The position numbers and the translations under genes are program-made. 64,000 nt of DNA from Sabellastarte sp. h YS-2021 (Eukaryota > Annelida > Polychaeta > Sabellida > Sabellidae): contig OZ024936.1 in assembly GCA_964017235.1 (NCBI GenBank), forward strand, positions 36,664,040-36,728,039, read 5' to 3'. The notes under the pieces are model-generated. The model saw nothing but the letters and a program-made list of their open reading frames with translations. It was not told where the DNA came from and did no database searches. Positions 1 through 64,000 of the stretch are shown piece after piece (the stretch's first letter is position 1; each line of letters begins with the position of its first letter).

Positions 1-1
1 T

Positions 2-23
2 AAGCGTCCCTTGCGGGACGCTT
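2..23 (+). repeat. 5'-terminal hairpin of family C
   Basis: This is a perfect 9-bp inverted repeat with a 4-nt loop. A diverged version starts the C copy at 24,929, and one arm recurs inverted near the 3' ends (18,964 and 36,091). Confidence 0.75.
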
Positions 24-398
24 GTTTGTGTATGGGAGAGCTTCAGGCTCCGGCGGCTCCGCCGGCTCCGCATTTTGTTTTCATTATAACTCTGTAACCG
101 TTAGGCGGATTCTTTTCAAATTTGGCAGGTTTAGGCAGTAGCCTTGGGGAATTTTTTTGAATATGCTGCAGTGACATTTCAACCAATCAGAGAGGTCACA
201 TGACCAAAAATGTCTTTTTTCGATGGGGAAGCTTGTCCGGATGATAACTTGAAAGGAATTTTATCAATTCACCTGAAACTTGGCGAATACATTCATTCTA
301 TTAAAATCTGGAAATCATTAGATTTTGGCATTGATTGGTCAAGAAATGGCTGAGTAATTAATGATTAATTAATCATTACGAATTTTCCAAATAAGGAA

Positions 399-800
399 AA
401 CACAAAAATGCTTATATCTCGAAAACTGTGCTAGATAGAGCGATTTCGACGAAATTTTTGACCCACAGGGTATCTCTGCGGAGTAGTTTTCCCAATTTTC
501 AAAAAATTTTTGTCTCGCCCAAAATGGCGGCCATTTTGAATTTTCGAAATTTTCGCAAAAGTTGCAAAACACAAAAATGCTTATATCTCAAAAACCGTGC
601 TAGATAGAGCAATTTCGACAAAATTTTTGACCCGCAGGATATCTCTGTGGAGTACTTTTCCCAATTTTCAAAAAATTTTTGTCTCGCCAAAAATGGCGGC
701 CATTTTGAATTTTCGAAATTTTCGCAAAAATTGCAAAACACAAAAATGCTTATATCTCAAAAACCGTGCTACATAGAGCGATTTCGACGAAATTTTTTAT
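399..800 (+). repeat. C-type internal tandem units, about 169 bp
   Basis: The phrase CACAAAAATGCTTATATCTC recurs at 401, 570 and 739, giving a 169-170-bp period. Each unit also has 'ATGGCGGCCATTTTGAATTTT' without the final base differences of other copies and a 'GATTTCGACGAAATTTTTGA' core. Related units occur at 25,320-26,390 and 35,380-35,990. Short open frames here, on both strands, are by-products of the repeat. Confidence 0.8.
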
Positions 801-831
801 CTTCAGGGTATCTCTGCAGAGTAGCTATCCC

Positions 832-2930
832 AAAGAGCTTTCACTTGGTGAAGTTTCAGACCCATAGCTAATTGCTCACCTACTCAAAAAGAGTAAATGC
901 GAATTACCTCTAAAAGTATTGCAGATGGCCAATTTTTCTCAAATAACTCATTCACCTACTTTTGGAAGAGCTTTCACTTGGTGAAGTTTCAGACCCGTAG
1001 CTAATTACTCAACTACTCAAAATGAGTAAATGCTAATTATCTCAAAATCTATTGCGGATACCCAATTTTTATCAAATAACTCATTCATGTACTTTTGGGA
1101 GAGCTTTCACTTGGTGAAGTTTCAGACCCATAGCTAATTATTTACCTACTCAAAATGAGTAAATGCTAATTATCTGTAAAAGTCTTGCGGATACCCAATT
1201 TTTATCAAATAACTCATTCATCTACTTGTGGGAGAGCTTTCACATGGTGAAGTTTCAGACCCATAGCTAATTACTCACCTGCTCAAAATGAGTAAATGCG
1301 AATTATCTCTAAAAGTATTGCAGATAGCCAATTTTTCTCAAATAACTCATTCACCTACTTTTGGGAGAGCTTTCACTTGGTGAAGTTTCAGACCCATAGC
1401 TAATTACTCACCTACTCAAAATGAGTAAATGCGAATTATCTCTAAAAGTATTGCAGATAGCCAATTTTTCTCAAATAACTCATTCACCTACTTTTGGGAG
1501 AGCTTTCACTTGGTGAAGTTTCAGACCCATAGCTAATTACTCACCTACTCAAAATGAGTAAATGCTAATTATCTCTAAAAGTATTGCAGATAGCCAATTT
1601 TTGTCAAATAACTCATTCACCTACTTTTGGGAGAGCTTTCACTTGGTGAAGTTTCAGACCCATAGCTAATTACTCACCTACTCAAAATGAGTAAGTGCGA
1701 ATTATCTCTAAAAGTATTGCAGATAGCCAATTTTTGTCAAATAACTCATTCACCTACTTTTGGGAGAGCTTTCACTTGGTGAAGTTTCAGACCCATAGCT
1801 AATTACTCACCTACTCAAAATGAGTAAATGCGAATTATCTCTAAAAGTATTGCAGATAGCCAATTTTTCTCAAATAACTCATTCACCTACTTTTGGGAGA
1901 GCTTTCACTTGGTGAAGTTTCAGACCCATAGCTAATTACTCACCTACTCAAAATGAGTAAATGCGAATTATCTCTAAAAGTATTGCAGATAGCCAATTTT
2001 TCTCAAATAACTCATTCACCTACTTTTGGGAGAGCTTTCACTCTGTGAAGTTTCAGACCCATAGCTAATTACTCACCTACTCAAAATGAGTAAATGCGAA
2101 TTATCTCTAAAAGTATTGCAGATAGCCAATTTTTCTCAAATAACTCATTCACCTACTTTTGGGAGAGCTTTCACTCTGTGAAGTTTCAGACCCATAGCTA
2201 ATTACTCACCTACGCAAAATGAGTAAATGCGAATTATCTCTAAAAGTATTGCAGATAGCCAATTTTTCTCAAATAACTCATTCACCTACTTTTGGGAGAG
2301 CTTTCACTTGGTGAAGTTTCAGACCCATAGCTAATTACTCACCTACTCAAAATGAGTAAATGTGAATTATCTCTAAAAGTATTGCAGATAGCCAATTTTT
2401 CTCAAATAACTCATTCACCTACTTTTGGGAGAGCTTTCACTCTGTGAAGTTTCAGACCCATAGCTATTTATTCACCTACTCAAAATGAATAAATGCTAAT
2501 TATCAGTAAAAGTATTGTGGATACCCAATTTTTATCAAATACTCATTCATCTACTTGTGGGAGAGCTTTCACATGGTGAAGTTTCAGACCCATAGCTAAT
2601 TACTCACCTACTCAAAATGAGTAAATGCGAATTACCTCTAAAAGTATTGCAGATAGCCAATTTTTCTCAAATAACTCATTCACCTACTTTTGGGAGAGCT
2701 TTCACTTGGTGAAGTTTCAGACCCATAGATAATTATTCACCTACTCAAAATGAGTAAATGTGAATTATCTCTTAATAGTATTGCAGATAGCCAATTTTTC
2801 TCAAATAACTCATTCACTTACTTTTGGAAGAGCTTTCACACACGAAAATGAAAAATTGTGAATATCTCAGAAAAGCTATTTCTTCTGCTTTAATGCTCGG
2901 CGGGAGATACACACCGCGGCAGTGGTCTTG
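832..2930 (+). mobile_element. A-type element (A0), 5' end missing
   Basis: The 3' end is complete: subterminal GGCGGGAGATA (2,899-2,909), hairpin ACCGC-GGCA-GTGGT (2,913-2,926) and terminal CTTG (2,927-2,930). The same 3' end occurs at 48,135 and, reversed, at 53,275. The expected 5' motif TATCTCCCGCC is absent, and the array abuts C sequence at about 832. The C unit resumes at 2,931. It is therefore either a 5'-truncated copy or a copy that lost its 5' end later. Confidence 0.65.
835..2830 (+). repeat. 133-bp tandem array, about 15 units
   Basis: The landmark GAGCTT(T)CAC recurs at 835, 969, 1,101, 1,234 and 1,367 and onwards, a period of 132-134 bp. The units are highly similar, with a few variants such as ACTCTGTG for ACTTGGTG. 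The same unit makes up 40,520-46,990. Each unit carries TACTCA...TGAGTA, a 6-bp inverted repeat around an 11-nt loop. Confidence 0.92.
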
Positions 2931-3580
2931 ACAAAAAATTTTGTCTCCCCAAAAATGGTGGCCATTTTGAATTTTCAAAGTTTTTGCAAAACACAAAAAT
3001 GCTTATATCTCGAAAACCGTGCTATATGGAGCAAACTCAACAAAATTTTGGACCTGCTGGGTATCTCTGCAGAGTAGCCATGCCAATTTTCAAAATATTT
3101 TTGTCTCGCCAAATATAGCGGACATTTTTAATTTTTTATGTCGTCACTCTGCGGCGTGGGCGTACGCGTACGCGTCCGCGTGAACAACTTCTCCTCCAAA
3201 ACTACAAGGCCTAGAGACGTGCTGTTTTTTTTAAAAGATACCTTATCTATCGAGGATGAAAAATTGTTCAAGGCATGCAAATCTGTCTGTTCGTCTGTTT
3301 GCTAGAGACATTACAAGGGGGGTACCCCCACCAAAAGTGTGAAAATTTCAACACTTAATCACAATTTTCTCAGTGACTATTGCAGGGATTTCTCTCATAT
3401 CTTGCATATATGTACTAGGCCACAGGTAGATTCTCTTGTGTGAGTATGAGACCTTGATCTGTCTTACTTTCTTTTTAATAAATTTTTTTAATAATTTTTA
3501 ATGCATTAAAATTCATGAAATCATGCACAAAATCATTTATAACTTGAAAAGTGTTGCATTTAGAGCATTTTGTTAAAATA

Positions 3581-6489
3581 TGTTATTCAGCTACTTTTTT
3601 CATAGCTACAATATGGTGAGTAAGTTGCGTGCCTGTCTCAATAGCTAAGTGAGTAATAGCTACTTTTGGGCTTTTCAGTAACTTCCATCATGAGTAAAAT
3701 CACTTGTAACTTAAAAACTATTGCATTTAGAGAATTTCGTATAAATATGTTATTCAGCTACTTTTGGGTCAGCTATAACATAGTAAAATTTTAGACCTGT
3801 AGCTCATGGCATAGCTGAGTAATAGCTACTTTTAGGTTATCACTGTTGAGTAAATCGCTTATAACTTCAAAACTATTGCATTTAGAGAATTTCGTATAAA
3901 CATGTTATTCAGCTACTTTTGGGTCAGCTATAACATAGTAAAATTTCAGACCTGTAGCTCATGGCATAGCTGAGTAATAGCTACTTTTAGGTTATCACTG
4001 TTGAGTAAATCGCTTATAACTTGGAAACTATTGCATTTACAGTATTTTGTTTCAATATGTTATTCACCTATTTTGGGATCAGCTATAACATAGTGAAGTT
4101 TCAGATCTGTGGCTCATTGCATAGCTGAGTAATAGCTACTTTGAAGTTCTCACTATTGAGTAAATCACTTGTAACTTAAAACCTATTGCATTTAGAGAAT
4201 TTCGTATAAATATGTTATTCAGCTACTTTTGGGCCAGCTATAACATAGTGAAATTTCAGATCTGTAGGTCATGGCATAGCTGAGTAATAGCTACTTTTAG
4301 GTCATCACTATTGAGTAAATCAGTTGTAACTTGAAAACTATTGCATTTACAGTATTTTGCTTAAATATGTTGTTCACCTACTTTTGGGTCAGCTATAACA
4401 TAGTAAAATTTCAGACCTGTAGCTCATTGCATAGCTGAGTAATAACTATTTTGAGGTTCTCACTATTGAGTAAATCAGTTGTAATTGCAAAACTATTGCA
4501 TTTAGAGAATTTCGTATAAATATGTTATTCAGCTACTTTTGGGCCAGCTATAACATAGTAAAATTTCAGACCTGTAGCTCATTGCATAGCTGAGTAATAA
4601 CTACTTTGAGGTTCTCACTATTGAGTAAATCAGTTGTAATTGCAAAACTATTGCATTTAGAGAATTTCGTATAAATATGTTATTCAGCTACTTTTGGGCC
4701 AGCTATAACATAGTGAAATTTCAGATCTGTAGGTCATGGCACAGCTGAGTAATAGCTACTTTGAAGTTCTCACTATTGAGTAAATCAGTTGTAATTGGAA
4801 AACTATTGCATTTACAGAATTTCGTATAAATATGTTATTCAGCTACTTTTGGGTCAGCTATAACATAGTGAAATTTCAGACCTGTAGCTCATGGCATAGC
4901 TGAGTAATAGCTACTTTTAGGTCATCACTATTGAGTAAATCAGTTGTAACTTGAAAACTATTGCATTTACAGTATTTTGCTTAAATATGTTGTTCACCTA
5001 CTTTTGGGTCAGCTATAACATAATAAAATTTCAGACCTGTAGCTCATTGCATAGCTGAGTAATAACTACTTTGAGGTTCTCACTATTGAGTAAATCAGTT
5101 GTAATTGCAAAACTATTGCATTTAGAGAATTTAGTATAAATATGTTATTCAGCTACTTTTGGGTCAGCTATAACATAGTAAAATTTCAGACCTGTAGCTC
5201 ATGGCATAGCTGAGTAATAGCTACTTTTAGGTCATCACTATTGAGTAAATCAGTTGTAACTTGAAAACTATTGCATGTACAGTATTTTACTTAAATATGT
5301 TGTTCACCTACTTTTGGGTCAGCTATAACATAGTAAAATTTCAGACCTGTAGCTCATGGCATAGCTGAGTAATAGTTACTTTGAGGTTATCACTGTTGAG
5401 TAAATCGCTTATAACTTGGAAATTATTGCATTTAGAGTATTTTGTTTCAATATGTTATTCACCTATTTTGGGGTCAGCTATAACATAGTGAAGTTCCAGA
5501 CCTGTGACTCATTGCATAGCCGAGTAATAGCTACTTTGAAGTTCTCAATGTTGAGCAAATCACTTATAATTTGAAAGCTATTGCATTTAGAGAATTTAGT
5601 ATAAATATGTTATTCAGCTACTTTTGGGTCAGCTATAACATAGTAAAATTTCAGACCTGTAGCTCATGGCATAGCTGAGTAATAGCTACTTTTATGTTAT
5701 CACTGTTGAGTAAATCACTTATAACTTGGAAACTATTGCATTTAGAGTATTTTGTTGCAATATGTTATTCACCTATTTTGGGGTCAGCTATAACATAGTG
5801 AAGTTCCAGACCTGTGGCTCATTGCATAGCTGAGTAATAGCTACTTTGAAGTTCTCACTGTTGAGTAAATCAGTTGTAATTGGAAAACTATTGCCTTTAC
5901 AGAAATTTGTGCAAATATGTTATTCAGCTACTTTTGGGTCAGCTATAACATAGTGAAATTACAGACCTGTAGCTCATGGCACAACTGAGCAATAGCTATT
6001 CTCAGGCACTGACTGTTGAGTAAATCGGCTATAACTTGAAAAATATTGCATTTGGAGTATTTTGTTAAAATATATTGTTCACCTACTTTTGGGTTAGCTA
6101 TAACATAGTGAAATTACAGACCTATAGCTCATGGCATAGCGGAGCAATAGCTATTTTCAGGTTCTCACTATTGAGTAAATCAGTTGTAACTTGAAAACTA
6201 TTGCATTTACAGTATTTTGCTTAAATATGTTGTTCACCTACTTTTAGGTCAGCTATAACAGAGCAAAAATTCAGACATGTAGCTCATTGCATAGCTGAGT
6301 AATAGTTACTTTGAGGTTCTCACTCTTGAGTAAATCAGTAGTAACTTGAAAACTATTACATTTAGAGTATTTTGTTAAATATGTTTTTCACAGACGTTTT
6401 GGTCAGCTATAACATAGTGAAATTGCAGACCTCTATGTCATGGCATAGCTGAGCAATAGCTTCTTTCAGGTTCTCACTGTTGAGTAAAT
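3581..6489 (+). repeat. 155-bp tandem array in B copy 1, about 19 units
   Basis: GGTCAGCTATAACATAG recurs every 155 bp (3,767, 3,922, 4,077, 4,232 and onwards). The units contain the inverted repeat TAGCT-GAGTAAT-AGCTA. They fall into several variants that alternate along the array. Confidence 0.92.
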
Positions 6490-7310
6490 CATTGTATCCA
6501 ACCTGTAGGAAATCATGGGCTGGGAATCTGTTAATATGGTCCGATTTGACCTTGGAACCCTCCTTCAAGGTCAAATGAGGATAGCCAAACATAAAAATGC
6601 TTATAACTCGCTTATTATTGGTCCTAGAGGTTTGGAATGAAAACCAACCTATAGAAAATCATGAGCTGGGAATTTTTTGGTGTGGTCGGATTTCACCTTG
6701 GACCCCTCCTTCAAGGTCAAATGAGGATAGCCAAACTTAAAAGTGCTTATAACTCGCTTATTATTGGTCCTAGAGGTTTGGAATGGAAAACCAACCTATA
6801 GAAAATCATGGGCTGGGAATCTTTTGGTGTGGTCAGATTTCACCTTAGACCCCTCCTTCCAGGTCAAACGAAGATAGCCAAACTTAAAGTGCTTATAACT
6901 CGCGTATTATTGGTCTTGGAGGTTTGGGATGGTAAACCAACATATAGGAAATCATGGGCTGGGATTCTTTTGGTGTGGTCAGATTTGACCTGGGACCCCT
7001 CCTTCAAGGTCAATTGAGGATAGCCAAACTTACAATTGCTTAGAACTCGCTTATTATTGGTCCTACAGGTTTGGGATGGTAAACAAGCTACAGGAAATCA
7101 TGGGCTGGGAATTTTTTTGTGTGGTCGGATTTGACCTTGGACCCCTCCGTCAAGGTCAAACAAGGATAGGCAAACTTAAAAAGTGCCTATGACTGATTTA
7201 TTATTGGTCCGAGAGGTTTGGGATGGTAAACCATCCTAAATTCTTTGGCTGGGAATCTTTTGGTATGGTCAGATTTGACCTTTGGACCCCTTCTTCATGG
7301 TCGAACGAGG
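6490..7310 (+). repeat. 146-bp tandem array in B copy 1, about 6 units
   Basis: The phrase GGTCCTAGAGGTTTGG recurs at 6,620, 6,766, 6,912 and 7,059, a period of 146-147 bp. Each unit has GACCTTGGACCCCTCCTTCA and GGATAGCCAAACTTAAAAGT. Related units occur at 19,800-20,360 and 36,990-37,480. Confidence 0.88.
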
Positions 7311-7566
7311 ATATTGCATTTATAGTATTTCTTTAAATATTTTTAACCTACTTTTTACACTTAAACAATTACCTTGTTACTTTATTTCATAATACCATTT
7401 GCAGGGCACAACTTTTTTGTCCTTTTTTTCTGTCAGCTTCGGAATATCTTTCGAACATGCTGTTCAGTTACCATTTACTGTATTTCTGTACAGCCCTTTC
7501 CCTGATAATTATGCTTTCCTCTCATTATCACCATCACAAATCAAAAACATGCAGTCAGCTGACACA

Positions 7567-7594
7567 GTGCCCGTTCACGGGCACTCTCCTCTTG
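7567..7594 (+). repeat. 3'-terminal hairpin and end of B copy 1
   Basis: GTGCCCG, loop TTCA, then CGGGCAC (7,567-7,584) is a 7-bp stem followed by TCTCCTCTTG. Equivalent hairpins lie at 12,012-12,029, 18,789-18,806 and, with one stem substitution, 20,625-20,642. Confidence 0.75.
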
Positions 7595-10500
7595 TTATGT
7601 CGTCACTCTGCGGCGTGGGCGTACGCGTACGTGTGAACAACTTCTCCTCCAAAACTACAAGGCCTAGAGACATGCTGTTTTTTTTAAAAGATACCTTATC
7701 TATCGAGGATGAAAAATTGTTCAAGGCATGCAAATCTGTCTGTTTGCTAGAGACATTACAAGGGGGGTACCCCCACCAAAAGTGTGAAAATTTCAACACT
7801 TAATCACAATTTTCTCAGTGATTATTGCAGGGATTTCTCTCATATCTTGCATATATGTACTAGGCCACAGGTAGATTCTCTTGTGTGAGTATGAGACCTG
7901 GATCTGTCTTACTTTTTTTTTAATAAATTTTTTTAATAATTTTTAATGCATTAAAATTCATGAAATCATGCACAAAATCATTTATAACTTGAAAAGTGTT
8001 GCATTTAGAGCATTTTGTTAAAATATGTTATTCAGCTACTTTTTTCATAGCTACAATATGGTGAGTAAGTTGCGTGCCTGTCTCAATAGCTAAGTGAGTA
8101 ATAGCTACTTTTGGGCTTTTCAGTAACTTCCATCATGAGTAAAATCACTTGTAACTTAAAAACTATTGCATTTAGAGAATTTCGTATAAATATGTTATTC
8201 AGCTACTTTTGGGTCAGCTATAACATAGTAAAATTTTAGACCTGTAGCTCATGGCATAGCTGAGTAATAGCTACTTTTAGGTTATCACTGTTGAGTAAAT
8301 CGCTTATAACTTCAAAACTATTGCATTTAGAGAATTTCGTATAAACATGTTATTCAGCTACTTTTGGGTCAGCTATAACATAGTAAAATTTCAGACCTGT
8401 AGCTCATGGCATAGCTGAGTAATAGCTACTTTTAGGTTATCACTGTTGAGTAAATCGCTTATAACTTGGAAACTATTGCATTTACAGTATTTTGTTTCAA
8501 TATGTTATTCACCTATTTTGGGATCAGCTATAACATAGTGAAGTTTCAGATCTGTGGCTCATTGCATAGCTGAGTAATAGCTACTTTGAAGTTCTCACTA
8601 TTGAGTAAATCACTTGTAACTTAAAACCTATTGCATTTAGAGAATTTCGTATAAATATGTTATTCAGCTACTTTTGGGCCAGCTATAACATAGTGAAATT
8701 TCAGATCTGTAGGTCATGGCATAGCTGAGTAATAGCTACTTTTAGGTCATCACTATTGAGTAAATCAGTTGTAACTTGAAAACTATTGCATTTACAGTAT
8801 TTTGCTTAAATATGTTGTTCACCTACTTTTGGGTCAGCTATAACATAGTAAAATTTCAGACCTGTAGCTCATTGCATAGCTGAGTAATAACTACTTTGAG
8901 GTTCTCACTATTGAGTAAATCAGTTGTAATTGCAAAACTATTGCATTTAGAGAATTTCGTATAAATATGTTATTCAGCTACTTTTGGGCCAGCTATAACA
9001 TAGTAAAATTTCAGACCTGTAGCTCATTGCATAGCTGAGTAATAACTACTTTGAGGTTCTCACTATTGAGTAAATCAGTTGTAATTGCAAAACTATTGCA
9101 TTTAGAGAATTTCGTATAAATACGTTATTCAGCTACTTTTGGGCCAGCTATAACATAGTGAAATTTCAGATCTGTAGGTCATGGCACAGCTGAGTAATAG
9201 CTACTTTGAAGTTCTCACTATTGAGTAAATCAGTTGTAATTGGAAAACTATTGCATTTACAGAATTTCGTATAAATATGTTATTCAGCTACTTTTGGGTC
9301 AGCTATAACATAGTGAAATTTCAGACCTGTAGCTCATGGCATAGCTGAGTAATAGCTACTTTTAGGTCATCACTATTGAGTAAATCAGTTGTAACTTGAA
9401 AACTATTGCATTTACAGTATTTTGCTTAAATATGTTGTTCACCTACTTTTGGGTCAGCTATAACATAGTAAAATTTCAGACCTGTAGCTCATTGCATAGC
9501 TGAGTAATAACTACTTTGAGGTTCTCACTATTGAGTAAATCAGTTGTAATTGCAAAACTATTGCATTTAGAGAATTTAGTATAAATATGTTATTCAGCTA
9601 CTTTTGGGTCAGCTATAACATAGTAAAATTTCAGACCTGTAGCTCATGGCATAGCTGAGTAATAGCTACTTTTAGGTCATCACTATTGAGTAAATCAGTT
9701 GTAACTTGAAAACTCTTGCATGTACAGTATTTTGCTTAAATATGTTGTTCACCTACTTTTGGGTCAGCTATAACACAGTAAAATTTCAGACCTGTAGCTC
9801 ATGGCATAGCTGAGTAATAGTTACTTTGAGGTTATCACTGTTGAGTAAATCGCTTATAACTTGGAAATTATTGCATTTAGAGTATTTTGTTTCAATATGT
9901 TATTCACCTATTTTGGGGTCAGCTATAACATAGTGAAGTTCCAGACCTGTGACTCATTGCATAGCCGAGTAATAGCTACTTTGAAGTTCTCAATGTTGAG
10001 CAAATCACTTATAATTTGAAAGCTATTGCATTTAGAGAATTTGGTATAAATATGTTATTCAGCTACTTTTGGGTCAGCTATAACATAGTAAAATTTCAGA
10101 CCTGTAGCTCATGGCATAGCTGAGTAATAGCTACTTTTAGGTTATCACTGTTGAGTAAATCACTTATAACTTGGAAACTATTGCATTTAGAGTATTTTGT
10201 TGCAATATGTTATTCACCTATTTTGGGGTCAGCTATAACATAGTGAAGTTCCAGACCTGTGGCTCATTGCATAGCTGAGTAATAGCTACTTTGAAGTTCT
10301 CACTGTTGAGTAAATCAGTTGTAATTGGAAAACTATTGCCTTTACAGAAATTTGTGCAAATATGTTATTCAGCTACTTTTGGGTCAGCTATAACATAGTG
10401 AAATTACAGACCTGTAGCTCATGGCACAACTGAGCAATAGCTATTCTCAGGCACTGACTGTTGAGTAAATCGGCTATAACTTGAAAAATATTGCATTTGG

Positions 10501-12039
10501 AGTATTTTGTTAAAATATATTGTTCACCTACTTTTGGGTTAGCTATAACATAGTGAAATTACAGACCTATAGCTCATGGCATAGCGGAGCAATAGCTATT
10601 TTCAGGTTCTCACTATTGAGTAAATCAGTTGTAACTTGAAAACTATTGCATTTACAGTATTTTGCTTAAATATGTTGTTCACCTACTTTTAGGTCAGCTA
10701 TAACAGAGCAAAAATTCAGACATGTAGCTCATTGCATAGCTGAGTAATAGTTACTTTGAGGTTCTCACTCTTGAGTAAATCAGTAGTAACTTGAAAACTA
10801 TTACATTTAGAGTATTTTGTTAAATATGTTTTTCACAGACGTTTTGGTCAGCTATAACATAGTGAAATTGCAGACCTCTATGTCATGGCATAGCTGAGCA
10901 ATAGCTTCTTTCAGGTTCTCACTGTTGAGTAAATCATTGTATCCAACCTGTAGGAAATCATGGGCTGGGAATCTGTTAATATGGTCCGATTTGACCTTGG
11001 AACCCTCCTTCAAGGTCAAATGAGGATAGCCAAACATAAAAGTGCTTATAACTCGCTTATTATTGGTCCTAGAGGTTTGGAATGAAAACCAACCTATAGA
11101 AAATCATGAGCTGGGAATTTTTTGGTGTGGTCGGATTTCACCTTGGACCCCTCCTTCAAGGTCAAATGAGGATAGCCAAACTTAAAAGTGCTTATAACTC
11201 GCTTATTATTGGTCCTAGAGGTTTGGAATGGAAAACCAACCTATAGAAAATCATGGGCTGGGAATCTTTTGGTGTGGTCAGATTTCACCTTAGACCCCTC
11301 CTTCCAGGTCAAACGAAGATAGCCAAACTTAAAGTGCTTATAACTCGCGTATTATTGGTCTTGGAGGTTTGGGATGGTAAACCAACATATAGGAAATCAT
11401 GGGCTGGGATTCTTTTGGTGTGGTCAGATTTGACCTGGGACCCCTCCTTCAAGGTCAATTGAGGATAGCCAAACTTACAATTGCTTAGAACTCGCTTATT
11501 ATTGGTCCTACAGGTTTGGGATGGTAAACAAGCTACAGGAAATCATGGGCTGGGAATTTTTTTGTGTGGTCGGATTTGACCTTGGACCCCTCCGTCAAGG
11601 TCAAACAAGGATAGGCAAACTTAAAAAGTGCCTATGACTGATTTATTATTGGTCCGAGAGGTTTGGGATGGTAAACCATCCTAAATTCTTTGGCTGGGAA
11701 TCTTTTGGTATGGTCAGATTTGACCTTTGGACCCCTTCTTCATGGTCGAACGAGGATATTGCATTTATAGTATTTCTTTAAATATTTTTAACCTACTTTT
11801 TACACTTAAACAATTACCTTGTTACTTTATTTCATAATACCATTTGCAGGGCACAACTTTTTTGTCTTTTTTTTCTGTCAGCTTCGGAATATCTTTCGAA
11901 CATGCTGTTCAGTTACCATTTACTGTATTTCTGTACAGCCCTTTCCCTGATAATTATGCTTTCCTCTCATTATCACCATCACAAATCAAAAACATTCAGT
12001 CAGCTGACACAGTGCCCGTTCACGGGCACTCTCCTCTTG
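7595..12039 (+). mobile_element. Family B element, copy 2 of the trimer
   Basis: It starts immediately after the CTTG end of copy 1 and is almost identical to copy 1. Most differences are single bases, plus short indels in the leader. The 155-bp array (8,027-10,935) has the same length as in copy 1 (2,909 bp). The 146-bp array is at 10,936-11,755 and the 3' hairpin at 12,012-12,029. Near-identity indicates a recent duplication or multi-copy insertion. Confidence 0.75.
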
Positions 12040-15000
12040 TTATGTCGTCACTCTGCGGCGTGGGCGTACGCGTACGCGCGAACAACTTCTCCTCCAAAAC
12101 TACAAGGCCTAGAGACATGCTGTTTTTTTTAAAAGATACCTTATCTATCGAGGATGAAAAATTGTTCAAGGCATGCAAATCTGTCTGTTCGTCTGTTTGC
12201 TAGAGACATTACAAGGGGGGTACCCCCACCAAAAGTGTGAAAATTTCAACACTTAATCACAATTTTCTCAGTGATTATTGCAGGGATTTCTCTCATATCT
12301 TGCATATATGTACTAGGCCAGAGGTAGATTCTCTTGTGTGAGTATGAGACCTGGATCTGTCTTACTTTTTTTTTAATAAATTTTTTTAATAATTTTTAAT
12401 GCATTAAAATTCATGAAATCATGCACAAAATCATTTATAACTTGAAAAGTGTTGCATTTAGAGCATTTTGTTAAAATATGTTATTCAGCTACTTTTTTCA
12501 TAGCTACAATATGGTGAGTAAGTTGGGTGCCTGTCTCAATAGCTAAGTGAGTAATAGCTACTTTTGGGCTTTTCAGTAACTTCCATCATGAGTAAAATCA
12601 CTTGTAACTTAAAAACTATTGCATTTAGAGAATTTCGTATAAATATGTTATTCAGCTACTTTTGGGTCAACTATAACATAGTAAAATTTTAGACCTGTAG
12701 CTCATGGCATAGCTGAGTAATAGCTACTTTTAGGTTATCACTGTTGAGTAAATCGCTTATAACTTCAAAACTATTGGATTTAGATAATTTCGTATAAATA
12801 TGTTATTCAGCTACTTTTGGGTCAGCTATAACATAGTAAAATTTCAGACCTGTAGCTCATGGCATAGCTGAGTAATAGCTACTTTTAGGTTATCACTGTT
12901 GAGTAAATCGCTTATAACTTGGAAACTATTGCATTTACAGTATTTTGTTTCCTATGTTATTCACCTATTTTGGGATCAGCTATAACATAGTGAAGTTTCA
13001 GATCTGTGGCTCATTGCATAGCTGAGTAATAGCTACTTTGAAGTTCTCACTATTGAGTAAATCACTTGTAACTTAAAACCTATTGCATTTAGAGAATTTC
13101 GTATAAATATGTTATTCAGCTACTTTTGGGCCAGCTATAACATAGTGAAATTTCAGATCTGTAGGTCATGGCATAGCTGAGTAATAGCTACTTTAAAGTT
13201 CTCACTATTGAGTAAATCAGTTGTAATTGGAAAACTATTGCATTTAGAGTATTTCGTATAAATATGTTATTCAGCTACTTTTGGGTCAGCTATAACATAG
13301 TAAAATTTCAGACCTGTAGCTCATGGCATAGCTGAGTAATAGCTACTTTTAGGTCATCACTATTGAGTAAATCAGTTGTAACTTCAAAACTATTGCATTT
13401 ACAGTATTTTGCTTAAATATGTTGTTCACCTACTTTTGGGTCAGCTATAACATAGTAAAATTTCAGACCTGTAGCTCATGGCATAGCTGAGTAATAGCTA
13501 CTTTGAGGTTATCACTGTTGCGTAAATCGCTTATAACTTGGAAATTATTACATTTAGAGTATTTTGTTTCAATATGTTATTCACTTATTTTGGGGTCAGC
13601 TATAACATAGTGAAGTTCCAGACCTGTGACTCATTGCATAGCTGAGTAATAGCTACTTTGAAGTTCTCAATGCTGAGCAAATCACTTATAATTTGAAAAC
13701 TATTGCATTTAGAGAATTTAGTATAAATATGTTATTCAGCTACTTTTGGGTCAGCTATAACATAGTAAAATTTCAGACCTGTAGCTCATGGCATAGCTGA
13801 GTAATAGCTACTTTTAGGTCATCACTATTGAGTAAATCAGTTGTAACTTGAAAACTATTGCATGTACAGTATTTTGCTTAAATATGTTCTTCACCTACTT
13901 TTGGGTCAGCTATAACATAGTAAAATTTCAGACCTGTAGCTCATGGCATAGCTGAGTAATAGCTACTTTGAGGTTATCACTGTTGCGTAAATCGCTTATA
14001 ACTTGGAAATTATTACATTTAGAGTATTTTGTTTCAATATGTTATTCACTTATTTTGGGGTCAGCTATAACATAGTGAAGTTCCAGACCTGTGACTCATT
14101 GCATAGCTGAGTAATAGCTACTTTGAAGTTCTCAATGTTGAGCAAATCACTTATAATTTGAAAACTATTGCATTTAGAGAATTTAGTATAAATATGTTAT
14201 TCAGCTACTTTTGGGTCAGCTATAACATAGTAAAATTTCAGACCTGTAGCTCATGGCATAGCTGAGTAATAGCTACTTTTAGGTCATCACTATTGAGTAA
14301 ATCAGTTGTAACTTGAAAACTATTGCATGTACAGTATTTTGCTTAAATATGTTCTTCACCTACTTTTGGGTCAGCTATAACATAGTAAAATTTCAGACCT
14401 GTAGCTCATGGCATAGCTGAGTAATAGCTACTTTTAGGTTATCACTGTTGAGTAAAACGCTTATAACTTGGAAATTATTGCATTTAGAGTATTTTGTTTC
14501 AATATGTTATTCACCTATTTTGGGGTCAGCTATAACATAGTGAAGTTCCAGACCTGTGACTCATTGCATAGCTGAGTAATAGCTACTTTGAAGTTCTCAA
14601 TGTTGAGCAAATCACTTATAATTTGAAAACTATTGCATTTAGAGAATTTAGTATAAATATGTTATTCAGCTACTTTTGGGTCAGCTATAACATAGTAAAA
14701 TTTCAGACCTGTAGCTCATGGCATAGCTGAGTAATAGCTACTTTGAGGTTATCACTATTGAGTAAATCACTTATAACTTGGAAACTATTGCATTTAGAGT
14801 ATTTTGTTGCAATATGTTATTCACCTATTTTGGGGTCAGCTATAACATAGTGAAGTTCCAGACCTGTGGCTCATTGCATAGCTGAGTAATAGCTACTTTG
14901 AAGTTCTCACTCTTGAGTAAATCAGTTGTAATTGGAAAACTATTGCCTTTACAGAAATTTGTGCAAATATGTTATTCAGCTACTTTTGGGTCAGCTATAA

Positions 15001-18000
15001 CATAGTGAAATTACAGACCTGTAGCTCATGGCACAACTGAGCAATAGCTATTCTCAGGCACTGACTGTTGAGTAAATCGGCTATAACTTGAAAAATATTG
15101 CATTTGGAGTATTTTGTTAAAATATATTGTTCACCTACTTTTGGGCCAGCTATAACATAGTGAAATTTCAGATCTGTAGGTCATGGCATAGCTGAGTAAT
15201 AGCTACTTTAAAGTTCTCACTATTGAGTAAATCAGTTGTAATTGGAAAACTATTGCCTTTAGAGTATTTCGTATAAATATGTTATTCAGCTACTTTTGGG
15301 TCAGCTATAACATAGTAAAATTTCAGACCTGTAGCTCATGGCATAGCTGAGTAATAGCTACTTTTAGGTCATCACTATTGAGTAAATCAGTTGTAACTTG
15401 AAAACTATTGCATTTACAGTATTTTGCTTAAATATGTTGTTCACCTACTTTTGGGTCAGCTATAACATAGTAAAATTTCAGACCTGTAGCTCATGGCATA
15501 GCTGAGTAATAGCTACTTTTAGGTTCTCACTGTTGAGTAAATCGCTTATAACTTGGAAATTATTGGATTTAGAGTATTTTGTTTCAATATGTTATTCACC
15601 TATTTTGGGGTCAGCTATAACATAGTGAAGTTCCAGACCTGTGACTCATTGCATAGCTGAGTAATAGCTACTTTGAAGTTCTCACTATTGAGTAAATCAG
15701 TTGTAATTGCAAAACTATTGCATTTAGAGAATTTCGTATAAATTTGTTATTCAGCTACTTTTGGGCCAGCTATAACATAGTGAAATTTCAGATCTGTAGG
15801 TCATGGCACAGCTGAGTAATAGCTACTTTGAAGTTCTCACTATTGAGTAAATCAGTTGTAATTGGAAAGCTATTGCATTTACAGAATTTCGTATAAATAT
15901 GTTATTCAGCTACTTTTGGGTCAGCTATAACATAGTAAAATTTCAGACCTGTAGCTCATGGCATAGCTGAGTAATAGCTACTTTTAGGTCATCACTATTG
16001 AGTAAATCAGTTGTAACTTCAAAACTATTGCATTTACAGTATTTTGCTTAAATATGTTGTTCACCTACTTTTGGGTCAGCTATAACATAGTAAAATTTCA
16101 GACCTGTAGCTCATGGCATAGCTGAGTAATAGCTACTTTGAGGTTATCACTGTTGAGTAAATCGCTTATAACTTGGAAATTATTGCATTTAGAGTATTTT
16201 GTTTCAATATGTTATTCACCTATTTTGGGGTCAGCTATAACATAGTGAAGTTCCAGACCTGTGACTCATTGCATAGCTGAGTAATAGCTACTTTGAAGTT
16301 CTCAATGTTGAGCAAATCACTTATAATTTGAAAACTATTGCATTTAGAGAATTTAGTATATAAATATGTTATTCAGCCACTTTTGGGTCAGCTATAACAT
16401 AGTAAAATTTCAGACCTGTAGCTCATGGCATAGCTGAGTAATAGCTACTTTTAGGTCATCACTATTGAGTAAATCAGTTGTAACTTGAAAACTATTGCAT
16501 GTACAGTATTTTGCTTAAATATGTTCTTCACCTACTTTTGGGTCAGCTATAACATAGTAAAATTTCAGACCTGTAGCTCATGGCATAGCTGAGTAATAGC
16601 TACTTTGAGGTTATCACTGTTGAGTTAAACGCTTATAACTTGGAAATTATTGCATTTAGAGTATTTTGTTTCAATATGTTATTCACCTATTTTGGGGTCA
16701 GCTATAACATAGTGAAGTTCCAGACCTGTGACTCATTGCATAGCTGAGTAATAGCTACTTTGAAGTTCTCAATGTTGAGCAAATCACTTATAATTTGAAA
16801 ACTATTGCATTTAGAGAATTTAGTATAAATATGTTATTCAGCTACTTTTGGGTCAGCTATAACATAGTAAAATTTCAGACCTGTAGCTCATGGCATAGCT
16901 GAGTAATAGCTACTTTTAGGTTATCACTGTTGAGTAAATCACTTATAACTTGGAAACTATTGCATTTAGAGTATTTTGTTGCAATATGTTATTCACCTAT
17001 TTTGGGGTCAGCTATAACATAGTGAAGTTCCAGACCTGTGGCTCATTGCATAGCTGAGTAATAGCTACTTTGAAGTTCTCACTGTTGAGTAAATCAGTTA
17101 TAATTGGAAAACTATTGCCTTTACAGAAATTTGTGCAAATATGTTATTCAGCTACTTTTGGGTCAGCTATAACATAGTGAAATTACAGACCTGTAGCTCA
17201 TGGCACAACTGAGCAATAGCTATTCTCAGGCACTGACTGTTGAGTAAATCGGCTATAACTTGAAAAATATTGCATTTGGAGTATTTTGTTAAAATATATT
17301 GTTCACCTACTTTTGGGTTAGCTATAACATAGTGAAATTACAGACCTATAGCTCATGGCATAGCGGAGCAATAGCTATTTTCAGGTTCTCACTATTGAGT
17401 AAATCAGTTGTAACTTGAAAACTATTGCATTTACAGTATTTTGCTTAAATATGTTGTTCACCTACTTTTAGGTCAGCTATAACAGAGCAAAAATTCAGAC
17501 ATGTAGCTCATTGCATAGCTGAGTAATAGTTGCTTTGAGGTTCTCACTCTTGAGTAAATCAGTAGTAACTTGAAAACTATTACATTTAGAGTATTTTGTT
17601 AAATATGTTATTCACAGACGTTTTGGTCAGCTATAACATAGTGAAATTGCAGACCTCTATGTCATGGCATAGCTGAGCAATAGCTTCTTTCAGGTTCTCA
17701 CTGTTGTAAATCATTGTATCCAACCTGTAGGAAATCATGGGCTGGGAATCTGTTAATATGGTCCGATTTGACCTTGGAACCCTCCTTCAAGGTCAAATGA
17801 GGATAGCCAAACATAAAAGTGCTTGTAACTCGCTTATTATTGGTCCTAGAGGTTTGGAATGAAAACCAACCTATAGAAAATCATGAGCTGGGAATTTTTT
17901 GGTGTGGTCGGATTTCACCTTGGACCCCTCCTTCAAGGTCAAATGAGGATAGCCAAACTTAAAAGTGCTTATAACTCGCTTATTATTGGTCCTAGAGGTT

Positions 18001-18816
18001 TGGAATGGAAAACCAACCTATAGAAAATCATGGGCTGGGAATCTTTTGGTGTGGTCAGATTTCACCTTAGACCCCTCCTTCCAGGTCAAACGAAGATAGC
18101 CAAACTTAAAGTGCTTATAACTCGCGTATTATTGGTCTTGGAGGTTTGGGATGGTAAACCAACATATAGGAAATCATGGGCTGGGATTCTTTTGGTGTGG
18201 TCAGATTTGACCTGGGACCCCTCCTTCAAGGTCAATTGAGGATAGCCAAACTTACAATTGCTTAGAACTCGCTTATTATTGGTCCTACAGGTTTGGGATG
18301 GTAAACAAGCTACAGGAAATCATGGGCTGGGAATTTTTTTGTGTGGTCGGATTTGACCTTGGACCCCTCCGTCAAGGTCAAACAAGGATAGGCAAACTTA
18401 AAAAGTGCCTATGACTGATTTATTATTGGTCCGAGAGGTTTGGGATGGTAAACCATCCTAAATTCTTTGGCTGGGAATCTTTTGGTATGGTCAGATTTGA
18501 CCTTTGGACCCCTTCTTCATGGTCGAACGAGGATATTGCATTTATAGTATTTCTTTAAATATTTTTAACCTACTTTTTACACTTAAACAATTACCTTGTT
18601 ACTTTATTTCATAATACCATTTGCAGGGCACAACTTTTTTGTCCTTTTTTTCTGTCAGCTTCGGAATATCTTTCGAACATGCTGTTCAGTTACCATTTAC
18701 TGTATTTCTGTACAGCCCTTTCCCTGATAATTATGCTTTCCTCTCATTATCACCATCACAAATCAAAAACATTCAGTCAGCTGACACAGTGCCCGTTCAC
18801 GGGCACTCTCCTCTTG
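12040..18816 (+). mobile_element. Family B element, copy 3 of the trimer, expanded
   Basis: It has the same leader, 146-bp array (17,713-18,535) and 3' hairpin (18,789-18,806) as copies 1 and 2. Its 155-bp array is 12,479-17,712, about 5,234 bp against 2,909 bp. The excess of about 2,325 bp equals 15 units of 155 bp. The expansion shows repeated blocks of about four units (for example around 13,430-14,350), as expected from unequal exchange or slippage within the array. Confidence 0.75.
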
Positions 18817-19024
18817 TTTATTTTTTGCAAAACACAAAAATGCTTATATCTTGAAAACCATGCTAGATAGAGCAGACTGCGCTGACTTTGGTTGCCACAA
18901 CAGTATAAGGCTAGAAACGAAGCATTTTCTTAATACTTTAGCACTCACCTTTATATCCTTTTCGGGACGCTTTGTTTTTGCTATGCAAAAAGATTATCTT
19001 TTTTTTTTGCGAGCGATCCTCTAG

Positions 19025-20652
19025 TTTTGTTTCAATATGTTATTCACCTATTTTGGGGTCAGCTATAACATAGTGAAGTTTCAGACCTGTGGCTCATTTC
19101 ATAGCTGAGTAATAGCTACTTTGAAGTTCTCACTGTTGAGTAAATCAGTTATAATTGGAAAACTATTGCCTTTACAGAAATTTGTGCAAATATGTTATTC
19201 AGCTACTTTTGGGTCAGCTATAACATAGTGAAATTACAGACCTATAGCTCATGGCATAGCGGAGCAATAGCTATTTTCAGGTTCTCACTATTGAGTAAAT
19301 CAGTTGTAGCTTGAAAACTATTGCATTTACAGTAGTTTGCTTAAATATGTTGTTCACCTACTTTTGGGTTAGCTATAACATAGCAAAATTTCAGACATGT
19401 AGCTCATTGCATAGCTGAGTAATAGTTCCTTTGAGGTTCTCACTGTTGAGTAAATCAGTTGTAACTTGAAAACTATTACATTTAGAGTAATTTGTTAAAT
19501 ATGTTATTCACAGAATTTTTGGTCAGCTATAACAGTGAAATTGCAGACCTCTATGTCATGGCATAGCTGAGCAATAGCTACTTTCAGGTTCTCACTGTTG
19601 AGTAAATCATTGTATCCACTGGATAGCCGCAGTGTGTAGAGAGAGATTTCACCATTACTGCTCTGATGAAAAAAAATATTATAGCTAGCTTTCTTAAGTT
19701 TGCAGTATATATTAATAACCATAAAATGTTGTCTGGGAATATTTTTGGCCTCATTTTGAGAAACAAGATGGCCGCCACAGGTGTTTTTTGTCAGTCATGA
19801 AAAGTGCTTATATCTCCCTTATTATTGATCCTAGAGGTTTGGGATGATAAACCAACCTGTAGGAAATCATGGGGTGGGAATCTTTTGGTGTGGTCAGATT
19901 TGACCTTCAATGACCCCTCCTTCAAGGTCAAACAAGGATAGCCAAACTTAAAAGTGCTTATAACTCTCTTATTATTGGTCCCAGAGGTTTGGGATGGTAA
20001 ACAGACAGGAAATCATGGGCTGTGAATCTGTTGATATGGTCCGATTTGACCTTGGAACCCTCCTTCAAGGTCAAATGAGGATAGCGAAAATTGAAAGTGC
20101 CTACAACTCGCTTATTAATGGTGACAGAGATTTGGGATGGTAAACCATCCCATAGGAAATCATTGGCTCGGAATCTTTTGGTATGGTCAGATTTGACCTT
20201 TGGACCCCTCCTTCAAGGTCAAATGAGGACAGCCAAGCTTAAAAGTGCTTATAACTCATTTATAATTGGTCCTAGAGGTTTGGAATGGTAAACCATAGGA
20301 AATCATGGGCTGGGAATGTATTTGTGTGGTTAGATTTGACCTTGGACCCCTTCTTCAAGGTCGAACGAGGATATTGCATTTGTAGTATTTCTTTAAATAT
20401 GTTTTAACCTATTTTTTACACTTAAACAATTACCTTGTTATTTTCCTTCATAATACCATTTACAGGGCACAACTTTTTTATCCTTTTCTTCTGTCAGCTT
20501 CGGAATTTCTTTCGAACTTGCTGTTCAGTTACCATTTACTGTATTTCTGTACAGCCCTTTTCCTGATAATTATTCTGTCCTCTAATCACCTTCACAAATC
20601 AAAAACACTCAGTCAGCTGACACAGTGCCTGTTCACGGGCACTCTCCTCTTG
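19025..20652 (+). mobile_element. Older family B copy, 3' part
   Basis: Right after the C element's CTAG end the sequence resumes inside a B 155-bp unit ('TTTTGTTTCAATATG'). It runs through diverged 155-bp units (to about 19,610), a block unlike the trimer (19,610-19,800, with AACAAGATGGCCGCC), diverged 146-bp units (19,800-20,360) and the B tail with hairpin (20,625-20,642) and CTCTTG (20,652). It is more diverged than the trimer copies. The C element therefore inserted into this pre-existing B copy; its 5' part lies left of the window. Confidence 0.65.
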
Positions 20653-20752
20653 TTTTTTTGTTTTGTGATAAGTATTTGTACTGGACTGTTATGTTCTGGG
20701 AGGGGAATTGGAATAACTTGCAGCTGAATAATTGTTTTTGGAATATTTGGGT

Positions 20753-20768
20753 GGCCCTGAAAAGGGCC
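20753..20768 (-). terminator. Histone-type mRNA 3' stem-loop
   Basis: On the minus strand this reads GGCCCT-TTTC-AGGGCC followed at once by ACCCA. It matches the replication-dependent histone 3' stem-loop consensus (GGYYYTTHTNARRRCC then ACCCA) at every position: a 6-bp stem and a 4-nt loop. It lies 32 nt downstream of the TAG stop of the MADF ORF, on the same strand, where histone genes place it. In known histone genes it binds SLBP and directs U7-dependent cleavage without a poly(A) tail. A clear purine-rich U7 site is not obvious; an A-rich stretch follows 10-20 nt downstream. Confidence 0.75.
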
Positions 20769-20800
20769 TGGCAGGTCAAAGACCCGCCCTGACTGGATGG

Positions 20801-22006
20801 CTACTGAGGAGGCTGCTGCTGTTGAGGCGGTGCTGTAGTGGTGATAGTGAAGAGTTGCGGCTGCTGCTGAGGCTGCTCAATGATCTGTGTAGATGTCAGA
20901 TCTGGTAGCTGGCTTAGTATCCCACTTAAATTGTGTCTACTGCCCTCGTCCTGTACTGTTAGAACTGAAGGGTTGCCAAAGCCAAGTGGGCTGGGTGAGT
21001 GGTAGACGTAACTGCTGCTAGCTGCTGCTTGGGTGGAAGTAGACGCCTGTTGAGTGGTTGTTGGCAGTATCCCAACCCTCTGGGACTCCGTGGTAATAGT
21101 GGCTGATCTTCTGGGTAGTGGTTGACGTCTACAGTTGCTCTTAATGCTTTCAATGTCTCTAAAAATTCTGCCCTTGAGGTCCTCAAACTCCTCTTGGGTC
21201 ATCTTTTCAGCCTCTGATGCCACGTAGTCAAAGAAGGGCTGCCTGTCTGACTTCTGCTGCAGGAAACCTGAGATCAATGTCCTCATCTGGTCAAAGTGCT
21301 CGAGTATCTTGGAGTCTGTTGAAACTGGTGTAGATGTGAACATAGGTTGACTCCTACTCTCCCTCAGGACACTGGACTCAAGGTGTTTTGTATCAGTAGT
21401 AGATCCACGCGATTCTTCATGCCTGCTGGTGTTGGGACTGGCCTCAAACCCTGAACTTCTGCTGGCCCCCTTTCGTCTGATGTGGGTCTTAAGGAAACCC
21501 ATCTGTTGGTAGACCCAGGACTGTCTCTTGGTCATCTCCCTTGGGGCTTGGCCAGATTGTAGTTTGGACAGCTTGCCATAACTCGTTCTCTGGGATTCGA
21601 ACCATCTTCTGACATCAAAGGGCTGGAGCTTCAGTTCTGCAGAGATTTCTGCCCAGAGAGCCTCCTTCTTCTGTCTGTCGTGGAAACGTGCATGCTCCTT
21701 GTCGTAGAGCTCTGGATGCTCCTTCACAAACTCCACAATTGCAGTTTCTTGGCTGTCAGTGAAAGTTGCACAGACCCTGGCTCTCTTGGCTGCCGAGTGA
21801 CTCTCTGAATCCTCTTCACACCTGTCTTCTTCTCAAGCTTCCTCAGTAACTTCCAAACGCTCCTCAGTCTCTTGTGTACCCTCCTCTGTACCCTCCTCCG
21901 TCCTTTCCTCCATCCTTTCCTCCACCTCTCCACTTTCCTTCTCCCTCTCCTCTTGCCTCTCATCCATCTTCTTCTTTCCTCTCTTCCCTCCTTTCTCTTT
22001 CCTCAT
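20801..22006 (-). pseudogene. MADF-BESS-like DNA-binding protein ORF with one in-frame TGA
   Basis: From ATG at 22,006 the frame runs to TAG at 20,801-20,803 (401 codons), interrupted only by TGA at 21,833-21,835 (codon 58). Codons 1-57 are Glu/Lys/Arg-rich and low complexity. After the TGA come an acidic stretch, a basic KRAR and a MADF (Adf-1/Myb-SANT-like) domain containing FVKEHPELYDKEH and RRWFESQRTSYGKL. Downstream are Ser/Thr-rich linker, a BESS-like helix pair (PFFDYVASEAEKM...) and a Gln/Pro-rich tail. MADF-BESS proteins are sequence-specific nuclear regulators; MADF-like proteins also accompany some PIF/Harbinger transposons, but no transposase or TIR is evident here. No ATG lies between the TGA and the MADF domain, so the domain needs read-through, splicing, a non-AUG start or a corrected base. 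No intron is evident in the downstream part. A TATA-like box lies upstream and a histone-type stem-loop downstream. The domain call is firm; functionality is uncertain. Confidence 0.7.
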
Positions 22007-22156
22007 TACTCCAGTCAATAGCAAAAAAAAAAGTAAAACGTGTCTCCTAACTGTAAAATTTGCCTTAAGCTCAAGTATTATGTGATATTTAAAAAACTGA
22101 AAACCCCTACAAAACAGTGACACACGTCTCTCAGTAGCCAACCAGTCAGTAACAAC

Positions 22157-22183
22157 GAGAATGTGTGCGCGGTCGCTTATATA
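22157..22183 (-). promoter_or_regulatory. Candidate core promoter of the MADF gene
   Basis: On the minus strand TATATAAG (22,183-22,176) is followed about 20 nt later by CACATTCTC (22,165-22,157). CATTC resembles the cap-site motif (PyCATTCPu) described for invertebrate histone genes. It lies 150-180 bp before the first in-frame ATG. The TATA-to-CATTC spacing is a little short, so the start site is tentative. Confidence 0.4.
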
Positions 22184-22239
22184 GTCTCAGACCCCCTCAT
22201 TGCCTCGTTTTAATTTCCGACGCGCGGAAAACAGTCGAC

Positions 22240-22640
22240 TCTTAATCGGTTCTTAGTCACATGCCTCCTGGGACGTCCTCAGACCGCCGCAGACTAAATT
22301 TGTGTTGTCCCAGGCGGCCTGAAGATGCCGGCTTGGATCGGTTAGGGTCAGCTTCTCTTTGTCGGGGCTTAGTCCCAGACCCAGATTTCTTAGTCCCAGG
22401 ACACCTGAGACGGTCTGAGGCTTCACGAGACTAATGAAACCAATTCCTCTTCACACGCATGAAACTTCAAAGATCTGTTATTAGTCGGGGACTGCCAAAC
22501 AGGCTTCCTGGGACTAAGCTACGGAGGCCTGGGACTAAGGGTCGCAGGACGCCTGGGACAACATAGGACTGTGTAAATTTGGGTCTGAGGAGGCCTGAGG
22601 AAGCCTGGGACTGGACATTTTGTTGTCGGCGGGAAATGAG
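22240..22640. promoter_or_regulatory. Cluster of CCTGGGAC/GTCCCAGG motifs, partly inverted
   Basis: About eight copies of CCTGGGAC, its complement or a near-match lie within 400 bp, many as CCTGGGACTAAG or CTTAGTCCCAGG. The left and right parts are imperfect inverted copies: GTTGTCCCAGGC near 22,300 against GCCTGGGACAAC near 22,551, and AAATTT with TCTGAGG elements on both sides. It is GC-rich and sits directly upstream of the candidate MADF promoter. It could be an upstream control region or the remnant of a foldback element. Confidence 0.45.
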
Positions 22641-22654
22641 AATCGGTTTGGGTT

Positions 22655-22688
22655 GTGAGAAATATCAAACATGTTTGATTTCTCTCAC
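22655..22688. repeat. 34-bp near-perfect palindrome
   Basis: It runs from GTGAGA to CTCTCAC centred on AAACATGTTT; about 16 of 18 arm positions pair. GGTTGTG and CACAACC flank it and extend the symmetry. It is upstream of the MADF gene. Confidence 0.6.
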
Positions 22689-23168
22689 GGCCACAACCGA
22701 CAATTACCGACCCTTACAAGACGTCTGGGTCTAAGCAAATATTTGAAACCGACTCCCAAAAACCCTTAATCGGGGAGCTTAGTGTGGTGGAACACCCACA
22801 TAAAATACAGCTCACACAGAAAACTTTATCATTTGAGATACACCCCAAACACAAGGTGGGAACTTTTACCTGTACAATACAACCCCAACATCAAGTAGGA
22901 ACTTGTACAGGTAAAGTACATACCAAACACTAGGTGGGAACTTAAAAATTAAGTACCTGGTAAAAGCTCACCTGGAAATCTGTACAGGTAAAGCAACAAG
23001 CACAAGAGGAAAAATCACTTTTAAATTTGCACAGGGGAAAGATAACTCATTTACCAAGTAGGAATTGTTTTCTCATCATATATTTAATAATATTAACAAT
23101 AACCTTATTGGCAGTATGTATGAGCTAGTATCAGTGTTTGTTCCTATACCTAACCTGTGTGATTGCAG
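22689..23168. other. Non-coding spacer with short dispersed repeats
   Basis: No gene is evident. Short phrases recur: GGTGGGAACTT (or TAGGAACTT) three times and TGTACAGGTAAAG three times between 22,840 and 23,000. The last bases (pyrimidines then TTGCAG) form the splice acceptor of the next exon. Confidence 0.5.
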
Positions 23169-23316
23169 GTTCAGAACACTGCAGATGGACTGAGTATGCT
23201 GCCTCTATTGCAACAGAATCTTGATGAGTTACAGCAGAGAGACCGGGCTGTGGACCCCAAAAACCACTTCAAGTTCAAGGAACTGCAGGAAAAGATAAAG
23301 GCCACAGTGTCTACAG
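23169..23316 (+). CDS. NSMCE2: NSMCE2/MMS21-like SUMO ligase, internal exon
   Basis: This 148-bp exon is bounded by TTGCAG and CAG|GTGATA. It encodes about 49 residues (VQNTADGLSMLPLLQQ..., then KFKELQEKIKATVSTG), a predicted helical segment of the kind that precedes the SP-RING and docks on SMC5. It ends in phase 1, and its last G joins AT of the next exon to give Asp with no stop. Assignment rests mainly on the neighbouring SP-RING exon. Upstream exons were not found in the window. Confidence 0.65.
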
Positions 23317-23700
23317 GTGATACTATAGTGAAATTTTCAGTGTGGTTTAGGAAGAACAGGTATCCTGCATTCTGTTTGATAATCACAATGAATTCCTGAA
23401 GAAAGTTTGTCACATATCAATAATGCACAAGTCCTTTGACTAATTAAAAAAATCAAGGAGGCAGAGTTGTATAAATGTGGTTTGACCTCTCTCTGGATCA
23501 TGTTGTGTCAGTTAAACTGAGTGATCAAAAAGGTGTTTCCTTGTTAGGTCCTTTAGAAGTGCAAATTTGCTGTGAAGTGACTGAGACCTTGAAACAGTTG
23601 TCTTGACGCAGAACACTCTTATTACACATATAGCTCCTAAACAAAAGAACTAATACATGCATAATGTAATTGACTTCTGTAAAGTGGCATTCACTTCTAG
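23317..23700 (+). other. Intron between the two NSMCE2-like exons
   Basis: The 384-bp intron starts GTGATAC and ends CACTTCTAG. The phases of the flanking exons agree (1 then 1). No other feature is visible inside. Confidence 0.65.
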
Positions 23701-23872
23701 ATGAGGAAATGGTCATGGAAGGGGACATAGCTATCTCTCAGGCCCAGACGTCCACTAAATGTCCAGTGTCTGGAAGTGAAATGAAGGACCCAGTGAAAAA
23801 TGCACAGTGTGGACACAGATACGACAGGGAGGCCATCAGACAACTTATGAGGCAGCGCAGAGGCAGGGCCAG
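23701..23872 (+). CDS. NSMCE2: NSMCE2/MMS21-like SUMO ligase, SP-RING exon (first half)
   Basis: The exon starts after CTTCTAG and ends at CCAG|GTAACA (172 bp). It encodes DEEMVMEGDIAISQ..., then TKCPVSGSEMKDPVKNAQCG and HRYDREAIRQLM. The pattern CPx6-7M.PV(K)N..CGH.Y is the first half of the SP-RING of NSE2/MMS21, the SUMO E3 ligase of the SMC5/6 DNA-repair complex: zinc ligands Cys and His, with the substrate-loop Pro-Val. The second half, with the CP...C zinc ligands, should lie in a later exon, which I do not find before 24,205 or in the repeats beyond. The gene may extend far to the right across transposon-filled introns. Confidence 0.8.
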
Positions 23873-24049
23873 GTAACATACACCTGTAAATATGTAAAAT
23901 ACGCATCTGTGCATCCCAAATTAATAAAAATATGGGGGATGTGCAGACAGCGATTTTAAACTAACAGTGACTGCGCGACAGTTGAGGGTTATATTATAAG
24001 CATTTACAACAATGATATATTCGTTAATTTGCTTTCTACACATCAATAC
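23873..24049. other. Presumed intron start, no feature seen
   Basis: AT-rich sequence after the donor site at 23,873, with no recognised repeat. Confidence 0.4.
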
Positions 24050-24195
24050 TTGAGTTTAAAATACTGAACATTGATAGCTTATATAAAAAGCCCAAACTAG
24101 CTTGACCATGGAGTAAATATAACTGTAAAAGATCCATTCATAGACTTGTACACATATGTATTAAAATATTGTTAGGAAACCCCCCTCAGTATTCC
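24050..24195 (+). repeat. Direct repeat, left copy (partner at 38,049)
   Basis: TTGAGTTTAAAATA, GATAGCTTATATAAAA, AAACTAGCTTG and ATATAACTGTAAAAGATC occur in the same order here and at 38,049-38,190, with substitutions and small indels. The two copies bracket the split LINE on both sides. Confidence 0.6.
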
Positions 24196-24205
24196 ATGAC
24201 GTCAT

Positions 24206-24923
24206 ATTCTATTCTATTCTGTACTTTCATAGCACTTAATCTCTGCCAGACAGACTCTAAGGTGCAACACCATAATCCAATTCAAAAATCATAATTCCAT
24301 AGCTGTTGCCAAGTCCAATACAACAGAGATGTTGGATAGATTATATGCAAAGTTGGGAAAGCCTTTTTGAAGAGATAAGATTTTAACCTTTTTCTGAAAC
24401 AAGGTAGAGTTGGGGCTAAACGGACCAAAGTAACTGGGATGAACACTGTGAAGAAACATGTAAACTAGAATAGCAGTCTTCAAGATGCAGCGAAATTCAA
24501 CTGGGAGCCAGTGGAGTCATTTGAGAATAGGAGATGCCCGTGTATATTCACTACAGATTTTGAAAATCCTAGGAAGTGTGTTTTGAATACACTGGAGTTT
24601 GCGCATGTTGAGACTGGAAGACTCCTGAAGAGAGAGTTGCAGTAATCAAGGCAACTACTCACTAGGGCATTTGCCGCCAGGATAGCAGCCTCATCTGTAA
24701 GATACTGTTTAACCAGTCTGAGATCACGCATTGGAATGAAGCATGCCTTACAAATATTGAGGACATGATCAATTAAGGCAAAATTAGCATCAAACCAGAC
24801 ACCAAGGTTCTTTACAACAACTGCTGGATGCATGAAATTACCAGATATAACAGGGAGGTAGGGATCTAATTTCTTGAGTTGAGCATGAGATCCAAAGATG
24901 ATAAACTCTGTTTTGTCAGGGTT
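24206..24923 (-). mobile_element. CR1/L2-like LINE, 3' piece (end of reverse transcriptase ORF and 3' end)
   Basis: On the minus strand the frame reads NPDKTEFIIFGSHAQ..., VKNLGVWFDANF, DLRLVKQYLTDEAAILAANA and SSCLDYCNSLF: the RT thumb and C-terminal region typical of CR1/L2-group LINEs. Further on, in another frame, is a degenerate LKSYLFKKAFP-like C-terminus. The 3' end has (GAATA)-type short repeats at 24,206-24,222. It is broken at 24,923 by the C-type insertion, and the upstream part of the same element continues at 36,151. Stops and frameshifts show that it is dead. Confidence 0.8.
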
Positions 24924-24924
24924 T

Positions 24925-26460
24925 AATTAAGCGTCCCGCGAGGGACACTTGTTTGCATATGGAAGGAATTCTCGCGGAAGGGTCCGCCGGCTCCGCAAGT
25001 TTGCCTGCCTATAGCATCTTTACTAGTGGATGGAATTTCTTCAAACTTGGCACATGTATTTAGTAGCCCTGGGAAAATTTTCTGAATTTGGTGCCATGAC
25101 ATTTCAACCAATCAGAGAAGTCACATGACCAAAAACAGGATTTTGCTTGTCCGGATGATAACTTAAGAAGCGCTTAAAATATTCGCCTGAAATTTGATAT
25201 ATGGATACACAGTATAAAGATCTGCAAATGATTAGATTTTGGTAGACTTCTATTAAAAAATGGCTAATTAATTAAGTATTAAAATTTTTATTAACGAGGA
25301 AAATACAAATCCCTTAATAACTTCTAAACCGTGCGAGATAGAGCGATTTCGACGAAATTTTTGACCCACAGGGTTTCTCTACTCTACTGAATTCCAAAAA
25401 CATTTTCTCTCTCCAAAAATGGCGGCCATTTTGAATTTTGTAATTTTTGACAAAAATTTAAAGGTCTGCACTCTGATTTGTGGGAACACAATGCACTCAT
25501 GTAGTGTTCATCACAAATAATTCACAAATAATTCAGAATTGTCTGATTAATGGGAACACAAATCACTCATGTAGTGTTCATCACAAATAATTCACATATA
25601 ACTCAGAATTAATTAATTCATAATGTGTTTGTATATTTGTTACAGGTAAGCATTATAAAATTGCACAATTATTAATTAATTACACAAAAATGCTTGTAAA
25701 CCATGCGAGATAGAGCAATTTTAGCGAAATTTTTGAGCCCAACAGTACCTAAGCGAGATACTTTGCCCAATTTTCAAAAAAATTTCCTCTTTCCAAAAAT
25801 GGCAGCCATTTTGAATTTTCAAATTTTTGACAAAAATGGTAAATCTTAAAATTGCTTGTATCTCCTAAACCGGCCCGCACGGTATATATGCAAGATACCC
25901 TGCTCAATTCTCAAAAATTTTTCTCTTGCCAAAAATGGCAGCCATTTTGAATTTTCGCATTTTGGACAAAAATGGTAGAACTTAAAATTGCTTGTATCTC
26001 CTAAACTGTGCAAGATAGAGCGATTTTGGCAAAATTTTTGACCCACAGGGTATATATGCAAGGTACTCTGCTCAATATTCAAGAATTTTTCCTCTTTCCA
26101 AAAATGGCGGCCATTTTGAATTTTCGACAAAAATGGTAAAACTTAAAATGGCTTGTGTCTCCTAAACTGTGCGAGATAGAGCGATTTCGGCGAAATTTTT
26201 GGCCCACAGGGTATATATGCAAGATACTCTGCTCAATTTTCAAAAAAAAATTCCTCTTCCAAAAATGGCAGCCATTTTGAATTTTCGAATTTTTGACAAA
26301 AATGGTAAAACTTAAAATTGCTTGTATCTCCTAAACCATTTTAAATTTTCCAATTTTTTTTCGATATAATTTTAGATTGACAGGATATCTAGGCAACATC
26401 TTTCTATTATAAGCAGCCAACACCATCTTTCTTTTGGGATGCTTTATTTTTGCCATGCCA
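24925..26460 (+). mobile_element. Family C copy (C-i), first part of an 11.2-kb insertion in the LINE
   Basis: It starts with a diverged AAGCGTCCC hairpin (24,929) and the same 5' region as at window start (CCAATCAGAGAAGTCACATGACC, GTCCGGATGATAACTT). Two copies of a ~70-bp phrase (GGGAACACAA...CTCATGTAGTGTTCATCAC) lie at 25,480-25,600. C-type tandem units follow, then a degraded C 3' end (GGGATGCTTTATTTTTGCC, about 26,435-26,455). It runs directly into a second C copy, so two copies appear to lie head to tail. Confidence 0.6.
25320..26390 (+). repeat. C-type tandem units, diverged
   Basis: Units of about 135-170 bp, each with CTCCTAAACYGTGCGAGATAGAGC, GACCCACAGGGTATATATGC and ATGGCGGCCATTTTGAATTTT-like phrases, with gaps and truncations between them. 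The 94-codon minus-strand frame here is a repeat artefact. Confidence 0.75.
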
Positions 26461-26734
26461 GTTAATATATATATGGGAGGAAATCAGGCTCCGCCGGCTC
26501 TGGGTTTTGTTATCTCCCGCCGGGCTTTAGCCTGGGAGGGAGATTATGAAATGATGCCTGTGTGTGTGTCCGTGCGTGCGTGTGTTAGTTAGTCACGCAG
26601 ATTTCTCCAAAACTACAACAGCTACAGATTTTTTGTAAATTAATTGTCCCAATGAATTTTCACGCCCTCGAAAATTTTTTTGGTTTTATGGACTTAGGCC
26701 TAAAAATAAGTGAGTAATAGCAATCTTAGCTACT

Positions 26735-27539
26735 TGGAGTAAAGGGCTCATAACTCAAAAACTATTGCAGTTACAACTTTTTCTTTAAATATGTTGTTCA
26801 GCTACTTTGTCCTTAGCTATAAGATGGCATATAGCTTGGGGTTCTATTGCATGCCATAAGTGAGTAATAGCTATTTTCTTATTTGTAGCAAAATAATGAC
26901 ACAAGTAAATGTCAAATATCTTCAAAAGTATTAAAGTTAGGGAATTCTTTTCAAATATGTTATTCATCTAGTTTTTGGTAAGCTATCACATAGTAAAGTT
27001 TCAGACCTGTTGCACATTGGATAGCTGAGTAATAGCTACTTTGAAGTTGTGACTGTTGAGTAAATCCATTGTAACTCCAAAACTATTGCAGTTAGAGTAT
27101 TTTCCTAAAATATGTTATTCAGCTACTTTGTCCTTAACTGTAAGATGGCATACAGTTTGGGATTCTATTGCATGCCATAAGTGAGTAATAGCTATTTCCT
27201 TATTTGAAGCAAAATAACGACATGAGTAAATTTCAAATTTCTTCAAAAGTATTAAAGTTAGGGAATTCTTTTCAAATATGTTATTCATCTAGTTTTTGAT
27301 AAGCTATCACATAGTAAAGTTTCAGACCTGTTGCACATTGGATAGCTGAGTAATAGCTACTTTGAAATTGTGACTGTTGAGTAAATCCATTGTAACTCCA
27401 AAACTATTGTAGTTAGAGTATTTTCCTAAAATATGTTATTGAGCTACTTTTTCCTTAACTATAAGATGGCATATAGTTTGGGGTTCTGTTGCATGCCATA
27501 AGTGAGTAATAGCTATTTTCTTATTTGTAGAAAAATAAC
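26735..27539 (+). repeat. 155-bp-type tandem units in A1, left block
   Basis: TAGCTGAGTAATAGCTACTTT alternates with AAGTGAGTAATAGCTATTT units; adjacent units differ, but every second one matches, giving a dimer of about 310 bp. The block continues after the hAT element at 31,216. Confidence 0.8.
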
Positions 27540-28462
27540 AACATAAGCAGTGTGCGAAATTCAGGGTGGCCCCGTGGCCCGGGGCCCCCCTTTTTAAGTT
27601 AGGGCCACCAAAACTTCACTTTCATGGGCCCCAATGGGCCACCACATTGACTACAACATACCTTGTGTGGTAATACAATCCAGTGTGCTGTCATTTGTTT
27701 TTTTGACTGGTTTTCTTTCCCCATGGCTAAGTCCTTAATTATGCATTGTGTTTTGCATATTCCAGATTGAGTTCACCCTTAATAAGCACCTAAACTCGGA
27801 CACTGTTTCTCTCACTCTTCCAAGAGTTAGTACACCAAGTGGTTCTCCCCCTCCCTCCTTCAGTGGGAAGACTGCAGAAAAAAACAATCAATGCATATGC
27901 TTTATTAGCCTTGCCAGAGGCGTTTATACGTATAAAAAAGATACAACTGTTTGACTGCATTATAAGTATTTTTCATAATGTTCTCATACACTTACTTAGC
28001 CTAGCTTGCTGAGGAGAACGCCTTGTAATATTTGCATTGCCCCCTACCCCTCCTCACTATTTAGCCTCTCCTATTTTCATCCCTTCACCACAGGATCCAA
28101 AGTGTTATTGTGTTTACAAGGATGCATCTCCAGGTGATAAAAAGCTGCAACTTATGCCCCTCTATTGTTTTGTTTCCTTATCTTTCCATTTCTGCTGAGG
28201 GTACTGAAACACCTTGACTTAGAAGTTTACTCTTAATTGTGGCATGTTATATTATAGCTGTCTCTGTGCTTTCCTTGTTTATCAGTAATTTAGTATACTG
28301 GAGTAGAAAGTCTTTTTGTCTTTCACTATGAAGACATGGTCATTAATGGGAAATCCTGTTATTTGTTCCACTTTACTCCACTGTACTCTATCAACAGTTA
28401 ATCCTATATAGATTTTTACTGCAATCACTTAAACAGAAGTTTTTAGTTTTATTGTTTTATTA

Positions 28463-28620
28463 CCTCCACCAGTGGGGGGAGGGAGTTATGTAATCATTGG
28501 GGTTTGTCTGTCTGCTTATTTGGTTGTTTGTTAGTGAACATCTTAACTCAAAAAATTATGAATGGATTTTTTTTCAAATTTTCACTCTTTAAGCAAAAAA
28601 CAAGTGTCATTTGTTAGGCC
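28463..28620 (+). repeat. E-like element fragment inside the hAT element
   Basis: TTATTACCTCCACCAGTGG begins a hairpin, then GTTTGTCTGTCTGC and CTTAACTCAAAAAATTATGA; this is the layout of element E at 52,583. The 3' end is not clear. Confidence 0.5.
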
Positions 28621-28874
28621 CATCAGGATGTTAATCTTTTGACCAAATAATGAGGTATTTTGTGCCCTGTGACATATATGACACTTTGGTTTTATTTTCT
28701 GAAGAACATTGTGAAGATGAGTTTAAAATTCTGAAATGTGACTACAGTAGAATTTCACTTCTAATTTAGAAACTGTAATACACACTTGTTAACAACCGGG
28801 AATCATAATATTGTTTTCCAAAATCCAAATAAGTTATGCTTTCTATTCTCCCTTATAAATGCAGTTATCTTGTT

Positions 28875-29466
28875 CAATATTATCCTTATAATTAAAAAAT
28901 ACTACCTTTTCCTTCAGTAAAGTAATCTCCCAGACTAGAAAGGCCTTTAATACAGTGTGCATTATGAAAAAAATATTTCACGTTTGCATTATGGTTCAGA
29001 CAGCCTGAAAGGCCAGGCTAATGCTTTATAACCAGTACACTGACAAGTCCCCCCTCACTCACACAAAACTGCCAGTGGAGTAATACATTTAGCCACACAC
29101 ACACACTCACTGCCTAGCTTGAACATGCTGGGAAAGTGGACTGAATACATGTATATGTGACTCTTAAGTTCAATATTATCCTTACAATTAAAAAATACTA
29201 CCTTTTCCTTCAGTAAAGTAATCTCCCAGACTGGAAAGGCCTTTAATACAGTGTGCATTATGACAAAAATATTTCATTTTGCATTATGGTTCAGACAGCC
29301 TGGAAGGCCAGGCTAATGCTTTATAACCAGTACACTGACAAGTCCCCCCTCACTCACACAAAACTGCCAGTGGAGTAATACATTTAGCCACACACACACA
29401 CACTCACTGCCTAGCTTGAACATGCTGGGAAAGTGGACTGAATACACGTATATGTGACTCTTAAGC
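28875..29466 (+). repeat. 296-bp tandem duplication
   Basis: 28,875-29,170 and 29,171-29,466 are nearly identical (CAATATTATCCTTA... to ...GTGACTCTTAAG), with few substitutions and a variable (CA) run. A run of about 17 C residues follows at once. It lies inside the hAT element and non-coding sequence. Confidence 0.88.
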
Positions 29467-30067
29467 CCCCCCCCCCCCCCCTCCCTTCACACAGGTATAG
29501 TTGTTTCACTTATCCACAAGTCAATGTAAAAAAGGCTTGTTTAGCAGCAGAGGCTCTGTCTAAATTGTATGAAAAGAAAAGCATTATTTCTTTAAAGTTT
29601 AAAGTAATCATAAAACTTGCAAAATTTAAATGTTTTGTGTAACATTCATTGGGATGATCATGAAAAAGACTTTACTTTCATTTTTAACACTCGATGATAG
29701 GAGAGGGTTATTGTGATCAGTTTGGTTCTGTCTGTCTGTGCACCATTTCGCCCTTAAAACTCAGAAACTGTAACACCAATCAAGCTTAAACTTGGTGGGT
29801 AGATATTTCATGGGGTACAGATGGATTCTTCTAAATTTGGTGTAATTTGTTTGAAAATTAAAGCCAGGAGACAGTTTTTCATATTTTTAATTGGGCTTTT
29901 ACAGTGAAATCTGCTTCTCTTCTCACATATGTAAAAAAATCAATATTTTGCTTTCTGGTGATGTCATTACTTAATGATGTCACAATGCAATTGTTATTGT
30001 GAGGTCACAAGCCTTGGGTGTGATACTTGTTGTCTTCAAGTAAAAATATTTCTTCCTGTTTTTACCC

Positions 30068-30530
30068 CACAGCCCTTAATGGCTGTCAGGGTATTGTTTT
30101 CACCCATGGTGTCCGGGTGGGCGGATGGCGGGAGAAAGTTTGTCCGGGCTGTATCTCAGAAACTGTAAGGTGTAGGAAGTTGATACTTGGTAGGGACATT
30201 GCATGGTTAGGGAGTGTAGGTGTGCATTGTCATGATGTGACCTTGATTTGACCTTTGACCTTGCCGTAGTGACCTTGAGTTTGAAAATCTTGTTCGGGCT
30301 ATATCTCGGAAACCGTAAGGTGTAGGAAGTTGATACTTGGTAGGGACATTGGTTAGGGGGTGTAGGTGTGCAATGTCATGGTCTGACCTTGATTTGACCT
30401 TTGACCTTGCCGTAGTGACCTTGACCTATAAAATCTTGTCTGGGCTATATCTCGGAAACTGTAAGGTGTAGGAAGTTGATATTTGGTAGCATGGTAATAT
30501 TCAAACCATCTAAACCATAATTCGGCCATG
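30068..30530 (+). repeat. F-type element fragment inside the hAT element
   Basis: It starts ACAGCCCTTAATGGCTGT and contains about three F units (TGTCCGGGCTGTATCTCAGAAAC; GTAAGGTGTAGGAAGTTGATAC). It ends with the same GCATGGTAATATTCAAA...CATAATTCGG tail as the F element at 57,290. Confidence 0.7.
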
Positions 30531-30602
30531 CAGATGTAGAAAAAGAAAAAAAAATTACCATGACTGATTTTTACTAAGGAGTGACTTTTAAGCAATATTT
30601 TT

Positions 30603-30990
30603 TTACCTCACCCAGCAGTTTATGTTCTTGTGTGCTAATTGTCTATTTGTCTGTCTCTCTGGTTTTTTTTTTTGTGTGTGTGTGTGTGTTTAGATTACTC
30701 CAGAACTAAAGAACGGATCTTTATTAAAAAATTTTGTGGGTAGGACCTGGCCAAAGGAAGAAGTTGCTAAAAAAGAAAAATCTAGATCTTATTTTGGATA
30801 CAAAATAATCAAGAGTTTTCAGAGGTCCCATTTAAATGCATTTTTAATGACTTTAGCTTTCTACTTGATATTTCTTCAAAATTAATTTACATGTTTGGTT
30901 TTATTTTATTGTCTTCCTTACAATACTTTATATCACTTGAGAGACTGGTCACATAGAGTCGAGCGTTTTGCTCTCTCTGAGTGCATCTTG
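30603..30990 (+). repeat. E-like element inside the hAT element
   Basis: TTACCTCACCCAGCAG, GTCTGTCTCTC and GATTACTCCAGAACTAAAG at the 5' side, and CTCTCTCTGAGTGCATCTTG at the 3' side, mirror the order in E (52,583-52,867). Confidence 0.45.
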
Positions 30991-31215
30991 TATAATTTGT
31001 ATTCAAACTTGAAGTTAAATAAAGAAATTTAACATAAATCACTTTTGTATCTTTTTGACTTGTCACTTTTAATAAATTAAAAAGACAATTTGTTAGAAAA
31101 AAGTTTTTAAAAAGTTTGGGCCGTCAAGTTTTAACAGGGGCCACTTAACTTCAGAACCTAGTGGCCCTATGGGGCCACCACTGCTTTGCAACGAATTTCT
31201 CACACTGAACATAAG

Positions 31216-33300
31216 TAAATTTCAAATATCTTCAAAAGTATTCGAGTTAGGGAAATGTTTTCAAATATGTTATTCATCTAGTTTTTGATGAGCTATCAGA
31301 TAGTAAAGCTGCAAACCTGTTGCACACTGGACAGCTGAGTAATAGCTACTTTGAAATGGTGACTGTTGAGTAAATCCATTGTAACTCAAAAACTACTGCA
31401 GTTACAGGATTTTCCTAAAATAATTTGTTCAGCTACTTTTTCCTTAACTATAAGAAGGCATATCGTTTGGGGTTCCATTGCATGTCATAAGTGAGCAATA
31501 GCTATTTTTTTTATTTGTAGCAAAATTATGATAGAAATAAATGTCAAATACCTTCACAAGTACCAAAGTTAGGCAAATCTTTTCATTTGTTATTCATCTA
31601 GTTTTTCAAAAGCTTACTTTCCTGTGTCCTTTGTATTTTTGTTGCTTTTGCAGATGTAGGTCAATAGCTAAGTGAGTAGATAGCTGAGCAAGAGCTACTA
31701 AAATGAGTAAATGTTTTTTATCTCTAAAAGTATTATAGGTAGGCAATTTCTTCTAAATAAATCATTCACCTACTTGTGGGTGATCTACCACATAGTGAAG
31801 TTGCAGAACTGTTGCTCTTTGGATAGCTGAGTAATAGCTACCCAAATCAGTAAATGTCTTTTATCTCTAAAAATATTACACATAGGCAATTTCTTCTAAA
31901 TAAGTCATTCACCTACTTTTGGGTGATCTACCACATAGTGAAGTTGCAGAACTGTAGCTCTTTGGATAGGTGAGTAATAGCTACTAAAATGAGTAAATGT
32001 CTTTTATCTCTAAAAGTTTTACAGATAGGCAATTTCTTCTAAATAACTCATTCACCTACTTTTGGGTCATCTACCACATAGAGAAGTTGCAGAACTGTAG
32101 CTCTTTGGATAGCTGAGTAATAGCTACCAAAATGAGTAAATGTCTTTTATCTGTAAAAATATTACACATAGGCAATTTCTTCTAAATAAGTCATTCACCT
32201 ACTTTTGGTTGATCTACCACATAGAGAAGGTGCAGAACTGTAGCTCTTTGGATAGCTGAGTAATAGCTACCAAAATGAGTAAATGTCTTTTATCTCTAAA
32301 AGTATTACAGGTAGGCAATTTCTTCTAAATAAATCATTCACCTACTTTTGGTTGATCTACCACATAGTGAAGTTGCAGAACTGTAGCTCTTTGGATAGCT
32401 GAGTGATAGCTACTAAAATGAGTAATGTCTTTTATTTCTAAAAGTGTTACAGGTAGGCAATTTCTTCTAAATAAGTGATTCACGTACTTTTGGGTGATCT
32501 ACCACATAGTGAAGTTGCAGAACTGTAGCTCTTTGGATAGCTGAGTAGTAGCTACTAAAATGAGTAAATGTCTTTTATCTCTAAAAGTATTACAGGTAGG
32601 CAATTTCTTCTAAATAAGTCATTCACCTACTTTTGGGTGATCTACCACATAGTGAAGTTGCAGAACTGTAGCTCTTTGGATAGCTGAGTAATAGCTACTA
32701 AAATGTGTAAATGTCTTTTATCTCTAAAAGTATTACAGGTAGGCAGTTTCGTCTAAATAAGTCATTCACCTACTTTTGGGTGATCTACCACATAGTGAAT
32801 TTGCAGAACTGTAGCTCTTTGGATAACTGAGTAATAGCTACCAAAATGAGTAATTGTCTTTTATCTCTAAAAATATTACACATAGGCAATTTCTTCTAAA
32901 TAAGTCATTCACCTACTTTTGTGTGATCTACCACACAGTGAAGTTGCAGAACTGTAGCTCTTTGGATAACTGAGTAATAGCTACTAAAATGAGTAAATGT
33001 CTTTTATCTCTAAAAGTATTACAGGTAGGCAATTTCTTCTAAATAAGTCATTCACCTACTTTTGGGTGATCTACCACATAGTGAAGTTGCAGAACTGTAG
33101 CTCTTTGGATGGCAGAGTAATAGCCACTAAAATAAGTAAATATCTTTTATCTCTAAAAGTGTTACAGATAGGCAATTTCTTCTAAATATACATCCTCACC
33201 TACTTTGGTTTGATCTACTGCATAATAAAGTTGCCAAACTGTAGCTCTTTGGATGGCAGAGTAATAGCTACTAAAGTGAGTAAATGCCTTTTGTCTTTAA
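31216..33300 (+). repeat. 155-bp-type then 143-bp tandem array in A1, right block
   Basis: Two or three 155-bp-type units are followed from about 31,640 by about 11 units of 142-143 bp marked by GGTGATCTACCACATAGTGAA (31,781, 31,924 and onwards). Each holds GGATAGCTGAGTAATAGCTA and AATGAGTAAATGTCTTTTAT. Confidence 0.88.
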
Positions 33301-33514
33301 AAGTATTGCAATCAAAGATTAAACTTGTTGTCACTTCTACATTGTGCCTCCATCTCACAAGAAAATTTATATTCCACTATCTTTAGTACATCTAATTTAT
33401 ACGGCAGGAGATAAATGCATGCGTCAGAATGCTTGTTTTCCTTAAAACTCTGTGACAGTTTGGCGGATTCTTTTCAAATTTGGCAGGTGTATGCAGTAGC
33501 CCTGGGGAATTTTT

Positions 33515-34363
33515 AGGCGGGTTGCGTGTAACCAACCTGCCTATTAGATTGATGTGTCCAACATCCGTCTGTCCGTCCACATTTTCGTTTCCGGACTCTT
33601 AACTCGAAAACGGTTTGTCCAATCGAATTCAAACTTGTCAGGGAGATAGATCACCATCATAGCTAGGTTCCTTTCGAAATTGGTGTAATTCCGCCTGTTC
33701 GTTTGTCTGTCCGTCAAAATTTCCGTTCCCGGACTCTAACTCGAAAACGGTTTGTCCAATCGAATTCAAACTTGACAGGGAGATAGATCACCATCATAGC
33801 TAGGTTCCTTTTGAAATTGGTTTAATTCCGTCTGTTCATTTGTCCGTTTGTCTGTCCGTCAACATTTCCGTTTCCGGACTCTAACTCGAAATCTGTCAAA
33901 ATTTCCGTTTCCGGACTCTAACTTGTAAACGGTTTGTCCAATCGATTCAAACTTGACAGGTTGATGGATCACCATCATAGCTAGGTTCCTTTCGAAATGG
34001 GTGTAATTCCGTCTGTTCGTTTGTCCATTTTATGTCCGTTTGTCCATCAACATTTCTGTTTCCGGACTCTAACTTGAAAATGCTTTGTCCAATCGAATTC
34101 AAACTTGACAGGGAGATAGATCACCATCATAGCTAAGTTGCTTTTGAAATTGGTGTAATTCCGTCCTTTCTTTTGTCCGTTTATAGCATAGATACAATTA
34201 TGTAACCTAGATTACAAGTTTTACATTTCTTAGCATGCCTAACATATTCACCTTAACTGGGTGACCTAACATTTCTTTCCTTGTTTCTAAATTTAATTAC
34301 AGCAGTCGCTAACCTTATTGCTGCCTGTGCAACCCGCCTTTTGGGGCATCTTTGACCCTCTTG
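33515..34363 (+). mobile_element. Element D, 849 bp, Helentron-like termini
   Basis: The 5' end AGGCGGGTTGC (33,515-33,525) is perfectly inverted as GCAACCCGCCT at 34,329-34,339, 24 nt inside the 3' end, which is GACCCTCTTG (to 34,363). The 5' motif also pairs with CAACCTGCCT to form a hairpin. It is inserted within a T-run of C (compare GGGGAATTTTTTTGAATA at window start) with no clear duplication. The interior has about four units of 140 bp (GGACTCTAACTCGAAAAC, GTTTGTCCAATCGAATTC, GATAGATCACCATCATAGCT). Confidence 0.75.
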
Positions 34364-34625
34364 TTTTGAATGTATGCAGTGACATTTCAACCAATCAGAG
34401 AGGTCACATGACCAAAAGTGTCTTTTTTTGGATGGGTAAACTTGTCCGGATGATAACTTGAAAGGGATTTTATCTGTTCACCTGAAACTTAGCAAAGACA
34501 TTCATTCTATTAAAATCTGGAAATTATTAGATTTTGGTATTGATTGGTTAAAAAATGGCCGAGTAATTAATGATTGATTAGTCATTAAGAATTTTCTAAA
34601 TAAAGAAAACACAAAAACGCCTATA

Positions 34626-35374
34626 CAGTAGAACCTCAATTATCTGAACCCCATGGGAGGCGTACAATCCGGTTGGATAATTGAAGGGTTCGGATAGATG
34701 AAGGAACCCGAAATTCACCGTCTATGGGTTACCGAGTGGGCCAAAATTGAAGTGGTCATTGATAAAATAATTTAATATATCTGTGTCATATAATATAAGT
34801 GACCCTTCAGTTGTCGTTTATTTGCTCCATATCCATGGATATTATTATTATTTTTATTTAAAATATTACGCAGACTTGAGCTGGGTGTGTTCGGTTGGTA
34901 CTTGCATTGTTGACATTTTAATTTTAGATTAACATCATTCCAGGACATTATTTATTGTAAAACCCCAAGTGAACACACCTTCAGGGATACGTGTGTTTGG
35001 ATGGTAATGCATTGTTAACGTCTTTTCTTTTATACACCTTGTCAGTCCGGGAACATACTCCGGGAGATTATAAATTGCAAAACCCAATTGAACACGCTTT
35101 CATTGATTACACATTATCAAAGAAGTTGTGTAGCGGGGTTGTGTAGTTAAATTAATCACTCCCCTATTGTAACAGTGGTGATAAAGATCAAAGAAGTTAG
35201 GCATTTCTGTGAATGGTACGCTTTATAAAGCACTAGAATAAATAGTTTCCGAGACTGTAAAATCCTGTATTATCGCTCACGCTAGATGGTGCATTATATG
35301 TAGGGAGACACAATTTTGGTTCGGTTAATCCGAAGATTCGGATAATACAAGGCCGGATAATCGAGGTTCTACTG
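34626..35374. mobile_element. pogo/Tigger-like non-autonomous element (MITE), 749 bp
   Basis: The ends are CAGTAGAACCTCAATTATC and, inverted, CAGTAGAACCTCGATTATC. TA flanks each side (34,624-34,625 and 35,375-35,376), as for Tc1/mariner/pogo insertions. The C unit is restored on excision. Internal GGATAA/TTCGGATAA motifs repeat the terminal motif. No transposase ORF. Confidence 0.8.
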
Positions 35375-35379
35375 TATCT

Positions 35380-35990
35380 TGAAAACCATGCTAGATAGAG
35401 CAATTTTGACAAAATTTTTGACCCACAGGTTATCTCTTCAACATAGCCATCCCAATTTTTTTAAAAAAATTTGTCTCTCCAAGTGACGGCCATTTTGAGT
35501 TATCGAATTTTCCGCAAAAATTGCAAAACACAAAAATGCTTGTATCTCAAAAACTGTTCGAGATAGAGCAATTTTGACGAAATTTTTGACCCACAGGGTA
35601 TCTCTGCAGTGTAGCCATCTGGATATTTCCAAAAAAATTTGTCTCACCAAAAATGGCAGCCATTTTGAATTTTCGCAAATTTTGCACAACACAAAAATTA
35701 TTATATCTCGAAAACCATGCGAGATAGAGCAATTTCGACGAAATGTTTGACCCACGGGGCATCTCTCTGGAGTAGCCATCTGGATTTTCCAAAACTTTTT
35801 GTCTTGCCAAAAATGTGGCCATTTTGAATTTTCAAATTTTTCGCAAAAATTGCAAAACACAAAAATGCTTATCTTGAAAACTGTGCATTTTCGGCAAAAT
35901 TTTTGATACGCGGGGTATCTCTGCAGAGTAGCCATCCCGAATTTCCAAAAAAATTTTTTCTCGCAATATATGCCATTTTTATGATTGCTC
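35380..35990 (+). repeat. C-type tandem units, right part of C-ii
   Basis: About four units of 150-165 bp, each with CACAAAAATGCTT, GATAGAGCAATTTYGACGAA and GGCCATTTTGAATTTTC. The 184-codon minus-strand frame here is translated repeat. Confidence 0.8.
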
Positions 35991-36150
35991 AATACCTAGT
36001 AAACTACCCAGACTTTGGTTGCCACAATAGTATAAGGCTATAAGCAGAGTATTTTCTTAATATTTTAGCAATCACTTTTATATCCTTTTTGGGACGCTTT
36101 GTTTTTGCTGTGCAAAAACGTTATATTTTTTTTTGCAAGTGATCCTCTAG

Positions 36151-36680
36151 TTTGAGCATACTTGATGACATCTATTCTTGAACATCTAGAAGACATGATT
36201 AAGTTTGTCAAAAACCAGGGCTGCATTGTTTTGAGACATATGAATATAAGTGGAATTTGATGTTGGGATGCGTTCCAGTAACCTTGCTCAAATGAGTGGT
36301 GTATAAAGAGAACAGTAGAGGACCAAACACTGAACCTTGTGGGACTCCAAACTGCAGTTCACCCAATTCAGAGAGAGTTGACCCCATTTTAATGTAAAAA
36401 TCTCATTTTTGATATGCAGCAGAGCAGTTCCAGTGGAGTGACTAGTTTTGTATGCAGATTGTTGGGGATTGTCAAGATTGTAATTGATGGAAGTAAAATA
36501 TCCGCACAATCTTTCAGAAGGAATGTAGGCACTGGATCTAAAAGGCATGATTTTGTAGGGGGATTTTTGATGATTTTAAGTCACTTGTTCTCCAAGACCT
36601 CATTGAAGTGACAGGTTGGGAGGTGGACATGTGGGTGGTATAACTGTTGAGGAAGAAGCTGTGAACATGTCACACATCCT
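36151..36680 (-). mobile_element. CR1/L2-like LINE, middle piece (RT palm)
   Basis: On the minus strand, in broken frames, are NEVLENK.LKIIKN, LDPVPTFLLKDCADILLPSI, QSAYKTSHSTGTALL and GVPQGSVFGPLLFSLYTT: consecutive landmarks of a CR1/L2-type RT. Several small deletions and stops occur, and the YADD region is degraded. It then runs up to the C insertion; the next part of the protein (LNPDKTEFIIFGS) is at 24,923. Confidence 0.75.
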
Positions 36681-36682
36681 TT

Positions 36683-37527
36683 TAATTGTATCCACTGGAT
36701 AATACTTTGGCTAGGTTCACCAAATTTGCAGGATATCTTCATTGGGAGGTAAGCTTCTCTGGGACTGACAGTAGCCTCATTCTGGAAAACAAGATGGCTG
36801 CTGCAGGCATTTCTTTGAAAATTATCTACCTTTTTTGACTGGCTGGTTCTCATAGGTAGAAGGTTGAATCTCTTCATAGGTGATATATATAACAGATATA
36901 CATGTCCTCTGCAACCTTGCAGACATTTGACCTTGAAACTTTTAATTCAAGCTCATCCACAGAGTGCTAAACTTCCCCAAGTAGCTGACTTTAAAAGTGC
37001 CTATATCTCACATATTATTGGTCCTAGATGTTTGCAATGTGAAACCAACCTATAGAAAATCATGGGCTGGGAATCTTTTGATGTTGTCAGATTTGACCTT
37101 GGACCCCTCCTTCAAAGTCAAACAAGGATATCCAAACTTAAAAGTGCTTATAACTTGCTTACTATTGATCCTAGAGGTTTGCAATGTAAAAACAACTTAT
37201 AGGAAACCAAGGGCTGGGAATCTTCTGATGTGGTTAGATTTGGCTTTGGGCCCCTTTTCAAGGTCAAACAGGGATAACCAAACATAAAAGTGGTCAGATT
37301 TGGCTTTGGGCCCCTTTTCAAGGTCAAACAGGGATAACCAAACATAAAAGTGTTTATAACTTGCTTATTATTGGTCCTAGAGGTTTGCAATGTGAAACCA
37401 ACTTGTAGGAAATCATGGGCTGAGAATCTTTCACATGTGGACAGATTTGACCTTGGTCCCCTCGTTCAAGGTCAAACGATGGTTCACTGACTTTGGTGAG
37501 TTGTCTTTCCGGTGGATACAAATTTGC
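36683..37527 (+). repeat. B-derived fragment inserted in the LINE
   Basis: ATTGTATCCACTGGATA and GGAAAACAAGATGGCTGC match the block at 19,609-19,775. From about 36,990 there are 146-bp B units (ATTATTGGTCCTAGAGGTTTG). Within it, 37,229-37,351 is an exact 60-bp tandem duplication (GATTTGGCTTTGGGCCCC twice). The B 3' hairpin is absent. Confidence 0.6.
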
Positions 37528-37905
37528 ATTAGTTCTCCAATGTGTAGGTCTAGCTTTTTTGGTTGAAGAAGGAAGCAAATTGGTTTAAGGATTTTTCTGA
37601 CTGATGAGGAGGGAGAATCATCTCTTGGTCCTTATCAAGGACATGTCAAAGTGTCTGCCATAGCTACTTTGGGCCATGGCTGTTGTCACTAATGACAGTG
37701 CTATAGTATTCAGTCTTATCTATGTTTATGATTGCATTGCACCGGGCAATCTGTCTGCTCAATCTACTTCTGCGCACCTGAGACTTGTCTTTACTCCACA
37801 TGTGCTGAAGTTGGTGCCTGATAGATTTGGCCCTACGATATGAATCAGACAACCAATCAACTGGTATTGTCTGCACATAATCTTGAGGTTATCACGAGAC
37901 TTTAT
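37528..37905 (-). mobile_element. CR1/L2-like LINE, 5' piece (endonuclease-RT linker)
   Basis: On the minus strand: DWLSDSYRRAKSIRHQLQHM, then NIDKTEYYSTVISDN and, in another frame, ILPPHQSEKSLNQFASFF. This is the conserved linker between endonuclease and RT in CR1/L2/Jockey-type LINEs. Together with the pieces at 36,151 and 24,206 it reconstructs the order of one element. The endonuclease domain is not seen. Confidence 0.7.
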
Positions 37906-38299
37906 GTTATGTCTGTTTCGCTTGATCAAATACTTGACAAATGACTATGAATTTGCAATAGTTTCAAAGAAATGTTTTTCTTATAAAAATAACATGCATT
38001 TTTATCATATTTTATCTTATTATATTATTATATTGCATTTTTATCATATTTGAGTTTAAAATATTTATCATCGATAGCTTATATAAAAGGAAGACAAAAC
38101 AAACTAGCTTGGCCTCCGAGTACTGTAACATATAACTGTAAAAGATCTCTTTGTGGATTTGACATCTCATTAATATTCATGAGCTCATCTCTGAGATTTG
38201 GTTTCAAAGGTGTAACAAAAAATGGTTTTCATCAGCGAACATAACTACCGACTGCTTCATGTAAACAGACCACGAACATTTGAAAGCAATATATTTTTT
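37906..38299 (+). repeat. Spacer with right copy of the direct repeat (38,049-38,190)
   Basis: It contains an AT-rich stretch with TTTTTATCATATTT repeats, then the partner of 24,050-24,195 (GATAGCTTATATAAAA, AACTAGCTTGG, TATAACTGTAAAAGATC). No gene is evident. Confidence 0.55.
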
Positions 38300-38539
38300 T
38301 ATTATCTCCCGCCCGGATCGCCGGAGGGAGATTATAATTTGCACCATGTGCGTGTGTACGTGCGTGCGTGCGTGCGTGCGCGCGTGCGTGTGTGCGTTTG
38401 TCACGCAGTTTTCTCTGAAACTACTACAGTTACACATTTTTGGTAAATCACAAGTCCTAATGAATTTTTTTGCTCTTCAATATTTTTGGGGTTTGGTGAA
38501 CTTTGGCCTACTTTTGAGTGAGTAATAGCTATTTTAGCT

Positions 38540-40510
38540 AATATAATTATATGGCTTATAACTCTGAAACTATTGCATTTACAGTATTTTGTTCTAATAT
38601 GTTGTTCAGCTACTTTCTCCACAGCTACAACATGGTCAGTAGTTTGGAAGTGTATCTCCATAGCTAAGTGAGTAATAGCTACTTTGTCAATTTTTAATTA
38701 TAACCATAATGAGTAAATGGCTTATATCTTCATAAGTATTGCAGCTACACAATTTTGTTCCAATATGTTGTTCAGCTACTTTCTCCACAGCTACAACATG
38801 GTCAGTAGTTTGCAAGTGTATCTCCATAGCTAAGTGAGTAATAGCTACTTTTTCAATTTTTAATGATAACCATAATGAGTAAATGGCTTATATCTTCAAA
38901 AGTATTGCAGCTACACAATTTTGTTCCAATATGTTGTTCGGCTACTTTCTCCTCTGCTACAACATGGTCAGTAGTTTGGAAGTGTATCTCCGTAGCTAAG
39001 TGAGTAATAGCTACTTTTTCAGTTTTTAATGATAACCATAATGAGTAAATGGCTTATATCTTCAAAAGTATTGCAGCTACACAATTTTGTTCCAATATGT
39101 TGTTCAGCTACTTTCTCCACTGCTACAACATGGCCAGTGGTTTGGAAGTGTATCTCTATAGCTAAGTGAGTAATAGCTACTTTTTCAATTTTTAATGATA
39201 ACCATAATGAGTAAATTGCTTATATCTTCAAAAGTATTGCAGCTACACAATTTCTCTCAAATAGGTTGTTCATGTACTTTTTTGTGAACTGTAACATATT
39301 TAAGTTTCACAACTGTTGCTCAATGTACAAGTGAGTAATGGCTACTTTATTGCTACTTTTAGTGAAAATGTGAAAAATCAGAAATATCTCTCAAACTGTA
39401 AGATATAGAGCAATTTCGAGCAAATTTTTGACCCACAGGGTAGTACTAGAGTATCCTATTGCTAAGGGGGAAAAAGTTTGGTGAACTTTGGCCTACTTTT
39501 GAGTGAGTAATAGCGCTTTTACCTAATATAATTATATGACTTATAACTGTCAATGAGTAAATGGCTTATATCTTCAAAAGTATTGCAGCTACACAATTTT
39601 GTTCCAATTTGATGTTCAGCTACTTTCTCCACAGCTACAACATGGTCAGTAATTTGGAAGTGTATCTCCATAGCTAAGTGAGTAATAGCTACTTTTTCAA
39701 TTTTTAATGATAACCATAATGAGTAAATGGCTTATATCTTCAAAAGTATTGCAGCTACACAATTTCTCTCAAATATGTTGTTCATGTACTTTTTTGTGAA
39801 CTGTAACATATTTAAGTTTCACAACTGTTGCTCGATGTACAAGTGAGTAATGGCTACTTTATTGCTACTTTTAGTGAAAATGTGAAAAATCAGAAATATC
39901 TCTCAAACCGTAAGATGTAGAGCAATTTCGAGCAAATTTTTGATCCACAGGGTAGCACTAGAGTATCCTATTGCTAAGGGGGGAAAGGTTTGGTGAACTT
40001 TGGCCTACTTTTGAGTGAGTAATAGCGCTTTTACCTAATACAATTATATGACTTTTAACTGTCAATGAGTAAATGGCTTATATCTTCAAAAGTATTGCAG
40101 CTACACAATTTTGTTCCAATATGATGTTCAGCTACTTTCTCCACAGCTACAACATGGTCAGTAATTTGGAAGTGTATCTCCATAGCTAAGTGAGTAATAG
40201 CTACTTTTTCAATTTTTAATGATAACCATAATGAGTAAATGGCTTATATCTTCAAAAGTATTGCAGCTACACAATTTCTCTCAAATATGTTGTTCATGTA
40301 CTTTTTTGTGAACTGTAACATATTTAAGTTTCACAACTGTTGCTTAATGTACAAGTGAGTAATGGCTACTTTATTGCTACTTTTAGTGAAAATGTGAAAA
40401 ATCAGAAATATCTCTCAAACTGTAAGAGATAGAGAAATTTCGAGCAAATTTTTGAACCACAGGGTAGTACTAGAGTATCCTATGCTAAGGGGAAAATGGT
40501 TTGGTGAACT
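38540..40510 (+). repeat. 166-bp units grading into 511-bp higher-order units
   Basis: ATGTTGTTCAGCTACTTTCTCC recurs at about 166-bp spacing (38,601, 38,767, 38,933). From about 39,290 the order changes to a composite unit marked by GTTTGGTGAACTTTGGCC at 39,476, 39,988 and 40,499 (511-512 bp), which mixes a 166-bp unit with C-like GAGCAATTTCGAGCAAATTT sequence. Confidence 0.85.
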
Positions 40511-40519
40511 TTGGCCTAC

Positions 40520-43500
40520 TTACTCACCTCCTCAAAATGAGTAAATGCGAATTATCTCTAAAAGTATTGCAGGTAGCCAATTTTTCTCAAATAACTCATT
40601 CACCTACTTTTGGGAGAGCTGTCACTTGGTTAAGTTTCAGACGCGTAGCTAGTTACTCACCTACTCAAAATGAGTAAATGCTAATTATGTCTAAAAGTAT
40701 TGCAGATAGCCAATTTTTCTCAAATAACTCATTCATATACTTTTGGAAGAGCTTTCACTTAGTGAGGTTTCAGACCCCTAGCTAATTACTCACCTACTCA
40801 AAATGAGTAAATGCGAATTATCTCTAAAAGTATAGAAGATAGCCAATTTTTCTCAAATAACTCATTCACCTACTTTTGCGAGAGCTTTCACTTGGTGAAG
40901 TGTCAGACCTGTAGCTAATTTCTCACCTACTCAAAATGAGTAAATGCTAAATATCTCTAAAAGTATTGCAGATAGCCAATTTTTCTCAAATAACTCATTC
41001 ATTTACTTTTGGAAGAGCTTTCACATGGTGAAGTTTCAGACCCATAGCTAATTACTCGCCTACTCAAAATGAGTAAATGCGAATTATCTCTAAAAGTATT
41101 GCAGATAGCCAATTGTTCTCATATAACTTATTCACCTACTTTTGGAAGAGCTTTCACTTGGTGAAGTTTCAGACCTGTAGCTAATTACTCACCTACTCAA
41201 AATGAGTAAATGCTAATTATCTCTAAAAGTATTGCAGATAGCCAATTTTTCTCAAATAACTCATTCATCTACTTTTGGAAGAGCTTTCACATGGTGAAGT
41301 TTCAGACCCATAGTTAATTACTCACCTACTCAAAATGAGTAAATGCGAATTCTCTCTAAAAGTATTGCAGATAGCCAATTTTTCTCAAATAACTCATTCA
41401 CCTACTTTTGGAAGAGCTATCACTTGGTGAAGTTTCAGACCCGTAGCTAATTACTCACCTACTCAAAATGAGTAAATGCGAATTATCTCTAAAAGTATTG
41501 CGGATAGCCAATTTTTCTCAAATAACTCATTCATCTACTTTTGGGAGAGCTTTCACTTGGTGAAGTTTCAGACCTGTAGGTAATTACTCACCTACTCAAA
41601 ATGAGTAAATGTGAATTATCTCTAAAAGTATTGTAGATACCCAATTTTTCTCAAATAAGTCATTCATCTACTTTTGGGAGAGCTTTCACGTGGTGAAGTT
41701 TGACGCCCGTAGCTAATTACTCACCTACTCAAAATGAGTAAATGCAAATTATCTCTAAAAGTATTGCAGATAGCCAATTTTTCTCAAATAACTCATTCAT
41801 CTACTTTTGGAAGAGCTTTCACTTGGTGAAGTTTCAGACCCATAGCTAATTTCTCACCTACTCAAAATGAGTAAATGCGAATTATCTCTAAAAGTATAAG
41901 AGATAGCCAATTTTTCTCAAATAACTCATTCATCTACTTTTGGGAGAGCTTTCACTTGGTGAAGTTTCAGACCTGTAGCTAATTTCTCACCCGCTCAAAA
42001 TGAGTAAATACTAATTATCTCTAAAAGTATTGCAGATAGCCAATTTTTCTCGAATAACTCATTCATCTACTTTTGGAAGAGCTTTCACATGGTGAAGTTT
42101 CAGACCCATAGCTAATTACTCACCTACTCAAAATGAGTAAATGCGAATTCTCTCTAAAAGTATTGCAGATAGCCAATTTTTCTCGAATAACTCATTCATC
42201 TACTTTTGGAAGAGCTTTCACATGGTGAAGTTTCAGACCCATAGCTAATTACTCACCTACTCAAAATGAGTAAATGCGAATTCTCTCTAAAAGTATTGCA
42301 GATAGCCAATTTTTCTCAAATAACTCATTCACCTACTTTTGGGAGAGCTTTCACTTGGTGAAGTTTCAGACCTGTAGCTAATTACTCACCTACTCAAAAT
42401 GAGTAAATGCGAATTCTCTCTAAAAGTATTGCAGATAGCCAATTTTTCTCAAATAACTCATTCACCTACTTTTGGAAGAGCTTTCACTTGGTGAAGTTTC
42501 AGACCCGTAGCTAATTACTCACCTACTCAAAATGAGTAAATGCTAATTATCTCTAAAAGTATTGCAGATAGCCAATTTTTCTCAAATAACTCATTCATCT
42601 ACTTTTGGGAGAGCTTTCACTTGGTGAAGTGTCAGACCTGTAGCTAATTTCTCACCTACTCAAAATGAGTAAATGCTAAATATCTCTAAAAGTATTGCAG
42701 ATAGCCAATTTTTCTCAAATAACTCATTCATTTACTTTTGGAAGAGCTTTCACATGGTGAAGTTTCAGACCCGTAGCTAATTACTCACCTACTCAAAATG
42801 AGTAAATGCGAATTATCTCTAAAAGTATTGCAGATAGCCAATTTTTCTCAAATAACTCATTCATCTACTTTTGGAAGAGCTTTCCCTTGGTGAAGTTTCA
42901 GACCCGTAGGTAATTACTCACCTACTCAAAATGAGTAAATGTGAATTATCTCTAAAAGAATTGCAGATACCCAATTTTTCTCAAATAAGTCATTCATCTA
43001 CTTTTGGGAGAGCTTTCACTTGGTGAAGTTTCACGCCCGTAGCTAATTACTCACCTACTCAAAATGAGTAAATGCAAATTATCTCTAAAAGTATTGCAGA
43101 TAGCCAATTTTTCTCAAATAACTCATTCATCTACTTTTGGAAGAGCTTTCACATGGTGAAGTTTCAGACCCATAGCTAATTTCTCACCTACTCAAAATGA
43201 GTAAATGCGAATTATCTCTAAAAGTATAGGAGATAGCCAATTTTTCTCAAATAACTCATTCATCTACTTTTGGGAGAGCTTTCACTTGGTGAAGTTTCAG
43301 ACCTGTAGCTAATTTCTCACCCGCTCAAAATGAGTAATACTAATTATCTCTAAAAGTATTGCAGATAGCCAATTTTTCTCAAATAACTCATTCATCTACT
43401 TTTGGAAGAGCTTTCACATTGTGAAGTTTAAGACCCATAGCTACTTACTCGCCTACTCAAATGAGTAAATGCAAATTCTCTCTAAAAGTATTGCAGATAG

Positions 43501-46500
43501 CCAATTTTTCTCAAATAACTCATTCATCTACTTTTGGAAGAGCTTTCACATGGCAAAGTTTCAGACCCATAGGTAATAACTCACCTACTCAAAATGAGTA
43601 ACTGCGAATTATCTCTAAGAGTATTGCATATAGCCAATTTTTCTCAAATAACTCATTCACCTACTTTTGGGAGAGCTTTCACGTGGTGAAGTTTGACGCC
43701 CGTAGCTAATTACTCACCTACTCAAAATGAGTAAATGCAAATTATCTCTAAAAGTATTGCAGATAGCCAATTTTTCTCAAATAACTCATTCATCTACTTT
43801 TGGGAGAGCTTTCACTTGGTGAAGTTTCAGACCTGTAGGTAATTACTCACCTACTCAAAATGAGTAAATGTGAATTATCTCTAAAAGTATTGTAGATACC
43901 CAATTTTTCTCAAATAACTCATTCATCTACTTTTGGGAGAGCTTTCACGTGGTGAAGTTTGACGCCCGTAGCTAATTACTCACCTACTCAAAATGAGTAA
44001 ATGCAAATTATCTCTAAAAGTATTGCAGATAGCCAATTTTTCTCAAATAACTCATTCATCTACTTTTGGAAGAGCTTTCACTTGGTGAAGTTTCAGACCC
44101 ATAGCTAATTTCTCACCTACTCAAAATGAGTAAATGCGAATTATCTCTAAAAGTATAAGAGATAGCCAATTTTTCTCAAATAACTCATTCATCTACTTTT
44201 GGGAGAGCTTTCACTTGGTGAAGTTTCAGACCTGTAGCTAATTTCTCACCCGCTCAAAATGAGTAAATACTAATTATCTCTAAAAGTATTGCAGATAGCC
44301 AATTTTTCTCAAATAACTCATTCATCTACTTTTGGAAGAGCTTTCACATGGTGAAGTTTCAGACCCATAGCTAATTACTCACCTACTCAAAATGAGTAAA
44401 TGCGAATTCTCTCTAAAAGTATTGCAGATAGCCAATTTTTCTCGAATAACTCATTCATCTACTTTTGGAAGAGCTTTCACATGGTGAAGTTTCAGACCCA
44501 TAGCTAATTACTCACCTACTCAAAATGAGTAAATGCGAATTCTCTCTAAAAGTATTGCAGATAGCCAATTTTTCTCAAATAACTCATTCACCTACTTTTG
44601 GGAGAGCTTTCACTTGGTGAAGTGTCAGACCTGTAGCTAATTTCTCACCTACTCAAAGTGAGTAAATGCTAAATATCTCTAAAAGTATTGCAGATAGCCA
44701 ATTTTTCTCAAATAACTCATTCATTTACTTTTGGAAGAGCTTTCACATGGTGAAGTTTCAGACCCGTAGCTAATTACTCACCTACTCAAAATGAGTAAAT
44801 GCGAATTATCTCTAAAAGGTATTGCAGATAGCCAATTTTTCTCAAATAACTCATTCATCTACTTTTGGGAGAGCTTTCCCTTGGTGAAGTTTCAGACCCG
44901 TAGGTAATTACTCACCTACTCAAAATGAGTAAATGTGAATTATCTCTAAAAGAATTGCAGATACCCAATTTTTCTCAAATAAGTCATTCATCTACTTTTG
45001 GGAGAGCTTTCACTTGGTGAAGTTTCACGCCCGTAGCTAATTACTCACCTACTCAAAATGAGTAAATGCAAATTATCTCTAAAAGTATTGCAGATAGCCA
45101 ATTTTTCTCAAATAACTCATTCACCTACTTTTGGAAGAGCTTTCACTTGGTGAAGTTTCAGACCCGTAGCTAATTACTCACCTACTCAAAATGAGTAAAT
45201 GCTAATTATCTCTAAAAGTATTGCAGATAGCCAATTTTTCTCAAATAACTCATTCATCTACTTTTGGGAGAGCTTTCACTTGGTGAAGTGTCAGACCTGT
45301 AGCTAATTTCTCACCTACTCAAAATGAGTAAATGCTAAATATCTCTAAAAGTATTGCAGATAGCCAATTTTTCTCAAATAACTCATTCATTTACTTTTGG
45401 AAGAGCTTTCACATGGTGAAGTTTCAGACCCGTAGCTAATTACTCACCTACTCAAAATGAGTAAATGCGAATTATCTCTAAAAGTATTGCAGATAGCCAA
45501 TTTTTCTCAAATAACTCATTCATCTACTTTTGGGAGAGCTTTCCCTTGGTGAAGTTTCAGACCCGTAGGTAATTACTCACCTACTCAAAATGAGTAAATG
45601 CAAATTATCTCTAAAAGTATTGCAGATAGCCAATTTTTCTCAAATAACTCATTCATCTACTTTTGGAAGAGCTTTCACATGGTGAAGTTTCAGACCCATA
45701 GCTAATTTCTCACCTACTCAAAATGAGTAATACTAATTATCTCTAAAAGTATTGCAGATAGCCAATTTTTCTCAAATAACTCATTCATCTACTTTTGGAA
45801 GAGCTTTCACATTGTGAAGTTTAAGACCCATAGCTACTTACTCGCCTACTCAAATGAGTAAATGCAAATTCTCTCTAAAAGTATTGCAGATAGCCAATTT
45901 TTCTCAAATAACTCATTCATCTACTTTTGGAAGAGCTTTCACATGGCAAAGTTTCAGACCCATAGGTAGTAACTCACCTACTCAAAATGAGTAACTGCGA
46001 ATTATCTCTAAGAGTATTGCATATAGCCAATTTTTCTCAAATAACTCATTCACCTACTTTTGGGAGAGCTTTCACATGGTGAAGTTTCAGACCTGTAGCT
46101 AATTACTCACCTACTCAAAATGAGTAACTGCGAATTATCTCTAAAAGTATTGCAGATAGCCAATTTTTCTCAAATAACTCATTCATGTACTTTTAGGAGA
46201 GCTTTCAGTTGGTGAAGTTTCAGACCTGTAGCTAATTACTCACCTACTCAAAATGAGTAAATGCGAATTATCTCTGAAAGTATTGCAGATAGTCAATTTT
46301 TCTCAAATAACTCATTCATCTACTTTTGGAAGAGCTGTCACATGGTGAAGTTTCAGACCCATAGCTAATTACTCACCTACTCAAAATGAGTAAATGAGAA
46401 TTATCTCTAAAAATATTGCAGATAGCCAATTTTTCTCAAATAACTCATTCATCTACTTTTGGAAGAGCTTTCAGTTGGTGAAGTTTCAGACCTGTAGCTA

Positions 46501-46990
46501 ATTACTCACCTACTCAAAATGAGTAAATGCGAATTATCTCTGAAAGTATTGCAGATAGTCAATTTTTCTCAAATAACTCATTCATCTACTTTTGGAAGAG
46601 CTTTCACATGGTGAAGTTTCAGACCCGTAGGTAATTACTCACCTACTCAAAATGAGTAAATGCTAATTATCTCTAAAAGTATTGTGGGTACCCAATTTTT
46701 CTCAAATAACTCAATCATCTACTTTTGGAAGAGCTTTCACATGGTGAAGTTCCAAACCTGTAGGTAATTACTCACCTACTCAAAATGAGTAAATGCGAAT
46801 TATCTCTAAAAGTATTGCAGATAGCCAGTATTTTTCAAATAACTCACTTCACCTATATTTTGGGAGAACTTTCAATTAGTGAATTTTCAGATCCATATCT
46901 AATTACTCACCTACTCAAAATGAGTAATTGCCTATTATCACTAAAAGTATTGCAGATAGCCAGTATTTCTCAAATAACTCATTCACCTAC
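40520..46990 (+). repeat. 133-bp tandem array, about 49 units with higher-order structure
   Basis: The unit is the same as at 835-2,830. Variant units recur in the same order: GACCTGTAGG...TGTAGATACCC at 41,571 and 43,830 (2,259 bp, 17 units), and CACATGGCAAAGTTTC at 43,549 and 45,942 (2,393 bp, 18 units). This shows block duplications of 17-18 units. Confidence 0.92.
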
Positions 46991-47269
46991 ATTTTGGAGA
47001 TATTTCACATGCTAAAGTTTTTTTATGAATTATTAAAATAATTTTTAATGTATTAAAATTAATGAAATCATGCATTAAATCGATTATAACTTATTGTATT
47101 TAGAGCATTTTGTTAAAATATGTTATTCACCTACTTTTTCCCACAGCAACAACATGGTGAGTAACTTGGGTGTCTATCTCAATAGATAAGTGAGTAATAG
47201 CTACTTTTGGATTTTTCAGTAACTTCCATCATGAGTGAAATCACTTGTAACTTGAAAACTATTGCATTT

Positions 47270-48090
47270 AGACCTTCAGGGTAGTACAAAAGTGTCCTAT
47301 GCAAAGGGGAAAGATTTCAATTTTCGCCACTTTTGGCGGCCATCTTGGATTTTAGCGGAAAAAAATGAAAAAGTGTGAATATCTCGAAAACCATAAGAGA
47401 TAAAGCGATTTCGAGCGAATTTTTGACCTGCAAGGTAGTACAAGAATGTCCTGTTCAAAGGGGTAAAATTTCAATTTTCACCACTTTTGGCAGCCATCTT
47501 GGATTTTTGCGGAAAATGGAAAAGTGTGAATATCTCTAAAACCGTAAGAGATAGAGCGATTTCAAGCGAATTTTTGACCAGAAGGGTAGCACAAGAGTGT
47601 CCTGTGCAAAGGGGAAAAATATCGATTTTCGCCACTTTTGGCGGCCATTTTGGATTTTTGCGGAAAATAGAAAAGTGTCAATATCTCGAAAACCGTAAGA
47701 GATAGAGCGATTTCGAGCAAATTTTTGACCTGCAGGGTGGTACAAGAGTCTCCTGTGCAAAGGGGGAAATTTCAATTTTCGCCACTTTTGGCGGTCATCT
47801 TAGATTTTTGCGGAAAATGAAAAGTGTCAATATCTCGAAAACCGTAAGAGATCGAGCGATTTCGAGCGAATTTTTGACCCGCAGGGTGATACAAGAGTGT
47901 CCTGTCCAAAGGGGAAAAATTTCATTTTTCGCCACTTTCGGCGGCCATCTTGGATTTTTGCTGAAAATGGAGAAGTGTCAATATCTCGAAAAGCGTAACA
48001 GATAGAGCGATTTCAAGCGAATTTTCGACCTGCAGGATGGTACAACAGTGTCCTATGCAAAGGGGAAAAATTTCAATGTAGTATTTCTTC
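47270..48090 (+). repeat. Tandem units of about 150 bp with GGCGGCCATCTTGGATTTT
   Basis: About five units contain TATCTCGAAAACCGTAAGAGAT, GATTTCGAGCGAATTTTTGAC and AAGAGTGTCCTGTGCAAAGGG. They resemble C-type units and recur inverted in A3 (53,330-53,640). Confidence 0.85.
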
Positions 48091-48135
48091 CCCTGCGGTA
48101 CTCGGCGGGAGATACATACCGCGGCAGTGGTGTTG

Positions 48136-48672
48136 TTTTAAATGAAATCTTTGATATTTTATAAAAGTACTCACAGTTTGCTTCTGTAAAATATCAATAT
48201 AACACTTTTGTGCCCTCGAAATTGTTATATATTTACAAAATAAACCAGTTCGCTAATCTTAAATTTTATCCACGATTCAAACTTAAAATATGTCTTGTCC
48301 CTTCAAAATCAATATTTAAACTGCGTAGTTACACAGATGCCCCCTATATTTGTAAACCTTTCATGTCAAGGAAGGTCAATTGATGATGCCTGTTATTGTT
48401 AGAAAACATTGGAAACAAACCCTTGAGCAGAAGAAAATTACAAACTCTTGCCCATAGTTTTGTGCATTTGGTGACTTTTATTGCCATTTCATTGAACAGA
48501 ACTGCCATGTTTTGTTTTCATGAGTGTCACTTCCTGTTAGTAGGCCTCTTCAATTGGGGATGTATTAGAACACAACTTTTTCCCGGAATCGGAATGATTT
48601 TGCATTTCTAGATACCAAAATGAAAAATATGCTACCTACCTTGTCCAAGGTGACCTACAAATGTAAAAGGGT
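48136..48672. other. Non-repetitive spacer, no feature seen
   Basis: AT-rich sequence between A2 and the decayed DIRS element. A 71-codon frame at 48,396-48,611 has no recognisable domain and is not called. Confidence 0.4.
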
Positions 48673-48691
48673 AATTTTTATTGTGCTACAA

Positions 48692-48845
48692 TAGTTTACC
48701 ATGTGGGACTGAATGCTAACTCGGGAGGCCGCAGGACTCCAGCCAACGACCAAGTAAAATGGACGTTTGGATTTGGCCGAGTCCGTGGTTTAGTATATAC
48801 CATAGCAGTGTCGTTTGGTAATTCGTCCTTCTTCTCTCGTTGGCC
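48692..48845 (+). repeat. Left inverted terminal repeat, decayed DIRS
   Basis: Paired with 52,325-52,466 on the opposite strand. Shared phrases include CTCGGGAGGCCGCAGGACTC and GTCGTTTGGTAATTCGTCCT. Confidence 0.85.
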
Positions 48846-49058
48846 GCCATATTGGAAAGCATTTGAAATTCCTCTCAAGATTTTTACTGTTTTCTCAGAA
48901 AATACGTATTGTTGGATGTTCATTTTTGGCTATTTGCTTCTTTTTATTGTATAGACTTTTTTGACATATTTTTAAATTCACAGGATAAGTATTTCCTTTA
49001 ATATTTGTGTTTTATGAGTTTTCTGCGTTTCGACTCGGATTTCTTTATTGCAGTAAAA

Positions 49059-50175
49059 ATGTCTTCCCACCAAACGAGTGCAAAGCCAAGATCATTTAAA
49101 TGCTGTCACTTCTGTTTTCCATTCAATTCTCACAATTATTGCCCCACATGCAGGGAATCTGGCAATGGAGACGATCCCTGTGTCACTAAACAGTCTCCAT
49201 GCAATATTTGTGCTAGTTTCTCCAAGGAACAGCAGATAAAAATTAAGCATAGGTGTCGGTACATCAGAAAACAGAAGTCATCGGATCCTTGCAATACTAG
49301 CAAGGAAGATGATCTTGACATACTGGGGGACGATGTGGAGGCATTTTCTGTCTCTCAAGCAGACCTTGAGGATGCTGCTGATAATCTATTTTCGTCACCT
49401 CCCCGTCCCCAACCCCTACGTTTTGAATCTTTATCATTAAAGACTCCACAAACTGTCCCACCCACCCCAGGTACTGCATTGCAAAACAAAATAGAGAGTA
49501 GACTAGAAAAATCCCTGGGTGCGCATTTTAACTTCCAACTTCAACAACAAATGGGGGTGTTTCAGGCGTCCATGCTGGAGGCTATGAAGTCTCCCGAGAC
49601 AAAATGCACTCCATGAAAAAAGCCCCTGAGTCGGATGTAGTTCAGACGTCCAGCTCTCTACCTAAAGCTGGACCCAGTAAACAGCCCAACCCTATTCCGA
49701 CTCGAACTTCTATTTCCACCACTCGGGCATCCGACCACTCGGATGCTCAACCAATGGACAGTTGGACACTGAACATTATGGACCTCGACTTCCTCCACAG
49801 TCCACTCAAAGTGTCCAGTCTGAGCATGCTTCCAGGCACTCGGATGTTGAATCCGACCATTCGGATCATCATTCCAAGTCGCAACAACCTAAAAGGGTGT
49901 GTTCAAAAGCCAAAAAGCATTCTGACAAAAGGAAGCACAAGGTACGGGCAAAATATTATTCTCAGTTGTCTTTTTCAGAGGAAGATGAGTCCTCTGCTCC
50001 AATTAAAAAGTCTACAAAGCCTCAACAAAACGCTCCTTCCGAGCCTGGACATCAGGACAGCACAGATCAAGTCTTCTACAGGGAGGTGGACATGTCCGAC
50101 TCCCTTCACAATATGCTGAGGATGTGGAAACTTTTAGGCAAATTCTGGATCTCCCTGACCCCAGATGAAACCTGA
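49059..50175 (+). pseudogene. gag-like ORF of the decayed DIRS, frameshifted
   Basis: ATG at 49,059 opens a frame to 49,616 (185 codons). It begins with a Cys-rich finger region (CCHFC, CPTCRESGNGDDPC, CNIC) that matches the start of gag at 57,964, including the GDDPC signature. The remainder continues in another frame (49,762-50,175), Ser/His/Lys-rich, up to a short match to the intact gag (EDVETFRQILDLPDP-like), where the internal deletion begins. Role: putative nucleocapsid-like protein. Not functional as it stands. Confidence 0.65.
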
Positions 50176-50199
50176 TGAAAGGTGCAGACCTTCATCCCA

Positions 50200-51000
50200 A
50201 AGACCACAGTATCCAACTCTTTACAGACACTTCAAACAAAGGCTGGGGCACTCACTTTGAGCAAACCTCTGCAAAAGGTCTGTGGTCAGTCAGGGAAAAA
50301 AGGCTACACATAAATATTCTAGAGCTGAAGGCGGTTTCTCTGGCTCTTTAAAGGTTCAAGGACCAGTGTCAAAACCAAACAGTGTTGGTTGCTACAGACA
50401 ACTCAACAGTAGTAGCCTACATAAACAAACAAGTAGGAACCCTCGGGGGAGATGTGCGCTGTCCTGTTGAAGATCATGACCTGGTGCCATCATTACCAGA
50501 TAACATTAAAAGCCAGACACATTCCAGGGTGTCTGAATGTGATGGCTGACCTTCTGTCTAGGTCGAACCAAGTCCAGTCAACAGAATGGTCACTGTATCC
50601 GCAGGTGTTCAAACAGATCTGTCTCAAGTGGTTCACTCCTCATGTAGATCTTTTTGCCACTCGTCTGAACCACAAAGTTTCACTATACGTGTCTCCAGTC
50701 CCAGACCAAAATGCTTGGGACATAGATGCTCTGAACATAAACTGGTCGAGTCTCACTGCTTATGCTTACCCTCCCACGGCTCTCCTTCACAGGATGATCC
50801 AAAAAGTAAGGCAATCCAATTGCCTGATCATCGTAATAGCCCCAGGCTGGCCAGGGATGCCCTGGTTTTGGGACCTAGTGCAGCTCTCAACAGAGATCCC
50901 ACTTCAACTTCCAGTGTCAAGAAATCTTCTCAAACAGTCCCACAATTATGTGTTCCACAGCAATCCACAGCATCTCAACCTCCACACCTGGTGACTAGGA
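50200..51000 (+). pseudogene. RNase H and post-RH domain remnant, decayed DIRS
   Basis: LFTDTSNKGWGTHFEQ, LHINILELKAVSLAL, VLVATDNSTVVAYIN and ARHIPGCLNVMADLLSR mark RNase H, with the catalytic Asp, Glu and Asp present but in broken frames (a stop near 50,350 and a shift near 50,450). It is followed by VDLFATRLNHKVSLYVSPVP and APGWPGMPWFWDLVQLS, the conserved region after RNase H in DIRS elements. Confidence 0.8.
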
Positions 51001-51029
51001 ATGTATAGCTCTAAGAACAATGCTTCTCT

Positions 51030-52002
51030 GTGGAAGTGGCAGAGAGAATTGCTGCCCCTCAGAGATCGTCAACAAGGACCATTTACAAGTCAAAGTGGGC
51101 CCTATTTGAGAAATGGTGCAGAGAAAATTCGGTGGATTTCTCCACTCCCTCTGTAAAGCAAGTATCAGACTTCTTTATGTACCTGTACCAAGATCTAAAC
51201 AGGCGCCCTTCGACCATTGATGGTTATAGGATGGCCATTGTTGACACTTTGGGCCCAGCGGGGCTCCATATCTCTCAAAGTTTAGACCTTAACAGGTTAC
51301 TCTCCAGTTTTCACAGGGATCATCCCAAAAGTGGAACCTTTCTGTTGTTCTCAATGAGCTCACAAAAACACCTTTTGAGCCTAAGAAAGACACAGACCTC
51401 AAACATCTTACTCTCAAAACTGCTTTCTTGCTAGCTTTGGCCTCCGGCAAGCGCCACAGTGAAATCCATGCCTGTGTTGCAAACAAAGTATCTAATATAG
51501 GCCAATGGGAAAAGGGTGCTTTGTTCCCCTCTTCAGATTTCATAGCCAAAAACCAACTAGCAAGAGAAGGTTCTCAAAGTGTGTCTCTGGTGACTATTCC
51601 TGCTCTAACTACCATTGTAGATAGACAATTCAAGGAAGACAGGACCTTGAGTCCGGTACGGGCCCTGAGGTACTATTTGGATCGAACCAAAAACCTAAGA
51701 GGGTCTCGATTCCTTCTTTTCATCTCCTTTTAAAAAGGACAGACATCAGACCCGCTACACTCTCTTCCTGCCTAAAACAAACTATCCTACTTTGTTATAA
51801 ACAAGCAGATCAACAAGCCTTGAACCTGGTCCAAGTCAAAGTGCATGACGCCTTAGCAGCCTCTAAGGCCTTTTACGGTGGGGTATCGGTTGACCAAATC
51901 ATGCAAGCCTGTCACTGGAAAGCTCACAACACATTTACAAATTTTTACCTGCACTCTCTTCTCTCAAAACATCCAGACAGTACCAGTACTGTTATTCATT
52001 AA
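51030..52002 (+). pseudogene. Tyrosine recombinase remnant, decayed DIRS
   Basis: PQRSSTRTIYKSKWALFEKW, RRPSTIDGYRMAIVDTLG, LLALASGKRHSEIHAC and ACHWKAHNTFTNFYL follow the intact recombinase at 62,124-63,140. A frameshift falls near 51,330 and a stop at 51,731. The HxxR box reads HDALAAS instead of HDVRAFAAS, so the second catalytic Arg is lost. The Tyr motif (NFYL) is kept. Inactive. Confidence 0.85.
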
Positions 52003-52162
52003 AATTTTGGTTTTTGGCTTCTTACAGACCCGATTTTTAGAACTGGGGCTCTGTAACTGAGACTCAGACTGGTAATTTGGCAATACTTTGGTATATTTTT
52101 TAATTAAATTCAAGAAAAATGGACAAAATTCTTTCAGTCTCAGCTGTAATCCTGCCATCAGG

Positions 52163-52262
52163 TGGTTGAATTCAGTCCCACATGGTAAGCTATTGTGGCG
52201 CAATAAAATTGAAAATTTTAATTAATTAAATGTAGCTACAAGCTTACCATGTGGGACTGAAG
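52163..52262 (+). repeat. Internal complementary region, decayed DIRS
   Basis: Its left half is complementary to the element's left end (ATTTTATTGTG...TTTACCATGTGGG) and its right half to the right end (CCACATGGTAAGCTTGTAGC). The right end has since gained about 10 bp (TTATAAAAGC). Confidence 0.8.
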
Positions 52263-52324
52263 AAAGTCCCACCCTGCCTCCCCACTGTATTCCAGCTGAG
52301 GGGCCACGGGCTAAATTTACCACG

Positions 52325-52466
52325 AGATAAGAAGGACGAATTACCAAACGACACTGCTATGGTACATACTAAACTACGGACTCGGCCAAATCCAAACGTC
52401 CATTTTTCTTGGTCGTTGGCTGGAGTCCTGCGGCCTCCCGAGTTAGCATTCAGTCCCACATGGTAA
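52325..52466 (-). repeat. Right inverted terminal repeat, decayed DIRS
   Basis: Reverse complement of 48,692-48,845 with few differences. Confidence 0.85.
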
Positions 52467-52582
52467 GCTTGTAGCTTATAAAAGCTACATTTAAGTAATT
52501 AAAATTTTCAAGTTTATGTGTGTGCACCTAGAGAGCTGCAGTTGTTCAGTTGTCAGTTCTTTTAGGCTAATAGTAGTTGGTT

Positions 52583-52867
52583 ATTACCTCTGCCAAGGAG
52601 GTTATGTTTTTGCCTGGGTTTGTTTGTGAACAAGATTACTCAAAAACCTATGGACGGATTTTGATGAAATTTTCAGGATATGTGTGAAAAGGTAAAAGGA
52701 AGAAATGATTCAATTTTGGGAGTGCTCCAGATCACCATCTTGATCCTCTGGATCCATGAAATGTAATTTTTATAGACAGATAACCCAGAAAGTTATGTAT
52801 GGATTTTGATGAAATTTTCAGGATATGTGATCCCTTGGTGGAGGTCTGCGCTCACTGAGTGCTCTTG
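52583..52867 (+). mobile_element. Element E, 285 bp, short Helentron/HINE-like element
   Basis: The 5' motif ACCTCTGCCAAG (52,586-52,597) forms a hairpin with GGAGGT and recurs inverted as CTTGGTGGAGGT (52,834-52,845, 10/12). The 3' hairpin is GCGCTCACTGAGTGC and the end is TCTTG (52,867) before a T-run. Two internal units contain GTTATGTATGGATTTTGATG- and CAGGATATGTG-type phrases. Confidence 0.7.
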
Positions 52868-53274
52868 TTTTTAATGTTTTTCACAGAAAGGTTTAGGAAC
52901 AGACGGATGGATTATTACATTGGACACATTTCTGTGCCAAAATTCCTGAAAAGTTTGGCAAATATCTCTGAAATACAGATACAAGAAATACAAATATCTC
53001 TGAAAATACAAATATCTTTGAAAATACAAATATATCTCTGAAATACAAATAAGTCTGAAATTTTAAAGGATGAAAATATTCTTTCCGGATATAATGGTGA
53101 TGTGTATACTCTATTGATTAACCATTTGCTAATTATTAAACAATACATATGTTCCACGAAATGTTTAGAAAACACATTAGATACTAATTCAGTTATGCAT
53201 AAAACTGGATATCACTTGAAATTAGAGAAAGTAATTGTAGTGACAACAGACAAATCTATTGATTTATACTATAA
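52868..53274. other. Spacer with short tandem repeat
   Basis: 52,960-53,055 has about five imperfect copies of an 18-bp phrase (AATACAAATATCTCTGA). No gene is evident. Confidence 0.6.
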
Positions 53275-55616
53275 CAAGACCACTGCCGCGGTGTGTATCT
53301 CCCGCCGCGCATTAAAGGGGAGGAAATACCTTTTCCGAGATATTCACAATTTTTCATTTTCCGCTAAAATCCAAGATGACATTTTTCCCCTAGGCACAGA
53401 ATACTGTTGTACTACCCTGTGGGTCAAAAATTCGCTCGAAATCGCTCCGTCTGTTACCATTTCGAAGATATTTTCAATGTTTATTTTGCTAAAATCCAAG
53501 ATAGCCGCCAAAAGTGGCGAAAATTGAAATTTTTCCCTTTTGCATAGTATACTCATGTACTACCCTGCGGGTCAAAAATTCACTCGAAATCGCTCTATCT
53601 CTTACGGTTTTCGAGATATTAAGACTTTTTCATTTTCCGCAAAAATCAAAGTAGCTATTGCTCAGTTAGCTATGGACCTTGAGGTCTCAAAATTTGCCAT
53701 TACACAATACATCAAAAAGTAGGTGAACAACATATTTGACAAAAATCCTTTAAATTCAACAGTTTTGCCGTGATAAGCGATTTACTCAATGGAAAACCAT
53801 GAAAGTAGCTATTACTCAGTTAGCTGTGGACCTACAGCTCTGAAACTTTGCCATGACACAGAACATTAAAAAGTACATGAACAGCATATTTGACAAAAAT
53901 CCTGTAAAGTTAATAGTTTTGCTGTTATAAGTGATTTACTCAATGGAGAACCATCAAAGTAGCTATTACTCAGTTAGTTATGGACTTACAGGTCTCAAAA
54001 TTTGCCATTACACAGTACATAAAAAAGTAGCTAAACAACATATCTGAGAAAAATCCTTTAAATTCAACAGTTTTGCTGTTATAAGTGATTTACTCAATGG
54101 AGAAACATTAAAGTAGCTATTACTCGGTTAGCTATGGACCTACAGCTCTCAAAATTTGCCATTTCACAGTACATCAAAAAGTAGATGAAGAACATATTTG
54201 ACAAAAATCCTGTAAATTCAACAGTTTTGCTGTTAAAGGTGATTTACTCAATGGAAACCCTCAAAGTAGCTATTACTCAGGTAGCTATGGAGATACAGCT
54301 GTGAAAATTTCTCATGACACAGTATATCAAATAGTAAGTGAACAACATATTTGACAATAATTTTCTAAATTTAATAGTTTTGGAGCTATAAGTGATTTAC
54401 TCATTGTTGAAATTCAAAGTAGCCATTACTCGGTTAGCTATGGAGATACAGCTCTGAAACTTTTCCACGACACAGAACATTAAAAAGTAACTGATTAACA
54501 TATTTGACAATAATTCCCTGAATTCAATAGTTTTGGAGGTATAAGCGATTTATTCAATGTTGAAATTAAGAAATTTAAAAGTAGCTATTACTCAGTTAGC
54601 TATGGACTTACAGCTCTGAAAATTCACCACGACACAGTACATCAAAAAGTAGATAAACAACATATTTGACAAAAATCCTCTATATTCAATAGTTTTTGAG
54701 TTATAAGTGACTTGCTGAATGGTCAAATGTTAAACTTAGTGTAGCTATTACTCAGCTAGCTATCGTGCTACATCTTGGAAACCTCACCATGATATAGTAC
54801 ATGAAGGAGTTGTTCAACAACATATTTGAGACCAATATTGTAAGTAACAGTTACAAGATAAAAGCAACTTACTCATTTTGGTCATTGTTAAAAACAGAAA
54901 ATAGGTATTACTCACTTAGCTATCAAGATAGACCCCTAAAAATGGTACCATCTTGTAGGCATGGAGAAAGTAGCTGAACAACATATTTTACAGAAATGCT
55001 CTAAATGCAGTCGTTTTGGAGTTATGAGCACTTTACTGAAAGTAGCCACCATTGCTTTTACTCACTTAGCTATGGACCTAGGTCTGAAAAAACAGCATCA
55101 AATGAAAAGACATAAGCAATAAGGTCATAAAACATTGAAAAGGCCAAGGAGAAACTGGTGAGGATACCTGCAACACTTTTCTTTGGACAGACCTTTAGGC
55201 CTTACATTCTGCTATTTGCAGAGATTTGGCAAGGCTCTGAAGGCCATGTTTCAAAATAGGCCCAAAATCAATACCAAGCAGGCTATTTTTAGGCTGTATA
55301 AAAGTGCAACTACACACTTATGGCAGCCATCTAAATCAACGAAAAAAAAACCCATGGCAGAGCACCTGAAAAAAAAACCATGGCAGCCATCGTGTTAACA
55401 CCCGTGGCAGCCATCTTGTTTTTCCGAATCAGCCAAAAAAGATTCCCAGGCAAGTTTTTCCAATGATGAATTTATCCTGCAAATGTGGAAGCTGTAGCTA
55501 TAATATTTTAAGAGATAGAAAGGCTTTTGTAAAAACGTGACGAACGGATGGACGCACGCACGGACAGAGGGCATTTTATAATCTCCCGTACCGGGCCTAT
55601 CGGCCAGCGGGAGATA
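53275..55616 (-). mobile_element. A-type element A3, reverse orientation, 2.3 kb
   Basis: In minus-strand sense the 5' motif TATCTCCCGC is at about 55,615 in a hairpin (GGCC...GGCC, GGGAGATTATA), and the 3' end GGCGGGAGATACACACCGCG with GTGGTCTTG ends at 53,275. It contains about ten 155-bp-type units (53,640-55,080) and two units like those at 47,270. Plus-strand landmarks are GAACAACATATTTGACAAAA at about 155-bp spacing. Confidence 0.75.
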
Positions 55617-55899
55617 AAAATGGAGTACAATTCTACTTAAATTTACACAAATTAAATGTATTAATATGAAGGTGTAGTTGGATGTTTAATATTATCTTTT
55701 CCTTTTTTTTTTACTTTCATTTTTGTTCTTTATGAAAAAACGGTTTATTACCATGTTATATAATCAGTGGAGTGTAATATATGACCGAACCAAAACAAAA
55801 ACGAATCCTGTTAGATGTGAAGAATTGTTTACACCAGAGAGAGAGGGTTTTTTTTTTAAACCCCTTTTACTCCTTCTGCTGGTTTTCCTTTTTACCCAA
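55617..55899. other. Spacer, no feature seen
   Basis: AT-rich, with T- and A-runs and no recognised repeat or gene. Confidence 0.4.
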
Positions 55900-57595
55900 A
55901 CAGCCCTTAAGGGCTGTCGGGGTATTGTTTTCAGCCATGGTGTCCGGGTGGGTGGGCGGCGGGAAAAAGTTTGTCCGGGCTGTATCTCAGAAACCGTAAG
56001 GTGTAGGAAGTTGATACTTGGTAGGGACATTGGTTAGGGGGTGTAGTTGTGCAACGTCATGGTCTGACCTTGATTTGACCTTTGACCTTGCTGTAGTGAC
56101 CTTGACCTATAAAATCTTGTCCGGGCTATATCTCGGAAACCGTAAGGTGTAAGAAGTTGATACTTGGTAGGGACATTGGTTTGGGGTGTAGTTGTGCAAT
56201 GTCATGGTGTGACCTTGATTTGACCTTTGACCTTGCTGTAGTGACCTTGACCTATAAAATCTTGTCCGGGCTATATCTCGGAAACTGTAAGGTGTAGGAA
56301 GTTGATACTTGGTAGGGACATTGGTTGGGGGTGTAGTTGTGCAACGTCATGGTCTGACCTTGATTTGACCTTGCCGTAGTGACCTTGACCTATAAAATCT
56401 TGTCCGGGCTATATCTCGGAAACCGTAAGGTGTAGGAAGTTGATACGTGGTAGGGACATTGGTTAGGGGGTGTAGTTGTGCAACATCATGGTCTGACCTT
56501 GATTTGACCTTTGACCTTCCGGTAGTGACCTTGACCTATAAAATCTTGTCCAGGCTATATCTCGGAAACTGCAAGGTGTAGGAAGTTGATATTTGGTAGG
56601 GACATTGGTTAGGGGTGTAGGTGTGCAACGTCATGGTTTGACCTTGATTTAACCTTGCTGTAGTGACCTTGACCTATAAAATCTTGTCCTGGCTATATCT
56701 CGGAAACTGTAAGGTGTAGGAAGTTGATATTTGGTAGGGACATTGGTTAGGGGGTGTAGGTGTGCAACGTCATGATTTGACCTTGATTTGACCTTGCTGT
56801 AGTGACCTTGACCTATAAAATCTTGTCCGGGCTATATCTCGGAAACCGTGAGGTGTGAAGTTGATACACACTAGGGACATTGGTTAGGGGGTGTAGGTGT
56901 GCAACGTCATGGTCTGACCTTGATTTGACCTTTGACCTTGCCGTAGTGACCTTCACGTATAAAATCTTTTCTGGGCTATATCTCGGAAACTGTAGTGTGT
57001 AGGAAGTTGATACTAGGTAGGGACATTGGTTAGGGGTTATAGGTGTGCATTATCATGGTGTGACCTTAAGTGTGACCTTGTCGTGGTGACCTTTACGTTT
57101 AAAATCTTGTTGCACCTTTGGGTCTGTCTTTTGATGCAGATTAAGCACTGTTAAAGTCATATTAGAATGTATTAAGAATTTTACTTTTATAACTTCCCAT
57201 TGTAAGAGATGGAATTTCATCAAGTGAGACACAGATTTTGCTCCAACACCACACATAAGCATTCATTGAATGTATTACCACTTCTGTATGCATGGTAATA
57301 TTCAAAACATCTAAACCATAATTCGGTCATGCAGATGTAGATAAAGAGTGTTGTAATTTTAGTTTACAGATTAATGCTGTCATCTTGTTATTGAATTATC
57401 TTGTTTTAATACTTCATCTTTACATGCATTATCTTTCTTTTAGACATTATTTTCTCCATTTAAACATTGTTTGGACCTTTATATATCTGACAGTGCTCTG
57501 AAAGTATCCTGAACTTTGTACTGATACAGTACTTCCATATCTCATGGTGTTACAAATATTTCCCTAGGCTGTGGGGTACGGGCATCTCTGATGCT
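55900..57595 (+). mobile_element. Element F, 1.7 kb, tandem-unit element
   Basis: It starts ACAGCCCTTAAGGGCTGT (a 16-bp palindrome). It has about eight units of 138-146 bp (CTATATCTCGGAAACCGTAA at 56,126, 56,271, 56,409, 56,555, 56,693 and onwards; GACCTTGATTTGACC). A tail follows with GGCTGT (57,567-57,572) and a small hairpin GCATC-TCT-GATGC (57,582-57,594) before a T-run. The layout agrees with A, C, D and E, but the inverted motif is only 6 bp, so the 3' boundary is tentative. Confidence 0.55.
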
Positions 57596-57667
57596 ATTTT
57601 TTCATTTAAAACGGGGGAATAAACTATTGAAACAAAAAAAAAGTTTTACAAATATCAATTTCATTGC

Positions 57668-57850
57668 GTTAATACATCTTACCTACCAGACGATAGCTAT
57701 ATGCCGGCGCCAGCCGGTCCCGCCAAACGAAAGAAAAAGACGTCCTGGGTTTCACCCCCGGCAGGACCGGTACACTACATCCCACTCGCCAGGTGGCCTA
57801 GTTCCTGCCTCACTCGCCAGAGGGACGTGACGTCATAGCATCTTTTTCGT
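57668..57850 (+). repeat. Left inverted terminal repeat, DIRS
   Basis: Paired with 63,654-63,834. Shared landmarks are TTACCTACCAGACGATAGC, GGCGCCAGCCGGTCCCGCC and GACGTGACGTCATAGCATC. It differs from its partner by a few bases near the outer end (AATACATCTTACC against AATACCTTACC). Confidence 0.93.
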
Positions 57851-57963
57851 TTGGCGCGATTTTTAAAGTTGTGGATTTTTATCTGTGAACTTTTTAGTTT
57901 TATATTTGTGTTATATCTGTTTAATTTGTGTCGGAAGTGTTGCCATTAGTTAACTGTTCTATC

Positions 57964-59928
57964 ATGGCATCTCCAGGACAGAAAAAGGGTGCGTGTGGCC
58001 ATATTATGGCTTCATTTGACAAACATAGTAGGTGTGCGCGTTGTCGCGAGAAAGGACAGGGTGATGACCCTTGTGTTCAAAATCTGCAGTGTGACTTTTG
58101 CAGTGTCCTTACCCCGGAGCAAGTGCTCAAGTTAAGTACTCCTACCTATAAACTCAGAAAGGAAAAGGCTAAAGCAAAGGAAGTGTTAGTCGATCCGTCT
58201 TCTGTGGTAGTACTTGATACCCAGCCAGAACAAGAACCTGCTGTATCTGTTTCTTCTGCTCCGGATTTGTCCCTTCCTGTACCTCAGTTTAAGACAGATC
58301 TTCAGGAACTGGACGAAAAGTGGGCCACTCGTATGGCCAGGCTTGAGGCACTTATCACTTTAGGACATCGCTCCTCACCTTCTGTACAAAATCCAACATT
58401 TTCTCCGGTCAAAGTACCGGTCTCTCATGCTGCTCCAGCAGGTGCTCTTTCCCAGACACCCTTTTTTGTCTCTACTTCGGCTTCTTCCGGCCCAGCCGGT
58501 CCGGCTGTTGGCCCGGATGAGCCTAGAGATCAGGATTTTTCCTTTGCTGACAGACAATCTCCACTTCAAAACCTCTACCCGGAAGCAGAACCTATGTTTA
58601 AACACCCTGCTCCGGTGGCTACTGTGTCGTCAGCTGCTATGTCTGCTTCCTCTCAATCTGCATTTCAACAACCTTCTTCCGGCTCCGGGCCGGTCACCTT
58701 CCGCGATGTCAATCCTCAGGAAACATTTGAAGAGGGTGAGTTATCTGACGCAGAGGAATCCCCAGACTTAGAAACCTCAGACCCGGACCGGGTCCTCAGT
58801 GAAGATCAAAATTACCGCGAGACTGTGAGAGGCATCCGCGCGTTCATGGGATGGACACACATTCCTGACCTGGAGTTTTCTCCTCAATCCCGCACTGATA
58901 ATCCTTGGGCAGGTCACCGTTCTCAGCCTGTGGGCAAGATTTCTGTGGATCTTCCACCGGAAGATTGGTTGTGCCGAAAACTAGAAACTCTAAACCTTGT
59001 ACTGATAGAAGGATATCCTTCAAAATCTAGTGATCCAGGTGGCCTGCATGTGGACCAATTCCTCAGACCCCCCAAATCCCAGAGCAGATGGTATGGGATA
59101 CACCCGGCGGAGCCTACAGATCCAACTAGGCCGGGTAAATCAGTGAATTCTTGGCCAAATGATGCGGCGAAGATCAATAGTTCATTCCCCAGGATTTCAA
59201 CCATATCTTCTGCATCTCCTCAGCCTCCATCCCGCCCACTATCACAAGACACTATGCGTAAGTGGGAGAAAGCAGCAAAAGAGTCTTCATATATTTGCAA
59301 CCAGTCAGCGGGGTTTAATCGCTGTATTACCAAAATACAGGATGCCTTCCAAGAACAATTGCATATTTTACAAAGTGAACTTAAGAAAGGCAAGTCTTCT
59401 GTCAAAGCTCAAGGTGCATTGGATGAACTTTTGTATTTATCCTCATTTAACCAGAATGTCAGTTTCGCCATGGGTAAATCTCTACAACATTTGGCAGACT
59501 TTACATTTGTGCAGATGGCAAATTTGACCCTACTCCGTAGGGATTCATACTTGGAAGCTGTGAAACCGGGGATTAAACCAGATACTTTCAATTCCTTGAG
59601 AAATTGCCCCCTGAATGGATATGGGTTATTTCCAGATGCTGCTATTAGAAAAGCTGAGGATGAAATAAACCAATTAGAAGCTTCCCGACGTACTTCCCAG
59701 CCCGGCCCGGGCCGCGGGGGGTTCGCCGGTAGAGGCAGAAAACAGAGATACCAACCCTACAGTACTGGTTGGAAGCCTCAAGACACTGCTAAAACAACTT
59801 CTCAAGCCGGAAAGGAACTACCAGCTTGGAAAGCGTTTGGTTCCCGCAATAGAGGCCGGGGCAGAGGCCGGGGTGGTCAACCCGGACGTGGTACCAAGAT
59901 GGCTCATGAGAAGACACAGTATAAATGA
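57964..59928 (+). CDS. DIRS gag-like protein
   Basis: ATG at 57,964 (ATCATGGCATCT) gives 654 codons ending in TGA at 59,926-59,928. The N-terminus has a Cys/His cluster (CGHIMASF, RCARCREKGQGDDPC, CDFC), which suggests zinc binding. A Ser/Pro/Ala-rich region follows, then an acidic segment (EEGELSDAEESPDLETSDPD) and the conserved YRETVRGIRAFMGW. The C-terminus is Arg-Gly-rich (GRGGFAGRGRK; GRGRGRGGQPGRG), suited to RNA binding. It is intact and probably packages element RNA (inferred from position and composition). The stop is followed in the same frame by the start of pol, in the context TGA CAA TTA. Confidence 0.88.
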   Translation: MASPGQKKGACGHIMASFDKHSRCARCREKGQGDDPCVQNLQCDFCSVLTPEQVLKLSTPTYKLRKEKAKAKEVLVDPSSVVVLDTQPEQEPAVSVSSAPDLSLPVPQFKTDLQELDEKWATRMARLEALITLGHRSSPSVQNPTFSPVKVPVSHAAPAGALSQTPFFVSTSASSGPAGPAVGPDEPRDQDFSFADRQSPLQNLYPEAEPMFKHPAPVATVSSAAMSASSQSAFQQPSSGSGPVTFRDVNPQETFEEGELSDAEESPDLETSDPDRVLSEDQNYRETVRGIRAFMGWTHIPDLEFSPQSRTDNPWAGHRSQPVGKISVDLPPEDWLCRKLETLNLVLIEGYPSKSSDPGGLHVDQFLRPPKSQSRWYGIHPAEPTDPTRPGKSVNSWPNDAAKINSSFPRISTISSASPQPPSRPLSQDTMRKWEKAAKESSYICNQSAGFNRCITKIQDAFQEQLHILQSELKKGKSSVKAQGALDELLYLSSFNQNVSFAMGKSLQHLADFTFVQMANLTLLRRDSYLEAVKPGIKPDTFNSLRNCPLNGYGLFPDAAIRKAEDEINQLEASRRTSQPGPGRGGFAGRGRKQRYQPYSTGWKPQDTAKTTSQAGKELPAWKAFGSRNRGRGRGRGGQPGRGTKMAHEKTQYK

Positions 59929-60212
59929 CAATTACTGCAAGTCAAGTCCGGTGCCGGTGGCCCGGCCAGTCAGTTCTGTGAAAAGTGTAGTAACAAGAAA
60001 CTCTTTTGTATCTGTTCCAACAAATGTTTCTTATCATGTTGTATGTCGTGTACCTACTGTAACAAGGTGGCAGTCACAAAAGAAAGACGTAAGGCCAAAA
60101 TCAAAGATCAAAAGTCAAATAAAGTGTGTGAAAAGTGCTTCTTTTGTCGGTCACTTTGTTTCTGCTCCAAATGTTCCAAATGTCCCCAATGTTGCAAGTG
60201 TCCAACCAGTGG
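59929..60212 (+). CDS. Cys-rich N-terminal part of DIRS pol, in frame with gag
   Basis: The frame of gag stays open after its TGA from 59,929 to 60,270. It encodes a Cys-rich segment (FCEKCSNKKLFCICSNKC, SCCMSCTYCNK, KVCEKCFFCRSLCFCSKC, CPQCCKC), a likely multi-zinc module. No ATG precedes it before 60,043, so expression from gag by read-through is plausible. At the G7 run (60,211-60,217) the sense passes to the -1 frame, where the RT continues (QSFWEIWAHKGANPKVVSIL). The G-run is either a frameshift mutation or a slippery site. Confidence 0.65.
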
Positions 60213-61326
60213 GGGGGACGTCTTCAGAGTTTTTGGGAAATATGGGCTCACAAGGGTGCAAACCCAAAAGTAGTGTCCATATTAAAGGAGGGTTATGTTC
60301 TTCCCTTCAAAGTAAGACCTCCCTTAGTAAGGGATCCCCTGATAGTAAGTGGCTATGCAAACCCCATCAGAGACTCCCACTTGCAAGCAGCTGTACAAGC
60401 TCTGATCGAGAAAAAGGCAGTAGAGAGGGTCAGGGTTCAAACCTCACTAGCCTTTTTCAGCAGACTGTTCATTGTCCCAAAGCCGAACCACAAGTGGCGG
60501 CCAATCTTGGATCTCAGTACTCTAAATCAGTTTTTATGCGTAAAAACATTCAAAATGGAGACTCCAGAGACAATCCGGACCTCTCTACAACAAGAGGAGT
60601 GGGTGACATCGCTAGACTTCAGCGACGCCTACTTCCACATCCCAATTCACTACACATCCCGAAAATTCCTCAGGTTCCACTTTCAGAACCAGTCGTACCA
60701 GTTTCGGGCACTTCCCTTTGGCCTGTCAACAGCTCCCATGGAGTTCACTGGTGTGGTCAAAGAGGTCAAGTTAATGGCTCAGTCACAGGGTATAAGAATC
60801 CACCAGTACCTAGACGACTGGTTGATTCGAGCCCCTACCAAAGAATCTTGCCACCAGGGAACCCAGTCCCTCCTAGCCCTTTGCCAGGAGTTGGGCTGGA
60901 TGGTAAACATGCAAAAATCAGAACTGGAACCCCAACAAGTCTTCGACTTCGTAGGCTACCAGTACGACCTACTCAACGGAGTAGTCAGGCCTACTCAAAA
61001 CCGTTGGGAAGCCCTTCAACAAAAAATAACAGTGCTTTTACAGAACAGATCTTGCCGAGTGAGAACTTTCATGTCTCTTATAGGTCTTCTCACTGCGACA
61101 GAAAAACAGGTGACCCTAGGCAGACTGCACATGAGACCTATTCAGTGGCACCTCAAGAAACACTGGAGAGTCCCAGAATCTCTGGAAAAGGAGATCCCAA
61201 TTCCGAGGTCTCTCCATCAGTACCTGCAGTGGTGGACACAAGAGGAAAATGTCCTAAAGGGTCAGCCCTTACACCCCCTGCGACACGCAGTTCAAATCTT
61301 TACAGAAGCCTCAAAAGAAGGCTGGG
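60213..61326 (+). CDS. DIRS reverse transcriptase domain
   Basis: Open in the frame of 60,135. Landmarks in order: ANPKVVSILKEGYVLPFK, WRPILDLSTLNQFL, WVTSLDFSDAYFHIPI (first catalytic Asp), LPFGLSTAPMEF, HQYLDDWLI (catalytic YLDD at 60,807-60,818), then the thumb/connection (FDFVGYQYDLLNGVVRP, RTFMSLIGLLTATEKQV). It copies element RNA to DNA. All visible catalytic residues are present. Its frame differs from the upstream Cys-rich part and from the RNase H part, so two frame changes bracket it. Confidence 0.9.
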
Positions 61327-62238
61327 GTGCTCAAAGGCGACTTCACAGCAAGCGGTACTTGGTCAGTGCCCGAAAGCAAGTTGCACATAAACTTCTTAGA
61401 ACTAAAAGCCGTGTTGTTAGCACTAAAAAGATTCCAACATTTAGTGCAAGGAAAGGTCGTCCTGATTGCCACAGACAACACTACGGTTGTGGCATACATC
61501 AACAAGGAAGGAGGTATGAGGTCAGGCTCACTCTGTGCCCTTCTTTGGCGGCTCCTATGTTGGTGCAGCCTCAATCAAATAGTACTGAAGGCCAGACACA
61601 TTCCAGGCCGTCTGAATGTAATTGCAGACAAATTGTCTCGCCAAAGGCAGGTCATTCAGACGGAGTGGTCCCTCCATCAAGAGACCTTCGACCTCCTTTG
61701 TCAAACCTGGCATTATCCCCGAGTGGACATGTTTGCAACAAGGTACAACTGCAAGCTAGTTCAATTTGTGTCCCCAATTCCAGACCCAAAGGCCTGGTCA
61801 GTGGATGCTCTGGCATTATCCTGGGAGGACCTGGACATGTACCTCTTCCCCCCAGTGTCTCTGATGGGGAAGGTGGTCAGCAAGCTGTCAGATCACTGGT
61901 ATCGCAGAGCAATCCTGATTGCCCCGGGATGGCCCAACATGCCTTGGTTTTGGGACCTAGTGGAACTATCTGCGAGGGTTCCTCTTTGTCTTCCACACCA
62001 CCCAGATCTAGTGACCCAACCTTTCAACAAGGCACGTCACAGGGATCTGACAAACCTAAATCTCCATGCCTGGCTCCTAGAGCCCAGACAATCAAGGAGC
62101 AGGGGTTCTCTAGCCCAGTGGCGTCAAGAATTGAGGCGCCTCAAAGACGTTCAACCAGAACAGTCTACGAAGCGAAGTGGGCCGTTTTTGTCAGATGGTG
62201 TGAAACAAGTCAGGTGGACTTCAGGAACCCATCTATAA
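61280..62238 (+). CDS. DIRS RNase H and post-RNase H domain
   Basis: RNase H begins in the RT frame (QIFTEASKEGWGA) and continues, after a frame change near 61,325-61,332, in the frame of gag (LKGDFTASGTWS, LHINFLELKAVLLAL, IATDNTTVVAYIN, ARHIPGRLNVIADKLSR). The first catalytic Asp appears as Glu (TEAS; the decayed copy has TDTS). Next comes VDMFATRYNCKLVQFVSPIP and APGWPNMPWFWDLVELSARV, which by position matches the region annotated as a Dam-like methyltransferase in DIRS elements; I cannot confirm a methylase motif. The frame ends at 62,238 and overlaps the recombinase ORF, as usual in DIRS. Confidence 0.82.
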
Positions 62239-63140
62239 AACAAATAGCAGATTTCCTCCTGCACCTTTTCCAGGAGAAGAATCTCCAGCCCAGCACTATT
62301 GATGGTTACAGGTCAGCCATTGCAGACAAACTGGGAAATACCTCGGTTAATGTCGGCAAGGATGAAAATTTGACTAGACTGTTAGACAGTTTTCACAGAG
62401 ATAGACCCAAAGGGCGCCGGGGGGTTCCTGCTTGGAACCTCTCCCTGGTTTTACACCAGCTTACAAAAGCGCCTTTTGAACCACTCAGAAAGGCTTCTCT
62501 GAAGCACCTTACTTTCAAAACTGTTTTTCTCCTAGCCCTGGCTTCAGGAAAACGCAGGAGTGAGATTCACGCTTGGTTAAACAAAAATATCAGACACCAA
62601 GCTGATTGGTCCAAACTTTCCCTCTACCCTTCACCAAGCTTCTTGGCGAAAAATCACTTGGCAAAAGAGGGACCAGAGTGCGTGGCCCCTGTGGTCATTC
62701 CGGCCTTAGCCCCCACTCTGGATAAGTCTTTAAAGGAAGACAGATCCCTTTGCCCCGTTCGGGCTCTTCGCTACTACCTGGACAAAACGCAGGACCTAAG
62801 AACGGGAAAGGAGTTAGTTTTTGTTTCATTCAAACAAGGTTTTAACAAGGACATCTCTCCTGCCACTATCTCGTCCTGGATCAAACAAACAGTAGTGTTG
62901 TGTTATGATCTCTCTGACCAAGATTCCTTGACCTTACATCAGGTTAAGGCCCATGATGTTAGGGCCTTTGCGGCCTCCAAAGCCTTTCAAGGTGGCATAT
63001 CTCTGGACCAGATTCTAGCAGCATGCCACTGGAAGTCCCACAACACCTTTACACAGTTTTACCTTAAGGATGTTGCCTGGGCAGATAAGGAGCTTTTTCA
63101 CTTGGGTCCTGTGGTGGCTGCCCAGCAAATCCACCACTAG
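62124..63140 (+). CDS. DIRS tyrosine recombinase
   Basis: The domain starts near RIEAPQRRSTRTVYEAKWAV and ends at TAG (63,138-63,140). It has a SAM-like N-terminal part (QPSTIDGYRSAIADKLG), then the catalytic domain: SGKRRSEIH (first Arg, 62,553-62,558), HDVRAFAAS (His 62,952, Arg 62,961) and THFTQFYL-type FTQFYLKD (Tyr 63,060-63,062). All R-H-R-Y residues are present, so the enzyme could be active. It joins the circular DNA intermediate to the target. The frame is open far upstream (from 60,135), overlapping RNase H in another frame, so the true start is not fixed. It is in the RT frame only because of the upstream frame changes. Confidence 0.9.
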   Translation, partial: SRIEAPQRRSTRTVYEAKWAVFVRWCETSQVDFRNPSIKQIADFLLHLFQEKNLQPSTIDGYRSAIADKLGNTSVNVGKDENLTRLLDSFHRDRPKGRRGVPAWNLSLVLHQLTKAPFEPLRKASLKHLTFKTVFLLALASGKRRSEIHAWLNKNIRHQADWSKLSLYPSPSFLAKNHLAKEGPECVAPVVIPALAPTLDKSLKEDRSLCPVRALRYYLDKTQDLRTGKELVFVSFKQGFNKDISPATISSWIKQTVVLCYDLSDQDSLTLHQVKAHDVRAFAASKAFQGGISLDQILAACHWKSHNTFTQFYLKDVAWADKELFHLGPVVAAQQIHH

Positions 63141-63347
63141 TCCCCTAAGCTTCTTTGTATATAATTATATATAGTGTACATACTAGTTAGTTTTAGGTGT
63201 AGGCTCACTTTTAGCCTAGGCCTTGGCTTCTCAAAGTCTTTTACTTCGGAGTAATCCTCTGGGTATAGGACTTTCCCTACTCTTCCAGGTTAACCGTGGG
63301 AATCATTGACTTGAACTCTTACTCTCTTCCTCCCCTCAGAGCAGTCA

Positions 63348-63374
63348 AAGGGGGGGGGGGGGGGGGGGGGGGGG
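63348..63374 (+). repeat. Poly-G run, about 25 bases
   Basis: A continuous G run lies 210 bp after the recombinase stop and before the internal complementary region. Length is likely unreliable in sequencing. Confidence 0.9.
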
Positions 63375-63502
63375 CAGGTGGGTCTAGTTACCCTTGAGAC
63401 TAACATGTCTCCTCAAAGGACTAGAACCTCACACCTAGGTATAATATAAGAGTTGTCTCCAATCCTCAGAAGGCTGCCCTCCTTCCACTGGGTAGTTATT
63501 CT

Positions 63503-63600
63503 AGCTATCGTCTGGTAGGTAAGATGTATTAACGCAATGAAATTGCAAATTTTAATTAGTAAATTAAATTTTTATTAGTTAATACCTTACCTACCAGACG
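63503..63600 (+). repeat. Internal complementary region, DIRS
   Basis: 63,503-63,544 is the reverse complement of the left end (57,657-57,698) and 63,545-63,600 of the right end (63,812-63,867). Each half matches its own end even where the two ends differ. It serves as the template for joining the ends during replication in the DIRS model. Confidence 0.93.
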
Positions 63601-63653
63601 GGAAATTCCCTCCCAGCCTTCCCCGCTTTCAGCCTTCCAATTCAACCTTAGGG

Positions 63654-63834
63654 ACGAAAAAGATGCTATGACGTCACGTCCCTCTGGCGAGTGAGGCAGG
63701 AACTAGGCCACCTGGCGAGTGGGATGTAGTGTACCGGTCCTACCGGGGGTGAAACCCAGGACGTCTTTTTCTTTCGTTTGGCGGGACCGGCTGGCGCCGG
63801 CATATAGCTATCGTCTGGTAGGTAAGGTATTAAC
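63654..63834 (-). repeat. Right inverted terminal repeat, DIRS
   Basis: Reverse complement of 57,668-57,850 with only a few differences. Confidence 0.93.
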
Positions 63835-63871
63835 TAATAAAAATTTAATTTACTAATTAAAATTTGCAATT

Positions 63872-64000
63872 TACAAGGATTTTAAATACATAAAACTCTG
63901 TTATGATGTGCAGTTTGGTGGGGATTTATTTATAGCACAAAGACCGAGATATCCCATAAAACAGGAGATCAGTTATTGTCGCCGGCGGGAGATTTATAAT
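63872..64000. other. Right edge, possible A-type terminus
   Basis: The last 25 bases contain CGCCGGCGGGAGATTTATAAT, close to the arm GGCGGGAGATA of family A. The window ends here, so no boundary can be set. Confidence 0.3.

Follow-up and report, generated by a model that had tools for sequence, protein, structure and literature searches.

Histone-type stem-loops at the ends of both genes of a PIF/Harbinger transposon suggest proteins made in step with DNA replication

PIF elements carry two genes, one of them encoding a MADF/Myb-like protein, and according to PMC9710019 both genes are required for transposition in rice and zebrafish. Harbinger3_DR of zebrafish and the rice elements have a DDE_Tnp_4 transposase alongside the MADF/Myb-like protein, terminal inverted repeats (TIRs) of ~15 bp and subterminal repeats, all of which are shared by the family described here, and a 3-bp target, which this family may share. 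MADF proteins of Harbinger origin also include ADF-1L of fish and those of co-domesticated insect pairs (PMC11893794, PMC9710019); these are domesticated genes, whereas the present family is still a transposon with terminal repeats. In replication-dependent histone genes, a 3' stem-loop and a downstream element recruit SLBP and U7 snRNP, which results in a cleaved, non-polyadenylated S-phase mRNA (PMC5706932 and PMC9756948). The histone 3' end has been regarded as nearly private to histone genes, and SLBP, according to a 2009 Drosophila paper (PMC2781718), had never been implicated in non-histone gene regulation. In the full-text literature, mostly open-access, without preprints and searched with terms that were perhaps too narrow, we found no transposon with histone-type 3' ends; the kind of transposon is already known, and its use of histone-type 3' ends is, as far as we have seen, new within the literature searched.

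Here we describe the 3' end of a MADF gene on the minus strand of a 64,000-nucleotide stretch (the window) of the annelid Sabellastarte sp. h YS-2021. The gene belongs to a PIF/Harbinger DNA transposon family that is widespread in the genome. Unlike the PIF/Harbinger elements named above, this family has a histone-type stem-loop and a host-like downstream element at the end of each of its two genes. With the host H3, H4, H2A and H2B genes the transposon shares stem-loop geometry, loop, ACC(C/T)A flank and downstream element, but it encodes a MADF protein and a transposase in place of a histone, its stems are GGCCC, GGTCC or AGTCC rather than GGCTC, and it has an extra upstream hairpin and tandem stem-loops.

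The 1.786-Gb genome, in which the window lies on contig C14, was scanned with GGYYYTTHTNARRRCCACC, the stem-loop followed by ACC, which gave 3,257 matches (1,671 + 1,586), compared with 7 for a reversed-pattern control. Twenty loci (L009-L028, of which L009-L016 are the same places as L001-L008) were drawn from the first 100 listed of these matches and all lie in the first 49 Mb of contig C1; four further loci (L033-L036) were chosen from the same 100 for their rarer stems. All 20 loci were picked through an exact MADF-side stem-loop, and the frequency of stem-loops on that side is not representative of all MADF copies; the transposase side was not used for locus choice. A MADF relative lies near the stem-loop in 23 of the 24 matches examined and transposase similarity in 22. 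The MADF gene of L016, which has no transposase match, was assigned through likeness to the L025, L020 and L015 frames, the transposase of L036 was assigned via the L015 frame and not the L009 frame, and in L035 neither similarity was found. The earlier note had named MADF relatives without a stem-loop as the observation that would count against it; no copy examined is of this kind, which is an unfair test because all were chosen through the MADF-side stem-loop. Diverged MADF/transposase subfamilies, whose stem-loops have different stems (GGCTC/GGGCC, which includes a G-U pair, and GGTCC/GGACC), occur in L033 at 2559 (-), in L036 at 2547 (+), and in L016 and L025, so that the trait extends beyond the main subfamily.

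Fuller copies of the element are ~5 kb long and carry two convergent genes with intron-free frames, one for the MADF/Myb-like protein and one for the DDE transposase. In L009 the transposase is a 443-codon open frame (6131-7459, minus strand, opposite to MADF) that matches DDE_Tnp_4 (PF13359) with E=2.5e-32. Both frames are open in L009, L010 and L011, with 405-406 aa for MADF and 436-439 aa for the transposase, and Pfam places a MADF domain in L009 (E=2e-11) and L011 (E=1.2e-11), as befits the Myb/SANT/MADF second gene of such elements. Where the elements of L009 and L010 align, they are 99% identical, which indicates that amplification is recent.

The left TIR, TGTGGGTGTTCCACCA, lies at 22785-22800 (minus strand) of the window with a TTA flank at 22801-22803, where homology between copies ends, and the same 16 letters occur without mismatch in the window and in 14 of the 20 loci. 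Both ends, TGTGGGTGTTCCACCA and TGCCCCTGTTCCACCA, could be located in 14 of the 20 loci as a pair of short TIRs. The left end stands 2,012-2,061 nt 5' of the MADF-side stem-loop in 11 of these 14 loci and 1,689-1,936 nt in three, and the right repeat begins 2,479-3,226 nt 3' of that stem-loop in 13, and 1,522 nt in L026. The 3-bp target-site duplication of PIF/Harbinger elements is usually TWA. Among the 14 loci with both ends, the 3-nt flank is TTA or TAA on the right in all 14 and on the left in 12, and the two sides are identical in nine. Inside the left end, at 22267-22612, a repeat search found subterminal repeats in direct and inverted orientation, CCTGGGAC, CTTAGTCCCAGG and similar; those at the right end of L009 resemble the ones of the window copy, and we regard them as candidate binding sites of the MADF protein. 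A putative E2F-type site, GCGGGAAA, is also present in the left subterminal region at 22629-22636 (+); four such 8-mers occur in the window and this one may be there by chance.

The window holds only the left half of the element, from 22800 to about 20650, and homology to the other copies ends ~+112 to +123 from the stem-loop; the transposase and the right TIR were sought in the window and neither is present. Abutting the broken transposon, at 20374-20662, is the end of another repeat. Its copies (7314-7596, 11759-12041, 18536-18826 and 20374-20662) end in the hairpin GTGCCCGTTCACGGGCAC-TCTCCTCTTGTT after satellite arrays, and may represent the terminus of a Helitron/Helentron-type element that has tandem repeats in its centre. 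Just beyond the left end of the transposon, two exon-like stretches (23163-23320 and 23670-23876, plus strand) resemble an NSMCE2-type SUMO ligase; zf-Nse matched 23736-23870 with E=1.9e-12, and the first stretch is putatively NSMCE2-like. When the last zinc ligands were sought by motif, the one match, at 18878, was not convincing. Farther off, a frame at 60171-63140 (+) has a reverse transcriptase match (RVT_1, E=4.7e-22) and weak tyrosine-recombinase matches, and we take it to be DIRS/Ngaro-like.

The MADF gene of the window copy runs on the minus strand from an ATG at 22004-22006 to a TAG at 20801-20803 (coding positions 20804-22006). The MADF (Myb/SANT-like) DNA-binding domain claimed by the earlier note is indeed there, at 21491-21736, as residues 33-114 of the piece 20804-21832 (PF10545, E=1.5e-12). 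Overlooked at that time was an in-frame TGA at 21833-21835, which stops the frame from ATG 22006 after 57 codons; the next in-frame ATG, at 21535, is already within the MADF domain. An intron that would remove the TGA was rejected, since inspection by eye revealed no pyrimidine-rich acceptor. AlphaFold2, run on the 343-aa piece without an alignment, gave a mean pLDDT of 44, with blocks of 73-88 over the MADF region. Pfam matched a C-terminal BESS domain neither in the window copy (E<=1) nor in L009 and L011 (E<=0.1), and by this absence the protein falls outside the MADF-BESS transcription factors. A PDB sequence search returned no relevant match, and PHROGs were likewise uninformative. In viral contigs a protein scan yielded 35 pattern stretches, none of them confirmed, and a 19-mer scan yielded no match; a 21-mer scan of genome contigs also yielded none, which is uninformative because only ~0.5 matches are expected under uniform bases. 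As to the histone-like promoter proposed from a TATA/CATTC pair, the TATA box TATATAAG exists at 22176-22183 (minus strand) and recurs in 10 of the 20 loci, but CATTC is just ~20 nt away, and a loose TATA..CATTC pair, found twice on the minus strand of the window, is weak evidence for such a promoter.

The predicted MADF transcript begins with 20 nt (22130-22149) that are complementary at 19 of 20 positions to 20789-20808, which spans the stop codon. This helix closes the fold predicted for the 1,404-nt transcript, and none of 300 shuffles holds such a pair; 16-19 of its pairs are kept in 13 of the 20 loci, with no two-sided changes seen. This 20-nt inverted repeat was considered as the boundary of a transposon and rejected, because no target duplication was visible by eye at its edges and because other copies place the true ends elsewhere.

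Downstream of the TAG by 32 nt, the minus-strand letters at 20753-20768 are GGCCCTTTTCAGGGCC, a histone-type 3' stem-loop of the form GGCCCU-UUUC-AGGGCC, identified by pattern, Rfam, fold and pair counts across copies. It is followed at 20748-20752 (minus strand) by ACCCA, the expected cleavage position, which stands where host histone genes have ACCCA/ACCTA. The earlier note had reported an exact histone stem-loop with ACCCA, and both the letters and the Rfam covariance-model search agree: RF00032 scored 35.8 bits (gathering score 34, E=1e-6), the sole gathering-level match among 4,227 families over the 64 kb. As to chance, which the note judged unlikely, the degenerate 16-mer has one match in the window (shuffle mean 0.03, matches in three of 100 shuffles) and the 19-mer GGCCCTTTTCAGGGCCACC, with up to 3 mismatches allowed, has one match in the window and none in 100 shuffles. 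The note was right in its claim of a histone-type 3' element on a non-histone MADF gene, and the statement that no histone-coding sequence lies nearby held when a histone frame was sought by tblastn in the 64-kb window (none found, best E 4.3). Directly 5' of the stem-loop, at 20770-20788 (minus strand), the fold contains an extra 8-bp hairpin, GGCGGGTC-TTT-GACCTGCC, present at the same position in six of eight loci compared, one of which has two letters changed. In the fold this hairpin leaves little of the 5' flank next to the MADF-side stem-loop unpaired, which counts against histone-type processing.

Beyond the end of the transposase frame, the exact sequence AGTCCTTTTCAGGACT occurs in 16 of the 20 loci, in one to three tandem copies; L034, outside these 20, has two. 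The number of tandem stem-loops varies between L009 (6050-6110) and other loci, as if copies were gained and lost. In L027 a G-U variant stands beside a broken copy, a tandem copy in L023 is also decayed, and no transposase-side stem-loop was found in L016, L025 and L026. After the last exact copy comes ACCA in 13 of 16 loci and GCC in L012, L015 and L020, and in most copies a downstream element such as AATATTCCAAAAACAATTA then follows. L015 and L020 have the identical 16 stem-loop letters although their transposases match that of L009 at just ~47-56%. The gathering score of RF00032 is passed on the MADF side in 17 of 20 loci and on the transposase side in none (31.5 bits in L009); transposase-side stems begin with an A-U pair.

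Pairing was counted over 52 candidate rows and the window (53 rows, set A2; 39 distinct), candidate rows being required to have the motif and at least four of six pairs, so that decayed copies such as one in L023 were left out. In the 39 distinct stem-loops, 233 of 234 stem cells are paired, while control structures slid along the rows are paired in 12-55% of cells. Two-sided change is seen in 27 cells over 2 pairs: pair 1 is A-U in 24 rows and G-C in 15, and pair 3 is U-A in 27 and C-G in 12. The percentage paired, the number of two-sided cells and the covariation score were reached by none of 500 shuffles; the remaining two of five measures, the number of pairs with two-sided change (488 of 500 shuffles) and the pair types (500 of 500), were not above shuffles. 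Because the changes follow gene side and subfamily, independent change events are few.

Host H4 (100% to a typed animal sequence), H3, H2A and H2B were located on contig C2, and the stem-loops 3' of all four are GGCTCTTTTCAGAGCC; the histone locus contains another H3 copy, matched over 110 of 135 aa, which has no stem-loop within the L032 stretch. In the window, the DNA at 20721-20740 (minus strand) resembles a histone downstream element, CAAAAACAATTATTCAGCTG, and is identical over 20 nt to DNA 3' of the host H4 stem-loop: host H4 continues ACCTATATCTTTCAAAAACAATTATTCAGCTG and the window copy ACCCAAATATTCCAAAAACAATTATTCAGCTG. L015 shares 22 nt with one host H4 copy. The host H2A/H2B element, CAAGAACTTTTATTT, has the same 15 letters on the transposase side of L015. 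The transposons thus show both host types of downstream element, H3/H4 and H2A/H2B, but with stems of their own. This bears on the proposal of the earlier note that the gene may descend from capture of histone control regions, which fits the 3' end, with up to 20-22 nt identical to DNA 3' of host H4, and finds no support for the promoter.

A different origin is by convergence, the stem-loop and downstream element having arisen within the transposon and been tuned by selection to host SLBP and U7, which is compatible with the other readings. In its favor, the host stem GGCTC/GAGCC occurs in none of the 53 rows of A2; L033, which is not part of A2, has GGCTC in the 5' arm but not its partner in the 3' arm. 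Against it, the four transposon copies compared have 19-22 identical nt with host H4 versus 13-16 with host H3, and the two sides of L015 resemble H4-type and H2A-type elements; convergence is possible but rather doubtful.

Unlikely, in our judgement, is that the mRNAs are polyadenylated downstream and that the stem-loop has another role linked to SLBP or exonuclease (stability, export, translation or decay as S phase ends) or serves as a fail-safe end. AATAAA or ATTAAA is found 99-184 nt 3' of the MADF-side stem-loop in all eight copies checked, so that polyadenylation further on is possible, and some histone pre-mRNAs can use either route (PMC9756948). Conservation of the transposase side also favors it. 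Across 17 rows the mean pairwise difference is 0.007 in the stem-loop (a value biased downwards, as all rows were required to have it), 0.077 in the next 4 nt, 0.147 in the downstream-element stretch, 0.149 in the 110 nt before the stem-loop, 0.176 in coding sequence and 0.364 from +26 to +60; the downstream-element stretch thus varies about as much as the DNA before the stem-loop (0.147 vs 0.149), which reduces confidence in histone-type processing. Such processing would also require pairing with U7; a human U7 5' end gave no significant pairing with the downstream element (-7.8, against a shuffled mean of -6.2, with 18% of shuffles as good), the query being human and not the host U7. On the other side, an ACC flank and a host-like downstream element are present, and a free-standing protein-binding hairpin would need neither; moreover, neither AATAAA nor ATTAAA occurs within 600 nt on the transposase side in four of eight copies. 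In the 35 nt 5' of the MADF-side stem-loop both signals are absent from all eight copies checked.

A further reading takes the hairpin for a palindrome of the transposon that acts in the DNA, for instance as a protein-binding site, or arose by chance, and that is merely histone-like. It gains something from the abundance of inverted repeats in the element, but it is very improbable given the sense-strand position beyond both convergent frames, the retained UUUC/UUUA loop, the usual ACC flank, the host-histone-like downstream element and the two-sided stem changes, on which a chance hairpin was rejected. A single host MADF gene that captured a histone 3' end, the lone gene of the earlier note, would agree with the one match in the window and is virtually untenable in the face of the genome search, with its 3,257 dispersed matches, the transposon termini and the convergent transposase gene; the gene lies in the broken half of one copy of a PIF/Harbinger transposon that is dispersed in the genome and whose fuller copies have the signal on both genes.

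We favor, with a probability of about three in four, the reading that the mRNAs of both transposon genes mature in the way of replication-dependent histone mRNAs, by SLBP/U7 cleavage and without poly(A), which would couple transposase supply to S phase. The parts of each gene end lie in the order of a 6-bp stem with a 4-nt loop, a cleavage flank of the ACCA type and a downstream element. Host SLBP would bind the stem-loop of the transposon pre-mRNA, U7 snRNP would pair with the downstream element, and the pre-mRNA would be cut after ACC(C)A to leave both mRNAs without poly(A). These would accumulate in S phase like histone mRNAs and then be cleared, so that the transposase and its partner would be made while sister chromatids exist and excision gaps could be refilled from the sister. 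Such timing would be useful to a cut-and-paste element because the sister chromatid can refill the excision site. The MADF gene, with such an end, would probably give a replication-dependent, non-polyadenylated mRNA, and the histone hairpin at the end of both Harbinger genes suggests that their proteins are made in step with DNA replication. The sequence shows the element, its two genes, a stem-loop on each, the two-sided stem changes and the likeness to host histone 3' ends; from these we infer SLBP/U7 use, lack of poly(A), S-phase coupling and a benefit to transposition.

For annotation, a match to RF00032 in such genomes is not necessarily a histone gene. With somewhat less assurance, we lean towards the broader view that an animal DNA transposon lineage has become replication-dependent: it would have acquired the host histone stem-loop and U7-type downstream element and kept them on both genes in several diverged subfamilies, its mRNAs would be confined to S phase through SLBP and U7, transposition would be timed to replication, and its many copies and the histone genes may be in competition for SLBP and U7 snRNP. 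If this is true, the family would constitute a large natural set of non-histone replication-dependent genes, would explain in simple molecular terms how a cut-and-paste transposon can time itself to S phase, and would offer a natural library, with variants of the stem and of the downstream element, in which to study the specificity of SLBP and U7.
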